A DNA stretch of 64,000 bases from Ignavibacteriales bacterium (lineage in GTDB: Bacteria; Bacteroidota; Ignavibacteria; Ignavibacteriales; Ignavibacteriaceae), in contig JAAYVN010000078.1 in assembly GCA_012517155.1 (NCBI GenBank), positions 1-64,000 on the forward strand. The letters run 5' to 3'. A program made the translations under genes and the position numbers. The number at the start of each line of letters is the position of its first letter. Position 1 is the stretch's first letter. Positions 1 to 64,000 of the stretch are shown piece after piece. The notes under the pieces were generated by a model. That model had not been told where the DNA came from, made no database searches, and saw nothing but the letters and a program-made list of their open reading frames with translations.

Positions 1-1
1 A

Positions 2-2416
2 ATTAAGGAAGTTACAAGTCCTGATGCCCCATTCATTTTTAACGGGAATAATGGCGAAGTATTTTTAGTCAATTTGACAAGATTTGAAATGGGGAAGATT
101 GAATTGACGGGGAGCAGTAATTTTGGTGAAACCTGGGATATTGATTATTATGATATTCAACATAACCGTTATGTGCATAATCCGGTAGGACGAATGGAAA
201 AAGACGGAACCATTAATGTATGGTTTGAATCATCTATAGTGAAGAAATTTCAGAATAAGAATTATCAGAGCTATGACATTTACCGGGTAAGCTCAACTGA
301 CAAGGGGAAAACGTGGAGCACAGCTATTCAGGTAACTCATTTCACGGGGCAAGACAGATTTCCGCATATGACATTTTATGGTGAGAAATCAATAATGAAT
401 TTCAGATCGGACAGAAATGATCCGGAGAAACGATATAGTTTTTATTTTGGGGAACTGACCGACACATCAGATCTAAACGCTCCTCCATACCTGTATGGTT
501 ATAAGAATGAATTTCCGAATCCAGATTTTTCAAATCTTCTTATTAATGCTTTTGTGGGATCGGATATAAATGCTGAGGGGGTTAAGTACATATTTGCGAC
601 AGATAATAAAACCGACTCGATAGAACTTTTTGACGATGGGTGTCATTCTGATGGCGAGGCAGGAGATTTTGTTTTCGGAAATACTCTTTATCGTATGGAA
701 CAGGCAACTAATTACAGGGGAAGCTTTTCTGTTACTGATATTAAGAAAACAAACGCAATTTTCAGTGCAAGGAGTATTTTTCCATTAGCAGGAGCTGGTG
801 ATAAGGTTACTTTTAATATAAATAAATTTTCTTTTACTTTGAGTAATAAAGGAATGATTTCCGGGTTATATGATGGTGTGCCTGTTTTATTTTCCGGGGG
901 ATTTATTATCACGGGTTTTTCAAACAGTATACTTTGGGGGAGCGGAATGATGCCGGGAGCGTTGGTGGAGGATTATTATCCGGGGAGAGTGGGCTCTTCT
1001 GCAGATGATCTCAAAAACAGGATTTTCACTATTAAATCAACAGATGCAGCGTTCGCACCTTCATGGCAAGCGTGGAAAACCGCAGTGGAACTGGGTGCGA
1101 GATTTTATGACGGCGATAAGGACGGAATTTATAATCCGAAAGATTTGAACAACAATTCGCAGTGGGATCCCTTTGAGGACAGACCTGATTTACTGGGGGA
1201 TATGACGGCGTTTTGTGTATATAATGATGGTGTTCCGGCTAACTTAAGACCTTATCGATGCCCTCCTCAGGAGATTGAGGTAAGCCAGACTGTATTTGCG
1301 TCCGGAAATCGACAGGAAGGGGCATTCAGCAATAGTGTTTTTATTCGCTACTCCTTAGTGAATAAAAATCCATTGATACCGGTTATGGATGATGTTTTAT
1401 TTGGGTTCTGGGGAGACCCGGATCTGGGGAATTCCACTGATGATATGATAGGCAGCGATACCCTTCACCAATCTGTTTTTTTATATAACAAGACTTCTGA
1501 TTCTTGGTTTGGTACAAATCCTCCCGCTCTGTTTTCAAAAGTTGTTCAGGGACCTGTGGGTTATTTTGCGGGAGAGACTTATACTGATGTAAATCAGAAC
1601 TCCCAGTATGATGTGGGTATTGATATTCCATTGGATACGGCATTTAACCGATTGGGTAATTATCTTGGTTATGAATCATTTCCGGGAGCAAAGAATGTTC
1701 CGGTATATGCAACGGCTTGTTATCTTGAACAGAGCCTGACACCGGACGATCCCAATTTGCTATGGGAAGTGAGAAATTCACTCAGAGGGCTCTCAAGAAC
1801 ATCCGGGCAACCTATCAACCCGTGCAATTTTTATTTTGGTTTGGTAGCAGGAGGAGTGAATTGCGAAGATATAAATAAAAGAATGATATTTTCCGGAGAT
1901 CCAGTAACGAATTATGGTTGGATTTGTAACTATTCGACAGATCAGAGGACGCTTATCTCGACTGGTCCTTTTAAGCTGGAATATGATAAACCGGTGGATA
2001 TAATAGTTGCATATGTAATGGGGAGGGGGAGTGATCAATTTAATTCGATAGATGTTGCAAGGGAATACGCAGGTGTTATTCAGAGTTCTTATGAACAGAA
2101 TTTCCCTGAAATGTATAGTTATAAGGAAATCAATGATACTTTTCTGATAATTGGCAGTTATGAACTTTTTCAGAATCATCCGAATCCGTTTAATCCTTAT
2201 ACCATCATAAAGTATACAGTAGAATCAAAATCCAGAGTAACTGTCCGGGTGTTCGATATACTTGGAAGGGAAGTAGCCACACCTGTAGATGAGGAGAAGG
2301 AAGCAGGGAATTATCAGATAAGATTTGATGCCGGAATTCTTTCAAGCGGAGTTTATTTTTATCAGCTACACGCAGGGGATTACGTAAGTACGAAGAAAAT
2401 GATACTCCTCCGCTGA
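2..2416 (+). CDS. Secreted T9SS-sorted Asp-box (BNR-like) protein, 5' end missing
   Basis: The reading frame is open from base 2, so the gene starts left of the window; the TTG at 74 is only an internal codon. About 804 residues are visible. Two Asp-box-like motifs, SSNFGETWD and SSTDKGKTWS, lie near the visible N-terminus, which suggests a sialidase-type beta-propeller outside this fragment. The middle contains acidic DGDKDGIYNP and DVNQNSQYDV stretches that resemble calcium-binding dockerin-like loops. The last ~85 residues form a T9SS type A sorting domain: NHPNPFNPYTIIKYTV, then FDILGREVA, SGVYFYQL and the terminal KKMILLR. Such proteins are exported by Sec, then passed over the outer membrane and anchored or released. 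The substrate cannot be told. The left part of the protein is unknown. Confidence 0.85.
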   Translation: MKEVTSPDAPFIFNGNNGEVFLVNLTRFEMGKIELTGSSNFGETWDIDYYDIQHNRYVHNPVGRMEKDGTINVWFESSIVKKFQNKNYQSYDIYRVSSTDKGKTWSTAIQVTHFTGQDRFPHMTFYGEKSIMNFRSDRNDPEKRYSFYFGELTDTSDLNAPPYLYGYKNEFPNPDFSNLLINAFVGSDINAEGVKYIFATDNKTDSIELFDDGCHSDGEAGDFVFGNTLYRMEQATNYRGSFSVTDIKKTNAIFSARSIFPLAGAGDKVTFNINKFSFTLSNKGMISGLYDGVPVLFSGGFIITGFSNSILWGSGMMPGALVEDYYPGRVGSSADDLKNRIFTIKSTDAAFAPSWQAWKTAVELGARFYDGDKDGIYNPKDLNNNSQWDPFEDRPDLLGDMTAFCVYNDGVPANLRPYRCPPQEIEVSQTVFASGNRQEGAFSNSVFIRYSLVNKNPLIPVMDDVLFGFWGDPDLGNSTDDMIGSDTLHQSVFLYNKTSDSWFGTNPPALFSKVVQGPVGYFAGETYTDVNQNSQYDVGIDIPLDTAFNRLGNYLGYESFPGAKNVPVYATACYLEQSLTPDDPNLLWEVRNSLRGLSRTSGQPINPCNFYFGLVAGGVNCEDINKRMIFSGDPVTNYGWICNYSTDQRTLISTGPFKLEYDKPVDIIVAYVMGRGSDQFNSIDVAREYAGVIQSSYEQNFPEMYSYKEINDTFLIIGSYELFQNHPNPFNPYTIIKYTVESKSRVTVRVFDILGREVATPVDEEKEAGNYQIRFDAGILSSGVYFYQLHAGDYVSTKKMILLR

Positions 2417-2478
2417 GAGGATACCTTATGATTATTCTTTTTTGGTTTGCTGATTTTTAGATTCAGGAAGAAGAGTTT

Positions 2479-2520
2479 TCCCACAGATTCCCACAGATTA
2501 CACACAGATTCTCACAGATT
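2479..2520. repeat. Short direct repeat, four CACAGATT cores
   Basis: Four copies of the core CACAGATT occur with 10-11 bp spacing (TCCCACAGAT twice, then ACACACAGAT and TCTCACAGAT). Similar dispersed intergenic words are familiar to me from Bacteroidota genomes, but their role is not known to me. The helical-turn spacing would place each copy on the same DNA face. Confidence 0.75.
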
Positions 2521-2685
2521 ATTCAACCGACAGGGTGCTGAAGAACTAAAAGTTAAAAAACTCTCCGGTTTTCTATTTTTCCCACAATTTCAATCATTTA
2601 ATTGATTTTTTTACTTTTTTAGGGAGTGCGGGTTGTACTCAGGAAGGTCTGTGTCTGATGCTGTGGAGGATGACTCTAGCACGGG

Positions 2686-2732
2686 TTTACCACGGCTTTT
2701 GTACGGCTTTACCACGGATTTACTACGGTTTT
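2686..2732 (-). repeat. 11-bp tandem repeat array, copy 1 (four units)
   Basis: Read on the minus strand the unit is GCCGTGGTAAA or GCCGTACAAAA, with first-base changes in two of the four units. The array shares a 24-base exact match (2694-2717, minus) with the second array at 44403-44426 (plus). The two arrays point in opposite directions. Confidence 0.85.
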
Positions 2733-2808
2733 AGGATGAAAGAAAACCGATGGAAGGGAGTGGGGGTGGGGTTATGCGGATTTTTTTTTGATTTTTATGA
2801 AAAAAGAC

Positions 2809-2837
2809 TTGACTTTTAAGAAAAAAAGTTGTAAATA
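2809..2837 (+). promoter_or_regulatory. Candidate promoter of the DnaE-like gene
   Basis: TTGACT at 2809-2814 and TAAATA at 2832-2837 are 17 bp apart, a close fit to a sigma-70 -35/-10 pair, and lie 22 bp before the ATG. The start site would fall inside the inverted repeat at 2837-2858. Strength and use are inferred only. Confidence 0.45.
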
Positions 2838-2858
2838 TAGTGGTCAAAAAACTACTAT
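2837..2858. promoter_or_regulatory. Inverted repeat touching the start codon of the DnaE-like gene
   Basis: ATAGTGGT (2837-2844) and ACTACTAT (2851-2858) match as an inverted repeat in 7 of 8 positions around a CAAAAA spacer. It sits between the candidate -10 and the ATG at 2859, a typical place for a repressor operator. No known operator consensus is matched. Confidence 0.35.
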
Positions 2859-4559
2859 ATGAGTATGGATTACGATTTTTCTGAGTTAGATAACGGATTA
2901 ATGGATTTAGCAGATTATAAGCTTCCGCAGCACCGCGGAAGGAGTCCCCAAATAATATCCCTGCATCCTGCTCTTCCACGAGGTCAAAGGGGAGTGGTTT
3001 TTGATATTTATGATTATGATATGCTATTTGGGGATGAAGGGACTAAAAAACTGATTCGGGAGGGGAATACTATAGGCTGTTTCTATATTGAGTCTCCGGG
3101 AATGCGCTCTCTTCTTAAACGGCTTTCTGTTGATACGTTTGAGATGCTTACTGCGGCAAGTTCAATAATACGTCCGGGGGTTGCTGAGAGCGGAATGATG
3201 AAGGAGTTTATTGACAGACATCTGAATCCGGGACTCCGAAAGTATATGATTCCGAAAATGGAAGAGTATCTAGCGGAAACTTATGGAGTTATGATTTATC
3301 AGGAGGATGTTCTGAAAGTTGTACACCATATTGCCGGGCTTACATTAGAGGAGGCTGACTTGCTACGCCGCGCAATGAGCGGGAAAATGCGTTCACCTGA
3401 TACCATGAGGCGACTTCAAGAGAAATTCCTTGCCTCTGCCATGATGAATGGAGTGTCAAAATGCATAACTGAAGAACTGTGGCGACAGGTTTCATCTTTT
3501 GCGGGTTACGCATTCTGTAAGGCACACAGTGCATCTTTTGCCCTTCTTTCATTTCAGGTGGCATACTTAAAATCACATTATCCGGCCGAGTTTCTTGCTT
3601 CTGTGCTAAGTAATCAGGGGGGATATTATTCTCCGGCTGTTTATGTTCAGGAGGCGAAAAGACTTGGTATTAAAATAGAACTTCCTTCTGTTAATGAAAG
3701 CCAGCATGACTATACGGGGAGTGGAAGAAGAATACGAATAGGACTGATGGCTGTTAAAAATCTTTCAGCCGCCAGTATTAAACGGATTGTGAGTGAAAGA
3801 GAGGAAAATGGAAAGTACGTTTCGTTATCAGATTTTATAGTCCGGGTGAGACTTGGTTTTGAGGAGAACGCTAAACTTATAAGATGCGGGGCTATGGATT
3901 GTTTCAAGTATTCCCGCCCAAGTCTTATGAGACTTTTGGATATTTATCTGCGTCAAAGGAAAATTCTTGAAGAGAGTTATAACGATCTTTTTTTTCATGA
4001 GAGTTTCAAGATGGAAAAAGAGACTGTTACTGATTCAGAATACTCAGTCGAAGAAAAATGCAGAATTGAAATGGAAACATTCGATTATATGGTTACCCGC
4101 CATCCGCTTAACTTTTTTGAGGACTGGATTAGCGGGAGTGGGATAATTACTGCCGATTCAATGAGAAAATATAATGGCAAAAAAGTTAAAATGGCGGGAT
4201 GGTACATGACTTCGAAACGGATCAAAACCAAGAAAGGGGAAATAATGAAATTTATTTCGCTTGAGGATTTGACGGGCACATTCGAAGCAGTTATTTTTCC
4301 TAGAGCGTACGAGAAATTTGCAGCCGATACTCTATCTATGGGACCCTTTGTGCTTGAGGGGACAGTGGATGCGGCGGCAGGAAATAATCTGATAGTTGAA
4401 AAACTGGAAGTACTAACTTCTATTGAGTTGAGAAGCAGTATTCAAAAGGATAGTTCGGAACACAATTATTACGGGGACACGGAAAAATTCAGCGACGACG
4501 AGCTGGGACTAGTGGAAAGACTCGGGAAAGAAAAGCTTCGTATTGCTTATGCAAGTTGA
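2859..4559 (+). CDS. Orphan C-terminal half of a DnaE/ImuC-type DNA polymerase III alpha subunit
   Basis: The 566 residues align by eye with the part of bacterial DnaE/ImuC after the palm. There is a short novel N-terminus, then the finger block (IREGNTIGCFYIESPGMRSL, IIRPG, GVMIYQEDV, around residues 65-155). Next is FAGYAFCKAHSASFALLSF near 215, the GYYSPAVYVQEAKRLGI stretch that is most like ImuC/DnaE2, and an OB fold (GWYMTSKRIKTKKGE to VIFPRAYEKF, roughly 440-530). The PHP domain and the palm motif PDxDxDF with its catalytic aspartates are absent, against about 1000-1170 residues for whole enzymes. An in-frame stop at 2838 shows that the N-terminal half is not just upstream. It cannot polymerise DNA alone. 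It may be a decayed copy or one half of a split enzyme. Confidence 0.8.
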   Translation: MSMDYDFSELDNGLMDLADYKLPQHRGRSPQIISLHPALPRGQRGVVFDIYDYDMLFGDEGTKKLIREGNTIGCFYIESPGMRSLLKRLSVDTFEMLTAASSIIRPGVAESGMMKEFIDRHLNPGLRKYMIPKMEEYLAETYGVMIYQEDVLKVVHHIAGLTLEEADLLRRAMSGKMRSPDTMRRLQEKFLASAMMNGVSKCITEELWRQVSSFAGYAFCKAHSASFALLSFQVAYLKSHYPAEFLASVLSNQGGYYSPAVYVQEAKRLGIKIELPSVNESQHDYTGSGRRIRIGLMAVKNLSAASIKRIVSEREENGKYVSLSDFIVRVRLGFEENAKLIRCGAMDCFKYSRPSLMRLLDIYLRQRKILEESYNDLFFHESFKMEKETVTDSEYSVEEKCRIEMETFDYMVTRHPLNFFEDWISGSGIITADSMRKYNGKKVKMAGWYMTSKRIKTKKGEIMKFISLEDLTGTFEAVIFPRAYEKFAADTLSMGPFVLEGTVDAAAGNNLIVEKLEVLTSIELRSSIQKDSSEHNYYGDTEKFSDDELGLVERLGKEKLRIAYAS

Positions 4560-4674
4560 AAATTTTGAATAATTCCGTATATTTATTATTTAAATTATAC
4601 TTTAAACTTGAAACTTGTGTGTTTCTAAAGTAATCTAATAATTATCAATTAAATTAATTATTCGTGAGGTGTAT

Positions 4675-5823
4675 GTGATAATTGGAGTTCCAAAGGAGAT
4701 AATGAATGGTGAAAACCGTGTTGCTCTTGTTCCTGATGTAGCTTCCAGGCTCAAAAAAGGAGGTTTTGAAGTTCTGATTGAGAAGAATGCGGGGCTAAGT
4801 GCCGGATTTACTGATGAACAGTATTTGAAAGCAGGAGCATTAATAGTTGATACTGCTGAGGAGGTTTATTCTAAAGGGGATGTGATTCTTAAAGTCCAAT
4901 TACCTGTATTGAATGAAAAAACCAATAAACATGAAAAAGACATGCTCAGGCAAGGAACTTTGCTAATAAGTTTTCAATATGCACTAAATTATCCTACCAG
5001 GGCAAAAGAGCTTGCTGAAAAAGGGATTAACAGTATTGCTATGGACTTAATTCCAAGAACTACACTTGCACAAAAAATGGATGCATTAAGTTCACAAGCT
5101 AACGTTGCGGGTTATAAATCTGTTCTTCTATGTGCCAATCATCTTGGCAAAATGTTTCCTCTTCTTATGACGGCAGCCGGAACCGTTAATCCCGCTAAAG
5201 TTGTGATTATGGGAGCCGGAGTTGCCGGGTTACAGGCTTTGGGAACCGCCAAAAGACTTGGAGCAGTTGTGGAAGTGAGTGATATTCGTCCTGCTGTTAA
5301 AGAAGAAGTTAAATCGTTAGGGGGAAAATTTATTGAACTGGATTCAACTGAAAATTTGCAGGATGAAAGAGGATATGCAAAAGAGGTTTCTGAAGAGTTT
5401 CTGAGAAAACAGAAAGAGCTTCTCTTTAAGCATGTTACGGAAGCGGATATTGTAATTACCACGGCGCTTGTGCCCGGGAAGAAAGCCCCGATATTAGTGA
5501 CTGAGGAAATGGTTAAGCATATGCGGGAGGGGAGTGTTGTACTTGATATGGCAGTTGAATTTGGCGGGAATTGTGAGGTGAGTGAAAACGGAAAAACAGT
5601 TAAGAAATATGGTGTCACAATTATTGGCGAACCGAATCTGGCATCACTTGTACCTCATCATGCCAGTGAACTTTATTCTAAGAATTTATTGAGTCTTATA
5701 CAGCATATTTCCAAAGATGGAAAAGTTGAGCTTAATTTTGGTGACGAGATAGTAAGTAATTCTGTTGTCACATATAATGGTGAAATCGCTAACAAGCGAG
5801 TTAAAGATTTATTAAATATATAG
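4675..5823 (+). CDS. pntA: NAD(P) transhydrogenase subunit alpha part 1 (NAD-binding, domain I)
   Basis: This is the soluble NAD(H)-binding subunit of the proton-translocating transhydrogenase, which drives NADH + NADP+ to NADPH using the proton gradient. The start GVPKE, the nucleotide-binding GAGVAGLQALGTAKRLGA (from residue 180) with VSDIRP, and the late HHASELYSKNLLSL stretch are typical of PntAA. The GTG at 4675 is preferred because GAGGT lies just before it at 4666-4670 and it gives the usual MIIGVPKE start; a GTG at 4669 in the same frame overlaps that ribosome site. pntAB follows after 8 bases and pntB 3 bases later, so they form one operon. The split three-gene form is common outside the enterobacteria. 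Confidence 0.95.
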   Translation: MIIGVPKEIMNGENRVALVPDVASRLKKGGFEVLIEKNAGLSAGFTDEQYLKAGALIVDTAEEVYSKGDVILKVQLPVLNEKTNKHEKDMLRQGTLLISFQYALNYPTRAKELAEKGINSIAMDLIPRTTLAQKMDALSSQANVAGYKSVLLCANHLGKMFPLLMTAAGTVNPAKVVIMGAGVAGLQALGTAKRLGAVVEVSDIRPAVKEEVKSLGGKFIELDSTENLQDERGYAKEVSEEFLRKQKELLFKHVTEADIVITTALVPGKKAPILVTEEMVKHMREGSVVLDMAVEFGGNCEVSENGKTVKKYGVTIIGEPNLASLVPHHASELYSKNLLSLIQHISKDGKVELNFGDEIVSNSVVTYNGEIANKRVKDLLNI

Positions 5824-5831
5824 AGGAGAGT

Positions 5832-6119
5832 ATGGAACATTCAAGTTTATTTATGATGATCTATGTTTTTGTATTGGCGATCTTTGTTGGCTTTGAGTTG
5901 ATTACGAAAGTCCCCCCAACGTTGCACACTCCTTTAATGTCCGGTTCCAATGCAATTTCAGGGATAACGATTGTTGGTGCTCTCCTGAGTGCCGGCATGG
6001 AAGAATTTCATATAAGCACTATACTGGGAATGATAGCAATTATTTTTGCAACGATAAACGTGGTTGGGGGTTTTCTCGTAACAGACCGTATGTTAAAAAT
6101 GTTTAAGAAGAGGAAATAA
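5832..6119 (+). CDS. pntAB: NAD(P) transhydrogenase subunit alpha part 2 (membrane, PntAB)
   Basis: A 95-residue protein with three hydrophobic segments, corresponding to the membrane part of PntA that is separate in three-subunit transhydrogenases. The motif PPTLHTPLMSGSNAISGI (from about residue 28) is the family hallmark and forms part of the proton channel with PntB. The ribosome site GAGGAGAG stands just before the ATG. It lies between pntAA and pntB with single-digit gaps, so expression is almost surely linked. Confidence 0.95.
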   Translation: MEHSSLFMMIYVFVLAIFVGFELITKVPPTLHTPLMSGSNAISGITIVGALLSAGMEEFHISTILGMIAIIFATINVVGGFLVTDRMLKMFKKRK

Positions 6120-6122
6120 AAT

Positions 6123-7523
6123 ATGGAAATTATTAACAACATCATTTTAGTTTCTTATCTGGTTTCCTCAGTGCTGTTTATTCTGGGAATAAAAAACCTG
6201 TCCTCCCCAAAAACTGCCCGAAAAGGGAATTTTTATGCAAGTCTTGGAATGTTGCTTGCGATTGTGGCAACATTATTCGATCAGAATGTTCTGACATTCG
6301 AGTGGATTATTATAGGGTTAATTGTAGGTTCAGCTATTGGTACAATACTGGCTTTAAAAGTTGAAATGACAGGCATGCCACAAATGGTGGGATTACTAAA
6401 CGGTTTTGGTGGAGGTGCCTCAACTCTTGTTGCAATCGCAGAGTTTTACAAGATACTTTATAATCCAAATATTCCAGTAACTTCAATGGATGCCGGTACA
6501 ATAATTCTTAGTATTTTAATTGGTGGGGTTACCTTTACGGGTTCATTAATTGCTTTCGGTAAATTACAAGGTCTTGTAAGCGGAAAAGTAATTAAATATC
6601 CGGGACAGCATCCGCTTAATGCACTGCTTCTAATATCTGTAATAGTATTGGGGGTACTCTTTGTTTTTGATCCTCATAACACGAGCTATATCCTGATAGT
6701 TACTGCAATTTCTCTGATTATTGGTGTGTTAATCGTTTTGCCTATAGGCGGAGCCGATATGCCAGTAGCGATCTCACTTCTTAACTCTTATTCAGGACTT
6801 GCAGCAGCTTCAACCGGTTTTGTGTTAAGCAATAATGAGCTAATTATCGCAGGGGCGCTTGTAGGAGCCTCCGGTATAATCCTTACAAATATTATGTGTA
6901 AAGGGATGAACCGTTCTTTAATGAATGTTGTACTCGGAGGATGGGAATCTGCAGGTACAGTTACTACAGCAAGCACAACCTCGCAGAAGGGGAGTGTTAA
7001 ATCAATTGATTCAGAAGAATTAGCGGTTATTTTTGATAATGCAAGCAGTGTTATAGTTGTTCCCGGATACGGAATGGCTGTGGCACAGGCTCAACATGCA
7101 ATAAGAGACTTAACAAACATACTCGAGAAAAAAGGAATAAACGTCAGGTTTGCTATTCATCCTGTTGCCGGCAGAATGCCCGGACATATGAACATACTGC
7201 TAGCAGAGGCAAATATTGACTATGAAAAACTATATTCACTTGAAGATATTAACGATGACTTCCCAAACACAGATGTTGTTTTGATTGTTGGGGCTAACGA
7301 TGTAGTGAATCCAGCAGCACGACACGATCAATCCAGTCCTATTTACGGAATGCCGATTCTAAATGTTGATTATGCGAAGACGGTTATAATAAACAAACGT
7401 TCAATGAATGCGGGTTATGCCGGAATTGATAATGAACTTTTCTTCTACCCAAATGCTTTGATGTACTTTGGAGATGCTAAAGATGCGGTTAGCAAACTAG
7501 TTACAGAAATTAAACAACTATAA
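6123..7523 (+). CDS. pntB: NAD(P) transhydrogenase subunit beta (PntB)
   Basis: This subunit supplies most of the membrane helices and the NADP(H)-binding domain III. The first ~260 residues hold about eight to nine membrane segments, with family blocks MPQMVGLLNGFGGGAS and GADMPVAISLLNSYSGLA. From about residue 305 the soluble domain has VPGYGMAVAQAQHAIRDL and GRMPGHMNILLAEA, followed by GANDVVNPAA, which bind NADP. The length of 466 residues is normal. A strong hairpin at 7531-7554 ends the operon. The malic enzyme gene points towards it; both make NADPH, so the two may serve the same pool. Confidence 0.96.
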   Translation: MEIINNIILVSYLVSSVLFILGIKNLSSPKTARKGNFYASLGMLLAIVATLFDQNVLTFEWIIIGLIVGSAIGTILALKVEMTGMPQMVGLLNGFGGGASTLVAIAEFYKILYNPNIPVTSMDAGTIILSILIGGVTFTGSLIAFGKLQGLVSGKVIKYPGQHPLNALLLISVIVLGVLFVFDPHNTSYILIVTAISLIIGVLIVLPIGGADMPVAISLLNSYSGLAAASTGFVLSNNELIIAGALVGASGIILTNIMCKGMNRSLMNVVLGGWESAGTVTTASTTSQKGSVKSIDSEELAVIFDNASSVIVVPGYGMAVAQAQHAIRDLTNILEKKGINVRFAIHPVAGRMPGHMNILLAEANIDYEKLYSLEDINDDFPNTDVVLIVGANDVVNPAARHDQSSPIYGMPILNVDYAKTVIINKRSMNAGYAGIDNELFFYPNALMYFGDAKDAVSKLVTEIKQL

Positions 7524-7530
7524 ATTACTT

Positions 7531-7564
7531 GGGAGACGGCGGGAGCCGTCTCCCATTTTTATTT
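7531..7564 (+). terminator. Rho-independent terminator of the pnt operon
   Basis: A perfect 10-bp stem, GGGAGACGGC (7531-7540) with GCCGTCTCCC (7545-7554) around a GGGA loop, is followed by ATTTTTATTT. The T-run is on the plus-strand side, so it mainly serves pntB. The converging malic enzyme transcript could also use the stem. Confidence 0.88.
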
Positions 7565-7571
7565 ACTCTCT

Positions 7572-9833
7572 TTATTTATTCACCGCTTCATTTGCCTGCA
7601 CAACTGCAATTGCAGTCATGTTAACAACATCTTCAACCTCGGCTCCTTTTTGAAGGACATGAACAGGCTTATCGAGCCCCATCAGGATAGGACCAATCAC
7701 ATCAGCTCCGCCTATTCGCGCAAGAAGTTTATATGCAATATTTCCCGCTTCAAGATTCGGGAATATTAACACATTTGCTCTTCCCAACAGGAGTGAGAAT
7801 GGATATTGTTTTACGATAATTTCCGGTTCCACAGCCGTGTCAGCCTGCATTTCTCCATCAATAACCAATGAAGGTTCTTTCTGTCTTACTATTTCAACAG
7901 CTTTTCTCACTTTATTGCTCTGCGGATATGGAGCGCTTCCAAAATTGCTGAATGAAAGCATCGCAACCCTTGGTTCTATGTTGAATCTTCTAACTGTTTC
8001 AGCGGATAACAGGGCGATTTCAGCTAACTCCTCTGCGGTCGGGTCGACATTTACTGTTGTGTCTGCAAAGAAATATACATGTTTCTTAACCAATACTATA
8101 TACATTCCCGAAACCCTTTTGACTCCCGGAGCCGTATTAATTGCATGGAGCGCGGGTCTTATTGTATCAGGATACGATGTAGTCATACCTGATATTAATC
8201 CATCAGCATCCCCCATTCTTACCATCATTGAACCGAAGTAATTATTCTGCTTCATCAGATCGTGTGCGGTATGCTTCATAACTCCGCGTCGTTGACGGAT
8301 CTTCCACAATTCATCCGCGTACAATTTAATTTTTTCAGATTCAAGAGGGTTAATGATCGTAAATCCTTCGCTGTTGATGTGATGTTCTTCGATTATCCTC
8401 TCGATCTCTTCTTTGTTTCCCAATAATATGGGTTTTGCAATTTTCTCTTCCACTAAAATCTGACAAGCGCTAAGAATTTTGGGTTGATTCCCTTCAGGGA
8501 AAACAATAATTCTTGGTTTATTCTTTGCCTTGTCTATTGTTTTTCTTACTATTTCTTTCGACAAACCAAGATGTTCGAGCAATTCTTCTTTGTATTTGTC
8601 CCAGTCTTGTATAGGTTTTTTTGCAACCCCGCATTCCATTGCTGCTTTAGCAACAGCGGGGGCTACATAAGTCAGCACTCTTGGATCAAACGGTTTGGGG
8701 ACTATGTATTCTCTTCCAAAAACAATATCCTGCCCTTCATAAGCGCGTTTAACCAAATCGGGTACTTCTTCTCTTGCTAACTTTGCCAGTGCATAAGATG
8801 CAGCAAGCTTCATCTCTTCCGTTATCTGGGTTGCCCTAACATCAAGAGCACCCCTGAAAATAAAGGGGAAGCCGAGTACATTGTTTATTTGATTGGGATA
8901 ATCACTTCTTCCGGTTGCCATAATAATATCTTTACGTGCATCTGTGGCATCTTCGTAAGTTATTTCAGGATTTGGATTGGCCATAGCAAATACGATCGGA
9001 TCATTTGCCATTGATATTATCATATCCTTTGACACGCAATTTCCTGATGATAATCCAACAAAGACATCGGTACCAACCATTGCCTCCTGCAGTGTTCTAG
9101 CTTTTGTATCATTAGCAAAAATCTCTTTGTATTTGTTCATTCCCTCCTTGCGCCCCTTAAATACAACCCCTTTAGTATCGCATATAATAATATTCTCAGT
9201 TTTAACACCAAGTGCAACATAAAGTTTTGCACATGAAATTGCGCTAGCTCCTGCACCATTAAAGACTACCTTAATTTGATCCAGTTTTTTACCAACAACT
9301 TCCACGGCATTTAACAAAGCTGCTCCGCTAATTATAGCTGTACCGTGCTGGTCATCATGAAAAACAGGGATATTCATTGTTCTCTTTAACTCTTCTTCGA
9401 TATAAAAGCATTCGGGCGCCTTTATATCCTCAAGATTGATACCTCCGAAAGTCGGTTCAAGTAATTGAACACACTTAATTACTTCATCAGGATCAAGAGT
9501 ATTTAGCTCAATATCAAAAACATCGACATCAGCAAATCTCTTAAAGAGTACTCCTTTTCCCTCCATAACCGGTTTCCCGGCCGCAGCTCCAATATTTCCC
9601 AGACCTAATACTGCTGTTCCGTTGCTGACTACAGCCACGAGATTACCCTTAGCAGTATATTCATAAACAAGTTCTTCGTTCTGAGCAATTTCAAGGCATG
9701 GTTCGGCTACTCCTGGTGTATAAGCCAGTGATAAATCCCTTGCTGTAATGCAGGGTTTGGTTGATACTACTTCGACCTTTCCCTTCCGTGCACGGCTGTG
9801 GTATTCAAGAGCTTCTTTTTTGGTTGTTTTCAT
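7572..9833 (-). CDS. maeB: NADP-dependent malic enzyme fused to a phosphotransacetylase-like domain
   Basis: Oxidative decarboxylation of malate to pyruvate with NADP+. Residues ~15-400 are the malic enzyme: [43 protein letters not shown] and the nucleotide site [14 protein letters not shown]. Residues ~430-753 match the phosphate acetyl/butyryl-transferase fold ([43 protein letters not shown]). In MaeB enzymes this C-terminal part is thought to be regulatory, sensing acetyl-CoA or acetyl phosphate, rather than catalytic. The length of 753 is usual. The ATG at 9833 has AGGAG six bases upstream. The neighbouring divergent operon carries ackA, so the acetyl phosphate link may be meaningful. Confidence 0.95.
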
Positions 9834-10177
9834 TACTACTCCTTTGATATGTATATTATTATGGTATTATATTTAACTTTAACATAATTTACCGGGAACA
9901 CTTATGTGACCCCTCCAGGAGTTAGAATTGGGTCTTCTAAAATAAACTGAATTTATTTGTATAAATTAGCAAAAAAAGAATTAGTTGCAATGATAAATGT
10001 GCAAAAAGTGATTTTTTTTGCATATTTGAGTTAATAATTTTTTGATTTTGAGAAAACAACCCACTTTCTAATAAATCAAGTGAATTTTATGCGCTTTTAT
10101 TTGGAATAAAATTTGCATAGATAATTAAACTGAAATCATAGTAAATGTTATTAATATGTACATAAAATGGGATAATA
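9834..10177. promoter_or_regulatory. Divergent control region between maeB and the hydroxyacyl-CoA dehydrogenase-ackA pair
   Basis: This 344-bp AT-rich gap must contain both promoters and no gene is seen in it. Two inverted repeats stand out. ACATAA (9892-9897) and TTATGT are separated by 14 bases near maeB. ATGTGCAAAAA (9997-10007) and TTTTTGCATAT (10015-10025) match in 10 of 11 positions. An ATTTGCAT element lies at about 10111-10118, upstream of the plus-strand gene. Confidence 0.5.
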
Positions 10178-11113
10178 ATGCAAAAAGAAAATTTTGATAT
10201 TGAAGAAATAGTTAAACTGTCAAAAATGAATCTCGAAGAGGGAGCTATCAACGCTGTAGCAATTATTGGTGCAGGCGTTATGGGGCAGGGCATAGCTCAA
10301 ACAATTGCTGCTGCCGGTATCGAAGTCCTAATTATCGAGAAGAATGACGAAGCACTTGAAAATGCCAAGGTATCATTAGCGGAGAGTATTGATAGGGAAA
10401 TCAAACGTTGGGCGATGACTGCTTCAGAAAAGAAAGCTATCATGGCACGAATATCATGGACAATCAAGTTCGAAGATGCAAAAAACAGTGATCTTATCAT
10501 TGAGGCTGTAGATGAGGATTTAGAGCTGAAAAAACATATCTTCCGTGAATTGGATAAAATAGCAAAACGTGAAGCTATATTCGTTTCCAATACTTCAACG
10601 CTTAGTCTGTCCAAAATAGCTGAAGTGACTAAACATAAACAGAGAATTATTGGGATGCACTTTCTAAATCCAGTTCCGAAGGTTCCCCTGGTTGAATTGG
10701 TTAAGGCGATAGAAACATCAAATGAAACAGTTGAAACTGTCAGACACTTTGCCCAAAGACTAGGTAAAACGGCAATTGAAGTATATGAGTATCCCGGATT
10801 CGTTACGACTCGAGCAATTGTTCCACTTCTTAACGAGGCGATGTTTATTTACCTTGAAGGAATTGCAACCGCTAAAGATATAGATACAGCGATGAAACTG
10901 GGTTATAATTTCCAACACGGTCCGCTTGAAATGGCTGATATAATGGGACTCGATGAAGTTCTTGCCTGGATGGATTCTCTATGGCAAATTCTTGGTGAAC
11001 CCCGCTATCGCGCATGTCCGATACTTAGAAAATTAGTCAGAGAAAGAAAACTTGGCCGAAAAACCGGAGAAGGCTTTTATCGTTATGATTCCAATGGAAA
11101 AATTATCAATTAA
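10178..11113 (+). CDS. hbd: 3-hydroxyacyl-CoA (3-hydroxybutyryl-CoA type) dehydrogenase
   Basis: NAD(P)-linked oxidation of 3-hydroxyacyl-CoA or the reverse reduction. The Rossmann motif GAGVMGQGIAQ starts at residue 31, behind an unusual ~25-residue N-terminal extension. EAVDEDLELKK, SNTSTLSLSKIA and the catalytic His161 in GMHFLNPVP are present. The C-terminal domain reads PGFVTTRAIVPLLNEAM, where most relatives have PGFVVNR, and ends GRKTGEGFYRY. At 311 residues it is slightly longer than the ~285 of the single-function family. ackA starts 21 bases downstream, so an acyl-CoA to acetate or butyrate-type fermentation step is plausible. The exact substrate is not resolved by sequence. Confidence 0.9.
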   Translation: MQKENFDIEEIVKLSKMNLEEGAINAVAIIGAGVMGQGIAQTIAAAGIEVLIIEKNDEALENAKVSLAESIDREIKRWAMTASEKKAIMARISWTIKFEDAKNSDLIIEAVDEDLELKKHIFRELDKIAKREAIFVSNTSTLSLSKIAEVTKHKQRIIGMHFLNPVPKVPLVELVKAIETSNETVETVRHFAQRLGKTAIEVYEYPGFVTTRAIVPLLNEAMFIYLEGIATAKDIDTAMKLGYNFQHGPLEMADIMGLDEVLAWMDSLWQILGEPRYRACPILRKLVRERKLGRKTGEGFYRYDSNGKIIN

Positions 11114-11134
11114 CAATTAAAATCAGAGAGAAAA

Positions 11135-12337
11135 ATGAAAGTTCTTGTTCTTAATTCCGGAAGTTCATCAATTAAATATCAGTTTTATAATACTGAAACA
11201 AAAGAAGCTCTTGCTAAAGGTTTAGTAGAAAGAATCGGTATGGCAAGCGCCGTTATAACTCATAGCAGGTTTGACGGTGATTCAATAAGGCTTGTTGCCG
11301 AAATCCTTGATCATGGTATGGCAATTGAATATGTTCTTGCAATTCTTCTAAGCAAAAACCATGGAGTTATTTCCGACAAATCAGATATCGAAGCAATTGG
11401 ACACAGAGTGGTGCACGGCGGTGAAACATTCTCCGGTTCTGTTCTAATTACAGAAGAGGTCATTAAAGTCCTTAAGGATAACATTGATTTAGCCCCCTTG
11501 CACAATCCACCTAACATAAAGGGAATTGAATCGGTAACACGTATATTGCCTGATACACCTCAGTGCGGTGTTTTCGATACTTCTTTTCATGTTAAAATGC
11601 CGCCTCATGCTTATCTTTATGGAATCCCCTTTGAACTCTATAAAAAATATAAAATCAGAAGGTACGGCTTCCATGGAACTTCGCATAGATTTGTTTCCTC
11701 GCAAGCTGCAGAAATTATTGGAAAACCCATTACCGAACTCAAAATAATTACAGCTCATCTGGGTAATGGATGCAGTATGGCAGCAGTTGACAGAGGTAAA
11801 TCAATAGATACCACCATGGGATTTACACCTCTAGAGGGATTGATAATGGGAACTCGATCAGGTGACCTCGATCCACAGGTTATACTTTATATAATGGGCA
11901 AGGAAGGCTTATCCCTTTCAGAAGCAGCAACTCTGCTTAATAAACATAGCGGTCTGATTGGAATCTCGGGTGAAAGTAGTGATATGCGGGAAATTATGGC
12001 TGCGGTTGCTGAAGGCAATAAAAGAGCGAAATACGCTTACGATACATTCTGCTATAAAATAAAGAAATATGTTGGTGCATATGCAGCAGCAATGGGTGGT
12101 ATAGATGCCCTTGTATTCACAGGTGGAATCGGCGAGAATGCAACTGAAGTAAGAAGAGATGTTTGCAGCAATCTCGGCTTCCTGGGACTCGAACTGGATG
12201 AAGTCAGAAATAATGAAAAACAAATTACGATCTCCTCTGATCACTCAAAAGTAAAAGTAATGAGAATTCCTACTAATGAAGAACTAGTTATTGCTCTTGA
12301 TACTGCCGAAATTGTGGCAAATATGGAATCAAACTAA
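11135..12337 (+). CDS. ackA: Acetate kinase
   Basis: Makes ATP and acetate from acetyl phosphate, reversibly. The start MKVLVLNSGSSSIKYQF, then GHRVVHGG, FHGTSHRFVS, the ATP site HLGNGCSMAAV, MGFTPLEGLIMGTRSGDLDP and FTGGIGENA are all family signatures. The length of 400 is standard. A GAGAG purine stretch precedes the ATG. A stand-alone phosphotransacetylase gene is not in the window; only the fused domain of the malic enzyme is. The gene shares a likely transcript with the upstream dehydrogenase. Confidence 0.97.
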   Translation: MKVLVLNSGSSSIKYQFYNTETKEALAKGLVERIGMASAVITHSRFDGDSIRLVAEILDHGMAIEYVLAILLSKNHGVISDKSDIEAIGHRVVHGGETFSGSVLITEEVIKVLKDNIDLAPLHNPPNIKGIESVTRILPDTPQCGVFDTSFHVKMPPHAYLYGIPFELYKKYKIRRYGFHGTSHRFVSSQAAEIIGKPITELKIITAHLGNGCSMAAVDRGKSIDTTMGFTPLEGLIMGTRSGDLDPQVILYIMGKEGLSLSEAATLLNKHSGLIGISGESSDMREIMAAVAEGNKRAKYAYDTFCYKIKKYVGAYAAAMGGIDALVFTGGIGENATEVRRDVCSNLGFLGLELDEVRNNEKQITISSDHSKVKVMRIPTNEELVIALDTAEIVANMESN

Positions 12338-12347
12338 AAATTTCAAT

Positions 12348-12372
12348 CCCCTCTGCTTCTCCGGCAGAGGGG
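12348..12372 (+). terminator. Hairpin after ackA, weak terminator candidate
   Basis: A perfect 9-bp stem, CCCCTCTGC (12348-12356) with GCAGAGGGG (12364-12372), starts 10 bases past the ackA stop. The following ACCACGTTC is not T-rich, so it may protect the mRNA end rather than terminate. Confidence 0.5.
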
Positions 12373-12683
12373 ACCACGTTCATTATTTACCATCATGATT
12401 CATTTTCTTTTCCAAATTAATGAAAACATGGAAATCAATAAACAGACGCAAAAGAAATAGAGAATTTCTGACAATATTTAAGATATTGAGAAAATGAACA
12501 CAACTTTTTCAATATTCCAAACGCTCTGCTCTGTAAATCTACTAACACCTGATTCAAATTGAATTAAATTCAAATAATTGTTTACAGGTAATTGTCCAAT
12601 TATATTATACAAATTCCAACTCCGAATTCTTTTTTTTATCCTTAAATTATGCTAATTTTACAATATAATTTTAATAAACAATA
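12373..12683. other. AT-rich intergenic stretch before the small membrane protein gene
   Basis: About 310 bases without a gene that I can support. It includes the 11-base palindrome TTCAAATTGAA, followed by a second TTCAAAT, near 12555-12575. A TAATTTTAC element about 30 bases before the ATG at 12684 resembles the -7 box of Bacteroidota promoters. Confidence 0.4.
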
Positions 12684-13034
12684 ATGCGCAAATCTTATAA
12701 TTATTTAAAAATATTAGCCATTGTTTTTAATATAACAGTTTTCCTGTTTTGGGGGGCTTTTTTTCTTGAGCATTTAATCTCATTCTTCGATGATTCAGGA
12801 AATGTTCCGTTTTATTATTTTCTGATCCCACTTTTTCATTTCATTTTTCTCATTAGTTTGATAATTGCATTAAAATGGAATGTAACCGGTTCAATTCTTA
12901 CTCTGCTTTTTTCATTGCTTTTCTTTTGGCACGCAGCAGGAAAGAATTTCTATCTCTTCTTTTTTCTTTCAAATATAGGTTCTTTTATATTTATTTATAT
13001 TGTACTTTATAAACGTAATATTTTCAACAAATAA
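12684..13034 (+). CDS. Small hydrophobic protein with four membrane segments, unknown function
   Basis: I do not recognise the family. The 116 residues contain about four hydrophobic stretches (roughly 8-30, 43-62, 66-84 and 88-108), rich in Phe and Leu, with short charged ends (MRKSYNYLK and YKRNIFNK), as in small integral inner-membrane proteins. It lies 22 bases before the SDR gene on the same strand and probably shares its transcript. Codon use and base make-up are like the neighbours. A chance frame is possible but the regular helix spacing argues for a real gene. Confidence 0.6.
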   Translation: MRKSYNYLKILAIVFNITVFLFWGAFFLEHLISFFDDSGNVPFYYFLIPLFHFIFLISLIIALKWNVTGSILTLLFSLLFFWHAAGKNFYLFFFLSNIGSFIFIYIVLYKRNIFNK

Positions 13035-13056
13035 CGAATACATATATGGAGTAATT

Positions 13057-13848
13057 ATGGAATTAGGATTGAATAATAAAGTTGTTTTAGTTACCGCTGC
13101 AAGTAAGGGAATAAGTAAAGCAATAGCCCAGGAATTTTCATCTGAGGGAAGTGAAGTTATTATTACTTCAAGAAGTATGGAAAACCTCCACTCTGCCTCA
13201 AAAGAAATTGAACAGATAACCGGAAAAAAAATCCATGCTGTCCGGTGCGACCTTAATAGCAAAGAAGATATTCAGTCTGTTTTCATGTTTTTAATAGAGA
13301 AATTTGGTAAGCTCGATGTACTTATTAATAATTGTGGCGGTCCCAGTGCTGGTTTTTTTGACGAGCTTCCGGATGAGAGTTGGGAATTTGCCTATAAACA
13401 GGTTCTCATGAGTGCCGTCAGGTTTATTAAACTTGCTTTGCCTCAAATGAAATCAAATAATTGGGGTAGGATTATTAACATTACTTCAATTTCCGCGCTT
13501 CAACCTGTAGATAATCTTATCTTGTCCAATACCTTTAGAGCCGGTCTTACTGCATTCAGCAAAACAATTAGTGAACAAGTAGCAAAAATGGGAATAACCG
13601 TAAATAACATTGCCCCCGGATATACACTTACTGATAGAGTAACTGAATTAATAAAAAAACGTTCGGAACAAAATATGATTTCAGAAGAGGAAGTCCTTTC
13701 CAACATGGTTAAAAATATTCCCATGGCTCGTATGGCAACACCTTCAGAAATTGCAGCTTCGGTTGTCTTTCTAGCATCAGAAAGAGCCTCCTACATTACT
13801 GGAATTACTCTACATGCGGATGGGGGATATATAAAAGGATTGTTTTAG
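13057..13848 (+). CDS. SDR-family protein, FabG-like, with altered catalytic residues
   Basis: A 263-residue short-chain dehydrogenase/reductase homologue. The nucleotide-binding TAASKGISKAIAQEF is near the N-terminus, then INNCGGP (for the usual NNAG), and MARMATPSEIAASVVFLASE with GITLHADGG at the end. Where classic members have YxxxK, this one reads SNTFR, so both the proton-donor Tyr and the Lys are replaced. The same change is known in a subgroup of beta-ketoacyl-ACP-reductase-like SDRs with an imperfect tetrad. The ATG at 13057 has GGAG six bases before it; a longer frame from 13000 would overlap the upstream gene and lacks a site. Activity is uncertain. Confidence 0.88.
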   Translation: MELGLNNKVVLVTAASKGISKAIAQEFSSEGSEVIITSRSMENLHSASKEIEQITGKKIHAVRCDLNSKEDIQSVFMFLIEKFGKLDVLINNCGGPSAGFFDELPDESWEFAYKQVLMSAVRFIKLALPQMKSNNWGRIINITSISALQPVDNLILSNTFRAGLTAFSKTISEQVAKMGITVNNIAPGYTLTDRVTELIKKRSEQNMISEEEVLSNMVKNIPMARMATPSEIAASVVFLASERASYITGITLHADGGYIKGLF

Positions 13849-13883
13849 ATATTAATAAAAGAAAACTGGTTTTCATAAAATCT

Positions 13884-14855
13884 ATGAAGAAAAAAAATAT
13901 ACTGATTGTTTTTACCGGCGGTACTTTTTCTATGAAAATTGACGATACAGGAGGTGCGGTTCCCCATTTCTCGGGAAATGACCTTATGCTGTTAATGCCG
14001 GAGATTAGAAAACTTGCCAACATTTCTATATTTGATTTTGGAAAGTATCCTGGTCCACATATGACACCCGAGCTTATGCTTAAACTCTCGCAGAATATTA
14101 AAAATGAATTATCGTCAAATAAATATAATGGTGTTGTTATTACGCACGGGACAGATACGCTTGAGGAAACAGCATATTTCCTGGATCTTACAATTAAAAC
14201 TGATATACCCATAGTACTGACCGGATCTATGAAAAATAGTTCCGATCCCGATTGGGATGGTCCCAGAAATCTTAGCGACTCAATACTTATTTGCCTGAAT
14301 AAAAATAGTTACAACTTGGGTGTACTTGTCTGTTTGAATGGAGAGATTAATGCTGCAAGTGAAGTCACGAAAACTCATACAGACAATATAGAAACCTTTC
14401 ATTCTCTAGACTTCGGGAAATTAGGATTCGTTGAAAAGGGGAGAGTGATATTCAACAGACTCCCCCGAAAACTCGAAGTAATAGAAACCGAAAAGATTGT
14501 TACCAATGTTGATTTGATTAAATGTTATGCGGGGATGGACGACAAGTTCTTCAGGTTTTCAGCAAATAGTGGTATTGCAGGAATGGTCGTCGAAGCTATG
14601 GGAGTTGGGAATGTCCCACCAAAAGCCTTTGATGGGATTAAACATGTAGTTGATAAAGGTATTCCCGTCGTCCTTGTATCCAGATGTCCTGCAGGGGAAA
14701 CCCTTGATATTTATGGTTACCCCGGAGCAGGGAAGTGGCTTCATGCAATAGGAGTTATCTTTTCAGATTACTTGAATGGACAAAAAGCACGTATAAAGCT
14801 AATAGTTGCACTTGGTAAGACTAAGAATCTTAATGAACTTCAGAATTTATTCTAG
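13884..14855 (+). CDS. ansA: L-asparaginase, type I-like (cytoplasmic)
   Basis: Hydrolyses asparagine to aspartate and ammonia. The first catalytic block FTGGTFSM is at residues 10-17 and the second, THGTDTLEETAYFLDL, starts at 87, giving both nucleophile-site threonines. VLTGSMK and SDPDWDGPRNL follow, as does PVVLVSRCPAGET late in the protein. No signal peptide is visible, which fits the low-affinity cytoplasmic form, and the length of 323 fits. The gap to the SDR gene is 35 bases. Its TAG stop shares the CTAG palindrome with the stop of the converging carboxypeptidase gene. Confidence 0.93.
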   Translation: MKKKNILIVFTGGTFSMKIDDTGGAVPHFSGNDLMLLMPEIRKLANISIFDFGKYPGPHMTPELMLKLSQNIKNELSSNKYNGVVITHGTDTLEETAYFLDLTIKTDIPIVLTGSMKNSSDPDWDGPRNLSDSILICLNKNSYNLGVLVCLNGEINAASEVTKTHTDNIETFHSLDFGKLGFVEKGRVIFNRLPRKLEVIETEKIVTNVDLIKCYAGMDDKFFRFSANSGIAGMVVEAMGVGNVPPKAFDGIKHVVDKGIPVVLVSRCPAGETLDIYGYPGAGKWLHAIGVIFSDYLNGQKARIKLIVALGKTKNLNELQNLF

Positions 14856-15907
14856 TCCAAGACTGTTGATTCAAGTAGCTTTAAGGATTGTTCGGTCACA
14901 TTTAATTTTGCTTTTATTCCAAATGGAAGAGTCATCTTGTTTTTTATATGACCAAAAGAAAGTCCATAGACAACCGGAATCTTAAGAGGAAATAACCTGT
15001 CATATAACACTTCTTGAAGCGAAAATGAATTGGTAATCCCTGAATCTTCCCGACCCCCATTGCACTTCCAAAAAACTCCAAGTGCTATCCCGGAACATTT
15101 TTTCAGATCTTTTGCCTGTATTAATTGAGTAAGCATTCGGTCGATTCTGTAGGGTGCTTCTCCGACTTCTTCCAAGAACAATATTTTTCCTGAAAGATCA
15201 ATATCGTATTTAGTACCAATCATCGAGACCACAATTGACAGGTTGCCACCTACAAGTTCTCCGGTTGCTTCTCCGCTGCGGATAATTAAACGCTCATAAT
15301 CTTTATTGGTTGCCGCATCAGATTCGTCAGCACAAAGTAAATATTTAGGAGAATATGGTTTAGTTAAGATATCTAAAAAAATCTCGGAACTATAATCATT
15401 AAAAGTTGAAATCCCTACTGGTCCATGGTAACAAACTAAACCGGTCTGAGAAAAAATCCCATACAAGAGAGCTGTTATATCACTGTAACCGATAATTATT
15501 TTGTGATTTCTCTTAATGATATCATAATCTAATAAATCCAACATTCTTGCAACTCCCCATCCGCCTCTTGTGCAGACTATTGCCTTAATATTTTCATCAG
15601 CAAATGCCCTGTTTACATCATCAGCTCTTTCCTTATCACTTCCATCCAAATATCCCGTTTTATTGAGAACATTATTGCCCGCTACAGTTTTGAATCCAAA
15701 AGACTCAAGTTTTGATTTGGATTCGTCCAGTTCCTCCTTTTCGATGAATCCTGCTGGTGATATCAGGGCTATCGTGTCACCTTGAGTTAGTTTTTTTGGC
15801 TTAATTGAAGGTATCTTGCTAAGCGCAGCCCTGGCTTCCAAATTCTTTGGATAAAAAGAAATCAGTGATGCAGCAGTCGCTGAGGCGATAAATTGTTTAC
15901 GATTCAT
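14852..15907 (-). CDS. LD-carboxypeptidase (peptidase S66, LdcA/MccF family)
   Basis: Family members cleave the terminal D-Ala from tetrapeptide during murein recycling, or inactivate microcin C-like adducts. Seen here are DTIALISPAGFI, CTRGGWGVARML, the nucleophile serine in IGYSDITALL, the glutamate in FLEEVGEAPYRIDRML and the histidine in SFGHIKNKMTLPFG, in the right order for the Ser-Glu-His triad. The N-terminus MNRKQFIASATAASLISF looks like an export signal with a Tat-like start but RK rather than RR, so a periplasmic place is likely. The length of 351 is normal. Its stop codon overlaps the asparaginase stop on the other strand. Function in murein recycling is inferred from family. Confidence 0.9.
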   Translation of the reverse strand: MNRKQFIASATAASLISFYPKNLEARAALSKIPSIKPKKLTQGDTIALISPAGFIEKEELDESKSKLESFGFKTVAGNNVLNKTGYLDGSDKERADDVNRAFADENIKAIVCTRGGWGVARMLDLLDYDIIKRNHKIIIGYSDITALLYGIFSQTGLVCYHGPVGISTFNDYSSEIFLDILTKPYSPKYLLCADESDAATNKDYERLIIRSGEATGELVGGNLSIVVSMIGTKYDIDLSGKILFLEEVGEAPYRIDRMLTQLIQAKDLKKCSGIALGVFWKCNGGREDSGITNSFSLQEVLYDRLFPLKIPVVYGLSFGHIKNKMTLPFGIKAKLNVTEQSLKLLESTVLD

Positions 15908-16009
15908 TTTAACATTAAGTTATTTTATAAATTATATAATCGAATATAATAATTATTTTTGTTTTTTTAGAAGAATTGTGTAAGTTTAATAAACGATTCT
16001 AAGGTAAGT

Positions 16010-16885
16010 ATGAGAACTTTAAAATTACTGTCTTTTTTAACATTATTCATTTTTGTAAATATTTCTTTGGCACAGAACTTAATGGGAAAAGTAAAAAAAA
16101 TATTAACGGAATCAAAAGCTGAAGTTGCAGTCGCATTTTATGACTTCACTACTAATAAATCAATATTGATTAATGAAAATATTGTCTTCCATGCAGCTAG
16201 CACAATGAAAACGCCGGTCATGCTAGAGGTTTTTCGTCAGGCTGAACAGGGATTCTTTTCTTTAGATGACTCAATTGTAATAAAAAATTCCTTTTGCAGT
16301 ATAGTGGATAGTTCCGAATATTCGATGAATATTACGGATGATTCCGATGGGGATTTGTACAAACTTATAGGGAATAAAACCACAATATATGATTTGGTCT
16401 TCAAGATGATTACTGAAAGTAGCAATCTTGCAACTAACCTTTTAATAGATCTGATAAAACCTTCGAATATAATGACAACGCTAAAAAATTATGGAATTAA
16501 TGGTGTGAACGTGTTAAGAGGTGTGGAGGATCAACTCGCATATGAGCAGGGATTAAACAACACAGTTACGGCTTTGGGATTAATGACCATGTACAAAAAA
16601 ATGGCGAAAAAGGAGCTCGTGTCAGAAAACGCATCCAACGAGATGATTAATATTCTGACAAATCAGAAACATCGCTCAATGATTCCGGCATTACTTCCGG
16701 AGGGGACAATTACCGCAACAAAATCCGGCTCTATTACAGGGATTAGACATGATTCCGGTATAATTTTTATGCCCGATGGTAGAAAGTACGTTATGGTATT
16801 TCTTAGTAAAAATGTGGTAGATATTCAGCAGACAAATAATCTTTGCGCAAGAATTGCAAAATTACTAACCACAGGCCAAGAATAA
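16010..16885 (+). CDS. Class A beta-lactamase-like serine hydrolase, exported
   Basis: A signal peptide ends around LAQ at 20-22. The active-site box is S64-T-M-K67, the second box is SSN at 137-139 (SDN in classic enzymes) and the third is KSG at 238-240 (KTG classic). The segment RGVEDQLAYEQGLN lies where the omega loop with its glutamate is expected. This set fits the Beta-lactamase2 group of class A-like enzymes. The length of 291 is right. Whether it breaks beta-lactams or acts on cell wall peptides cannot be told. It stands alone between two minus-strand genes. A TATTTTTG element about 50 bases upstream might be its promoter. Confidence 0.88.
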   Translation: MRTLKLLSFLTLFIFVNISLAQNLMGKVKKILTESKAEVAVAFYDFTTNKSILINENIVFHAASTMKTPVMLEVFRQAEQGFFSLDDSIVIKNSFCSIVDSSEYSMNITDDSDGDLYKLIGNKTTIYDLVFKMITESSNLATNLLIDLIKPSNIMTTLKNYGINGVNVLRGVEDQLAYEQGLNNTVTALGLMTMYKKMAKKELVSENASNEMINILTNQKHRSMIPALLPEGTITATKSGSITGIRHDSGIIFMPDGRKYVMVFLSKNVVDIQQTNNLCARIAKLLTTGQE

Positions 16886-16898
16886 TTAATAATGAATT

Positions 16899-16930
16899 GA
16901 ATTTAATAGTGATAAATACTAATTAAATTC
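16899..16930. terminator. AT-rich hairpin between converging genes
   Basis: GAATTTAATAGT pairs with ACT-A-ATTAAATTC around a 7-base loop, with one bulged A. It sits between the lactamase-like gene and comEC, which converge, and may end both transcripts. Stability is low because it is AT-rich. Confidence 0.35.
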
Positions 16931-16942
16931 TGTTTATTAATC

Positions 16943-19318
16943 TTATTGCCATTCAAATTTTTTGAATTGCACACCATCACTTACTAGTAAAATTGATCCT
17001 TCCTTATCAGTTCTGTATACATCAGATTTAAACTTCTTAAGTGTATACAAAGTATTAATATGTGGATGACCAAACCGGTTGTTGACACCTGCAGAAATTA
17101 TGGAAATCTTAGGTGTTACTTTTGAAATAAACTCCTCGGATGTGCTGGTTTTACTTCCATGATGAGCTACCTTCAGTACATCTGAATCGAGTTGTTCTGC
17201 ATAGTTATGAATTAATTCTAACTCTCCCGGATATTCAATATCTCCAGTCAATAGTACCTTTGTTTTACCATGTTGGATGAGAATTACTCCACTTCTCATG
17301 TTGGCAGATATCCCGCTTTTGGGTGGATTATTCAGCAAAAACATTTTACTCTCCCCAACATTAATAATCGTCTTTTTAAATTCTGAAAACTTCACACTGT
17401 GTCTGTTGATAAATTGCGTTAATTTTTTTTCAACCTCAATACATGTATCAATTGGAGGAATAATAAGATTTTTAATTTTATTGTGATAAATAAGATTTAA
17501 CATCCCGCCAAAATGATCTGAATCATAATGAGTGATAAATCCATAGTCAATTATATCGATTCCCAAATAGGCTAAAAGAGGGGCTATTGTCTTTACACCG
17601 CTGTCCCGGAATTTAATGTCCCCGGCATCTACTATTGCACTTTTACCATTGGGGAAACGTATTAATGTTGCGTCTCCTTGTCCCACATCAACGAAAAGAA
17701 TATTTAATTTTCCTTTTTCAAAAAACTCAGTTTGTACAATCCCGCTAAAAACGGAAATACTAATGGAAGTGAAAATTATTAAAACCACCTTTGCTAATGC
17801 AGATGAAAACTTCTTCAAAAGAAAGAAAAGAAGTGCAAAAGAACCATAGTATATTAACAGAGATATCATATTATAACCAGCCACATTTATATAACTAAAT
17901 GAATATGATGAGGAACGTGCAATAATGTTAAATAATAATATGATGACTCCATTTATCGCCTCACCTGTTATTACTGGTAGAAAACTTACAAGAAAAGAAA
18001 CTGCTATTAATAAAATACCCATTCCGACTATAATCCCGGCAATCGGAATTACTAATATATTGGTGATTAAAGAGATTATTGATAATTTCCCAAAATACAA
18101 TAGTACAAGCGGAATAGTCCCAATTTGAGCAGCAAGTGTGACTGAAAAAAGTTTGAAGATGGATTTTAATGCTTCAGGCTTTATCTTTAGATTATTAATA
18201 ATCTTCTCTAATTTTGGATAAATATATGCTATTGAAAAGACCGCAGCAAATGATAGTTGAAAGCTAATATCAAATAATGAATTGGGACTAAAAATCAATA
18301 TTATCAAAGCTGCAATACCTAGCGAATTAAAAATACTTGTTTCCTTGTCGAATATTTTTGCTATAAAAAAAACCGTTCCCATAATTACAGCTCTTAATAC
18401 AGAAACGCTCATTCCGGAGATGAATAGAAATAAGAATAGTCCTAAAATTGTTAGTGTGCTTCTTGTTATTATACAGAATCTTCCAAAAAGAAAGCTGAAA
18501 AGTACAGCGATGAATCCAACATGAAGTCCCGATATAGCTAAAATATGGATCACTCCTGCTTTAACAAATTCTGACCTGGTCTCTGCAGAAATATCGTTTC
18601 TATCTCCCAATAAAAGACTTTTCAATAATCCAGCTGACTGAACGGTTGTGTACTCTGAAAAAATATCAGCTATTCCCTGACGAATCCAAAGCAATCTCGA
18701 GGCAAAATAATTTTCTCCATGCTTATCTACGCTGATATTCTTCGGATCTTTTAAGTTAATTGATCCGCAGATTCCTTTACCTCTTAAATATTCAGAATAG
18801 TTGAACTCACCCGGTACTCTTACTTTGGATTTATTATACATATTACCAATGACTGAGATCTTCCTGCCCGGTAAAATTTGAGCGTAGACGGAATCCACAC
18901 TTATTGTATCTTCTTTATTCAGACTAACTTGAAATAAATAATTTACTTTTATTGTCTTCCCTCTGAACAATACAGAGTCTGAAATAATCTGAAAACGTAG
19001 ATAGCGACTTCCTAACAAATCAACTTTCTCTACTTTGCCAGAAATGGATACTTCATCAAGATAAATATCCGGAGCAAATGTTTTAAGATGATTTAAATTA
19101 TTAGCGCTGTGTACAAAGAAACCGGTGCTGATGGTTAGAAGCAATATAATGAAAAATTTATAAACATAAGGAATCGATTTGATGAAGATTAAAAATGAGA
19201 CGAGAAATATTATTAAAACAAAGTAGTATGTTTGTCCAAGAGGTCTCCCCACAATTTCTGCAATAATAATTCCCATTGCAAATAAGCAGGAAACTATTAG
19301 AGAGGGATAAATCTTCAT
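16943..19318 (-). CDS. comEC: ComEC/Rec2 DNA-uptake channel protein
   Basis: The inner-membrane channel that takes up single-stranded DNA in natural transformation. Several N-terminal membrane helices are followed by an OB-like soluble part and the competence domain with GLLKSLLLGDR and ILAISGLHVGFIA. Many helices follow, and from about residue 540 a metallo-beta-lactamase domain with DVGQGDATLIRFPNGK, HYDSDHFGGM and VAHHGSKTS. The length of 791 equals full-length ComEC with the C-terminal nuclease-like domain. The start ATG overlaps the stop of the upstream gene by 4 bases (ATGA), so it is translationally coupled. Presence of ComEC alone does not prove competence. Confidence 0.94.
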   Translation of the reverse strand: MKIYPSLIVSCLFAMGIIIAEIVGRPLGQTYYFVLIIFLVSFLIFIKSIPYVYKFFIILLLTISTGFFVHSANNLNHLKTFAPDIYLDEVSISGKVEKVDLLGSRYLRFQIISDSVLFRGKTIKVNYLFQVSLNKEDTISVDSVYAQILPGRKISVIGNMYNKSKVRVPGEFNYSEYLRGKGICGSINLKDPKNISVDKHGENYFASRLLWIRQGIADIFSEYTTVQSAGLLKSLLLGDRNDISAETRSEFVKAGVIHILAISGLHVGFIAVLFSFLFGRFCIITRSTLTILGLFLFLFISGMSVSVLRAVIMGTVFFIAKIFDKETSIFNSLGIAALIILIFSPNSLFDISFQLSFAAVFSIAYIYPKLEKIINNLKIKPEALKSIFKLFSVTLAAQIGTIPLVLLYFGKLSIISLITNILVIPIAGIIVGMGILLIAVSFLVSFLPVITGEAINGVIILLFNIIARSSSYSFSYINVAGYNMISLLIYYGSFALLFFLLKKFSSALAKVVLIIFTSISISVFSGIVQTEFFEKGKLNILFVDVGQGDATLIRFPNGKSAIVDAGDIKFRDSGVKTIAPLLAYLGIDIIDYGFITHYDSDHFGGMLNLIYHNKIKNLIIPPIDTCIEVEKKLTQFINRHSVKFSEFKKTIINVGESKMFLLNNPPKSGISANMRSGVILIQHGKTKVLLTGDIEYPGELELIHNYAEQLDSDVLKVAHHGSKTSTSEEFISKVTPKISIISAGVNNRFGHPHINTLYTLKKFKSDVYRTDKEGSILLVSDGVQFKKFEWQ

Positions 19319-20223
19319 TTCAGGATATCAAGTATTTCCTTTTTAATTTGACTATTGTCAGTTACATTTTCCATTAATTGTTTTGCTTTGTACCCGGCGG
19401 AAATGGTCAAAGCTGGATTTCTCGTATGTGTTTTTATGGAAATATCCTCTAAATTTCCATGATCACTGCATATCAGAACTGTCGTATCTTCTCTGTTGAA
19501 TTCGGTAAGCAGTGTATATAAAAACAGATCCAGTTCTTGCAGTGTTGATTTAAGCTGATCCAAATTCCTGTGGTGTCCCAGATGATCCGTTAAAAAGTAT
19601 TCAAATAATGAAAAATCATTTTCTCTTGATATTCTGATTAGTCGTTTTGCGGCTAATTCAGGTTTAATTAACGGCATCTTATACTTTAATTGTGTGATCC
19701 ATCTCTCATTTGTTATATCTGCTGCCAGGGCTTTTCCTGCTCTCAGTTCAGCCGCTTTGTTTAAGGGTATTCCAGAAAAAATGCAGGAAAGTGTTGTTAC
19801 AGATAATCTGGTCTTGCCGCTTCTTACATAATTGAAAAATAAACGGGGATACGCGTTTACAAATACACTCGAAAGACCTTTATGCTTTAGTACCTCAAAA
19901 ATGTTTTCCCTTTTAATATATGGATGAAGAGTCGAGTGTGGATAAGGTCCAAAATGTTGGTTAATTATCTGGGGTGCTTTTATTCCGCAAAATATGGAAG
20001 TTTGTCCGGTTCCTGATTGTGGGAGTCCATCTACGCCAAAAATTGGATCAGAAGGGAAAACATAATTGTCAGCTTCTGATATTGTGGATTTTTGCAGAGA
20101 GGGAGTATCTCCTAAAATACTTCTAAATGTGTTGAATGGATATTTGAAGAATGGATTCTTTTCAGGATTAGCTTCACCAATTCCCACCCCGTCTAGAAAT
20201 ACCATTATCAGTTTGTTTTTCAT
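19315..20223 (-). CDS. Alkaline-phosphatase-superfamily metalloenzyme (phosphoglyceromutase/phosphopentomutase-like)
   Basis: The metal ligands of the superfamily are visible: Asp in MVFLDGVGIG at the start, the nucleophile region QSGTGQTS near residue 68, FEYFLTDHLGHH around 210 and CSDHGNLED near 250. At 302 residues it is shorter than phosphopentomutase (~390) or iPGM (~510) and lacks their cap domains, so the substrate is not known. It is placed between dtd and comEC with 4-base ATGA overlaps on both sides. An operon role is not evident. Confidence 0.8.
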   Translation of the reverse strand: MKNKLIMVFLDGVGIGEANPEKNPFFKYPFNTFRSILGDTPSLQKSTISEADNYVFPSDPIFGVDGLPQSGTGQTSIFCGIKAPQIINQHFGPYPHSTLHPYIKRENIFEVLKHKGLSSVFVNAYPRLFFNYVRSGKTRLSVTTLSCIFSGIPLNKAAELRAGKALAADITNERWITQLKYKMPLIKPELAAKRLIRISRENDFSLFEYFLTDHLGHHRNLDQLKSTLQELDLFLYTLLTEFNREDTTVLICSDHGNLEDISIKTHTRNPALTISAGYKAKQLMENVTDNSQIKKEILDILK

Positions 20224-20672
20224 TTTTTGCTGTCAATTATAATCGTAACCGGTCCTTCATTTCGTATATCAATACTCATCGTTGCCCCAAAAATTCCCGA
20301 CCTTACATTTTCATCCCCAAGATTGAACTTTAGTCTGCTTATAAACTTTTTATATAATGGAATCGCTGTTTCGGGTTTTGCAGCACTGGTAAAGTTTGGC
20401 CTGTTGCCTCTTGATGCATCGGCATATAGAGTGAATTGTGAGACTATTAACAATTTTCCGTTAATATCTGCAACAGATAAATTCATTCTCGATTTCTCAT
20501 CCTCGAAAACACGCAGATTAGTGCATTTGTCTGCCAAATAAATCGCATCCTCCTCTTTGTCTTCGTGCGTTATACCCAGAAAGATTAATAACCCTGGGGA
20601 TATCTCGGCTTTAAAGTTTTCTTCAGGTACTGTTACGGAGGCTGTTGAAACTCGTTGGATTAATACTCTCAT
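20220..20672 (-). CDS. dtd: D-aminoacyl-tRNA deacylase
   Basis: Removes D-amino acids wrongly loaded on tRNA. The start MRVLIQRVSTASVTV, the SQFTLYADASRGNRP block and the C-terminal GPVTIIID (family motif GPVTI, which with the SQFTL motif forms the active site) are clear, and 150 residues is the standard length. It overlaps prmC by 4 bases upstream and the metalloenzyme gene by 4 bases downstream. Both dtd and prmC serve translation quality, which fits their joint transcription. Confidence 0.97.
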   Translation of the reverse strand: MRVLIQRVSTASVTVPEENFKAEISPGLLIFLGITHEDKEEDAIYLADKCTNLRVFEDEKSRMNLSVADINGKLLIVSQFTLYADASRGNRPNFTSAAKPETAIPLYKKFISRLKFNLGDENVRSGIFGATMSIDIRNEGPVTIIIDSKK

Positions 20673-21517
20673 TTTTTTTCTCCCGTTATTATTCGCGGAT
20701 TTTTTCCGTAATCATTTATGATTTCTATGTTTTGATAACCAAATTCGGTTAGTAAATTCATTAGCCTGTCGCTTTGCTTTGTTCCAAATTCCATATATAT
20801 TTTCCCATTAGACCTGAGATATATCTCTGCAATATTTAATATATGCTTATAAAAAGTCAAACCATCGGCATTATCAGTTAGTGCTTTTTTCGGTTCAAAA
20901 TTCAATATCCCAGTTTCTAAATTTTCGTAATCAGAAATTGAAATGTAAGGTGGATTGGCAGTTATTACGTCAAAATTCGATTCAATTGGTAAAGGAATGA
21001 TTTTTATGTCAGCCTTTACGAAGTCAATTGCATCTTCAACTTCATTTTTTATTGAATTCTTTCTAGCGGTCTCAAGTGCTTTGTCAGAAATATCTACCGC
21101 AGTGATCTTACACCCTTCTAAATTCTTTGCTAGTGCTATAGGTATTATTCCGGCTCCCGTGCATAAATCCAATATTCGAATTGGAGTAGAATGATCCTGC
21201 AATACACGTTCTACCAATAACTCGGTTTCTGGACGGGGAATGAGCACTGTGGGATTTACTTCTATTCTAATACCATAAAAATCACAATAACCAGTTATAT
21301 ATTGAAGTGGTTCTGATTTTGCACGTCGTTTAACATAATCTCTGAATTTATCAATCTGTTGAGTATCTGGCACCTCTTCAAATTTTAAGTATAAATCAAG
21401 TCTTCTGCATCTTAGTACATCGCATAATAGTAATTCAGCATTAAGCCGGGGTGATTCAATCCCGGTCTTAGAAAAATAATCAGTTGTCTTTGTTAATAAT
21501 TCAAGAATAGTTAGCAA
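20669..21517 (-). CDS. prmC: Peptide chain release factor N5-glutamine methyltransferase
   Basis: Methylates the GGQ glutamine of release factors 1 and 2 using S-adenosylmethionine. The N-terminal helical domain is followed by LQYITGYCDFYGI, VLIPRPETELLVE, the SAM site ILDLCTGAGIIPIALA and the glutamine-binding NPPYIS near residue 187. The length of 282 is normal. It is the first gene of a run of four genes whose stop and start codons overlap (prmC, dtd, metalloenzyme, comEC). The SRP RNA gene lies just upstream on the same strand. Confidence 0.96.
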   Translation of the reverse strand: MLTILELLTKTTDYFSKTGIESPRLNAELLLCDVLRCRRLDLYLKFEEVPDTQQIDKFRDYVKRRAKSEPLQYITGYCDFYGIRIEVNPTVLIPRPETELLVERVLQDHSTPIRILDLCTGAGIIPIALAKNLEGCKITAVDISDKALETARKNSIKNEVEDAIDFVKADIKIIPLPIESNFDVITANPPYISISDYENLETGILNFEPKKALTDNADGLTFYKHILNIAEIYLRSNGKIYMEFGTKQSDRLMNLLTEFGYQNIEIINDYGKNPRIITGEKK

Positions 21518-21567
21518 GGTTCTTTATTTTAAGGTTTTGGATAATCGGTTTAGGGCTCATGATTAGA

Positions 21568-21666
21568 ATAAAAAGCTGGAAGTTCATTACACAAACTGAA
21601 TACTTGCCGCTGCTTCTTCTCAGACCTGACGGGGTTGGGTAACAATCTGTTAACTTCCTTCCAGCA
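21568..21666 (-). ncRNA. ffs: Small signal recognition particle RNA (4.5S-like)
   Basis: On the minus strand the sequence contains GTCAGGTCTGAGAAGAAGCAGC in two overlapping parts (GTCAGGTCTGAG, AGAAGAAGCAGC), at about 21610-21631. This is the domain IV core of SRP RNA that binds Ffh, with a GAGA (GNRA) tetraloop in place of GGAA. The ends pair: GCTGGAAG at the 5' side (21658-21665) with CTTCCAGC at the 3' side (21575-21582). A T-rich tail (TTTTTATT) follows the 3' arm as a terminator. The total of ~92 nt fits the short bacterial form without the Alu domain. The RNA guides nascent membrane proteins to FtsY/SecYEG. Confidence 0.9.
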
Positions 21667-21742
21667 AAAAATTAATATGCAAAAATGCATGATTTTCTCA
21701 CAAAAAACAAATCTATTTTCTTGATTTACTTTATCTTGACTC

Positions 21743-22522
21743 TTATTTCTTCAATGAAGCTTTGGAAAAAATTGAAGGGGTTATGTATTGATTGAACTTT
21801 ATATCTGTTATCTCGAATTCAGTTCCGTCACCTTCCTTCATCACATCCTTATATATTACTTTCATTGGAAACCAACGCTCTCCTGTTTTTTGTATTTTCT
21901 CTGACTTCATCCATTTTAATAACTTGCCACTTTTAGAATATAGTTCTTGTTTTAATGGTACAAATCTTTCTACATCAACCCACATTCGCTGTGTAAAGTA
22001 GGCAACATCCTCAACTTTTGCCTCAAGGTATAGCACGTAACACCTTCTTCCAAAAATCTCTTCTTTCTTTTCGATATTTACTTTGTACATTTCCGTTAAC
22101 TTGCGGTCCTCCATCATCTCTTCATAGGATAGATCACTCCCCATTAATGACTGTCGCAATAAATGCCCCGATATTTGAATAGTCCTATCAGTAGAAGGGG
22201 AATATATCCAAAGATGGTCTTCTAACTTTAACATCTTTGTTCCTTTATCTCCCGGTGGATAAAGATACTCTGTAAATGACTTTTTATATCCTTCTGCATA
22301 TGTTTTGGATTTTATAAACCGCGAACCTCTTCTCCCGATTATATTCATTGTCGATTCAAAAACTCTGTTGTTTGAAGATAAGTTCAGGTCAACTTTACTG
22401 AGTATATCGTCCGCTGATTGTCCAAAAATAAAACCGCACTGGAGTATGAGTACTATAAGCGTTATTGCAATTATTGGTCGTTTAATTAATAAATTACTTA
22501 ACCCGTGATTCTTTAATTTCAT
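21743..22522 (-). CDS. LolA-like outer-membrane lipoprotein-sorting family protein
   Basis: A signal peptide or N-terminal anchor (hydrophobic ~15-34, ending near FGQ) precedes a domain with SFTEYLYPPGDKGTKMLKLEDHLWIYSPSTDRTIQISGHL in its first half, written here only to name the positions 80-120. This is the hallmark of the LolA-like family often annotated as outer membrane lipoprotein-sorting protein. The length of 259 fits. It ends a run with two FtsX-type permeases, an ATPase and a barrel protein, 3 bases after the permease stop. It is likely the periplasmic carrier of that exporter. The cargo (lipid, lipoprotein or other) is not known. Confidence 0.85.
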   Translation of the reverse strand: MKLKNHGLSNLLIKRPIIAITLIVLILQCGFIFGQSADDILSKVDLNLSSNNRVFESTMNIIGRRGSRFIKSKTYAEGYKKSFTEYLYPPGDKGTKMLKLEDHLWIYSPSTDRTIQISGHLLRQSLMGSDLSYEEMMEDRKLTEMYKVNIEKKEEIFGRRCYVLYLEAKVEDVAYFTQRMWVDVERFVPLKQELYSKSGKLLKWMKSEKIQKTGERWFPMKVIYKDVMKEGDGTEFEITDIKFNQYITPSIFSKASLKK

Positions 22523-22525
22523 GTT

Positions 22526-23797
22526 TTATACTTCAAGTTCCTTAAAAAGCATTGATGTTTTTCGTTTGAAAATTCCAATTCCGGAAATCACAGCTCCAAG
22601 TACAGTTGAAACTAGCCCCGGTATAAAACCTATGTAGAGGGCTGCAATGGTAATATTCGCTCGTGCGATTTGAGGCATTAATATGGAAGAATTTGGCATT
22701 AGATTACTGATGTCAATACCTTTCTCCTGTAGATAGTACGATATTCCTAGTCCTGAAATTGTTCCTGTTATCGATCCAATTAAACCGATTAAAATTGCTT
22801 CATATATAAGTGATTTATAGATTGCGATTTTCTCTTCTCCCATGGCCAATCTGATTCCAAATTCGGAATACCGTCTTAATCCTCCAAGTAGACCTGCGTT
22901 CCAGAGAACCACAGACATTGCCCCAACAAATATTGCTACCATTAAAGTCCCTATAGCTTGAGAATAATCTATTATACTTCCCATATCATTTTGATCCCGC
23001 ATTCTTATCATATATGGCCTGAATTCATCGTCGTTATTTCTATACAATGAATTAAAATCTTCACTAATAAGGTTAACTTTCTCATCATCGTATTGATGCT
23101 CTAAAAAACCAAGTATTTCCGGAGCACTGTCTTCCATATTAAATGACTTTTCTGCAGCTTTGATATCTATTATTAATGCCCCTCTGTCAATTGCCTCTGA
23201 ACCAAATCGGATTGTCCCCGCTACAGTAAAGTTGGTGAATGACATACTTCCCTCAAAGGTATTTGAAAAAAGCAAAAATGTATCGCCAATCCCAATATTG
23301 TAACGCTTTGCAAAAACATCTGTTAATAATCCTTCATCTGTTTTCTTTGGCAAACTGCCACTGATTAGTGACTTCTTAAGATTAAATCTTTCAATTTCCT
23401 TTGTACCTTTAGTAAGTAAGTCCAAACTCCATCCCACTACTGGACCTTGTGCTTTGGTTTCACCTTTTTCATCTGGCACATCAACTAATCCTCCGAATCT
23501 GATTCTTTTTACCCAATCAGTCCCCGCATAACTTTTTTTTAAGCCCTTAACAAGTGAATCTGCTCCAATTATTGATAGATTAAGCGGACTCAGATCCATA
23601 ACTTCTGAATAAGCTTTGGTCATGACCTTCATGTGTCCGGTTGTAATATTGGCATTGAGTTCCAAAGATTCTGACATTATACCCGTTAACCAACTGTGCA
23701 AAACCACAGTAATCATTACCCCAAAACTTGTTACTATCAAGGGTATCAGGCTTCTGCTTCTGTCTTTTAATAGTCCTTTAATTAAAAAGCGTATCAT
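22526..23797 (-). CDS. FtsX/MacB-type ABC transporter permease (second)
   Basis: An N-terminal membrane helix (residues ~12-34) is followed by a ~230-residue periplasmic domain of MacB_PCD type, then three helices near 285-305, 330-355 and 385-405, the usual four-helix FtsX layout. The segment EFGIRLAMGEEKIAIYKSLIYEA between helices is the coupling stretch contacting the ATPase (residues ~316-338). The length of 423 is normal for LolC/LolE-like permeases. The start ATGA overlaps the stop of the first permease gene. With its partner it would form a heterodimer. Confidence 0.88.
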   Translation of the reverse strand: MIRFLIKGLLKDRSRSLIPLIVTSFGVMITVVLHSWLTGIMSESLELNANITTGHMKVMTKAYSEVMDLSPLNLSIIGADSLVKGLKKSYAGTDWVKRIRFGGLVDVPDEKGETKAQGPVVGWSLDLLTKGTKEIERFNLKKSLISGSLPKKTDEGLLTDVFAKRYNIGIGDTFLLFSNTFEGSMSFTNFTVAGTIRFGSEAIDRGALIIDIKAAEKSFNMEDSAPEILGFLEHQYDDEKVNLISEDFNSLYRNNDDEFRPYMIRMRDQNDMGSIIDYSQAIGTLMVAIFVGAMSVVLWNAGLLGGLRRYSEFGIRLAMGEEKIAIYKSLIYEAILIGLIGSITGTISGLGISYYLQEKGIDISNLMPNSSILMPQIARANITIAALYIGFIPGLVSTVLGAVISGIGIFKRKTSMLFKELEV

Positions 23798-24963
23798 TTG
23801 ATTTTTCCCTTGAGCGCATCTATTGGATTAAGTCTTCCGATTCTTCGTGATGGGAAATAACTGACAGTGGTCGCTGCTAAAACCATAATTAGCACAGAGA
23901 CAATTAAAACTCCTATTTCATAATAAGGAAATATTTTCTCCCCGATGGAAACACCCATTTCATCAACTGCTGAAGGCATTGGTATCCCTGTTGAAGCAAT
24001 TATTGCAAGTAAAGGCAAGCCATATATCGTCGCTAATATCAAAGCAAAAATCGAGTGAATGCTTCCTTCTAATGTGAAAAGTTTAACAACTTCCATTCTT
24101 GTCATTCCTAAAGCGATATATGTTCCAATTTCTTTTTGCCTTCTGAAAATTGACAGAACTTGTGTGTCGAAAATCGCAAGCAGTCCTATAGACAACAACA
24201 AAATTGTTACGACTATGCTCCCCCTTTTTTTTGCAAAAATTATATTATCAATTTCCTTTTCAAGATATTTTTTGTCTCTGAAAATCCAGTCTGTTGGAGG
24301 CATATCAATATTGGGATTTGAAGTCACAAGAATTGTCGCTTCTTTCAGTAATCCCGACATTTCCTGCAATCTTTTAATAGGAATCCAAATTCTGTTATTG
24401 TCAACAGTACTTACATTGGTTTTGAAAATATTACAAATCTCCACATCCAAAGCGTCAAATGTTCCATTCTTATCCCGCCATCGTATTTGTACATAATCAC
24501 CCTTTTTTATTCCATTTACTTTCGCAAATCTTGAACCAATTATTGCCGGAACTTCCTTACTCTCTGATTTTAATACCCTTGAAGGAATTTTCAATAATCT
24601 TTGTTTGGGCTCTATTCCGCTAATTATTATATTTATTAGTGTACCTTGTCTGTATATCGATCCCTGTACTAAAAGGATAGGCGTTATGTTTCCCCGGTCT
24701 ATTTCACTATTGTATGATGTTAGTATAATAGAATGGGCGTCTTGAAGGGAATAAGGATCAAATGGATCATAACTTTTGGACCACAATTGTCCTTCACCAA
24801 TTTCCCAGGCCTCCATGTCCAACTTGCTCTGGCGATTCCATCCGTCTAGTAGTCCCATATAAAAAACTAAAACTACAAATGCAAACGACAGAACCGCTGC
24901 GTTTAAAAAGGTTCTTAGTTTTGCACCTGTCAAATTTCTTATTGCTAATTTTAATGCTATCAT
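23794..24963 (-). CDS. FtsX/MacB-type ABC transporter permease (first)
   Basis: A 389-residue paralogue of the next gene: an N-terminal helix (NAAVLSFAFVVLVFYMGLL), a periplasmic domain, and three C-terminal helices. The cytoplasmic loop reads RRQKEIGTYIALGMTRMEV near residue 274, and RIGRLNPIDALKGK closes the chain, as in MacB/LolC. It starts 7 bases after the ATPase gene. The two permeases differ enough to be a heterodimer, like LolC with LolE. The start ATG at 24963 follows directly after the ATPase stop region. Confidence 0.88.
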   Translation of the reverse strand: MIALKLAIRNLTGAKLRTFLNAAVLSFAFVVLVFYMGLLDGWNRQSKLDMEAWEIGEGQLWSKSYDPFDPYSLQDAHSIILTSYNSEIDRGNITPILLVQGSIYRQGTLINIIISGIEPKQRLLKIPSRVLKSESKEVPAIIGSRFAKVNGIKKGDYVQIRWRDKNGTFDALDVEICNIFKTNVSTVDNNRIWIPIKRLQEMSGLLKEATILVTSNPNIDMPPTDWIFRDKKYLEKEIDNIIFAKKRGSIVVTILLLSIGLLAIFDTQVLSIFRRQKEIGTYIALGMTRMEVVKLFTLEGSIHSIFALILATIYGLPLLAIIASTGIPMPSAVDEMGVSIGEKIFPYYEIGVLIVSVLIMVLAATTVSYFPSRRIGRLNPIDALKGKIK

Positions 24964-24970
24964 TTCGGCA

Positions 24971-25672
24971 CTAAGACGTTTTATTAATTATTTTGTCCAG
25001 TTCCACCATTCCGTCTTTCAAATGTATTATTCTATCTAAAAATTTCATAACCTTTTCATCATGAGTTGCGAAAATAAAAGTTGTTAAGAATTCCATGTTT
25101 AACTGTTTCATTGTTTCTACTATTCTTATTGAATTCTCTGCATCCAGATTGGCAGAGGGTTCATCAGCAAGTACAATATCCGGTCTTTTTACCATCGCTC
25201 GTGCTATTGCCACTCTCTGACACTCACCTCCCGATAGCTGGGCAGGCATTGATTTTGCTTTGTCTGCTATTCCTACCCATTCAAGCGAATCCATAACCAG
25301 TTTTTTTCTTTCAACTGCGGTCTTTCTCTGAAGTAGTAATGTGAATTCAACATTCTCAAACACTGTATAAACCGGTAATAAATTGTACGTCTGAAATATG
25401 AAACCAATATGATAATTGCGGAGTTGTGCCGATTCTTTGTGGGTTAATTTACCAATGTCTCTCCCCAAAACTTTTGCTGTTCCTTCTGTTGGAGTATCCA
25501 GGGATCCAAGTATATTAAGCAATGTGGTTTTTCCTGATCCGCTCGGTCCAACAAGTCCGCAGAATTCTCCCTTAGTAAAAACTAATGAAATATTATTTAT
25601 TGCCCGGAAATTTCCACTTCCTGTAGGGTATAATTTGCTTACAGATTCTAATCGGATTATTGCTTCACGCAT
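24971..25672 (-). CDS. ABC transporter ATP-binding protein, LolD/MacB type
   Basis: Walker A is GPSGSGKTTLL near residue 43, the Q-loop is IGFIFQTYNLLPVYT, the signature LSGGECQRVAIARA and Walker B DIVLADEPSANLD, with a final ATHDEK switch histidine. The short 233-residue form with EFTLLLQ is typical of LolD/MacB ATPases. I start at the ATG at 25672 (MREAIIRLESV). A longer frame from 25783 would run 100 bases into the upstream gene and add no known domain. It lies 7 bases after the barrel protein gene and 7 before the first permease. Confidence 0.93.
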   Translation of the reverse strand: MREAIIRLESVSKLYPTGSGNFRAINNISLVFTKGEFCGLVGPSGSGKTTLLNILGSLDTPTEGTAKVLGRDIGKLTHKESAQLRNYHIGFIFQTYNLLPVYTVFENVEFTLLLQRKTAVERKKLVMDSLEWVGIADKAKSMPAQLSGGECQRVAIARAMVKRPDIVLADEPSANLDAENSIRIVETMKQLNMEFLTTFIFATHDEKVMKFLDRIIHLKDGMVELDKIINKTS

Positions 25673-25679
25673 GTTGTTA

Positions 25680-26810
25680 TTAATGATTAAATATAAAAGT
25701 GATTTGAACTCCTTGACCTTCAAAAATAGATTCAGACGATTCCTTCGCTGGGAGAAAACTCTTGCCCGGTACTGAATAACCAATTAGATGAATTGATAAA
25801 TTATCATACTTTCTGTGCAAATTTACAAAAAGATATTCGTTTTTTCTCTCCCAATCATAGAATATAATTCCCGATATATTGTCTAATATATCTAAAGGAT
25901 AATTTATTGATAAAGCGGTTAGTGAATTTCGGGGATCTGATATCTTTAAAAATTCGGTCGTTACCATTAAATGTTCAACAACCAGATTTAACCCGTTCCC
26001 GAGTGAAAAAGTATAATCCGCTCCAATTACAGCCGACAAATAATTTCGCTCACTTATGGTTTCTCTGCTCTTATAATAACCGGCACTTTCAAACCATATC
26101 CCAACTTCATAATCAAGTTTCCAATCAATTCCGAATCTCTGTTCTGTTATATCGCTGGATGTTCCTGGGTTTTGGATGTCGTAATCTTCTATTATTCTCC
26201 TATGATAAGAAAACCCTAATTCGCCCGTCAATAGAGGATATTGAATTCTGCCTCCAAATTCAGGAGTTCCTTTTTTCGTAATCTTTGTCTCCCAACTTTT
26301 TTCTTCATTTGATGGATAAATCCCCCAAATCCAAACATTGGAATTATTCAGAAAATAATATCTTCCCAGAACTGCTGTTACTCCATCGGTTAATTGTAGA
26401 GGATCGGTTGGATCGATATTATCAAACCACATTAGCGGGCGGAGTAATATTGCAGATCCGAAATTGATCTTTTGTATTCCTCCTCTTATCTCAAATTGTT
26501 CCGAGTAATATCTTCCCCATAGTCTGTATGGTTTTACTTTCCCGTAAAACTTTGTTTCTTCTGATTTTAACTTGCTGATTGTTTGATATGAATTTGCGGC
26601 AATCTCAAAATCAATATTACTGCTCATGTTTAATGGAATGCATACCTTCACTTGAGGAATATATCTTCCTGCTGCACTAAGTATATTTTTCGTATTGTAA
26701 ATCCCTGTAAGCGAGATTTGACCTGATAATTCGGTTTGTACCTGGGCATTAGCAGAATTATATAAAAAAAAGCATATTAAAAATAAGACAGGTCTCGAAT
26801 AGCTCTTCAT
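25680..26810 (-). CDS. Predicted outer-membrane beta-barrel protein linked to the FtsX-type exporter
   Basis: I do not know the family. A signal peptide (hydrophobic, ending SANAQ at about residue 22) is followed by alternating hydrophobic and polar residues with many aromatic ends, as in a barrel: RLWGRYYSEQFEIRGGIQ, NVWIWGIY, IWFESAGYYKSRE, SGIIFYDWERKNEYLFV. The C-terminus VQITFIFNH ends close to a typical aromatic barrel signal. At 376 residues it could form about 16 strands. It sits first in the exporter run and may be the outer-membrane exit or receptor of the same route. That role is inferred from place only. Confidence 0.7.
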   Translation of the reverse strand: MKSYSRPVLFLICFFLYNSANAQVQTELSGQISLTGIYNTKNILSAAGRYIPQVKVCIPLNMSSNIDFEIAANSYQTISKLKSEETKFYGKVKPYRLWGRYYSEQFEIRGGIQKINFGSAILLRPLMWFDNIDPTDPLQLTDGVTAVLGRYYFLNNSNVWIWGIYPSNEEKSWETKITKKGTPEFGGRIQYPLLTGELGFSYHRRIIEDYDIQNPGTSSDITEQRFGIDWKLDYEVGIWFESAGYYKSRETISERNYLSAVIGADYTFSLGNGLNLVVEHLMVTTEFLKISDPRNSLTALSINYPLDILDNISGIIFYDWERKNEYLFVNLHRKYDNLSIHLIGYSVPGKSFLPAKESSESIFEGQGVQITFIFNH

Positions 26811-26853
26811 TATTTCTATTCTTAGGGTTTCAATGCCTTTTTGTTTATCATAA

Positions 26854-28365
26854 TTAATTGTTTGTAAAACTTGCTATAGGGAATTGAACTGAAAACTCAG
26901 AACCCCCTCCTTCGGCATCATTTAGTTCAATTAATCCCCCCATGAGTTCTACTAAACGCTTTGTTATAGACAATCCCAGTCCCGTTCCTTCATAATTCCT
27001 CCCGTACCCTTCCGATGCTTGTCTGAATTCTTCCCATATTACTTCTTTCTTTTTCTCTGGAATCCCAATGCCTGAATCTGTTATTTTTATTGTCGCATGT
27101 TCATTGTCTTTTTTAATTTCAACTTTTACAAATCCCTTTTCAGTATATTTTATTGCATTGTCAAGTAAATTGAATATTATGTTCTTTAATCTCTCCGGAT
27201 CTATATAGCAAATTATTTCTTCTTTTTCAGATGCAATCGAAAACTGCAAATTTGCATCTTCAGCTTTTGGCACAAATGTTTTATAAACATTGTGAATTAT
27301 GGGAATAATGTTGGTTTTATTAAGTCGGATATCATCTCTCATATTACTCAAATTAGCTATATTTAGTATCATTTCGAGTGTGTTTAATAGTCGCCTGCCA
27401 CCATAGTTAATATTTTCCAGCATAAGCTTTGAATCCTTGTTATCATTTACTGAATCTAGAAGTATTTCTGAAAAGCCAAGTATCGCGATTAATGGTGTCC
27501 TAAGTTCATGACTCATGTTTGCAAAGAAGTTGGACTTTATTCTGTTCATCTCCTCAGCTTTTTCCTTTGCCTCAATCAGTTTTTCCTCAATCGTTTTTTT
27601 TGCGGTTATGTCTTCAACCGCTCCCTCGTAGTATAATATTTTACCACTCTCATCTCTCACGCTTCTTGCATTTTCTCTCGTGAATATTTTTTCTCCATTA
27701 TGCTTTCTCCATTCACTCTCAAATCCGATAACTTCCCCATTCTTTTCAATAGTTTCCTTGAACAAATCTCTTGGGTAATCCTTTGCAACTACGTCTGTCT
27801 CAAGATTAACTTTTGAAAGTTCCTCGAAGCTGTTATATCCTAATAGATTTATCAATGCAGGGTTGGCCATTATTATCTTACCTTCGGGAGTCGTTCTGTA
27901 TAATCCTATGACTGTGTTCATGAATAATGTTCTGAACCTCTGCTCCGCCTCTTTAAGCAGTCTTTCACTTCGCAATTTGTCTTTCAGTATTTGCTTTCTC
28001 TCAATTGCTTGCTCAATTGAAGGATATAATCTTTGGAGGTTTTCTTTAATTACATAGTCATCCGCTCCGGACTTCATCACCTCCACAGCAATCTCTTCAT
28101 TCAAAGATCCCGTGACAAGTACAAATGGAAGAAGTGGGTATAGCCTGTTCCTTATTTCTAATGCTTCCATACCATTGAAGGTTGGTAAATTATAATCGGA
28201 GATCACAATTGTCGGATCAAATATCTCCAACTCACGTAAATATCCCTCTCTGTCGTCCACATTTACGAGTGTTATTTCGAAGTATCTCCTTAATTCTATA
28301 CTCAATAATTTTACATCATTCGCATTATCTTCTATTAGAAGTATTCTGATCGCTTTCTTGTTCAT
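26854..28365 (-). CDS. Receiver-PAS-histidine kinase (hybrid order reversed)
   Basis: An N-terminal receiver domain (ILLIEDNANDVKLL; phospho-acceptor Asp in VISDYNLP near residue 57) is followed by a PAS domain (about 140-260, with DITAKK at its end). Then comes a HisKA helix with the phospho-His in MSHELRTPL near 287 and an HATPase_c domain with NLLDNAIKYTEKG, DSGIGIP and GTGLGLSI. The length is 503. No DNA-binding part is present, so signal goes to the kinase from the receiver. It is the last gene of a six-gene signalling run and could take phosphate from the upstream receiver or kinase. The ligand of the PAS is unknown. Confidence 0.93.
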   Translation of the reverse strand: MNKKAIRILLIEDNANDVKLLSIELRRYFEITLVNVDDREGYLRELEIFDPTIVISDYNLPTFNGMEALEIRNRLYPLLPFVLVTGSLNEEIAVEVMKSGADDYVIKENLQRLYPSIEQAIERKQILKDKLRSERLLKEAEQRFRTLFMNTVIGLYRTTPEGKIIMANPALINLLGYNSFEELSKVNLETDVVAKDYPRDLFKETIEKNGEVIGFESEWRKHNGEKIFTRENARSVRDESGKILYYEGAVEDITAKKTIEEKLIEAKEKAEEMNRIKSNFFANMSHELRTPLIAILGFSEILLDSVNDNKDSKLMLENINYGGRRLLNTLEMILNIANLSNMRDDIRLNKTNIIPIIHNVYKTFVPKAEDANLQFSIASEKEEIICYIDPERLKNIIFNLLDNAIKYTEKGFVKVEIKKDNEHATIKITDSGIGIPEKKKEVIWEEFRQASEGYGRNYEGTGLGLSITKRLVELMGGLIELNDAEGGGSEFSVQFPIASFTNN

Positions 28366-28394
28366 TCTCTTATCCGATATTTATCAATATTTGA

Positions 28395-28841
28395 TTATAA
28401 AGCACCTGTTTCATTTAATATACACCAGTACAATCCTAATTCCGCAACTGATTTAACAAACTGTTCAAAATCAACCGGCTTTACAATGTAACTGTTTACA
28501 CCAAGTTTGTAACTCTCCACAATGTCTTTCTCTTCTTTCGAGGATGTAAGCATTACTACCGGGATCATTCTCGTTAATGGATCGTTCTTGATTACTCTTA
28601 AAACTTCTAAACCGTCAATTTTAGGAAGCTTTAAGTCAAGCATCACTACTTTTAAATTCAATGCCCCTTTCCTCGATTCATATTTTCCTCTTGCAAAAAG
28701 AAAATCCAGTGCTTCCTCTCCATCCGTAACTAAATATACTCGGTTTGCAAGATTATTTCGCTGCAATGCTTTTATTGCAAGCTTGGCATCACTTGGATTA
28801 TCCTCAACCAACAATATTTCCACCATATTTTCGCTTTGCAT
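28395..28841 (-). CDS. Stand-alone response regulator, Rcp1/CheY-like
   Basis: A 148-residue single receiver domain. The acidic pair is in ILLVEDNPSDAKLA, the phospho-acceptor Asp is in VVMLDLKLPKIDG near residue 69, the Thr/Ser switch is in VVMLTSS and the Lys in YIVKPVDFEQF. The GEEALDFLFARGKY insert is typical of the Rcp1 group that pairs with phytochrome-like kinases. It has no output domain. AGGAGG precedes the ATG. It lies between two kinase genes with gaps of 34 and 29 bases, so it is the likely phosphate shuttle between them. Confidence 0.93.
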   Translation of the reverse strand: MQSENMVEILLVEDNPSDAKLAIKALQRNNLANRVYLVTDGEEALDFLFARGKYESRKGALNLKVVMLDLKLPKIDGLEVLRVIKNDPLTRMIPVVMLTSSKEEKDIVESYKLGVNSYIVKPVDFEQFVKSVAELGLYWCILNETGAL

Positions 28842-28875
28842 ATTTTCCTCCTTGCCTTTTTATATTAATTATTGA

Positions 28876-31062
28876 CTATTTAGTTCCATCACACGGAATT
28901 GTAAATATGAATTCCGCACCTTTGCCGGGCTCCGATATTGCATTAACCATCCCCCCATGCCTTTTTATAATTCTATGTACAATGGCTAAGCCCACCCCCG
29001 TTCCTTCATATTCTTCCTGTTTGTGTAACCGCTGGAATACTTCAAACATCTTGTCATGGTATTTCATATCAAATCCAACTCCATTATCCTTTACTCTGAA
29101 CTTACTTCCAACATCTTTGATCTCTTCTCCGCTGACCGAAATCTTAATTACTTCTCTGTTCGAAGAAAACTTTGCTGCATTATTCATTAGATTAATTACT
29201 ACTTGTCTTATTAAGCGGTAATCTCCTTGGGCTTTTGGTAAGTTGCCTATATTAATCTCCGTTTTTTTCTCAACATATTGTGCCTTTATTTCTTCGCCAA
29301 TCGATTTGAAAAGATCTTCCATATCTATGACCTCTTTAACAATCTCTTTGCGGTTTAATCGCGAAAATTGCAGTAGATCTTCAATTAATAATCCCATGTT
29401 TTTTGCATTGGTTAATATATCATTAATTAATTCTTGCCCCTCTTTGTCAATTTTGTTATAGTAATCTTCCATCAATAATTGTGCGAATCCCGTAACTGCT
29501 CTTAATGGTGCTCTCAGATCATGGGATACACTGTAAGAAAAAGCTTCCAATTCTTTATTGGAAGCTTCCAGTTTTTTTCTCTCTTCATTCAATTCTGCGG
29601 TAACCTTGTTAAGGTCTTCCACCATGAAAAGCATCGCTCTCTGACTTTTATTAAGCTTTTCTACTTTCTCATTTAATTCCTCAGTTCTCTCACTGACTTT
29701 CTGTTCCAACTCATTTTTTAATTTTTTTAAATCATCATTAGCTCTTTTGTGCTCTGTAATATCCATTATTTTTCCAAACACTCTTTGAACTTTTCCCTCT
29801 TTTAATTCTGCTTTGGCTGCTGCTCTCACCCACTTTTTATTTCCTTTTGCGGTTATAAGCCCGCACTCAATATCATATTCTTCTCCACCACTTAATAAAT
29901 TATAAAAACTTTTCCTGATCTCTTCCTTCCCGGGATTCTCAAAATAATCAAATAATGATTTGATTTCACTTGGTTTTAAGTCCTTGATAGTGGTCTCATA
30001 TATCTCTGATATTCCTTTTGTGGCTGATGTCGTCTCATTTTCCAGATCATACTCCCACCCACCAGTCTTTGCTATTTTCTCTATTTCTTCAAGAAATAAT
30101 TGGTGGTTATGCAGTTCACGTACTGTTTTTTTGTGTTCTTCTATCTCCCCAATTAAACTTTTTGTTTTGCTTCTTACTTGCTTGCGAAGTGTCACTATTA
30201 GCACAATAATGAAAATAATAATTACGGGTATTATTATATAAAGCGCAATTTTAACCACCTCCATGAAAGGTATTTCCCCCTTATCTGAAGGACCAAACCA
30301 TTTCAGGTGAATTTCATCGTATGTCCCGTTTGCTATTATAACTGATAATCCCTCATTTAGAAGCATCAAAAGGGGAGTGTTTCCTTTCTGAACAGCAAAG
30401 CAAAAGTCTTGCCTGTAATCGGAAATTTGTATGTCCAGTGGTATAATATTATCAATTTCGATTTCTTTCAAAAGTTCAATACCCATAATTCTTTGAGTTA
30501 TTACGGCATCATGATATCCTTCCGACAAATGCTTGAATGCTTCATGGAATGTATTCGTGGTAAAAATATGTTTTGTTAAATTTTTTCTTCTGATATATTC
30601 TTCTGCATTGTCTCCCTTCATTACTAAAATTTCTTTATCCTTTAAATCATTGATGTTCTTGATTCTTGAATCCTCTCTTACAAATATTGCACCATGGAGG
30701 CTCAGATAGGGGAGTGTGAAATCATAAAGTTCTTCTCTTTCCGGGGTTTTTCCTACCAGTGGTAATGCATCTATTCTTCCTTTGGCTAAATCATCTTTGA
30801 TTTTTTCCCAAATTCCGATTTTTATCTCTACTTCAAGATTTACAGCTTTTGCAGCGGCTAGAAATAGATCAACTGAAAAACCACTTGGTTTCCCTTTTTG
30901 AATTATACAATACGGTGGATAATTAGGTTCTGATGCAATTAGTATTTTCTTGGGTTTTAACGTATCTGGATTTTCAGCAAATAGATAACCTTTGGCTTTA
31001 GTTATTATAATTAAACCGGAAATGCAGATCAAAAAGGATATTAGTAAAAGTCTAGTCCTCAT
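28876..31062 (-). CDS. Sensor histidine kinase with periplasmic solute-binding (SBP_bac_3) domain and PAS
   Basis: An export helix (5-25) is followed by an amino-acid-binding-protein type domain in the periplasm (residues ~38-265: EPNYPPYCIIQKGKPSGFSVDL, GRIDALPLVGKTPEREELYDF). Then come a membrane helix near 272-295, a PAS domain (330-440, ending DITEHK), a long coiled coil (440-510), HisKA with SHDLRAPLRAV near 515 and HATPase_c with NLMNNAAKFSS, DNGVGFD and GTGVGLAIV. The layout recalls BvgS-like kinases and phytochrome-type HisKA. The ligand may be an amino acid or related acid. It overlaps the upstream gene by 11 bases. Confidence 0.93.
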   Translation of the reverse strand: MRTRLLLISFLICISGLIIITKAKGYLFAENPDTLKPKKILIASEPNYPPYCIIQKGKPSGFSVDLFLAAAKAVNLEVEIKIGIWEKIKDDLAKGRIDALPLVGKTPEREELYDFTLPYLSLHGAIFVREDSRIKNINDLKDKEILVMKGDNAEEYIRRKNLTKHIFTTNTFHEAFKHLSEGYHDAVITQRIMGIELLKEIEIDNIIPLDIQISDYRQDFCFAVQKGNTPLLMLLNEGLSVIIANGTYDEIHLKWFGPSDKGEIPFMEVVKIALYIIIPVIIIFIIVLIVTLRKQVRSKTKSLIGEIEEHKKTVRELHNHQLFLEEIEKIAKTGGWEYDLENETTSATKGISEIYETTIKDLKPSEIKSLFDYFENPGKEEIRKSFYNLLSGGEEYDIECGLITAKGNKKWVRAAAKAELKEGKVQRVFGKIMDITEHKRANDDLKKLKNELEQKVSERTEELNEKVEKLNKSQRAMLFMVEDLNKVTAELNEERKKLEASNKELEAFSYSVSHDLRAPLRAVTGFAQLLMEDYYNKIDKEGQELINDILTNAKNMGLLIEDLLQFSRLNRKEIVKEVIDMEDLFKSIGEEIKAQYVEKKTEINIGNLPKAQGDYRLIRQVVINLMNNAAKFSSNREVIKISVSGEEIKDVGSKFRVKDNGVGFDMKYHDKMFEVFQRLHKQEEYEGTGVGLAIVHRIIKRHGGMVNAISEPGKGAEFIFTIPCDGTK

Positions 31063-34000
31063 TTGCTATTTTCCTTTTTAGTTCATCTATTTCGTCCCGA
31101 AGTTCTTTCATCCTTAATTCTCGGTTTATTGTTGCATCGTAAAATCTTTCCAGTTCTTTTAACCTTTCCTTTAGTTGGTCTGTTTTCTCTTCAACTTTTC
31201 TCTCAAGTTCATTGTATAATCTTACATTCTCAACGGGCCTTCCGGTTGAATCTGCTAACGTCTGCAAAAGTCTTAAATCCACTTCGCTTGGCTCATAATA
31301 GTCTTTCCAGTAGCATCCGATTGCTGCTATGGTCTCACTGGTGGTTACAGGAACTATGAAAAGACTTTTTACAAATGTGTTTTCGTAATACTTTAGTGGC
31401 ACTCTTGGGTCTTCATAAATATTTTTAATTACAACAGCTTTATTATTTTTCATCACCCATCCGCTAATACACTCATCCAGACTGAATCTTTTCTCTTTCC
31501 AGAGTGGCTCAACCATTTCTTCCTCTACATAATAACACTTATCCCCATCTTTGTATATCAAAGTTGAGCCGTCGCTGTCAGTTAATAGTCTTGCAAATTT
31601 TGTTACATTTCGTTGGATCTGTTCTAAATCGTTTGCTTCCGCAAGGCTCTTGATCCCTTCAACTAATATTTTTAATTTGTTGTTTAGTTCAGTTAATTTA
31701 TTCTCAGCTTCTTTTCTCTCTGTAATATCTAATCCCTGTGCTATTGTTGCTATTATATTTTCTTTTTTCTGATCAAAAATATTTGCTGAATTCCAAAGTA
31801 CAAGTTTGTTCTGACCGCAAAGATTTTTAATCTCTATCTCAACCGATTCAAACTGCAATCCTTTTGAGGTCGCTACTATTAAATCCTGAGAACTCTCTCT
31901 CTTCTCATCGGGAAAAAGTACCTCAATGTCATTCCCCAATACGTCTTCCCGTCTCATGCCTGTGAGTTTTTCAAATGCTACGTTAAATTGCGTTATCTTA
32001 AAGTTACTGTCCCACACAATAATAGGAGCATTAGCATATTTTATGAGATTCTCAAGATATTCCTTCGTCTCTCGTAGTATCGCCTCTGCTTTTTTCCTTT
32101 CGGTTATATCATATATAAATCCATACCATATTATCGACCCGTCTTCATTGAGTGTTGGTGAGGAATGTCCTTCAATCCATTTCTCTCCTTCCGTTTTGTG
32201 TAAGATTCTGAATTCTGCCCTCCAATCTTCTCCGGTTTTTGCAGAGTGTTCTATTGTGTTTTGTAAGTATGCTCTGTCGTTCGGATGAACAACATTGAAT
32301 AATCCCTCAACTAACTCTTCGGAGGCTTCTGGATTTAGCCCGGTTAATTCGGCCCATTTTTTGCTTACATAAGGTAGCGAAGGTACTCCATTTGGATCGT
32401 GATAATATGTGTACATTGCTCCTGGTGCTGTAGTTGCTATTATACTTATTTGTTTATCAAGTTTGCTTTTCTCTTCAATTGCTTCCTCAGCTAATTTCCT
32501 TTCTGTTATGTCAAACTCAATTCCGTCATAACAGACTGACCCATCCTCCAGTAATTTTGGATGCGATATTATGTTGCTCCACCGGTATTCTCCGGAAATA
32601 CTTCTCACTCGCACTTCTATATTGAATACGGATAAATCTTTTAAAGATTTATTTTCTGCTTCCTTCATTTTGTCAGCGTCCTCTGGATGAATTCGGTCAT
32701 ATAGAATATTTGGATCTTTCATCCCATCGGTTGCCGTGAATCCATAAAATTTTTCAACGCTTTCACTCAAGTATGTGAATTTCCTTGTCCCGTCTTTTAA
32801 AGCTACTACCTGATAGATAATTCCGTTTGTAAGATTATTGTTTATCGAGCGGATATGCGTTTCACTTTCCCTCAGTGCAGCCTCTGCCTTTTCTCTCTGC
32901 TCGGTCTCAAATGCTAGTGATACAAAAGAAGATAAAGTCGTAGCTAACTGCTTTTCTTCTGCCAACCACTCCCTTTTTTTACCAACTTCCTCAAAACTTA
33001 GAAGTGCGAATAACTGCCCATGAAGCCACACGGGAGCGTCAAGAAGCGAAACAATATTGTTTTCTTCAAAATAACTCTTTGGTATTTCTCGTGTCCTCTC
33101 ATCTTCATAAACATCACTTGCAGCAATAACCTCTCCCTTTTTATGTTCTTTTGTGTATCCGCTGAATGTAGATGCATTTAAAATCTCCCCGCTCGAATGC
33201 TTATTCTTGCTCAGCTCATATAAATCAATACAATAAATCTCTGACCCATCATTATTGTATAACCAAATGCTCCCTCTCTCAACATTTAACATTTGAGCTG
33301 CTATTTCAGTTATGTTCTTAAGATTATCTTTTAAGTCCCCGGATGAGAAACTTCCTTTTCTTATTAACTCTGACAGAAGTGTTGCATAGTTTTGTTGTCT
33401 TCGCTGATTTTCTCTTAAACTATCTTCAGCCTTTTTCCTTTCTGTTATATCAAGAAATGTAACCACCGATCCAATTATTTTCTTTTCTCTTAATATTGGA
33501 TATGACCAGTATTCCGCTGGAAAACTCGTCCTGTCTTTACGCCACATAACTTCAGTGTCAACATGGGAAAATTTTCCTTCCTTGAATGCTTTGAATATCT
33601 CGCATTCTTCTACCGGAAATGGTGATAAGTCACTCTTTGTATGATGTATTAGATTATGCATGTTTCTGCCAATCAGATCAGAAGGTTCACTGTATCCCAA
33701 ATATTTCAAACATGCGTTATTGCAGAATGTACACAACCCTTTTTCATCCAGCCCGTAGATTGCCTCTGCAGTAGAGTTAAGAATCAGAAGTATTCTCTCT
33801 TCGCTTTCCGAAAGTTGTTCCTCAATCTTTTTTCTTTTATCAATTTCTTCAGTCAGGTCATTTATCAGATTTAAGGACCCCATTTTTATTGAATTTAACT
33901 CGGTAATAGTCTTCTCTAATTTCTGATACCTCTCCTCCGACTTTAATTTATATAAGTCTTTTTCTTCTTCAAGTTCTTTTTGTAGTACCACCCGTTCAAG

Positions 34001-34276
34001 TATTGTTGCTAACATCAGCACCGAATTTTGTATCATTACTTTATCTGTATCTGCAATTCCTTCTTCAAAATCCACTACTACTGAACCAAAGTATTTCCCC
34101 GACGTTCTTAAATCATAAACTCCCTCACTATTATTTTCTTTTTCTTCAGCAAATCTCAGGCTGGTTGGTTGAAAAATCTCTCCCATTCCCTCCATATATA
34201 GGTCAATTATCCTCTCCGAGTCATTTAATTGTGAGAGGTTGAACATCAATAGAAAAAGATCAAAAGATTTTTTCAT
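31052..34276 (-). CDS. Large PAS/GAF sensor protein without kinase or other output domain
   Basis: At 1074 residues, the order by eye is a GAF-like N-terminal piece (1-95), coiled coil (96-150), PAS (158-285), GAF (300-465), PAS (475-600), PAS (610-735), PAS (740-865), GAF (880-1030) and a C-terminal coiled coil. Repeated DITERKKAE-type linkers separate the PAS units. No HisKA, HATPase, GGDEF, EAL or DNA-binding motif is seen. The end reads NRELRMKELRDEIDELK, much like the end of the 610-residue sensor gene upstream. It starts 10 bases after the full-length end of the MEDS frame. It is soluble as judged from the lack of membrane helices and probably talks to the neighbouring kinases. Confidence 0.88.
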   Translation of the reverse strand: MKKSFDLFLLMFNLSQLNDSERIIDLYMEGMGEIFQPTSLRFAEEKENNSEGVYDLRTSGKYFGSVVVDFEEGIADTDKVMIQNSVLMLATILERVVLQKELEEEKDLYKLKSEERYQKLEKTITELNSIKMGSLNLINDLTEEIDKRKKIEEQLSESEERILLILNSTAEAIYGLDEKGLCTFCNNACLKYLGYSEPSDLIGRNMHNLIHHTKSDLSPFPVEECEIFKAFKEGKFSHVDTEVMWRKDRTSFPAEYWSYPILREKKIIGSVVTFLDITERKKAEDSLRENQRRQQNYATLLSELIRKGSFSSGDLKDNLKNITEIAAQMLNVERGSIWLYNNDGSEIYCIDLYELSKNKHSSGEILNASTFSGYTKEHKKGEVIAASDVYEDERTREIPKSYFEENNIVSLLDAPVWLHGQLFALLSFEEVGKKREWLAEEKQLATTLSSFVSLAFETEQREKAEAALRESETHIRSINNNLTNGIIYQVVALKDGTRKFTYLSESVEKFYGFTATDGMKDPNILYDRIHPEDADKMKEAENKSLKDLSVFNIEVRVRSISGEYRWSNIISHPKLLEDGSVCYDGIEFDITERKLAEEAIEEKSKLDKQISIIATTAPGAMYTYYHDPNGVPSLPYVSKKWAELTGLNPEASEELVEGLFNVVHPNDRAYLQNTIEHSAKTGEDWRAEFRILHKTEGEKWIEGHSSPTLNEDGSIIWYGFIYDITERKKAEAILRETKEYLENLIKYANAPIIVWDSNFKITQFNVAFEKLTGMRREDVLGNDIEVLFPDEKRESSQDLIVATSKGLQFESVEIEIKNLCGQNKLVLWNSANIFDQKKENIIATIAQGLDITERKEAENKLTELNNKLKILVEGIKSLAEANDLEQIQRNVTKFARLLTDSDGSTLIYKDGDKCYYVEEEMVEPLWKEKRFSLDECISGWVMKNNKAVVIKNIYEDPRVPLKYYENTFVKSLFIVPVTTSETIAAIGCYWKDYYEPSEVDLRLLQTLADSTGRPVENVRLYNELERKVEEKTDQLKERLKELERFYDATINRELRMKELRDEIDELKRKIANED

Positions 34277-34286
34277 ATTACTTATC

Positions 34287-34484
34287 CTAATCTAAAAATT
34301 CTGGTGCGTTTTCTTCTAACCATTTATCCGGGTCTGTGTAAAAGGGATTCTGTGTTATTTTCCCTTTCGTAATTGTATATGGATGAGTTTGTAATACTTT
34401 TATTATGATTTTACCTGAGAATTTTGCGACATTATAGAGACATATACTAATCCATGGTTTCCCTGGTATGAAATAATTAAGTCT
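34287..34484 (-). pseudogene. C-terminal remainder of the MEDS gene, after an in-frame TAG
   Basis: After the TAG at 34485-34487 the same frame stays open for 65 more codons to a TAG at 34287. It reads RLNYFIPGKPWISICLYNV, then AKFSGKIIIKVLQTHPYTI and NPFYTDPDKWL. This is the expected rest of the MEDS fold (family: YE-x-RLN, CLYD-x-x-F, THP, NPFY). The next gene begins 10 bases later, so the original gene most likely ended here. The piece has no start of its own and is either lost, read through, or the TAG is a base-call error. Confidence 0.75.
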
Positions 34485-34934
34485 CTATTCATATACCATT
34501 AAATGCTCAATGCCGGGTATTGCTTCTAAACCCCAGGTCATCTCTGCAGCTGCTCGGATATTTCTTTTCCCTTTTTTCTGCGATACTGTGTAAAACTCAT
34601 TTAATACTTTGTCCATAATCCTTGGCGAAAAAATACCATCTGGATAGTATAACTCTTTTGCATCCTTAAGTATAAATCTCTCCGGATCATTCACATGCTC
34701 CGCACAGTTTGGAAATTTCTCTTTATACTCTTTGGAAAAATTTTCCTTGGTTCTCTCCGAGGGGCAGTATAATTGAAGGTCATTTACTTCACATCCCTTA
34801 TGCAGGAATCCGAAGACTATCTCATCTCTCTCTTCCTCGGTTTCGTATAATCCGCACATGTGTAGTCCCCAGTTGCAGCTGTAATTCCCAAAGCCCAATT
34901 CAAGGCTTTCCTGATCTGAAGTATGTATGTGCAT
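34485..34934 (-). CDS. MEDS-domain (DcmR-like sensory) protein, truncated by an in-frame amber codon
   Basis: MEDS domains are putative ligand sensors first described next to DcmR and in methanogen and methylotroph regulators. Here LHMCGLYETEEERDEIVFGFL near residue 25 and LQLYC match the start of the family. Translation stops after LEAIPGIEHLMVYE at residue 149, although the domain normally continues with RLN and about 60 more residues, which follow intact after the TAG. A good ribosome site, GGAGG, lies five bases before the ATG at 34934. The gene stands between the two kinase-less PAS proteins in the same direction. If the stop is real the product lacks the last third of its fold. Confidence 0.8.
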   Translation of the reverse strand: MHIHTSDQESLELGFGNYSCNWGLHMCGLYETEEERDEIVFGFLHKGCEVNDLQLYCPSERTKENFSKEYKEKFPNCAEHVNDPERFILKDAKELYYPDGIFSPRIMDKVLNEFYTVSQKKGKRNIRAAAEMTWGLEAIPGIEHLMVYE

Positions 34935-34953
34935 TTAACCTCCTTAATCTTTT

Positions 34954-36786
34954 CTATTCAATTTTATATCTTTCATCCATGCCTAGCATTTTACATAGCT
35001 CGTTTATCTCTTTCTTTAACTCAAGCATTTTTACTTCTCTCCCCATCATAAATTTGTTGAATTTCTCTAATTCATTAATCTTTTCCTTTATTGTTTCCTC
35101 ATATTTTTTCTGCTCACTTATATCACGTACTATCATGCTCGATAATACTTCTCCATTCTTATCTTTGAATAACGAGGTCGCAATCTCAATAGGAAAGAAT
35201 GTCCCGTCTTTTTTTCTTCCGGTAAGCTCTCCTTTGAAACTTCCGGTTTGTTTTCTTATTTCTAATGCTTTCTCTAATCTTGGATCATTTACATCAACAA
35301 TTGCCCCTCTCCCTATGCTTAATATCTCCTCTTTGCTGTAACCAAAAACCCTCTCTGCTGCATCATTTGCTTTCAATACTTTACCCGAGGGATGTGTTAA
35401 CAATATCACATCCATACTGTTTTCAAAAAGCAAATCAAGATGCTCACTCCCTTCAGTAATCGCAGCTTCTTGGATTTTCTTCTCGGTTATGTCATTGATT
35501 ATTGCTATATAGGCTGCACTGTTTCTGTAGGTTGAATACTGTAGATGAACTTCTACCGGATACTCTGTCCCGTCTTTTCTCCTGTGGATTGTTTCAAATA
35601 TTGCTTTCTCTTTTAATCCCATCTTTAATGGAAGAATTATCGTATTAAACTTGGTTTCGGATATAAAAGGTTTTAACACCAACGGTGTTATATTCATAAA
35701 CTCATCAGATGTATAACCGGTGTTCGATATTCCTCTCTGATTAACATATAAAAATCTTAAGTCATCAGGATCAAATACGTAAATCTCATTTAATGAATTC
35801 TCAATTATTTCGATCAACCCGTATTTTTCATACTCAAGTAATTTCCTATCTGTTATATCCCTTATTGATGCAACATATCCCGCTTTTCGTCCATCGCTTT
35901 CCCTGAAAATAAAGAAATTTACTTCTCCTGTAACGGTTTTGCCTTGTTTGTTTTTATACTTAAGCTCAATATTGGATGATTTCTTCTCTGACTCACTGAT
36001 TAATATATCTCCTATCCGCTTGTAATCTTTCTCATGGGCAAATACAAATCTTGTATCGCGTCCAATCAATTCCTCCTTCTTATAACCCAGAAAATCTGTA
36101 AACGCTGGATTACAGTCTGTGATTTTTCTTTCAAGATCAGATACTAATATTGCATCTCTTATACTGTTAAATAATCCAAGATATCTTTCTGTACCACGTT
36201 TGATTTCTTTTATTAATTGAGTGTTTTCTTCTTGCTCAAGTAGTATTTTTCCAATTAGTAAACTCGCAAATGGATATATCCCTAATATTGTCGCAGTCAA
36301 TAACTCGTATGTTTCTGCTATTCGGTTGGAGGGTACTGTAAGTATAAGTAATAGCATTGTAAAGTGAACTATAAGTCCCATCACATACAATCTTGCTTTG
36401 GTCATTTTGTAATAACCGTTGCTTACTCGGTGATAGTAGAATAAGTAACCAATTATTGTCGCACTTATTATTGTGCTTAATCCCATAGTTAACCCAATTC
36501 CCCCTATGGAAATTCTGTATATACCTGCCATTCCGGCAGCTATTCCTCCGCTTATGGGCCCAAAAAATAATGTGCATAAACTTAAGACTATCGTCCTTCC
36601 GTCAAATATTAAACCTTCAGTTAAATCTAGTGGATTGGACATGCCGATTATCGAAGTGGCACCAAAAAGAATCCCTTGCAGTACTTTACCTGCTGTTTCC
36701 TTTCTGCTGTACCTTGCGTCAACAAAATTGCTTAAGATGCTGATCGCTACCAGAACAGATAGGTTGTAAATTAATTCAACTACCAT
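34954..36786 (-). CDS. Membrane sensor with LytS-like 5TM domain and three PAS domains, no kinase
   Basis: Residues 1-185 hold about five or six membrane helices with the GLIFDGRTIVLSLCTLFFGPISGGIAAGMAG pattern (positions 58-88) of the 5TMR-LYT receptor domain. Three PAS units follow (about 205-320, 325-440 and 450-570), each ending in DITDRK, DITEKK or DISEQK. The C-terminus is a coiled coil ending FMMGREVKMLELKKEINEL. No kinase or other output domain is present in its 610 residues. It is the first gene of the signalling run. LytS-type 5TM domains may sense membrane or cell wall ligands; the real ligand here is unknown. Confidence 0.88.
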   Translation of the reverse strand: MVVELIYNLSVLVAISILSNFVDARYSRKETAGKVLQGILFGATSIIGMSNPLDLTEGLIFDGRTIVLSLCTLFFGPISGGIAAGMAGIYRISIGGIGLTMGLSTIISATIIGYLFYYHRVSNGYYKMTKARLYVMGLIVHFTMLLLILTVPSNRIAETYELLTATILGIYPFASLLIGKILLEQEENTQLIKEIKRGTERYLGLFNSIRDAILVSDLERKITDCNPAFTDFLGYKKEELIGRDTRFVFAHEKDYKRIGDILISESEKKSSNIELKYKNKQGKTVTGEVNFFIFRESDGRKAGYVASIRDITDRKLLEYEKYGLIEIIENSLNEIYVFDPDDLRFLYVNQRGISNTGYTSDEFMNITPLVLKPFISETKFNTIILPLKMGLKEKAIFETIHRRKDGTEYPVEVHLQYSTYRNSAAYIAIINDITEKKIQEAAITEGSEHLDLLFENSMDVILLTHPSGKVLKANDAAERVFGYSKEEILSIGRGAIVDVNDPRLEKALEIRKQTGSFKGELTGRKKDGTFFPIEIATSLFKDKNGEVLSSMIVRDISEQKKYEETIKEKINELEKFNKFMMGREVKMLELKKEINELCKMLGMDERYKIE

Positions 36787-36977
36787 CTTTGCCTCTGTAG
36801 TCTGTTTGAATGTAAGTAATTAAATAAAAATAACTATTTACTCTTAATTCACCAAGAACTTTTTCTCGATTTTTCTCCGTTTTTTTTAACAATTCTTTAG
36901 TTTTAATTCTAACTTAATCCCTTCGTTTTTGAACTCCGTCTCCAATTCCTTATTTTACTTTTTTGATTTTCTAATTT

Positions 36978-37472
36978 ATGGATAAACTAAAAGAAATTTA
37001 CCTGTACACTGATGGTGCCTCAAGTGGTAATCCTGGTCCCGGTGGTTATGCTGCTCTGCTAAAATATGGCAATAAAGAAAAAAAACTTTCCGGGGGCTTT
37101 AAATGCACAACTAATAATCGAATGGAATTGATGGCCGTTATTGTGGGGCTCGAAGCTCTGAAACAAAAATGCCGCGTCAAGGTCTTTAGCGATTCCTCTT
37201 ATGTCGTTAATGCCGTTAATAAAGGTTGGCTTCTTAAATGGGAAAAAAATAACTGGAAACGGAAATCTAAACTTGTTCCCAATTCTGATTTGTGGAGTCG
37301 CTTTTCCTCTCTTCTGATCAGGCATGAGGTCGAGTTTCATTGGATTCGTGGTCATAATGGTCACCCGGAAAATGAAATCTGCGATAAAATGGCTGTTGCC
37401 GCCTCTAAAGTATTTCCCCTGCCTGATGATACTGGCTATTTCGCTTATGGTCCGCTAGTTGAAAATCCTTAA
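36978..37472 (+). CDS. rnhA: Ribonuclease HI
   Basis: Cuts RNA in RNA-DNA hybrids. Catalytic residues D12 (YTDGASSGNPGPGG), E50 (NNRMEL), D72 (FSDSSYV) and D136 (NEICDKMA) are present, with the basic handle region WEKNNWKRKSK that marks the bacterial H1 form. The length of 164 is normal. A TTATTTTAC element about 20 bases before the ATG may be its promoter. The last 18 bases overlap, tail to tail, the end of the outer-membrane protein gene on the other strand. Confidence 0.97.
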   Translation: MDKLKEIYLYTDGASSGNPGPGGYAALLKYGNKEKKLSGGFKCTTNNRMELMAVIVGLEALKQKCRVKVFSDSSYVVNAVNKGWLLKWEKNNWKRKSKLVPNSDLWSRFSSLLIRHEVEFHWIRGHNGHPENEICDKMAVAASKVFPLPDDTGYFAYGPLVENP

Positions 37473-40247
37473 ATTGTAAGTGAAGGAAAGTAAATAATAA
37501 CCCTCAAGTACATTTGATGAACTGTCTTCGTAATAAGCATCAGTAACGGTTCGCCTTATGTTTTTTGCATTTTTTAAAATGTCAAATGCTGTTAACCTGA
37601 TTTCACCCGCATTATTGGCAAAAAGTTTTTTGACTAAACTAAAGTTCCATAATATTGAGTTCTTATCGTAATCTTCACTTAATCCTTCATTATACTGATG
37701 ATTGAATTCAGTGCTTACAGCAAATCCCTCCCAAAACATCCAGTATAATTTTACACTCGAATACTGTGTGAAAAAGTTGTTGTTTCGTGTTGGTTGTAAA
37801 TCGTTTTTTACATTGCTGAAGTTAGCATTGGTTGAAATTGTAAAATCCACATCGCGGCTGAAGTTGCTGGCTATTACTACCCCGGCCCCGTAATTGAACG
37901 ACTTTATAAAATTATCTTGATCGCTTATTATCGATGGCGTTCTTGAATAACTTCCGAATACATTTAAATTAACATTTGACTTTATTAATCCGCTCGGTAA
38001 ACTGTATGTGAAAAAGCTTCTTATATTGTAAAAACCGTCAAGGTTTACTGGTTTGCTGAATTGTCCCCCTTTTAATAAAACTATCCCTGCCGGCAGTTCG
38101 GGTAATGCTGTGTCCTTCTGAGCATAAAATGTTGAATTTGCTATATAATCGTTCGTGTATGAGCCGCCAATCATAAAAAAGAATGAGTTCATCGTTTCAA
38201 AATTTATCGATGAAAATCTCATGTTTAATGAATGCGTATAATCCTGCCTTAATTCCGGATTACCGGTTGATAACCTTAGCGGGTCAGAATTATCTAATAC
38301 ATTTTGTAACTTGTCCACTCCTGGGGGATTGTTTTCTGCTCGGTAATTTATCCTTAAATTAAGGTCTCTGGAAGGGGAGTAACTGAATCTGAACGAGGGA
38401 AGTAAAGATCTGAATGATCTCGTCAGATCTGTTGTGTATGGAAATTGCTGCTCATTTTCAAGATCTGCAAATCTGTAACTTAAATTTCCGTTAAAGTTAA
38501 ATAAACTGTCCTGATATCTGTATCCTGCCCCAAAATTCTTTGTTGTATAAACTCTGTTGTATACATTGCTCAACGATGTATCCAGCTTGCTTCCATCCGT
38601 GTTGTAATTCTGAAAGTTCTTTTTATCATTTTCATCCTCACTGTAGGATAACGACGTTGTTAACTGTATCTGCGATCTCTCACTCAATGGTTCTGTATAA
38701 GTAATATTCGTAGAACCTGTAAACCCTGATCTGTCGCTGTCTGTAAACTGGTCGGTTGTATCTGAATAAGCAGAATTCTTGCTGAATGTTTCTGAATAAA
38801 GATCAGTTTCACCTTTGTTCCTGTTCATCCTTCCGTTAAATCCGATCGAAAAACTCCTCCCCCTCGTCTCAAATCTCCGTCTGTATAGTAATTCCGCTGA
38901 ACCGTTTAATCCTATCCTGTCCGAGTTTGAATTTTGACCTAGCGCATTTACCAGATCGGCTATTGTGTACGTGCTTCCGTTTACGGTTGTGGATCCGTCA
39001 TTTAACTGCGCTGAAATTCGGGGACGGAAATTGATTGATCGCATGCTGTCTATTTCCCATTCAAACCTCATATTAAACCGGTGATTCGTATTGTTTGAAT
39101 TGGATAACGTCGTCTCATTATACTTCTGTCCAAGCGTCTGCGCTGAATAGTAATCCCTTGTCACAACTGATGATAGAGAATTATTTGTCTTGTTAAAAAA
39201 ATAACTTGTGCTTAGTTCAACATTATTCTCCCACTCATTTCCGTAATTCAATCCAAATGCGTAGGTCTTTGTCAACCCGCTCTTTGGAGATACTAAAAAG
39301 TTCGAGGCTGGTCCCCCCCATCCTCCAAAACCACCTCCCCCTGGCATTCCTCCTCCTCTGCCTCCTCTGCCTCCTCCTCCTCGTTCACTTGCGCTTACTA
39401 TACCTAAAAGATCTTCTGTTGAAAAGTTCTGGTCGTTTGTATTGTTTGTCTGCCCCAGTATCGAAATTCTCTCCTGATTATCAAAAAAGTTTATGTTCCC
39501 CGCTCCTTTGTATCTCTCTTCATTTCCGTAGCCCCCTGTAATTCCACCGAATATTCCCTGCCTTATCCTCATTCTTGTCACTATATTTAGTGTCTTTAAA
39601 GTATTCCCGTCATCAAATCCCGTGAACTGCGATTGCTCACTCTGCTGATCATATACTTGGATTTTATCAACTATATCCGATGGTAGGTTTTTTAATACTG
39701 CGGAAGGGTCATCTGAAAAAAACTGCTTGCCGTCAACCAGAATTCTCTGTACTTCTTCCCCCTGACTTTTTATCGTCCCATTTTCTACTACCATCCCCGG
39801 CATTTTCGAAACCAGATCTTCTGCTGTCGCCCCCTCACGAGTCTTGAATGCATCCGCATTGAACTCCGATGTATCCTCTTTCTGAATTGCTGGAGGTGTT
39901 TTAGCTACTACTTCTACATCACTGAGATTAATCGAACTTGGCTTTAGTTTTACCGTCCCAAGTTCTTGCGATTGCCTTCTTAATCTTACCACTGTTGAGT
40001 ATGTCTCATATCCCACAAAACTGATTTTTACACTGTATTCTCCTCCCCTTATCAGCATAACCGAAAATTTTCCCTCTCTATCACTTGTTGAACCATAGAA
40101 TCCATCATCTCGGGGTGTACTCAAAACTACATTCGCTCCCGTCAATGGCTTATTATCAGATGAATCAACTACTGTTCCCGTTAAATAAATATTCTGTGAA
40201 AATATCTCGGTTACAACAAAGAAAACTGCAAAAATTATCTTGTACAT
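37455..40247 (-). CDS. TonB-receptor-like outer-membrane beta-barrel protein with carboxypeptidase-regulatory domain
   Basis: A signal peptide (ending near IFSQ) is followed by a CarboxypepD_reg-like beta-sandwich (residues ~20-105: LTGTVVDSSDNKPLTGANV). A plug-like domain (about 125-230: EDLVSKMPGMVVENGTI, RILVDGKQFFSDDPSAVLKNLP, VDKIQVYD) comes next, then a long barrel to the end (YNLRIFN), as in the Outer-membrane-protein-beta-barrel family. At ~287-310 there is a very Gly/Arg-rich loop (GGGGRGGRGGGMPGGGG). No clear TonB box is seen. It probably takes up a complex substrate or works in secretion. The role is not resolved. Confidence 0.85.
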   Translation of the reverse strand: MYKIIFAVFFVVTEIFSQNIYLTGTVVDSSDNKPLTGANVVLSTPRDDGFYGSTSDREGKFSVMLIRGGEYSVKISFVGYETYSTVVRLRRQSQELGTVKLKPSSINLSDVEVVAKTPPAIQKEDTSEFNADAFKTREGATAEDLVSKMPGMVVENGTIKSQGEEVQRILVDGKQFFSDDPSAVLKNLPSDIVDKIQVYDQQSEQSQFTGFDDGNTLKTLNIVTRMRIRQGIFGGITGGYGNEERYKGAGNINFFDNQERISILGQTNNTNDQNFSTEDLLGIVSASERGGGGRGGRGGGMPGGGGFGGWGGPASNFLVSPKSGLTKTYAFGLNYGNEWENNVELSTSYFFNKTNNSLSSVVTRDYYSAQTLGQKYNETTLSNSNNTNHRFNMRFEWEIDSMRSINFRPRISAQLNDGSTTVNGSTYTIADLVNALGQNSNSDRIGLNGSAELLYRRRFETRGRSFSIGFNGRMNRNKGETDLYSETFSKNSAYSDTTDQFTDSDRSGFTGSTNITYTEPLSERSQIQLTTSLSYSEDENDKKNFQNYNTDGSKLDTSLSNVYNRVYTTKNFGAGYRYQDSLFNFNGNLSYRFADLENEQQFPYTTDLTRSFRSLLPSFRFSYSPSRDLNLRINYRAENNPPGVDKLQNVLDNSDPLRLSTGNPELRQDYTHSLNMRFSSINFETMNSFFFMIGGSYTNDYIANSTFYAQKDTALPELPAGIVLLKGGQFSKPVNLDGFYNIRSFFTYSLPSGLIKSNVNLNVFGSYSRTPSIISDQDNFIKSFNYGAGVVIASNFSRDVDFTISTNANFSNVKNDLQPTRNNNFFTQYSSVKLYWMFWEGFAVSTEFNHQYNEGLSEDYDKNSILWNFSLVKKLFANNAGEIRLTAFDILKNAKNIRRTVTDAYYEDSSSNVLEGYYLLSFTYNLRIFN

Positions 40248-40308
40248 TCTTTCCTGGATATAGTGGTTAATAAAGTATTGACAATCCCCGGCATAAAAAG
40301 GTTTAATG

Positions 40309-42789
40309 CTATTTTAATAAAATCATCTTTTTTACCGACTGAAATTCCCCGGCTCTTAATTGATAAAAATATACTCCGCTTGAATTACCCCCTCCATTAA
40401 ATTCCTTTTCGTATTTTCCCGCTCTCTGTATCTCATCTGTTAGTACAGCAACTTCACGTCCCATAATATCATATATGCTTAACTTAACTCTGCTCTCTTT
40501 TGGAAGAGAATACGTTATAATTGTTGATGGATTAAATGGGTTTGGGTAGTTGTTCGCTAACAAATAATCGCTTGGTATTCCTTCCGTATCTTCTGTTCCT
40601 GCTGGCGGATCTCCGTATTTTACTCTTAGGTTATCTAGGTATATTGTCCCGCTATACACTTGTCCCCCAATATACGTCGAACCAAGTGGAATCGATATCA
40701 TCTTTAACTTTACCGGATACACTACAAGCGTTGATTTCGGAAAAGCACCTCTTAACGACTCCCACGTCTCATTTCCATTTGCCAGCTTATGTGTTTGTAT
40801 TCTGAATATATTTCCATTTAAATCCTGAATATCAAAGAATACTCTGTGCGGCATTCCGTTTGACCTCACGTCAAGTATCAAAGAATCGGGTATTCCTGCA
40901 ACAGTTAATTCCTTATTCAAATATACCCAGTAATAAAGCCCGCTCGTATATGTGAAAGAATAATCAAGCTTAAACGAATTTTCCCCCAGCGTACTAAAAA
41001 GGGGAGTAGGCGAGAGTACGGTGTTGAGCGAGTCTGTATTTAACAAGGTCAGATACCACCCTCCGGTATTCTCTAAAGAATCTATTACCGATACCCCGTA
41101 TAAAACTTCAACCGATACCTCCGCCGTGTCCTTAAATGTCAGATACGTTACAATAATATTTGTAATCCCGCTCTTTAATCCCATAAATTGCCCTAACGCA
41201 TCTATTCTTCCTACCGTGGTATCTGTGCAAACCCAACTGAACATCTGAAAGGGCACTTGTTGCTGCTCATTATCGGTATCATATACTTTGCATGTGAATA
41301 ATAGGGGTATCGAATTACTTATTACTGCTGTCTTTGGTTTTATCTCAATCCTTCCTACCCCCTTCACTACTACAAAAACTGAATCCCTTATCCCCTGATA
41401 TTGGGCATATATGAATCCTGAATCCGGCGTTGTTGATGCAATAAACAATCCTCCCGGATGCAGCGTCCCTAATGTAGGCTTACTCAGTGTGAATGTTACT
41501 AAATTAAGACTTATCGCAATCGGATTGTAATATATATCGCTTGCATCAACAGCTAATTGTAAACTGTCCCCCCTGAATACTCTGTTGTATCTCGGCGAAA
41601 GATTAAGTTTCTGTACCGCTCCCAGTGGTGCATTTGAAATAACCAGTAAAGCATTTGAAACTGTTCTCTCGCCCCCGGGATCAGAAGGGGAGTTCATAAC
41701 TTCACTTCTTGCAACTAATGTGGTTGACCCCCCTCCGTCAAAATTCATTGCAGTATAACACCCGAACTGAATCATCAGGTCAGCTAATTCAAAACAGGTC
41801 ATCCCGATGCTGAATGTTGCTTGCCTTCCATCTACTGTGGCTAAATACATTATACTCGAATCCTGTGAGAATCCTATCATCGTTCGCGGATGCCTGGCAG
41901 TAACGAATGTGTCGTTTGAATCCATTGGAGCTACACTCCCGTTTGTTACCAAAATCGGATGCCCGCCAATCGATTCTTTCACTCTCCTTATTGCCGGTTG
42001 CGTTTCAAGTAACAGTTTTAGACCGCTTCCTGTGCTGATTCGTGTGTTTAAGTACTGTGCAACACTGCCGGAAGCTGAAATTACCATTACCCCTGCAGAA
42101 AGCACTGAATTTCCTGCTCCCGTTCTTACTTGATCCACAATTACATTCGTCGTGTCATTTACTATATAACCACTCGTTGCATGTACTATAAACTCACTCC
42201 CGTCCATCGAAGTAGCGGTCGTCCCCCCGAAATATGAATTATATACAAAAAGTTGGTCATTTCCCCTCACGTCGTTAATCCCGTTTATTGTTAAAACTGT
42301 GTCATTCAGTATCAGCTTCCCTGAAAACGCCGGTCTCGATATCGAAAATCGGTCATCTGCATCAAAACTAACCACCGGGTGATTTGGATTCTGTATCCTC
42401 AATAACTCCCCATCCCTTACCTGTATACCATTCGGAGCCCCCGTTGTCAGATTGAAAAAATCACCGTTTACTCCCCCAACTGACCAATGCCCAACCGCGT
42501 TCTTCCTTAACGACATTGCAGAAGTCTTTTCCCTTCCCGCCGCTAGCTTATCTAACGACTTTACCGACTCTACACTTATATATGGATTATTTAACTCCAC
42601 TTTTAATAAATCCATACTCCATGGTCCCGCCGCATCCTTGAATTGATAATACGTTACCCCGGGTCCAACTATCTTTGTCACAACCGTATCAAGATTAAAT
42701 ACCCTGCTTTGCGCCTTAATCTCACCCGGAAAACTTATTATTAACAATAATACGACTAAAATAACTGCAGATTTGTAATGGTTTTTCAT
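40309..42789 (-). CDS. Secreted phosphodiester glycosidase (NAGPA domain) with T9SS sorting domain
   Basis: A signal peptide ends around KAQS. Residues ~70-385 are a NAGPA-type phosphodiester glycosidase domain: GVNGDFFNLTTGAPNGIQV, ARHPRTMIGFS and MNFDGGGSTTLVAR (near 350), followed by VSNALLVIS. These enzymes cleave sugar-phosphodiester bonds, as in exopolysaccharides or N-acetylglucosamine-1-phosphodiesters. Next come Ig-like parts (~395-560) and a jelly-roll-like part (~570-735). The T9SS type A end is NNYPNPFNPSTIITYSL, YDIMGREVA, SGVYFYQLRAGE and KKMILLK. It is 826 residues long and sits alone between the outer-membrane receptor gene and a divergent porin-like gene. Confidence 0.88.
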   Translation of the reverse strand: MKNHYKSAVILVVLLLIISFPGEIKAQSRVFNLDTVVTKIVGPGVTYYQFKDAAGPWSMDLLKVELNNPYISVESVKSLDKLAAGREKTSAMSLRKNAVGHWSVGGVNGDFFNLTTGAPNGIQVRDGELLRIQNPNHPVVSFDADDRFSISRPAFSGKLILNDTVLTINGINDVRGNDQLFVYNSYFGGTTATSMDGSEFIVHATSGYIVNDTTNVIVDQVRTGAGNSVLSAGVMVISASGSVAQYLNTRISTGSGLKLLLETQPAIRRVKESIGGHPILVTNGSVAPMDSNDTFVTARHPRTMIGFSQDSSIMYLATVDGRQATFSIGMTCFELADLMIQFGCYTAMNFDGGGSTTLVARSEVMNSPSDPGGERTVSNALLVISNAPLGAVQKLNLSPRYNRVFRGDSLQLAVDASDIYYNPIAISLNLVTFTLSKPTLGTLHPGGLFIASTTPDSGFIYAQYQGIRDSVFVVVKGVGRIEIKPKTAVISNSIPLLFTCKVYDTDNEQQQVPFQMFSWVCTDTTVGRIDALGQFMGLKSGITNIIVTYLTFKDTAEVSVEVLYGVSVIDSLENTGGWYLTLLNTDSLNTVLSPTPLFSTLGENSFKLDYSFTYTSGLYYWVYLNKELTVAGIPDSLILDVRSNGMPHRVFFDIQDLNGNIFRIQTHKLANGNETWESLRGAFPKSTLVVYPVKLKMISIPLGSTYIGGQVYSGTIYLDNLRVKYGDPPAGTEDTEGIPSDYLLANNYPNPFNPSTIITYSLPKESRVKLSIYDIMGREVAVLTDEIQRAGKYEKEFNGGGNSSGVYFYQLRAGEFQSVKKMILLK

Positions 42790-42918
42790 TTTATTTTCTC
42801 AGATAATTTAACTTTCAAAAAATCAAATTAAAAAATACTTTATTTTGATAAAAAAACCAAACGCTTCTGTCTCCTCATTCCCCCTCAAATCCCTGTAAAA
42901 TATCTGAAATTATTAGTC

Positions 42919-42937
42919 AAAAAAAAATTTTTTTTTT
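42919..42937. promoter_or_regulatory. A9T10 tract upstream of the outer-membrane protein gene
   Basis: A run of nine A (42919-42927) followed by ten T (42928-42937), about 80 bases before the ATG at 43019. Such a tract is intrinsically bent and can act as an UP element. The element TAAATATTTTTACG follows. The gene downstream looks strongly expressed, so this is a plausible activating element. Confidence 0.35.
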
Positions 42938-43018
42938 AACATAAATATTTTTACGTTTGGGTATGAGTTCTGAAACATTTTCAGATAAATGTTATATTCA
43001 TTAACAATTGGAGGTTGT

Positions 43019-44239
43019 ATGTTTAGAAAATTGTTCATTATTTCACTCATTCTACTTACTTCTCTTTCATTGGCTCAAAATGAAAGAAATCTTCGCGCTG
43101 GTGGTTATGCCAGGGTTTATAGTATGGGTATGAATCCTTATATTGTCGACCTCGACAATATTAAAACTAATCCCGCTTATGGCGGACAGTTCTCGAATAT
43201 GATTTGGGGCGATATCGGCTCTTCTGCCGCTAGCCCTTATGATGGTACAGGTCAGTTCGCTGGCTTTAACTACAGAATCAATAAAATGATCTCTGTCGGT
43301 GCTCTTCTTACTAGAAATGACTTCCAGTCCCTCTCAATCGGTAAACTCGATCCGGGTGGACTTGTTGCCGCTATCAACTCAGTTCCTGGCGTTACTGTTA
43401 TCCCTCTCGATAACAACCTCGAGCTGATGGGATCATTCAATTTCGACAAATTGACTCTTGGTATTGGTATTGCTTATGCTTCTACTAACGATGAAACCAA
43501 ACCCGCTACCGGTTCAGGCACAAAAAACAACGCTAGCCAGATCGGTATCAATGCAGGTCTTCTTTTCAACTTGAGCAGCACAATGAATATTGACGCAGCT
43601 CTTTCTCTGATTATGCCTTCGGCAAGCTATGAGCCTGCTTCTGGTTCCAAAGTAGATGCTTCACAGACTTTCATTATGTTCGACGCTCGTATGTTCATGA
43701 AAATGACATCAAAACTGAGCCTCGTTCCCGTCGTTAACTTTATGACCGCTTCCGGTTCCATTGAAGCTGGTGGTACAACTACCGATATGACTTCCTATTC
43801 ACAGATTGGTGTCGGCGTTGGTATGCACTATCAGGTTGGCGATCTCTTGATTGCTGGCGGTCCTTCATTACTCATCAAATCCTATACCTCTCCTGCAGTT
43901 CCTAACTCATCACCTGAACTCACCTCAAGCCAGCTAGTATTCCCTAACTGGAACCTCGGTGCTGAATTCTGGTTCACAGATTGGTTAATCGGACGCTTGG
44001 GTTATATGGCTCATACAGAGCAGAATACTTCCGAAAGCATGGCTACACTTACTACCAAAAACGAACATACCTACACCAGCTTTGGTACTCCTGATGTTCG
44101 CGTTGGTATCGGCTTGAGATTCGGTGGATTCTCTCTCGATGCAACAGTTAATGATGATGTCCTCCGTCAGGGTCTTAACCTTATCGGCGGCGGCACCCCA
44201 ACATTGGCTTACATCTCTGCTAGCTACGCTATACCATAA
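43019..44239 (+). CDS. Outer-membrane beta-barrel protein, likely abundant
   Basis: I choose the ATG at 43019 (MFRKLFIISLILL), as GGAGG lies five bases upstream and a signal peptide ending SLAQ follows at once; an in-frame ATG at 42989 has neither. The mature part (about 386 residues) has alternating barrel-like strands (ISVGALLTRNDFQSL, FDKLTLGIGIAYAS, DASQTFIMFDARMFM, LGAEFWFTDWLIGRLGYMA, DVRVGIGLRFGGFSLDATV). It is rich in Gly, Ser and Thr and poor in Cys. A strong terminator, a strong ribosome site and C-rich codons suggest high expression. The precise family is not recognised; a porin or a PorV-like protein are options. Confidence 0.78.
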   Translation: MFRKLFIISLILLTSLSLAQNERNLRAGGYARVYSMGMNPYIVDLDNIKTNPAYGGQFSNMIWGDIGSSAASPYDGTGQFAGFNYRINKMISVGALLTRNDFQSLSIGKLDPGGLVAAINSVPGVTVIPLDNNLELMGSFNFDKLTLGIGIAYASTNDETKPATGSGTKNNASQIGINAGLLFNLSSTMNIDAALSLIMPSASYEPASGSKVDASQTFIMFDARMFMKMTSKLSLVPVVNFMTASGSIEAGGTTTDMTSYSQIGVGVGMHYQVGDLLIAGGPSLLIKSYTSPAVPNSSPELTSSQLVFPNWNLGAEFWFTDWLIGRLGYMAHTEQNTSESMATLTTKNEHTYTSFGTPDVRVGIGLRFGGFSLDATVNDDVLRQGLNLIGGGTPTLAYISASYAIP

Positions 44240-44258
44240 CAGATTCTAATTCTCATTT

Positions 44259-44291
44259 AAAAGCTGTCTTGAAAAAGACAGCTTTTTTTTT
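44259..44291 (+). terminator. Strong Rho-independent terminator
   Basis: A 12-bp perfect stem, AAAAGCTGTCTT (44259-44270) with AAGACAGCTTTT (44275-44286) around a GAAA tetraloop, is followed by a run of T to 44291. It ends the outer-membrane protein transcript. Confidence 0.95.
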
Positions 44292-44368
44292 ACCCGTTCT
44301 CACTTTTCCGCCAATTCCAAACGATTTTTCCCCTTAGCTCCGTCAGTGGTATCCTCCATTTATTTAAA

Positions 44369-44426
44369 ACCGTGGAAAAGCCGTAGTAAAGCCGTACTAA
44401 AGCCGTGGTAAAGCCGTACAAAAGCC
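44369..44426 (+). repeat. 11-bp tandem repeat array, copy 2 (five units)
   Basis: Units in order are ACCGTGGAAAA, GCCGTAGTAAA, GCCGTACTAAA, GCCGTGGTAAA and GCCGTACAAAA, then a partial GCC. It shares a 24-base exact match with the inverted array at 2694-2717. It lies between the terminator at 44259 and the promoter region of the peptidase gene. Confidence 0.88.
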
Positions 44427-44626
44427 ATCCTGATTACCATTCCCCATTCCTTCAATTATTCCCTCATCTTTGGGTGTTTTTGGCATAAATATCTCGGAAA
44501 TTCTCACATACCTCAGGATTAATGCAAATTCCACTCCAAAAACCGGGATTACTCTTAACTCATTTTTACCCCTCATTTTTTCTCATTTTTCACTATATTT
44601 ACTGCATAAATATTTTGGAGTACAAA

Positions 44627-46312
44627 ATGACATATATAAAAAAATTATTTCCCTTATTAATAATTTTAATAACCATTTACGGTTGCAACCCGGGAAAGGA
44701 AGAAATGAAAGCAGAACTTGAAAAATTCATTAAGGATTTTGACTCAAAAGTTCCGGCACTCGCCAAGGAAGCTAATATCGCTTACTTCAACGCCACAATC
44801 TCTGGCAAAGAAGAAGATTATCAAAAATCCGCTGACCTTCAGGTAAAACTAAACAAGGTCTTTGCAAATAAGGATGATTTCAGAATCCTTAGCAAAATTT
44901 ATGACTCTGAACTTATTGATGACCCACTTCTGAAACGTCAGCTTAATAAACTCTACCTTGCCTACAAAGGCAATCAGATTGACGAAAAGAAAATTGAGGA
45001 AATGATCAACCTCTCAACCCAAATCGAACAGAAATATTCCACATATCGGGCTGTGGTTAACGATACCAAAATGACCGATAACTCCGTCGAGGAAATCCTC
45101 AAAAACTCTACTAATCTCGAAGAACTTAAACAAGCATGGATGTCACACAAAGCAATAGGTCCTACCGTTGTCGACGACGTCCTTAAACTGGTGAAAATGC
45201 GCAATGGTGTGGCCAAAGAACTTGGTTACGATAACTATCACCAGATGTCACTCCGCTTGTCCGAACAGGACCCCGAGGATATTAGCCTCCTCTTCGATGA
45301 ACTTGATAAACTCACTGCCGATACCTTCCGCACTCTCAAAGATGAAATTGATACCTATCTCGCAACTCGCCTAAAAATCAAAAAAGAAGAGCTTATGCCC
45401 TGGCATTACCAAAATCGCTACTTCCAGGAAGCTCCAAGAATTTATTCGGTTGATCTTGATGGCTTCTACAAAAATAAAGATATTGTTAAAATTACTGAAG
45501 ATTATTACTCCGGTATTGACCTCCCCATAGCTGATATGATTTCTAAAAGCGATCTCTTTGAAAAAGAAGGGAAGTACCAGCACGCATATTGTACTGATAT
45601 TGACCGGACTGGTGATGTTCGCGTCGTTTGTAACATTAAACCCAACTACAACTGGATGAATACGAACCTTCACGAATTTGGGCATGCAGTTTATGATAAA
45701 TTTATGGATATGTCTCTCCCTTGGATACTGAGAGAACCTGCTCACACCTTTACTACCGAAGCCGTTGCTATGTTCTTTGGCCGCCTCGCATCCAATGCCC
45801 ACTGGATGAAAGCAAATATTGGAATATCAGATGCCGAAGTCCAAAAAATATCAGATGTCGGCTTCAAATCTCAACGTCTTGAACAGCTCGTCTTCAGCCG
45901 ATGGGTACAAGTAGTATATCGTTTCGAAAAAAGCATGTACGAAAATCCCGGTCAGGACCTGAATAAACTCTGGTGGGATCTGGTAGAGAAATACCAGATG
46001 ATTAAACGCCCCGAAAACAGAAATGAACCGGATTGGGTAACCAAAATTCATATTGCCCTCTATCCGGCTTATTATCATAACTATATGCTCGGTGAACTAC
46101 TCGCTTCTCAATACCTCCATTATATCTCGGCGAACATTACTAAAGTCGAAGATGTTAAAAACCAGTCCCTCTCTGCCAACAGGGAAATTGGAAACTGGTT
46201 CCGTAAAAACATTTTTGCCCCAGCTGCTCTTTACCCCTGGAACGATATGATTCAGAATGCTACAGGAGAAAAACTGACTCCCAAATACTACGCTCAGCAA
46301 TTTGTGGACTGA
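44627..46312 (+). CDS. Lipoprotein zinc peptidase of the gluzincin type (M2/M3-like)
   Basis: The ATG at 44627 has GGAG six bases upstream and opens a lipoprotein signal with LITIYGC, lipidated Cys at residue 20. The zinc site is HEFGH at 349-353 and the third ligand is the Glu in TTEAVAMFFG at 378. This, the 561-residue length and the helical make-up fit the M2 (peptidyl-dipeptidase A) group or the M3 group. I prefer M2-like because of NYNWMNTNLHEFGHAVYDKF and LPWILREPAHTFTTEA. It would act in the periplasm or at the outer membrane on peptides. It is a single gene, ended by a hairpin at 46330. Confidence 0.85.
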   Translation: MTYIKKLFPLLIILITIYGCNPGKEEMKAELEKFIKDFDSKVPALAKEANIAYFNATISGKEEDYQKSADLQVKLNKVFANKDDFRILSKIYDSELIDDPLLKRQLNKLYLAYKGNQIDEKKIEEMINLSTQIEQKYSTYRAVVNDTKMTDNSVEEILKNSTNLEELKQAWMSHKAIGPTVVDDVLKLVKMRNGVAKELGYDNYHQMSLRLSEQDPEDISLLFDELDKLTADTFRTLKDEIDTYLATRLKIKKEELMPWHYQNRYFQEAPRIYSVDLDGFYKNKDIVKITEDYYSGIDLPIADMISKSDLFEKEGKYQHAYCTDIDRTGDVRVVCNIKPNYNWMNTNLHEFGHAVYDKFMDMSLPWILREPAHTFTTEAVAMFFGRLASNAHWMKANIGISDAEVQKISDVGFKSQRLEQLVFSRWVQVVYRFEKSMYENPGQDLNKLWWDLVEKYQMIKRPENRNEPDWVTKIHIALYPAYYHNYMLGELLASQYLHYISANITKVEDVKNQSLSANREIGNWFRKNIFAPAALYPWNDMIQNATGEKLTPKYYAQQFVD

Positions 46313-46329
46313 TTATCCGCTTTCTTATT

Positions 46330-46360
46330 GGAGATCCCGCTTCCTCGGGATCTCCTCTTT
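46330..46360 (+). terminator. Rho-independent terminator after the peptidase gene
   Basis: A 10-bp perfect stem, GGAGATCCCG (46330-46339) with CGGGATCTCC (46346-46355) around CTTCCT, is followed by TCTTTCTCCC, a moderately T-rich tail. Confidence 0.85.
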
Positions 46361-46430
46361 CTCCCTCCGCTAATCTTTATATACCAAAATTATTTCTGAA
46401 TTTTTTCCTTAAAAAAACCATAATTTTTCG

Positions 46431-46438
46431 TATATTTG
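46431..46438 (+). promoter_or_regulatory. Bacteroidota-type promoter element TATATTTG before pcrA
   Basis: TATATTTG matches the TAnnTTTG -7 consensus of Bacteroidota housekeeping promoters and lies 21 bases before the ATG at 46460. A clear -33 TTTG partner is not found. Confidence 0.45.
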
Positions 46439-46459
46439 CAGTCAAAAAAATAATATTTT

Positions 46460-48643
46460 ATGCTAAATCTTAAATCTTTAAATCCCCAACAGCGAAAAGC
46501 AATCGAATATGACGAAGGACCGGCTTTAATTATCGCTGGTGCGGGTTCGGGCAAAACTCGTGTTCTTACATATAAAGTGGCTTATCTGGTGGAACAAGGG
46601 TATGAACCTGACTCAATACTTGCCCTTACCTTTACTCGTAAAGCTGCCTTGGAAATGAAGGAAAGAACGAAAAAACTCATTGGATCCAAAGCAGATCAAA
46701 TCTGGATGGGTACCTTCCATTCGGTTTTTTCCCGATTCCTCCGCTCTGAAGCTGCTCATATTAATTATGAACCTAATTTCTCGATTTATGATACCGAGGA
46801 CTCTCATTCCCTGGTCTCCAACGTACTCGAATCTCTTAAACTTTCTCCGGATAACTATAATCCCGGCTCGATTCGCCATAGAATTAGCTACCTCAAAAAT
46901 CACATGATTTCTCCCGAAAAATTTAAGAAAAACTATATCTCCACTTTCCCGGAACAGAAAGTATTTGAAGTCTATGTCGAATACCAGAAACGCTTGCGCG
47001 AAAATAATTCAATGGATTTTGATGACTTACTCTTGAAACCCATTGAACTATTTTCCAATAATCCCAAAATTCTTACTAAATATCGTAAGAAATTTTCTTA
47101 CATCCTCGTCGATGAGTTTCAGGATACTAATAAAGCTCAGTACGAACTCCTTAAACTGATGTCCTCTAAAGATGGTAAAATTACTGCCGTGGGTGACGAT
47201 GCTCAGTCCATTTACTCCTGGAGGGGTGCTGATATTACTAATATCCTCAACTTCGAAAAGGACTTCTCCAAATGCAAGGTCTTTCGCCTTGAGCAAAATT
47301 ACCGGTCAACTAAAAGTATCCTCGCTGTCGCTGATTGCGTAATTAAAAATAATAAAGACCAGATCCAGAAAACTTTATGGACTGATAATCCTCAAGGAGA
47401 AGCGGTTACTCTTATTAAATGCTCGGACGAGAAGGATGAAGCATATCAGATCAGCAGGGTAATTAAAAACGAGATTACTACTAATAAACGCCAGCTTAAA
47501 GACTTTGCTATCCTTTACAGAACCAACTCTCAGTCCCGGGCTCTCGAGGATGTCTTTAGACGTGAAAAAATTGCTTATGCCATCATCGGTGGGCTCGAGT
47601 TCTACAAACGGAAGGAAATTAAGGACCTCGTCGCTTATCTTAAAGTTATTAATAATAATATTGACGAAGAATCTCTCCTCCGGATTATGAACTTTCCTCA
47701 AAGAGGAATTGGTGTTACTACAATTCAGCGTATGATTGTCTTTGCTCGTAAACACGAAATTACTCTCTTCGAAACTATGTCACGTGTCTTTGAAGTCATA
47801 GACATCAAAGAAAGAATACAAAAGAATGTAAAGAACTTTAAAGTCCTCCTCGATAAATACATGATCCTCAAAGACGAACTCTCTGTAGGTGAAATGACTC
47901 GTGCGTTGGTTGATGAACTCGGAATTATCAGTCTGTTTAAAGATGAAAAGTCTGTTGAGGGAAGACAGAAAATTGAAAATGTCCAGGAACTACTCTCTTC
48001 AATTATGCAGTTCTCAAATCAAAACCCAAAAGCTGCTCTTGGTGACTACCTTCAGGAGGTCTCTCTTATGACCGATACAGATTCTAATAATGCCGAGAGA
48101 AATTTTGTTAGCCTTCAGACTGTCCATAGTGCAAAAGGTCTGGAATATCCTGTCGTCTTTCTTTCTGGATGTGAAGAGGATATCTTCCCGCTGTCAAATA
48201 AATTCAGCACCGATGCAACTGTTCAGGAAGAACGCCGCCTCTTCTATGTCGCCCTTACCCGTGCTATGGAAAAAGCTTATCTCTCTCACGCTCGCTCTCG
48301 TTACAGATTCGGTGAAGTCGCCTATCAGAATCGCTCCCGCTTTATTGATGAAATTTCACCTGACCTCTGTTGCGAACTAAATGGCGGTCTTGGTAAAAAA
48401 GCCAATAGGAAATCTAAAAAAGAAATTTATTACGAGTACTTTGAGAATATGGACTACGTTGACTTTAACCAGGAAAATATTGATCTTAAAGTCGGCGTTC
48501 GCGTTATGCACGATAAATTTGGACTCGGTAAAGTCATTCACGTTGTTGGCGCCGGCGAAGCTCAGCGCGTAACTGTCTCCTTTGAAGGCAATAATGTTAA
48601 ACAACTTATGATTAAGTATGCAAAATTGAAAGTGCTTTCCTGA
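46460..48643 (+). CDS. pcrA: UvrD/PcrA-type ATP-dependent DNA helicase
   Basis: A superfamily 1A 3'-5' helicase for repair and replication-fork work. The motifs appear in order: LNPQQRKAIEY, Walker A AGAGSGKTRVL (near 27), LTFTRKAALEMKERT, Walker B VDEFQDTN (near 220), GDDAQSIYSWRGA, EQNYRSTKSIL, LQTVHSAKGLEYPVVFL and VALTRAMEKAYLSHAR. The C-terminus carries a Tudor-like GVRVMHDKFGLGKVI, which in PcrA binds RNA polymerase. The length of 727 is normal. The next gene begins with TTG directly after the TGA stop. Confidence 0.95.
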   Translation: MLNLKSLNPQQRKAIEYDEGPALIIAGAGSGKTRVLTYKVAYLVEQGYEPDSILALTFTRKAALEMKERTKKLIGSKADQIWMGTFHSVFSRFLRSEAAHINYEPNFSIYDTEDSHSLVSNVLESLKLSPDNYNPGSIRHRISYLKNHMISPEKFKKNYISTFPEQKVFEVYVEYQKRLRENNSMDFDDLLLKPIELFSNNPKILTKYRKKFSYILVDEFQDTNKAQYELLKLMSSKDGKITAVGDDAQSIYSWRGADITNILNFEKDFSKCKVFRLEQNYRSTKSILAVADCVIKNNKDQIQKTLWTDNPQGEAVTLIKCSDEKDEAYQISRVIKNEITTNKRQLKDFAILYRTNSQSRALEDVFRREKIAYAIIGGLEFYKRKEIKDLVAYLKVINNNIDEESLLRIMNFPQRGIGVTTIQRMIVFARKHEITLFETMSRVFEVIDIKERIQKNVKNFKVLLDKYMILKDELSVGEMTRALVDELGIISLFKDEKSVEGRQKIENVQELLSSIMQFSNQNPKAALGDYLQEVSLMTDTDSNNAERNFVSLQTVHSAKGLEYPVVFLSGCEEDIFPLSNKFSTDATVQEERRLFYVALTRAMEKAYLSHARSRYRFGEVAYQNRSRFIDEISPDLCCELNGGLGKKANRKSKKEIYYEYFENMDYVDFNQENIDLKVGVRVMHDKFGLGKVIHVVGAGEAQRVTVSFEGNNVKQLMIKYAKLKVLS

Positions 48644-50512
48644 TTGAAAAATACATTCTTTATATTGTCCTTTTTATCCTTCTGGGCATCTGGTTTGTTC
48701 GCTCAGGAGATGCGTGGCACTTGGATTGCCAGAAACTCCCTTAGTTCAAAGGAAGCTCTTGCTTATACTATGGACAGCCTTGCGGCAAATAACTTCAATA
48801 CTGTCTATGTTAATGTCTGGAGTAGGGGATACCCTCTCTGGCAGAGCAATGTCTTCGCTTCTCATACTGGCATTACTATTGACCCCACTTTTGCCGGACG
48901 CGATATCATTGCAGAAACCATTGCTGAGGCTCATAAACACGGCCTGCATGTCGAGGCTTGGTTTGAGTATGGGTTCGTTGGTGGTTGGACTGGAAACCAA
49001 CCCCCCGGTCGCAAAGGTCCTGTCTTTGATGCTCATCCTGATTGGGTCGCAAAAAAACTGAACGGCACCGAAATTGATGGAAGTAATTTTTATTGGATGA
49101 TTCATACACATCCCGATGTCCAGAATTTCTTGATTGATTTGACTATGGAAATCGTTCGGAATTATGATATTGATGGGATTGAACTTGATAGAATTCGCTA
49201 TTCAAGTCTTGAATATGGCTACGATTCCCTTACGGTTAGTTTATACAAAATGGAAAATAATGGAAACCCTCCCCCCTCCAATACCGCTGACCCCTCTTGG
49301 ATTCGGTGGCGGGCTGATAAGCTGAACCACTTTATGGCAAGAATATATGATTCTGTCAAGACATTTAATCCCCACATCAATATCTCCAATGCCCCTAGTT
49401 TGTATAGCTCATCTTCATATACAGCTTATAACACTTTCTGCCAGGATTGGGTAGGATGGTTAAATGGAAATGGCATGATCGACAATGTGCAGGTTCAGTC
49501 CTACGTTGGATCTTCATCATCTTTCTCTGCAATTCTTACATACATAAAATCTCTTGTTAACGACCATACTAAGGTATATCCTGCATTTGCACTCACTCCG
49601 GGCGGTAATCCTGTTACTAATTCAACTCTCTCGGAATTCGTTAACGTTACTCGTCAGCAGGGATTTAAAGGAAACTCCATCTGGTACTATACTGATTTGG
49701 TCTCTTTCTTTCCCTATATTAAAAAATACGTCTACCCATCTAAAACCGAACCCCCGCATAGCCCACCTGGTTGGAGAAACTTTTTTCAGGTGGTTAAAAT
49801 AAACGATACACTTAATGCGGTTCGTAATGGTTCTTGGAGTAATAGTACGGTTCTCGGTTACACAGGGCAGTCCTTGTTTACTTCCTCTGCATCAAGTACA
49901 CTAGATTATTATTTCGATGTCCCCTTATCCGGCACTTATGAAATATATGTATATAATGTGGTTGCCTCAAATAGAAATGATTCTGCTAAGTACATAATCT
50001 CCGATTCCCTTGGCATTGACAATCAGATTTTTCTTAATCAAACTTCATCTTCAGTTCGCAGATGGGTTAAACTGGGCGATTTCCCCCTTAAAATCGGAAA
50101 TCATAAAGTTATCACTCTTTCTGCGGATAACCTGAAATCAGGTAAATCCCTTAGTGCCGACGCAGTCATGATTATCTTGAACAGACGTCTCTCTCCTGAT
50201 GTCTCTACGGGAATTAAAATAGATGAAATTACTCCCGATATTAAAAAAAAAATGAACTTTAATTTGAAGAGTTATCCAAATCCCTTCAATTCATCGTTCA
50301 AAGTTAGTTTTATGATAAATGACATTAAGCCTTATGTCCTCACAGTTTATAATATCTTGGGACAGGTTTATAAAGTGTACCGAAATGAATCCCCCTCATT
50401 GGGGAAAACGGAGATTGATTTCAGTTTCACTGATTTACCCACAGGTGTTTATTTCCTTGAGTTGTCCCAAGTGACAAACAGGGAAGTGTTGAAATTATCA
50501 TTTATTAAATAA
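48644..50512 (+). CDS. Secreted GHL10-family glycosidase with golvesin-like and T9SS domains
   Basis: The start is a TTG that directly follows the pcrA stop; it keeps the signal peptide (SFWASGLFAQ), whereas the first ATG would lose it. Residues ~22-360 match glycosyl-hydrolase-like family 10 (EMRGTWIAR, NFNTVYVNVWSRG, LHVEAWFEYGFVG, DIDGIELDRIRYS). A golvesin/Xly-type domain (~385-520: NSTVLGYTGQSLF, GTYEIYVYNVVA, LSADAVMIIL) may bind carbohydrate. The end is a T9SS-like domain (SYPNPFNSSFKVSF, LPTGVYFLEL) in a diverged form. GHL10 enzymes of this type act on peptidoglycan-like or other amino-sugar polymers in some bacteria. The target here is unknown. Confidence 0.88.
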   Translation: MKNTFFILSFLSFWASGLFAQEMRGTWIARNSLSSKEALAYTMDSLAANNFNTVYVNVWSRGYPLWQSNVFASHTGITIDPTFAGRDIIAETIAEAHKHGLHVEAWFEYGFVGGWTGNQPPGRKGPVFDAHPDWVAKKLNGTEIDGSNFYWMIHTHPDVQNFLIDLTMEIVRNYDIDGIELDRIRYSSLEYGYDSLTVSLYKMENNGNPPPSNTADPSWIRWRADKLNHFMARIYDSVKTFNPHINISNAPSLYSSSSYTAYNTFCQDWVGWLNGNGMIDNVQVQSYVGSSSSFSAILTYIKSLVNDHTKVYPAFALTPGGNPVTNSTLSEFVNVTRQQGFKGNSIWYYTDLVSFFPYIKKYVYPSKTEPPHSPPGWRNFFQVVKINDTLNAVRNGSWSNSTVLGYTGQSLFTSSASSTLDYYFDVPLSGTYEIYVYNVVASNRNDSAKYIISDSLGIDNQIFLNQTSSSVRRWVKLGDFPLKIGNHKVITLSADNLKSGKSLSADAVMIILNRRLSPDVSTGIKIDEITPDIKKKMNFNLKSYPNPFNSSFKVSFMINDIKPYVLTVYNILGQVYKVYRNESPSLGKTEIDFSFTDLPTGVYFLELSQVTNREVLKLSFIK

Positions 50513-50533
50513 TTTATTTTATGGAGTATTAAA

Positions 50534-51904
50534 ATGCACGCCCCAAAAAAATTAGCAATCCTGGTAAGCGGAGGTCCCGCACCCGGAATTAATAGTGTTA
50601 TTAGCGCGGCTACTATCAGGGCTTCTGTTGAAGGTATTGAAGTCCTTGGCATAAGCGACGGATTTAAATGGATTATGGATGGAGATATTTCTCACTATAA
50701 AGAACTTACAATCCATAACGTCAGCCGTATCCACTTCCGTGGCGGGTCTTTTATTGGTATTGCAAGAAGCAACCCTACTAAAAATCCTAAACATCTCGAA
50801 AATACTGTGACTTCATTACTCCGGCTTAACGTCGATAAACTGATTACCATTGGTGGCGATGATACTGCCTATAGCGCAATGAAACTTAATGAGATGGCTG
50901 CCGGACGTATTCGTGTTGTTCACGTTCCTAAAACAATTGATAACGACCTTGACCTTCCTCATGGTATTCCGACTTTCGGTTTCCAGACTGCTCGGCATAT
51001 CGGAGTCGAAATCGTTAAAAACCTTATGGTTGATGCTCAAACTACTTCTCGCTGGTATTTCGTTGTTACCATGGGTAGGAAAGCAGGTCACCTCGCCCTG
51101 GGTATTGGTAAGGCTGCGGGCGCTACTTTAACTGTTATTCCCGAAGAACTTTCTCAGAAAAACGCTAAACTCTCTCATATCGTGGATATCCTCGTCGGTG
51201 CCATTATTAAGAGATTAAGCTATGGCAAAACTGATGGGGTTACTATCCTTGCCGAAGGGCTTGTTGAACATATTGATCCCGCAGATCTTGAGGCTCTCGG
51301 TGAAGTTGAAAGAGATGCTCATGATAATATCCGTATCGCTGAGGTTAATATCGGGGAAATTCTTAAGTTTCGTGTTCAGGAACGCCTCAGGGAATTTGGT
51401 ATCAAAATTACTATCGTCGCAAAAAATATTGGCTATGAACTTCGTTGCGCTGATCCTATCCCGTTCGATATGGAATATACTCGTGACCTCGGTTTCTCGG
51501 CTGCTCAGTTTATTATTAATGGGGGAAGTGGTGCAATGGTTTCTATTCAGAACGGTCACTTCGTACCTCTCTACTTTAAGGATATCCTCGATCCCGTTAC
51601 TAACCGCACTAAAGTTAGAATGGTAGATCCTAGCTCCGAGTCTTTCTTTATTGCACGCAGCTACATGCTCCGCTTGAACAAAGGTGACTTTGAAGACCAG
51701 CATGAACTCGCTAAATTTGCCGCAACTTGTGGTATGTCAATTGAAGAATTTCGAAGACAGTTTTACTATTTGATAGAAAACGATGTCCTTTATCAGACCT
51801 TGAAAAATGATAATAGTCTTATCAAGGATAATAACCTGAGCCACAAGGTCAATAGTAACGATGATATTGGACATAATGAGGTCTTTCCGGAATTACCAAT
51901 TTAA
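50534..51904 (+). CDS. pfp: Phosphofructokinase, pyrophosphate-dependent type
   Basis: Phosphorylates fructose 6-phosphate, reversibly if pyrophosphate is the donor. ILVSGGPAPGIN binds the phosphate donor. GGDD at 107-110 has Asp where ATP enzymes have Gly, and PKTIDND has Lys133 where ATP enzymes have Gly; both are marks of pyrophosphate use. The MGRKAGHLALG and TILAEGLVE blocks follow. At 456 residues it is longer than the ~320 of the ATP type and similar to other PPi forms. GGAG stands upstream of the ATG. The reversible enzyme would serve both glycolysis and gluconeogenesis. Confidence 0.93.
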   Translation: MHAPKKLAILVSGGPAPGINSVISAATIRASVEGIEVLGISDGFKWIMDGDISHYKELTIHNVSRIHFRGGSFIGIARSNPTKNPKHLENTVTSLLRLNVDKLITIGGDDTAYSAMKLNEMAAGRIRVVHVPKTIDNDLDLPHGIPTFGFQTARHIGVEIVKNLMVDAQTTSRWYFVVTMGRKAGHLALGIGKAAGATLTVIPEELSQKNAKLSHIVDILVGAIIKRLSYGKTDGVTILAEGLVEHIDPADLEALGEVERDAHDNIRIAEVNIGEILKFRVQERLREFGIKITIVAKNIGYELRCADPIPFDMEYTRDLGFSAAQFIINGGSGAMVSIQNGHFVPLYFKDILDPVTNRTKVRMVDPSSESFFIARSYMLRLNKGDFEDQHELAKFAATCGMSIEEFRRQFYYLIENDVLYQTLKNDNSLIKDNNLSHKVNSNDDIGHNEVFPELPI

Positions 51905-51913
51905 TCCTTTTGG

Positions 51914-51948
51914 AGGCTGTCTGGTTCTCCTGGACAGCCTTACTTTTT
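51914..51948 (+). terminator. Terminator of the phosphofructokinase gene
   Basis: AGGCTGTC (51914-51921) pairs with GACAGCCT (51933-51940), around an 11-base loop, followed by TACTTTTTAG. The right arm also contains the stop codon of the small minus-strand gene. Confidence 0.75.
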
Positions 51949-52050
51949 AGAATCCGAACGAAGTACTCTCGATAGTGTATAAATAAATAAGGCGAGAATT
52001 ATAACTATCGCTGAAATCATGAAAATTATTCCTTCAGTCTTGAATTCCAT
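51940..52050 (-). CDS. Small single-span membrane protein, 36 residues
   Basis: On the minus strand the ATG at 52050 opens MEFKTEGIIFMISAI, a membrane segment (VIILALFIYTL) and the basic tail SRVLRSDSKK, then TAA. The layout of a short polar start, one hydrophobic helix and a charged end is what small membrane subunits look like. The size and GIIFM start recall small subunits of some secondary transporters, but no such partner gene is near. AAGG touches the ATG, so the ribosome site is poor. It lies in an otherwise gene-free gap, with an AT-rich region upstream shared with the divergent CPXCG gene. Confidence 0.45.
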   Translation of the reverse strand: MEFKTEGIIFMISAIVIILALFIYTLSRVLRSDSKK

Positions 52051-52171
52051 CCTTATCTCATAAATTTGTTAAACATCATTAATAAAATTACAAAATAATA
52101 CTCTTTTTATTACATTTATTTTTTCTCCCGCTTGTATTATTTTTCCTCATCCAATCATTAATGGAGGGTAT

Positions 52172-52381
52172 ATGAAAAAACATACACAGACCGATGATTT
52201 CATTAAATGGTCTTGCCTTTACTGTATGGAGCAAAATGAAACCTGGGTGGATCTCACTTTTGAAGCTCAACTGGACATTATTGAGGAGTGTTTTATCTGT
52301 TCAAGGCCCAATAGGGTTATTATTAAAAAGTTAAAGGATAATAAAATTCATGTCCAATCTAAGTTCATTGACGAACTCTGA
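52172..52381 (+). CDS. CPXCG-type cysteine-rich small protein, zinc-ribbon-like
   Basis: A 69-residue protein with two Cys pairs, CLYC at about 15-18 and CFIC at about 40-43, in the frame of the Cys_rich_CPXG family (family: CPYCGE ... VEDCxVCCRPI; here CLYCMEQN ... IEECFICSRPN). Four cysteines probably bind zinc or another metal. The gene has GGAGGG four bases before the ATG. Family members have no known role. It is alone, with gene-free stretches on each side. Confidence 0.85.
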   Translation: MKKHTQTDDFIKWSCLYCMEQNETWVDLTFEAQLDIIEECFICSRPNRVIIKKLKDNKIHVQSKFIDEL

Positions 52382-52459
52382 TTTTTTGATATTTGACCGT
52401 AAATCTTTATCTTTAAAAGTATTTTAGAAAATTATTAGCCTTCATGAATTGGATGGATT

Positions 52460-53383
52460 ATGGATCGTAGAAACTTTATAAAAACTGGTATCGCTGCAGG
52501 ATTGCTTGCAGGCACTGCTAATTTAAAACCCTCTGCTCTTCATGGCTTTTTCTCTGATTCTGCTCCTGCTGATGCCCCTTTTGATTTGGTCGCGATTAAA
52601 GGCGGAGAACCTGATGCAATGTTCCTGAAAGCCCTTGATGCTATGGGGGGTATGAAAAGATTCGTCAAAAAGAATCAGAAGGTCGTTGTAAAACCTAATA
52701 TTGGCTGGGATGTGGTTCCGGAAAAAGCAGCAAATACTAATCCAAAACTGGTTTCTGCAATTATTCGTTCTTGCTTCGATGCTGGTGCAAAAGAGGTCTA
52801 TGTATTTGATAATACTTGCGATAACTGGACTCGATGCTATTCTAATAGTGGAATAGAAAAAGCTGTTAAGGATGCTAAGGGTAAACTCGTTCCCGGAAAT
52901 CAGGAAAGTTACTATCACCCCATAGAACTTAAAAATACTAAAAAACTTTCTAAAGCAAAAGAACACGAACTTATTCTCGAATCAGATGTCTTCATTAACG
53001 TACCCGTCCTTAAACATCACGGGTCAGGCAAAATTACTGTCGCTATGAAAAATCTTATGGGCATTGTCTGGGATAGGGGATTTTGGCATCGTAACGATCT
53101 TCACCAATGTATTGCTGATTTTGCTTCCTATCGCAAACCTGACCTCAATATCGTGGATGCTTATAACGTGATGCTCCAGAATGGTCCTCGGGGTGTCTCC
53201 GTTGATGATCTTGTTCTGATGAAATCTCAAATAATTTCAACAGATATGCTTGCCGCAGATGTCGCCTCTGCTAAACTGTTCGGCATTCAACCCGAAAATG
53301 TGAATTATATTAAATATGGCACTTCCATGAAAATAGGACAAGGTGACCTCTCTAAATTGAATATTAAAAGATTGGTGATTTAA
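52460..53383 (+). CDS. DUF362 iron-sulfur-linked protein with Tat signal
   Basis: The start MDRRNFIKTGIAAGLLAGTA is a twin-arginine signal of the kind that exports folded proteins. The DUF362 core follows: VVVKPNIGWDVVPEKAANTNP, VYVFDNTCDNWTRCY, INVPVLKHHGSGKITVAMKNLMGIV and PDLNIVDAY. At 307 residues it is the usual length, but no ferredoxin motif is part of this chain. The lipoprotein and the polyferredoxin genes follow with gaps of 1 and 0 bases, so the three very likely act together at the outer side of the membrane. The reaction is unknown. Confidence 0.88.
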   Translation: MDRRNFIKTGIAAGLLAGTANLKPSALHGFFSDSAPADAPFDLVAIKGGEPDAMFLKALDAMGGMKRFVKKNQKVVVKPNIGWDVVPEKAANTNPKLVSAIIRSCFDAGAKEVYVFDNTCDNWTRCYSNSGIEKAVKDAKGKLVPGNQESYYHPIELKNTKKLSKAKEHELILESDVFINVPVLKHHGSGKITVAMKNLMGIVWDRGFWHRNDLHQCIADFASYRKPDLNIVDAYNVMLQNGPRGVSVDDLVLMKSQIISTDMLAADVASAKLFGIQPENVNYIKYGTSMKIGQGDLSKLNIKRLVI

Positions 53384-53384
53384 T

Positions 53385-54047
53385 ATGTTTAGACTTACTT
53401 TACTTATCCTTATTTCCGTTTCTCACATCGCTTGCACATCCGTAGAAGGTTATTTCCTTTCAGAGTCAAAACCGGATTCTCACGTCCTAATTAAAAATAC
53501 TCCTGAAAGCGGTTACTCATTATCTTCTCGCTATGATGATAAAATTATTTCCAAAATTATCAAGCAGGCTAAATTCGATATCTATAATCGTCTTATTTAC
53601 AAAAATCCGGATGCGTGGATTGATAAAATAATCTCGGTCTCTGGTTTCATTGTTGAAAAACCACTGTTCGATCTGGATTCTCGTTTCTTTCAGATTAGTG
53701 GTACTATAGGCAATACTCCAATGGGCGATCATTTTAATTATATCGTTCAGGTCGACCATCCCCTCCCAACTCAGTCAAGAATAGATCAGGACGTTCAGAC
53801 AATCGTAAAAGGCGGACAGTATCGTGTATTTCTTCGCATTAAAGAGTTAAAACAATTTCTTAACGACTACGGTCAAACCACTACTCTTCCCATCGCCGAT
53901 TGCTTGATTATTTATAAATCTGATGATTTCAATTTTTCTAGCCCTATTTGGGTAACTAAATCTGCTGAGGTTCTCCCTAAAGGAATTGTTGAAGTTGATT
54001 CTCTCAAATATGAATTCCCTAAGAGTGATTCCTTAGAAAAGAAATAG
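53385..54047 (+). CDS. Lipoprotein of unknown function in the DUF362-polyferredoxin operon
   Basis: A lipoprotein signal ends SHIAC, with the lipidated Cys at residue 17. The 203-residue mature part has no family I recognise; strands such as IISVSGFIVEKPLFD, FFQISGTIGN and QYRVFLRIKELKQFLND suggest a beta-rich fold, possibly an OB-like domain. The gene starts one base after the DUF362 stop and ends directly at the ATG of the polyferredoxin gene. It may be the structural partner of the redox module. Confidence 0.75.
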   Translation: MFRLTLLILISVSHIACTSVEGYFLSESKPDSHVLIKNTPESGYSLSSRYDDKIISKIIKQAKFDIYNRLIYKNPDAWIDKIISVSGFIVEKPLFDLDSRFFQISGTIGNTPMGDHFNYIVQVDHPLPTQSRIDQDVQTIVKGGQYRVFLRIKELKQFLNDYGQTTTLPIADCLIIYKSDDFNFSSPIWVTKSAEVLPKGIVEVDSLKYEFPKSDSLEKK

Positions 54048-55613
54048 ATGTCGTTCAAATTAGTCAAGTTTGCTAGAGTCCTTATATCTCTTCTCTTTCT
54101 TATCGGTATCTCTGCTCTGTTTTTGGATATCAAGGGCTATTTTTACCCCTCGGTTTCTAAATCTGTTCTCTTTTTTCAGTTTACTCCCTCATTGATTGAT
54201 TTTATTCTCACTCTTTCTTTCTCCGCTGTAGGCTTTCTGATTGTCTTGATTCTTACTTTTCTTTTCGGTAGGGTTTACTGTTCTTTCTTGTGTCCTTTGG
54301 GAACTTTTCAGGATCTTTTCATATTCGTAAAAAATAAGATTAGTAGGAAAAAAAAATATTCCTATTCCAAACCCTTTAATAAAACAAGATACTTCTTCCT
54401 GAGTTTTACACTTCTGTTTTTACTTTTTAATAGTTTTTTCTTTATTTTACTTCTGGATCCTTATAGCGCATTTGGACGTATTGCAAATAACCTGTTCCGG
54501 CCACTCATCATCTTTGCGAATAATATCGTCTCCTCAACTCTTTCAGGTTTTGATATCTACTCTGTTTATCCATACGATTATAAAGGTTTTAATCCCTTGA
54601 CTTTTGGACTTGCTCTGCTCACCCTTCTTATTGTTGGATTTATGAGTTTTAAGTGGGGGCGACTCTGGTGTAATTCTGTATGCCCTGTTGGTACTCTGCT
54701 TGGACTTCTTTCTAAATTCTCTCTGTTCCGTTATTCAATTAGGACCGAAGATTGTAAAAATTGTGGATTGTGTGAATGGTCTTGCAAAGCAAATTGTATC
54801 GATAGCAAGGATATGACGATTGATATGTCAAGGTGTGTGGGTTGTTTTAATTGCATGACAGTTTGCTCTTCTGGTGGTGTGGTCCTTCGAAGTTACTTTG
54901 GTAAAGAAATTCGGGGATATAAACCTCGTAAAATCAACGCTTCTAAAAGAAAGTTCCTTTCTGAATTATTTGCTTTCTCTGCATCTGCTGTCTCTTTAGG
55001 ATTTTTCCAGAAAATCCCATTGATTACTAAAGACTCAACAATACCTGAAAACCGTAAAGTGCCGGTCGCTCCTCCCGGTGCTTTGAGTATTAATAGATTT
55101 AATATGAGTTGCACTGGTTGCAACTTGTGCGTAGCTGCTTGTCCTACTCAGGTTCTTCAACCAGCTTTTCTTGAATATGGAATTATGAATATGTTCCAGC
55201 CTCGGATGGATTATATTCGAAGCTTTTGTAATTTTGACTGTACAATCTGTACCGATATCTGCCCAACCGGTGCTCTTCAACCTCTTTCTCTGGAAAAGAA
55301 AAAACTTCTGCAACTTGGTGTCGCTAAACTAATTAAGGATAATTGTATCGTCTTTACTCAGGAAACTGAGTGCGGAGCTTGCTCTGAGCATTGTCCCACC
55401 AAGGCTGTTAATATGGTTCCTTACAAAAAAATCGCAGCTCCTGAAATTAAAGAAGAATACTGCATTGGTTGTGGTGCTTGCGAAAAAGCTTGCCCAACAA
55501 AACCATTTAAGGCGATTTATGTTTTAGGTAATTACACTCATAAAACAGCAGTTAAAAATCTTTCTAAACCCAAACAACCGGTAATGAAGGAAACAGACGA
55601 TTTCCCATTTTAA
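54048..55613 (+). CDS. Membrane polyferredoxin (NapH/CcoG-like, multiple 4Fe-4S clusters)
   Basis: 521 residues. N-terminal membrane helices (about 10-26, 57-75, 113-137 and 183-200) carry two NapH-type CxxxCP motifs, CSFLCP and CNSVCP, on the cytoplasmic side. Ferredoxin motifs follow: CKNCGLCEWSC, CVGCFNCMTVC, then after a hydrophobic segment CTGCNLCVAACP, CNFDCTICTDICP, CGACSEHCP and CIGCGACEKACP. The C-terminal half begins near a Tat-like KRKFLSELFAFSASAVSLGFF stretch (residues ~302-322), so it may lie outside the membrane. The protein would carry electrons between the quinone pool or cytoplasm and the exported DUF362 protein. The donor and acceptor are not known. Confidence 0.88.
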   Translation: MSFKLVKFARVLISLLFLIGISALFLDIKGYFYPSVSKSVLFFQFTPSLIDFILTLSFSAVGFLIVLILTFLFGRVYCSFLCPLGTFQDLFIFVKNKISRKKKYSYSKPFNKTRYFFLSFTLLFLLFNSFFFILLLDPYSAFGRIANNLFRPLIIFANNIVSSTLSGFDIYSVYPYDYKGFNPLTFGLALLTLLIVGFMSFKWGRLWCNSVCPVGTLLGLLSKFSLFRYSIRTEDCKNCGLCEWSCKANCIDSKDMTIDMSRCVGCFNCMTVCSSGGVVLRSYFGKEIRGYKPRKINASKRKFLSELFAFSASAVSLGFFQKIPLITKDSTIPENRKVPVAPPGALSINRFNMSCTGCNLCVAACPTQVLQPAFLEYGIMNMFQPRMDYIRSFCNFDCTICTDICPTGALQPLSLEKKKLLQLGVAKLIKDNCIVFTQETECGACSEHCPTKAVNMVPYKKIAAPEIKEEYCIGCGACEKACPTKPFKAIYVLGNYTHKTAVKNLSKPKQPVMKETDDFPF

Positions 55614-55631
55614 CTCTTTAATAGGATATAT

Positions 55632-56903
55632 ATGGAATACATAAATTACGGAGAATTCGTTTATAAAAACGATGAACTCTACTGTGAGGATATACCTGTT
55701 TCACAAATTATCAGAAATGTCGGTACCCCCGCATATATTTATAGCAAAAAATATATTACAAGAAAATATCTGAGTTTCTCGGATGCATTTAAAGAAGTGG
55801 ATCATAAGATTTTTTATGCGGTTAAGTCAAATTCTAATCTGAGCATTCTTAAAATTTTTGCCGGTCTCGGAAGTTATTTCGATGCAAATTCCATCGGCGA
55901 AATCGAAAGAGTGGAACGTGCAGGAGTTTCTCCTTCAAGAATTGGTTTTAGCGGTGTTGGTAAAACCGAAGAGGAGATAGAATTTGCTCTGAGTAATGAA
56001 ATTCTTGTTTTTAAAAGTGAATCTGAGGAGGAAATAATCCTCATTGATCAAATCGCAGGCAGGCTCAATAAAAAAGCACTTGTCTCTGTTCGCGTTAATC
56101 CTGATGTTGATCCACACACTCATCCCTATATTTCAACCGGTCTTGCGGAAAATAAATTTGGTATTAATGCTGCTGATTCGCTTGATGTCTTTCGGAGATG
56201 TTCAAGATTAAAAAATGTTATTCTCGATGGTATAGATATGCATATTGGTTCTCAGATAAATAATCCGGAACCCTTCGTTGAAGCCGTTAGTAAACTTTCA
56301 GAGATCTTTTTTACTCTTAAGGGGGAAGAAATAAATCTGAAACACGTCGATGTTGGTGGCGGATTTGGTATTAAATACAAAACAGAAATTCCTCTTAATA
56401 TAATTGCTACTGCAAATAAACTGATTCCTTTATTTAAAAAACTCGATTGTGAAATTTATTTTGAGCCGGGTCGTTTCCTTACTGCAAATTCTGGCATCCT
56501 GGTCTCAAAAGTTCTTTACTCGAAGAAAAATATGAACAAACATTTCATTATAGTGGATGCTGCTATGAACGACCTGATTCGTCCAAGTTTGTACGATGCT
56601 TATCACTATATCCAACCCCTGATGGTTCTTAATGGGAAAAAGGATATCTATGCAAACATTGTCGGCCCTGTTTGTGAAAGTGGGGATTTCTTTGCTAAGG
56701 AACGGGTATTCCCTCTAATGAGTAGAAATGATTTGATAGCCATTATGTCAGCCGGATCTTACGGTATGGTTATGTCATCTAATTACAATGCTAGACTTCG
56801 TCCCGCAGAGGTTCTGGTTGATAACCATTCTTTTAGCATAATTCGTAGCAGGGAAACTATCCGTCATATGCTTTACGATGAAGAGGAATTATTAAAAGGT
56901 TGA
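55632..56903 (+). CDS. lysA: Diaminopimelate decarboxylase
   Basis: The last step of lysine synthesis, meso-diaminopimelate to lysine, PLP-dependent. The PLP lysine is K65 in FYAVKSNSN, then DANSIGEIERVERAG, HTHPYISTGLAENKFGI, DMHIGSQINNPEPF, VDVGGGFGI, FEPGRFLTANSG and PVCESGDFFAKER (the cysteine of the active site) and SAGSYGMVMSSNYN. The length of 423 is standard. AGGA lies near the ATG. Only four bases separate its end from the converging DUF192 gene. Confidence 0.97.
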   Translation: MEYINYGEFVYKNDELYCEDIPVSQIIRNVGTPAYIYSKKYITRKYLSFSDAFKEVDHKIFYAVKSNSNLSILKIFAGLGSYFDANSIGEIERVERAGVSPSRIGFSGVGKTEEEIEFALSNEILVFKSESEEEIILIDQIAGRLNKKALVSVRVNPDVDPHTHPYISTGLAENKFGINAADSLDVFRRCSRLKNVILDGIDMHIGSQINNPEPFVEAVSKLSEIFFTLKGEEINLKHVDVGGGFGIKYKTEIPLNIIATANKLIPLFKKLDCEIYFEPGRFLTANSGILVSKVLYSKKNMNKHFIIVDAAMNDLIRPSLYDAYHYIQPLMVLNGKKDIYANIVGPVCESGDFFAKERVFPLMSRNDLIAIMSAGSYGMVMSSNYNARLRPAEVLVDNHSFSIIRSRETIRHMLYDEEELLKG

Positions 56904-56907
56904 TTAT

Positions 56908-57456
56908 TTATCGTTTGAAGTCTATTGAATCCCCCTCCTTTATCCCGTATTTGGTTGTAAATCCACCAACAACTTCTACCACATATTTCGCTGGCAATAT
57001 CGAGGGATATGATTGGTCACTTAATGTCTTGGTGTTCTTCTGGATCATAACTATTTTCTTCTCCCCGCTGACAAATATCATATCGAGAGGTATGTACGTA
57101 TTCCTCATCCAGAATGATCTCGGTTCTTCGTTTGGGAATATGAATAACATGGACTCTGTCTCTTTCATGCTTTTTCTGAACATTAGTCCCAATTGAGTGT
57201 CGTATTCAGTATCCGCAACTTCCATATCTATAGTTTTGATTTCTTTTCCCTCTGTGGATAGAAAAGAAATTGTTCCTTCTTTCTTGAAAATGTATTCGTT
57301 TTCCGTTATGTTGGTTTTCATTAATCCTCTGATTACAAAAAAAAGTATTATTGCGATGCCAATAGCGGTTGCTATATATATATTCTTTTTGCTCTTTGTG
57401 GTCTTGTTGGATTCCGATTGATTTTTTCTGTTCTTTTTTATCTGTTTCTGGCTCAT
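56908..57456 (-). CDS. DUF192 protein with N-terminal membrane anchor
   Basis: A basic N-terminus (MSQKQIKKNRKNQSES) is followed by one membrane helix at about 26-46 and a DUF192 domain (about 75-180): ADTEYDTQLGLMFRKSM, MLFIFPNEEPRSFWMRNTYIPLDMIFV and the end GIKEGDSIDF. The family has a small beta fold with unknown role, sometimes near copper or secretion genes. The length of 182 is normal. The gene is read towards lysA. Confidence 0.93.
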   Translation of the reverse strand: MSQKQIKKNRKNQSESNKTTKSKKNIYIATAIGIAIILFFVIRGLMKTNITENEYIFKKEGTISFLSTEGKEIKTIDMEVADTEYDTQLGLMFRKSMKETESMLFIFPNEEPRSFWMRNTYIPLDMIFVSGEKKIVMIQKNTKTLSDQSYPSILPAKYVVEVVGGFTTKYGIKEGDSIDFKR

Positions 57457-57615
57457 CTTATTCGAAATTTGTGAAAATTACCTGTCAATAATAATAAATT
57501 CTTCCTAATTCTCTTAATCAATATTTCATCCTACTGGCTTTAAATCTTTACTGCTTTTATATCTCCTTTCATTTTAATAGATTAACGTAAACAATTATTA
57601 AAAATTTGCACTTTT

Positions 57616-58347
57616 ATGTCACAATTTGAACTCGGGTATCTCCTTACTCAAAATATTGAAATTTTAAAAAGAAATAAGGTTAAGGTTATTTTTCTGTATC
57701 TTTTTTTCGTTCTGTATCTGAGTTTACCTGCATTCCAAATTCCTCTTCTCGAATTTCAAAATAGGCGTTTTTCTAGTCTTATGGAGCAAAGGGCGTATGA
57801 AAATTATCTCCTCTTTTATCCTCGGCAGGATTGGATCTCTCTTGGTGATATTAACCCTTTACTCTTGAAAGGGATTATCTCAATGGAGGATGGTAATTTC
57901 TTCACACATAGGGGAGTGGATTGGAAAGAACTTAATGCATCAATCGCTCTAAACAAACGGATTAAACGTAGCAAGCGTGGTGGTAGTACAATCACAATGC
58001 AACTCGCAAAGAACCTTTTTCTTACTTCAAATAAAAGTGTTATACGAAAAGCCAAAGAGATTTTATTAACCTTCCGTATTGAAAAAGAGGTATCAAAAAA
58101 AGCAATTCTTGAAAATTATGTGAATATAATTGAGTGGGGTGATGGTATCTTTGGAATTGGTAAGGCTTCTGATATTTTTTTCAATAAGGAACCAGGGGAA
58201 TTATCTCGTAATGAGTGTACTCGCTTGGCTGCGGTTATTCCCGCACCTCTGAAGTATCCTCCCAATCTTAATTCTCGATATGTCGGACGTCGATCTTCTC
58301 TTATTAATGGCCGCTTAAATAATATTTCTCTGGATGCCCTTAAGTGA
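57616..58347 (+). CDS. mtgA: Monofunctional peptidoglycan glycosyltransferase
   Basis: Polymerises lipid II into glycan chains. One membrane helix (about 23-42) is followed by a GT51 domain: catalytic E91 in SMEDGNFFTHRGVDW, GGSTITMQLAKNLFL near 122, RKAKEILLTFRIE and the C-terminal ENYVNIIEWG and AAVIPAP. No transpeptidase part follows, so it is the single-function form (243 residues). A TTTGCAC element shortly before the ATG may be part of the promoter. The AlbA_2 gene starts on the stop of mtgA (GTGA), so its translation should be coupled. Confidence 0.93.
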   Translation: MSQFELGYLLTQNIEILKRNKVKVIFLYLFFVLYLSLPAFQIPLLEFQNRRFSSLMEQRAYENYLLFYPRQDWISLGDINPLLLKGIISMEDGNFFTHRGVDWKELNASIALNKRIKRSKRGGSTITMQLAKNLFLTSNKSVIRKAKEILLTFRIEKEVSKKAILENYVNIIEWGDGIFGIGKASDIFFNKEPGELSRNECTRLAAVIPAPLKYPPNLNSRYVGRRSSLINGRLNNISLDALK

Positions 58348-59003
58348 AACGTAAAGAACTTATCGAACTTATTGAAAAAGGGGAGACTCTGAATTGTGAG
58401 TATAAACTTCATTTCTCCTCTCATGAGAAAATGGCTAAAGAGATAATCGCTTTTGCTAATACATCTGGAGGTACTTTAATTCTTGGTGTGGACGATGATC
58501 GCCGTATTATTGGCGTGGAAAGTGAAAAAACCGAGACGGAACTTGTACTCGATACAGTAAATAATTATTGCAATCCGCCTGTTGAAGTCACTTTCGAATA
58601 CTTCGATATCAAAGGGAAAGAAATTGTGGTAGTCTCCGTTCCCGAATCAAAAAATAAACCCCATCGTATTCAGGATTTTAAAGTAGAACTCGATATCCGC
58701 ACTGCTCAGGTGTATGTTCGCATTAATGATAAGAGCGTACCAGCGGGTAAAGAGATGATACGTGTCCTTCGCTCCCATTCTTCTGGTCCGCCCCTCAAAA
58801 AATACTCTATCGGAAGTATCGAGAAGATAATTTTTAAGTTACTTGAAACCACTGACTCAATTACCGTTAAGGATTTGTCACATGCTGCAAATATCTCCCA
58901 ACGTCGTGCTTCCCGTAGTCTTGTGAATCTTGTTCGGGCAGACCTTCTTCTTATTCACACAAATAATAACGGTGTAGATTATTTTACCATGCGGAAAATG
59001 TGA
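58344..59003 (+). CDS. AlbA_2/Schlafen-type DNA- or RNA-binding regulator with C-terminal winged helix
   Basis: Starts at GTG that overlaps the mtgA stop. Residues 1-~140 are the AlbA_2 domain: ETLNCEYKLHFSSHEKMAKEI, AFANTSGGTLILGVDDDRRIIGV, IVVVSVPESKNKPHRI and VYVRINDKSVPAGKEMI. Residues ~155-219 look like a helix-turn-helix of the winged kind (ITVKDLSHAANISQRRASRSL). The length of 219 is on the short side. It may bind nucleic acid and control the operon; such proteins are often next to transport and defence genes, but no defence gene is near. Confidence 0.85.
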   Translation: MKRKELIELIEKGETLNCEYKLHFSSHEKMAKEIIAFANTSGGTLILGVDDDRRIIGVESEKTETELVLDTVNNYCNPPVEVTFEYFDIKGKEIVVVSVPESKNKPHRIQDFKVELDIRTAQVYVRINDKSVPAGKEMIRVLRSHSSGPPLKKYSIGSIEKIIFKLLETTDSITVKDLSHAANISQRRASRSLVNLVRADLLLIHTNNNGVDYFTMRKM

Positions 59004-59007
59004 TTAT

Positions 59008-60276
59008 ATGAAAAACATTGTATTGATACTCCTTCTTATCACCTCTCTGATATCTTTTCACGGTTGTAATAATCCTAAAGATGAAAATACTATTGAGTTT
59101 TGGACGCTTCAGCTTAGTCCGGTTTTCGATGACTATTTTCATTCATTGATTAAAGAATACGAGGCGCATAATCCTGACATTAAAATCCGTTGGATTGATA
59201 TCCCATATGATGCGGCAATTCAAAAACTCCTCGCTTCTCTTGCTGCAGGTAATCCTCCTGATGTTGTCAATCTCTCGGCAGACTTCCTTGCAAAGTTTGC
59301 GGCTCTGAATGCGCTTGAGGTTTTAACCACTCATATTCCGGCTGACAGTCTTAGACAAATCTATCTTTCCAATGCACTTGAGGCGTGCACTTTCCGCAAT
59401 CAAACGGTTGCTCTGCCATGGTATCTGAACACTTATGCTCTGATATACAATAAAAAATTAATAACTCAGGCTGGTTTCTCACCCTCCGATATTCCTTCAA
59501 CTTTCTCGGAGCTTACTGAATTTCTGAGAGAGTATAAAAATCGCACTGGTAACTACGCACTCTTCTGGAATATCGGTAAGGATAGCTACCTCCCGATGAT
59601 GCTGGGCTCCGAAGGAATAAAAATGGTTAATTCGGATATTACCCGTGCACTCTTTAATTCGCCTGAAGCCGTCTCTCTTATAAATTCTTGGATGGATCTC
59701 TATAAGCAGGGATTTCTTCCTTCCGAATCTCTGATTAATACTGGTGCTTCTATAATTGAACCGTATCAATCGGGAAGAGTTGCAATGGTTTTCACTGGTC
59801 CGGTTTTCTTAAAAAGAATTAAAGATAATGCTCCCGGTATTTATTCCTCAACAGATATAGCTCCTCCGGTTGTGGGAGTTACTGGAAAGCATGAACTTGC
59901 TGCAATGTCTGTTGCTTTAACAAAAAAATCTCGGAATAAAAAACAAGCTCTTGACTTTGCACTCTTCTTAACAAATAACCAAAATCAGCTCAACTTTTGT
60001 AAACTGGCAACCATCTTTCCTTCAACTAAGGAAGCAATGCTGGATCCTTATTTTACTTCTGGGGATTCTACTCTCGAAACTAAAGCAAGATTAATGGGAG
60101 CACGCTTGCTCCCTAAAGCCACAAGATTACGTTACTATCTTCAACATCCTAAATTCGATATTCTTAGGGATATTTTTGACGAATCTATCCAGTCTATAGG
60201 ACTTGGTAATGTTCCGGTAAAAAAGGCTCTTGATCTTGCTGTACGCGAATGGAATATTATTCTGGGGGATCAATGA
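59008..60276 (+). CDS. Sugar ABC transporter substrate-binding lipoprotein (family 1)
   Basis: A lipoprotein signal ends SFHGC, with lipidated Cys at residue 20. The rest is an SBP_bac_1-like fold: IEFWTLQLSP, AAGNPPDVVNLSADFLAKFA, NQTVALPWYLNTYALIYNKKL and GRVAMVFTGPVFLKRIK. The length of 422 is usual. It precedes two MalF/MalG-type permease genes with an overlapping start. The ligand is not clear; family members bind mono- or oligosaccharides. It would stay bound to the inner membrane. Confidence 0.92.
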   Translation: MKNIVLILLLITSLISFHGCNNPKDENTIEFWTLQLSPVFDDYFHSLIKEYEAHNPDIKIRWIDIPYDAAIQKLLASLAAGNPPDVVNLSADFLAKFAALNALEVLTTHIPADSLRQIYLSNALEACTFRNQTVALPWYLNTYALIYNKKLITQAGFSPSDIPSTFSELTEFLREYKNRTGNYALFWNIGKDSYLPMMLGSEGIKMVNSDITRALFNSPEAVSLINSWMDLYKQGFLPSESLINTGASIIEPYQSGRVAMVFTGPVFLKRIKDNAPGIYSSTDIAPPVVGVTGKHELAAMSVALTKKSRNKKQALDFALFLTNNQNQLNFCKLATIFPSTKEAMLDPYFTSGDSTLETKARLMGARLLPKATRLRYYLQHPKFDILRDIFDESIQSIGLGNVPVKKALDLAVREWNIILGDQ

Positions 60277-61133
60277 GTCTTCTGAAATCAAACAAAGGCT
60301 TTCTCTTTGTTTTCCCGGCTCTCATTTTTCTTCTTCTTTTTGCCTTCATCCCATTTGTTAGAATTGTGATTTATAGCTTCATGGACTATAATCTTATGAA
60401 TGATGGAAATTTCATCGGACTCTCTAATTACTCTCGCTTATTTCAGGACCATGTTTTTTGGATGACTCTACTAAACTCTTTCCTTTTTATTCTTGCTACT
60501 CCTGTGATAATTATAATATCCCTTACCTTGGCTCTTTTTCTGCGGGATGCTTCTGCACGGAATTCTTTTTTACGGTCAATCTACTTCTTTCCCGTAATCA
60601 CACCGGTTGTTATAGCAGGTATTATCTGGAGATGGATCCTCTCGGAGGATTATGGTATTATGAATTATCTCCTTTCTCTTTTGGGAATGGAAAATGTTCA
60701 ATGGCTTACTCTCTACCCGGTTAATCTTTTTAGTGTAATGTTACTTACAGTTTGGAGAGGATTTGGTTATTATATGATGATTTTTCTCGCTGGACTTATG
60801 ATAATTCCAAAGGAACTTGAGGAGTCTGCATTGCTCGATGGAGCAGGCCCTCTCCGTCGTGTTATTGACATCATAATTCCGCAACTTAAACCTGTAATTA
60901 TTTTTGTATTTGTGATTTCCTCAAGTGCTGCTATAAAAATATTTACCGAAATTTATATACTAATTCCTGGTACACCTATGGGGAATAAAAGCATAGTTTC
61001 TTTTCTCTTCCGCGAAGCTTTCGAGCGCTTTGAATTTGGTCTTAGTTCTGCTGCTGGAGTAATCTTGTTTCTTATATCTCTCGGGTTTGCTTTCATGAAT
61101 ATTAGATTCTTGGAGAAAAAATGGGACACTTAA
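60273..61133 (+). CDS. Sugar ABC transporter permease, MalF/UgpA-type
   Basis: Six membrane segments and the EAA loop IPKELEESALLDGAGPLRRVIDIIIPQLKP (positions ~181-210) that touches the ATPase. I start at ATG 60273 (MSLLKSNK), which overlaps the stop of the binding-protein gene and has GGGGG just before it. A longer frame from 60249 lies inside the previous gene. The length of 286 is normal. It is expected to pair with the next permease. Confidence 0.92.
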   Translation: MSLLKSNKGFLFVFPALIFLLLFAFIPFVRIVIYSFMDYNLMNDGNFIGLSNYSRLFQDHVFWMTLLNSFLFILATPVIIIISLTLALFLRDASARNSFLRSIYFFPVITPVVIAGIIWRWILSEDYGIMNYLLSLLGMENVQWLTLYPVNLFSVMLLTVWRGFGYYMMIFLAGLMIIPKELEESALLDGAGPLRRVIDIIIPQLKPVIIFVFVISSSAAIKIFTEIYILIPGTPMGNKSIVSFLFREAFERFEFGLSSAAGVILFLISLGFAFMNIRFLEKKWDT

Positions 61134-61939
61134 CAACGCGTCTTTTTAGGCTTTTTCTCCTTCTCTTTTTCGCTCTGATTGCTGTCTTCCCGTTTCTCTG
61201 GCTGCTTTCAACTTCACTTAAGGGTAGCGAGGAACTTTTTGCATTTCCACCTGATCTGATCCCTCAAACTCTTAACTTCGAGAACTACTCTGGTGCTTTT
61301 AATAGTGTTCCGTTTGGCGACTATTTTATAAATAGCTTTATTATTGTCTCTGTTACTGTGATGCTTAATTTACTGATTTCCTCTCTTGCTGGTTATGGGC
61401 TTGCACGATTCTCATTTAAGGGTAGGGAACTCATCTTTTTATTGATAGTCGCTTCTCTGATGATCCCAAAAGAGATTATAATCATCCCTCTTTATGTATC
61501 GATCTTAAAACTCAATCTTGCAGACTCTCTTGTTGGTGTTATTATCCCTTTCGCAGTTGAAGGTTTTGCCATTTATATGATGAGACAAGCTTTTCTTTCA
61601 ATTCCGAAAGAAATCGAGGAAGCTGCTGTTATGGATGGATGCGGTTTCTTTAAGATGTGGTGGACTGTCATGCTTCCTATGACTAAACCTACTCTTATTA
61701 CACTGGCTATTTTCACTTTCATTGGAACTTGGGGGGATTTTCTCTGGCCTCTCATTGTTCTTAAAAGTCCGGAGAATTACACACTGCAGGTTGGTTTGAG
61801 TTATATGATGGGTACTTTTGTAAATAATTACAGGTATGTCGCGGCGGGATCAGTGATTGCAATCATACCTGTCTTAATTCTCTTCCTCGCTTCTCAGAAA
61901 CACTTTCAGCGAGGTTTGTTTATGGGAAGTGGGAAATAA
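61121..61939 (+). CDS. Sugar ABC transporter permease, MalG/UgpE-type
   Basis: Six membrane segments with the MalG-type hallmarks LLSTSLKGSEELFAFPPDL, SLAGYGLARFSFKGR, and the EAA loop IPKEIEEAAVMDGCGFFKMWW followed by LPMTKPTLIT. The length of 272 is normal. Its start overlaps the upstream permease by 13 bases. No ATPase gene follows; a shared MsmK-like ATPase elsewhere in the genome would be needed. The gene ends two bases before the converging GHL10 gene. Confidence 0.93.
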   Translation: MGHLTTRLFRLFLLLFFALIAVFPFLWLLSTSLKGSEELFAFPPDLIPQTLNFENYSGAFNSVPFGDYFINSFIIVSVTVMLNLLISSLAGYGLARFSFKGRELIFLLIVASLMIPKEIIIIPLYVSILKLNLADSLVGVIIPFAVEGFAIYMMRQAFLSIPKEIEEAAVMDGCGFFKMWWTVMLPMTKPTLITLAIFTFIGTWGDFLWPLIVLKSPENYTLQVGLSYMMGTFVNNYRYVAAGSVIAIIPVLILFLASQKHFQRGLFMGSGK

Positions 61940-61941
61940 CT

Positions 61942-63747
61942 CTACTTCATCAAAACCATCTTTTTTGTATCAGTAAAATCGCTTGCGTTTATTCGGAAAA
62001 TATAAATTCCACTCGCTAATCCCGTCCCGTCAAATTCTATGCTGTATGCCCCGGCTTCTTTTTCATCATCTAAAAGGGTTTTCACTTCATGTCCAAGAAT
62101 GTCAAAAATCTTTATCTTGACTCTTGTTTTGGTTGCTAATGAGTAACTGATCTTTGTAATCGGATTAAAGGGATTAGGGAAATTTTGCTCAAGTTTATAT
62201 TCACTCGCAAGTCCGCATGACTCACTTAGTCCTGTCGCACTTAAACTTCCAACTACAGGAGCACTCTCGTTATGTAATCTGTCAACTGATGTTACTGCGT
62301 AATAGACCCCCTGGTATGAGCCTCCTATTGTGTCAGTCAGTGTCTGAGAGTTATTGTAAATGATCTTCCTTATATATCTCGGATCATCCGGATTTATAGT
62401 ATCTGGCATAATCGCTCTGTAAATAACGTAGTATCTGGCTGTGTCTCCGTCACTTGCTGGAGCAGGTTTGTTCCACGACAATTCAATTCCGCTTTGCGTC
62501 TTCTGGATGCTTAGATTGCTTGGCGGTAGGGGAGCTGTTGAATCTTTCCACTCCATTATCGGTGGTAGTGCAGGATATTTGTAGAAATTGGTCCTTAGTG
62601 AATCCTGAAATCCCCCCATGTTGTTTGTTACCGACTTAGAACTGAAATACACATTCCCCTTGATCTCAGGATACATCGTGTTTAATCTTAAATGGCTTGG
62701 CATCTCAGATAAATTGTACCAGTTGGAGTCCGCATTATTCTGTATCTTATAAACTGCCTGTCCTACATAGACATGTTTTCCAAATGAGTTGTTTGCCCAC
62801 CACTCTGCTAAAACTTCATATCGCGCTGCAGGATATCCTATGCTCCAGTATATCTGTGGATTTATATAATCAAGCCATCCTTGTTGAACCCAAAATTTCG
62901 AATCTGCAAATTGGGAATCATACGCCTGAAATCCATATGTATCCGAACCTGTTGAATCAGTGGATTTATTCCTCCATATTCCAAATGGACTTATTCCAAA
63001 CTTCACATGTTTTTTATAGTGCTTAATACTGTCGGATAACATATGAATAAGTCTGTTTACGTTATTTCTCCTCCAGTCCCCTATATCAGTATAGCCACCT
63101 GAGTGTTGTTGCCATGTAACTGTATCAGGAAATGGTACTCCTGATATTGGGTATGGATAAAAATAATCATCAAAATGCACGCCGTCAATATCATATCGCT
63201 TCACAACATCAATTATCACTTTCGTATCGTACTCAATGACATCCGGTATACCTGGGTCAAGCCATTTATAGTTTCCGTATGTATGCACCCATTCAGGATG
63301 TGTGTTAGAAATATGAGTGCTTGAAACACTGCTGGTATTTTTATTCATTACCGCTCTGTAAGGATTAAACCAGGCATGTACTTCAATACCTCGCTTATGC
63401 GCTTCAGTGATCCAGTATGCTAAGGGATCGTATAACGGATTCGGTGCCACTCCTTGTATGTTCGATAGCCATTCAGACCATGGTTCGTATGGACTCTCAA
63501 AAAATGCATCGCATGTAGCTCTGATTTGCAGCATGATACAATTAATCCCATTTACCTGATGCCTGTTCAAAATGGTTATTATCTCACTCCTCTGCAGTGC
63601 TGGGCTTAAGGTCTTTTTCGATGGCCAGTCAATATTGGTTACTGTGGCTACCCACACGCCGCGCAACTCTCTTTTAAGTGGTATTGTCTGTGCTGGTGCA
63701 TTGCTACTCATTATGAATAGCGTAATGAACAAAATATAAATTTTCAT
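61942..63747 (-). CDS. Secreted GHL10-family glycosidase with FN3 and T9SS sorting domains
   Basis: A signal peptide (ending APAQ, ~19) is followed by the GHL10 domain (~25-400): KRELRGVWVATVTNIDWPSK, INCIMLQIRATCDAFFESPYEPWS, GIEVHAWFNPYRA, DIDGVHFDDYFYPYP and WLDYINPQIYWS. An FN3-like domain spans ~410-500. The T9SS type A end is NFPNPFNPITKISYSL, FDILGHEVK, SGIYIFRI and KKMVLMK. At 601 residues it is a distant paralogue of the GHL10 protein at 48644. GHL10 members act on peptidoglycan or exopolysaccharide-like chains. It converges on the sugar transporter operon and may supply its substrate. Confidence 0.9.
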   Translation of the reverse strand: MKIYILFITLFIMSSNAPAQTIPLKRELRGVWVATVTNIDWPSKKTLSPALQRSEIITILNRHQVNGINCIMLQIRATCDAFFESPYEPWSEWLSNIQGVAPNPLYDPLAYWITEAHKRGIEVHAWFNPYRAVMNKNTSSVSSTHISNTHPEWVHTYGNYKWLDPGIPDVIEYDTKVIIDVVKRYDIDGVHFDDYFYPYPISGVPFPDTVTWQQHSGGYTDIGDWRRNNVNRLIHMLSDSIKHYKKHVKFGISPFGIWRNKSTDSTGSDTYGFQAYDSQFADSKFWVQQGWLDYINPQIYWSIGYPAARYEVLAEWWANNSFGKHVYVGQAVYKIQNNADSNWYNLSEMPSHLRLNTMYPEIKGNVYFSSKSVTNNMGGFQDSLRTNFYKYPALPPIMEWKDSTAPLPPSNLSIQKTQSGIELSWNKPAPASDGDTARYYVIYRAIMPDTINPDDPRYIRKIIYNNSQTLTDTIGGSYQGVYYAVTSVDRLHNESAPVVGSLSATGLSESCGLASEYKLEQNFPNPFNPITKISYSLATKTRVKIKIFDILGHEVKTLLDDEKEAGAYSIEFDGTGLASGIYIFRINASDFTDTKKMVLMK

Positions 63748-63955
63748 GTTACATTCTATTAATTAATAATATCATGCAAAAATAATAAAAATAAATTTCA
63801 TATTTGTCTATTCTTTGTACATTTATTTTTAACTGGTAACCAAATTACCCCTGAACCTTGTGATCAACTTCCCTATGGTTTTTATCTTGTATTAATTAAT
63901 AATATAAGATAAGTTTGTATAAACAATTTTGTATTTTCTAACAATATGGTGAATA
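63748..63955. promoter_or_regulatory. Divergent promoter region of the GHL10 gene and the edge gene
   Basis: 208 bases, very AT-rich. On the minus strand TATTTTTG (63777-63784) followed by CAT matches the TAnnTTTG box and lies about 30 bases before the GHL10 ATG. A TTTGTATAAACAATTTTG stretch (about 63913-63931) may serve the plus-strand gene. No further gene is visible. Confidence 0.4.
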
Positions 63956-64000
63956 ATGAAGCTCGCTACTCTCTGCTATGTTCAGGATAAAATAAATAAT
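63956..64000 (+). CDS. Start of a probable NUDIX hydrolase (8-oxo-dGTP diphosphatase-like), cut by window edge
   Basis: Only 15 codons are visible: MKLATLCYVQDKINN. This start closely resembles that of bacterial NUDIX enzymes of the MutT-like 8-oxo-dGTP diphosphatase group (typical MKLATLCYVKD). The NUDIX box would lie outside the window, so the call rests on the start only. Confidence 0.5.
   Translation, partial: MKLATLCYVQDKINN

Follow-up and report, generated by a model that had tools for sequence, protein, structure and literature searches.

A single in-frame TAG in a stand-alone MEDS-domain gene of an Ignavibacteriales draft genome: probably a base-level accident of the assembly

Why should a stand-alone MEDS-domain gene carry one in-frame stop codon and no other damage? 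The question is raised by a gene in the window analysed here, a stretch of 64,000 nucleotides from an Ignavibacteriales bacterium (contig JAAYVN010000078.1; Table 1). Translation of the minus strand from 34934 to 34287 gives a protein that begins with MHIHTSDQES and runs for 149 codons up to the internal TAG, then for 65 open codons up to a terminal stop that is likewise TAG. The lone TAG and the 65 codons with MEDS C-terminal motifs behind it (RLN, CLYNVAKFSG, THP and NPFY), both pointed out in a preliminary description of this DNA that names no strand, are confirmed by this translation, and the frame does end 10 bases from the next gene, which starts at 34276. When read through the TAG, the product contains one PF14417 domain that covers positions 2–161 of the 161 of the profile with 103 bits, and so passes the curated cut-off (29.8 bits) along the whole model. 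The C-terminal 65 codons share 63–77% identity with relatives, and 33 of the 34 near-invariant columns are unchanged in them, so the preservation of the frame beyond the TAG is more than chance. An internal restart beyond the TAG can be ruled out, as these codons include no in-frame ATG, GTG or TTG.

Table 1. Coordinates of the interrupted MEDS gene, its neighbours in the window and other genes of the same assembly with a lone in-frame stop
Feature	Position	Strand	Remarks
Stand-alone MEDS-domain gene, 215 codons up to its normal end, single internal TAG	34290..34934	-	PF14417 over residues 25-185
In-frame TAG, codon 150	34485..34487	-	Ser (27) or Ala (5) in 32/32 intact relatives
C-terminal 65 codons beyond the internal TAG: core strand, helix, THP and NPFY motifs	34290..34484	-	63-77% identity to relatives; structural elements from a relative's model
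Normal terminator of the MEDS gene (TAG)	34287..34289	-	
Partner gene, intact, 10 bases downstream of MEDS: conserved N-terminal domain (weak GAF-like fold), then PAS and GAF	31052..34276	-	
Next gene, 11-base overlap with the partner: solute-binding domain, PAS, histidine kinase	28876..31062	-	
5TM-PAS sensor protein gene, intact, upstream of MEDS on the same strand	34954..36786	-	
ispG, sole copy, in-frame TGA at codon 85 (27256-27258 of contig 3)	L152:7004-8953 (contig 3, 27004-28953)		Leu in 24/24 relatives
CorC-like CNNM-CBS gene, lone TAG at codon 160	L093:15100-16143 (contig 2, 105099-106142)	-	Glu in the two nearest relatives
TPR protein gene, lone TAG	contig 128		
Secreted protein with T9SS tail, lone TAG	contig 148		
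Another secreted protein with T9SS tail, lone TGA	contig 134		Also the only internal stop among 150 T9SS tails
Loci of the three preceding genes (TPR and the two T9SS-tail proteins; one TGA, two TAG), frame otherwise open	L086:5656-7644; L123:6162-9263; L184:3503-6187		

A scan of GTDB genomes returned 33 loci with a MEDS relative at 54–70% identity, spread over about ten phyla (Neomarinimicrobiota, Ignavibacteriales, Acidobacteria, Spirochaetes, Bacteroidetes, Chloroflexi, Bacillota, Deltaproteobacteria, Kiritimatiellia and Sedimenticola are among the sources named), and 32 of them are intact. Codon 150 is a sense codon in each of these 32 (Table 1), TCG, which lies one base from TAG, being common at this site; none has a stop there and none is a shortened form. 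No intact relative ends at the site of the stop, and the downstream part that the preliminary description had taken to belong to the gene is conserved in them. In the window gene, near-invariant columns are altered at one of 52 positions before the stop and at one of 34 after it, as in intact relatives, which indicates that there is no decay beyond the stop. Conserved programmed readthrough is rejected on account of the sense codon found in every intact relative. Among the causes listed in the preliminary description, a sequencing error and a recent nonsense change both remain, and programmed readthrough is not supported. The single locus that is not intact (L035:5001-5641) comes from a deltaproteobacterial MAG, where the MEDS relative is frameshifted around codon 115; the name of its contig states a coverage of 3.56. 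The viral contigs searched contained no MEDS relative.

A sense codon in the relatives and an otherwise intact frame are what is expected of a recent pseudogene, and both hold for the MEDS gene. The stop could be a real nonsense mutation that arose very recently in the lineage sampled, a reading that we regard as possible, though the less likely of the two that remain. A single substitution from TCG, the codon common in relatives, to TAG would suffice, and the gene looks dispensable because of its patchy distribution: a MEDS match is present in three of 146 genomes of related lineages, the window's own included, that is, in two of the 145 others. One same-order match is the same protein as in Ignavibacteriales bacterium CG18_big_fil_WC_8_21_14_2_50_31_20, which places the window genome in this order. 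The model of this intact relative (68% identical; mean pLDDT 92.8) sets residue 150 within a helix (142–155), ahead of a strand (161–168), and a stop at codon 150 takes away part of the PF14417 profile. A product ending at residue 149 would thus have its helix cut and lack the core strand, it should fail to fold, and the partner would run without MEDS. The absence of any decay past the stop argues against a real mutation, however, as do the similar stops elsewhere in the assembly and the class of the base change, both considered below. It is barely credible that the 149-residue protein is a functional short form retained on purpose: the start of its upstream open reading frame is intact and the stop is an ordinary one, which is all that speaks for it, whereas part of the profile and the core strand are lost and no intact relative is short.

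The model of the CG18 relative matches KaiC and other RecA-like ATPase structures in a fold search, and a PDB sequence search using the MEDS family profile gave no match. MEDS has been described as an inactive KaiC (iKaiC) in which the ATPase motifs are lost (PMC5847659). The intact window protein would adopt such a KaiC/RecA-like fold, presumably inactive, and would be a putative sensor of small molecules. It resembles the known MEDS domain proteins, DcmR and the methanogen kinases, in its full-length profile match and in the KaiC/RecA-like fold predicted for its close relative. Unlike them, it stands alone beside a partner gene instead of being fused to a kinase or DNA-binding domain, and its gene has one internal TAG. 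Residues 118–207 also match the RsbA-family anti-sigma regulators (NCBIfam NF041045; E 3e-9), but at 36.5 bits this weak match is far under the curated cut-off of 210 bits, and the MEDS protein has no kinase part.

The MEDS gene is one of several in this draft genome with a lone in-frame stop. We scanned 1,766,776 of the 3,285,886 bases (54% of the genome) for genes in which one stop is followed, in frame, by an uncovered stretch of coding-like hexamer content. On inspection by eye, most of the 28 candidates were judged to be separate genes (e.g. rpmI) or non-coding frames and set aside. Besides MEDS, five full-length genes in this sample were found with a single in-frame stop in an otherwise open frame, namely ispG, the CorC-like gene, the TPR gene and two genes for secreted proteins (Table 1). 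Among these five, homologues were compared for ispG and the CorC-like gene. Such stops are rare, which speaks against a base-level accident: internal stops occur in none of 45 HATPase matches, in none of 31 ABC matches and in one of 226 domain matches of the three large families considered. The third of these, the T9SS type A sorting tails, is abundant, with at least 150 tails in the 3.3 Mb genome (150 of 190 candidates scored).

Among the interrupted genes, ispG is the most informative. IspG is normally essential, as it is needed for isoprenoid synthesis via the MEP route. Only one match to ispG exists in the genome, and the position of its TGA is a leucine in all 24 relatives that cover the site. 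A fixed null in this gene is unlikely; with a single copy, an invariant leucine and a normally essential product, its stop is best taken as an error, as a minority base or as a codon that is read through. As a true null is improbable for ispG, the same reading leads for the MEDS stop, and a recent nonsense mutation loses ground. We therefore consider that the MEDS TAG is probably a sequencing or consensus error, or the base of a minority strain that entered the consensus. Such a base-level accident of draft assembly would mean that the dominant organism carries an intact MEDS gene and that the stop is absent from the genome of most cells. In its general appearance, the case is like the stops left by draft-assembly errors or found in young pseudogenes, with one stop, no other damage, a sense codon in relatives and several instances per assembly, and we found no feature that sets the MEDS gene apart from them.

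The base changes themselves point in the same direction. Where parsimony allowed the stop-creating change to be assigned, it was C to A in MEDS, G to T in the CorC-like gene, G to T in the T9SS tail of contig 134 (the glycine being deduced by eye from the tail of contig 148) and T to G in ispG. In each of the four, A and C or G and T are exchanged. Going by codon usage, 44% of the changes that create a stop belong to this class, so that the chance of this outcome is about 0.04 for what are only four cases. Exchanges of A with C and of G with T are common among Illumina substitution errors, although this may not be the platform of this assembly. The likely change in MEDS is a transversion of a class frequent among sequencing errors, which counts against a recent nonsense mutation. 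Six stops correspond to an estimated 130 or so substitutions in 1.77 Mb, roughly one per 12 kb of coding DNA, a rate that is plausible for a draft consensus.

We may wonder whether the TAG could instead be truly genomic and read through or suppressed, yielding some full-length MEDS protein. The frame beyond the stop is intact and conserved, a full ispG product is required, and the six lone stops comprise four TAG, two TGA and no TAA, where codon usage predicts 43% TAA (chance of none about 0.03). The missing TAA is a mild hint towards leaky stops, given the small numbers. Nevertheless, this reading is improbable. Relatives lack a stop at this position, and a profile search of the genome found release factor 1 (prfA, 530 bits), together with a second, weaker match that is probably release factor 2. 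Ordinary termination at TAG is also frequent: the 1,234 genes that reach 120 codons in the 54% sample end in TAA (750), TGA (268) or TAG (216), to which the MEDS gene itself may be added, and the TAG at 14853-14855, cited earlier as an ordinary gene end, does terminate a 323-aa asparaginase-like open reading frame. The amber-suppressor tRNA considered in the preliminary description was not found: none of the 39 strong tRNAs identified in the genome has the anticodon CTA, and the 18 places returned by a directed pattern scan (CTA anticodon, then a T-loop) include no CTA tRNA. The tRNA set is incomplete (Lys-TTT, for example, was not seen among the 39), which leaves room for a missed suppressor. 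PylS was not found in the genome either.

The view that general reassignment of TAG is unlikely is upheld by these data, and reassignment, pyrrolysine and a suppressor tRNA are rejected on the release-factor, tRNA, PylS and terminator results taken together. The MEDS gene shares with known amber recoding an in-frame TAG within a conserved domain. The differences are that neither PylS nor a CTA tRNA was found, that the genome has release factor 1 and uses TAG for ordinary termination, and that the site is not conserved as TAG. Leaky termination throughout the genome, which would tolerate internal TAG and TGA and so give full-length products from all the interrupted genes, MEDS and ispG included, would fit both the lack of TAA (0 of 6) and the interrupted single-copy ispG; we hold it to be very improbable. 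Overall, an error or a minority-strain base is the most likely origin of the MEDS stop, followed by a recent nonsense mutation, with readthrough or suppression unlikely. Until the reads have been checked, it would be premature to annotate this stop as a case of recoding or a meaningful pseudogene.

The MEDS gene forms part of a two-gene cassette (31052-34934 in the window; L003–L035 elsewhere) present in about ten phyla, in which a stand-alone MEDS gene is followed by a partner gene. At all loci with enough sequence, the partner, which has a conserved DLFLLMxNLSQL N-terminus, lies directly past the MEDS gene on the same strand, mostly within a gap of about 35 bases; L016, whose sequence ends too soon, was left out of this comparison. 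The window partner retains this type of N-terminal domain. Across its members, this shared N-terminus matches no Pfam family with confidence. Its model (pLDDT 95) weakly resembles GAF domains in a fold search (best E 0.067). The conservation of the pair leads us to infer that MEDS signals by way of this GAF-like N-terminus, so that an intact gene in the window would yield a stand-alone MEDS protein working with that of the adjoining partner. The outputs of the partners differ between loci (histidine kinase, kinase and receiver, GGDEF-EAL, or PAS only). With its shared GAF-like N-terminus, variable outputs and presence in many phyla, the pair formed by MEDS and its partner is of modest interest and merits a name.
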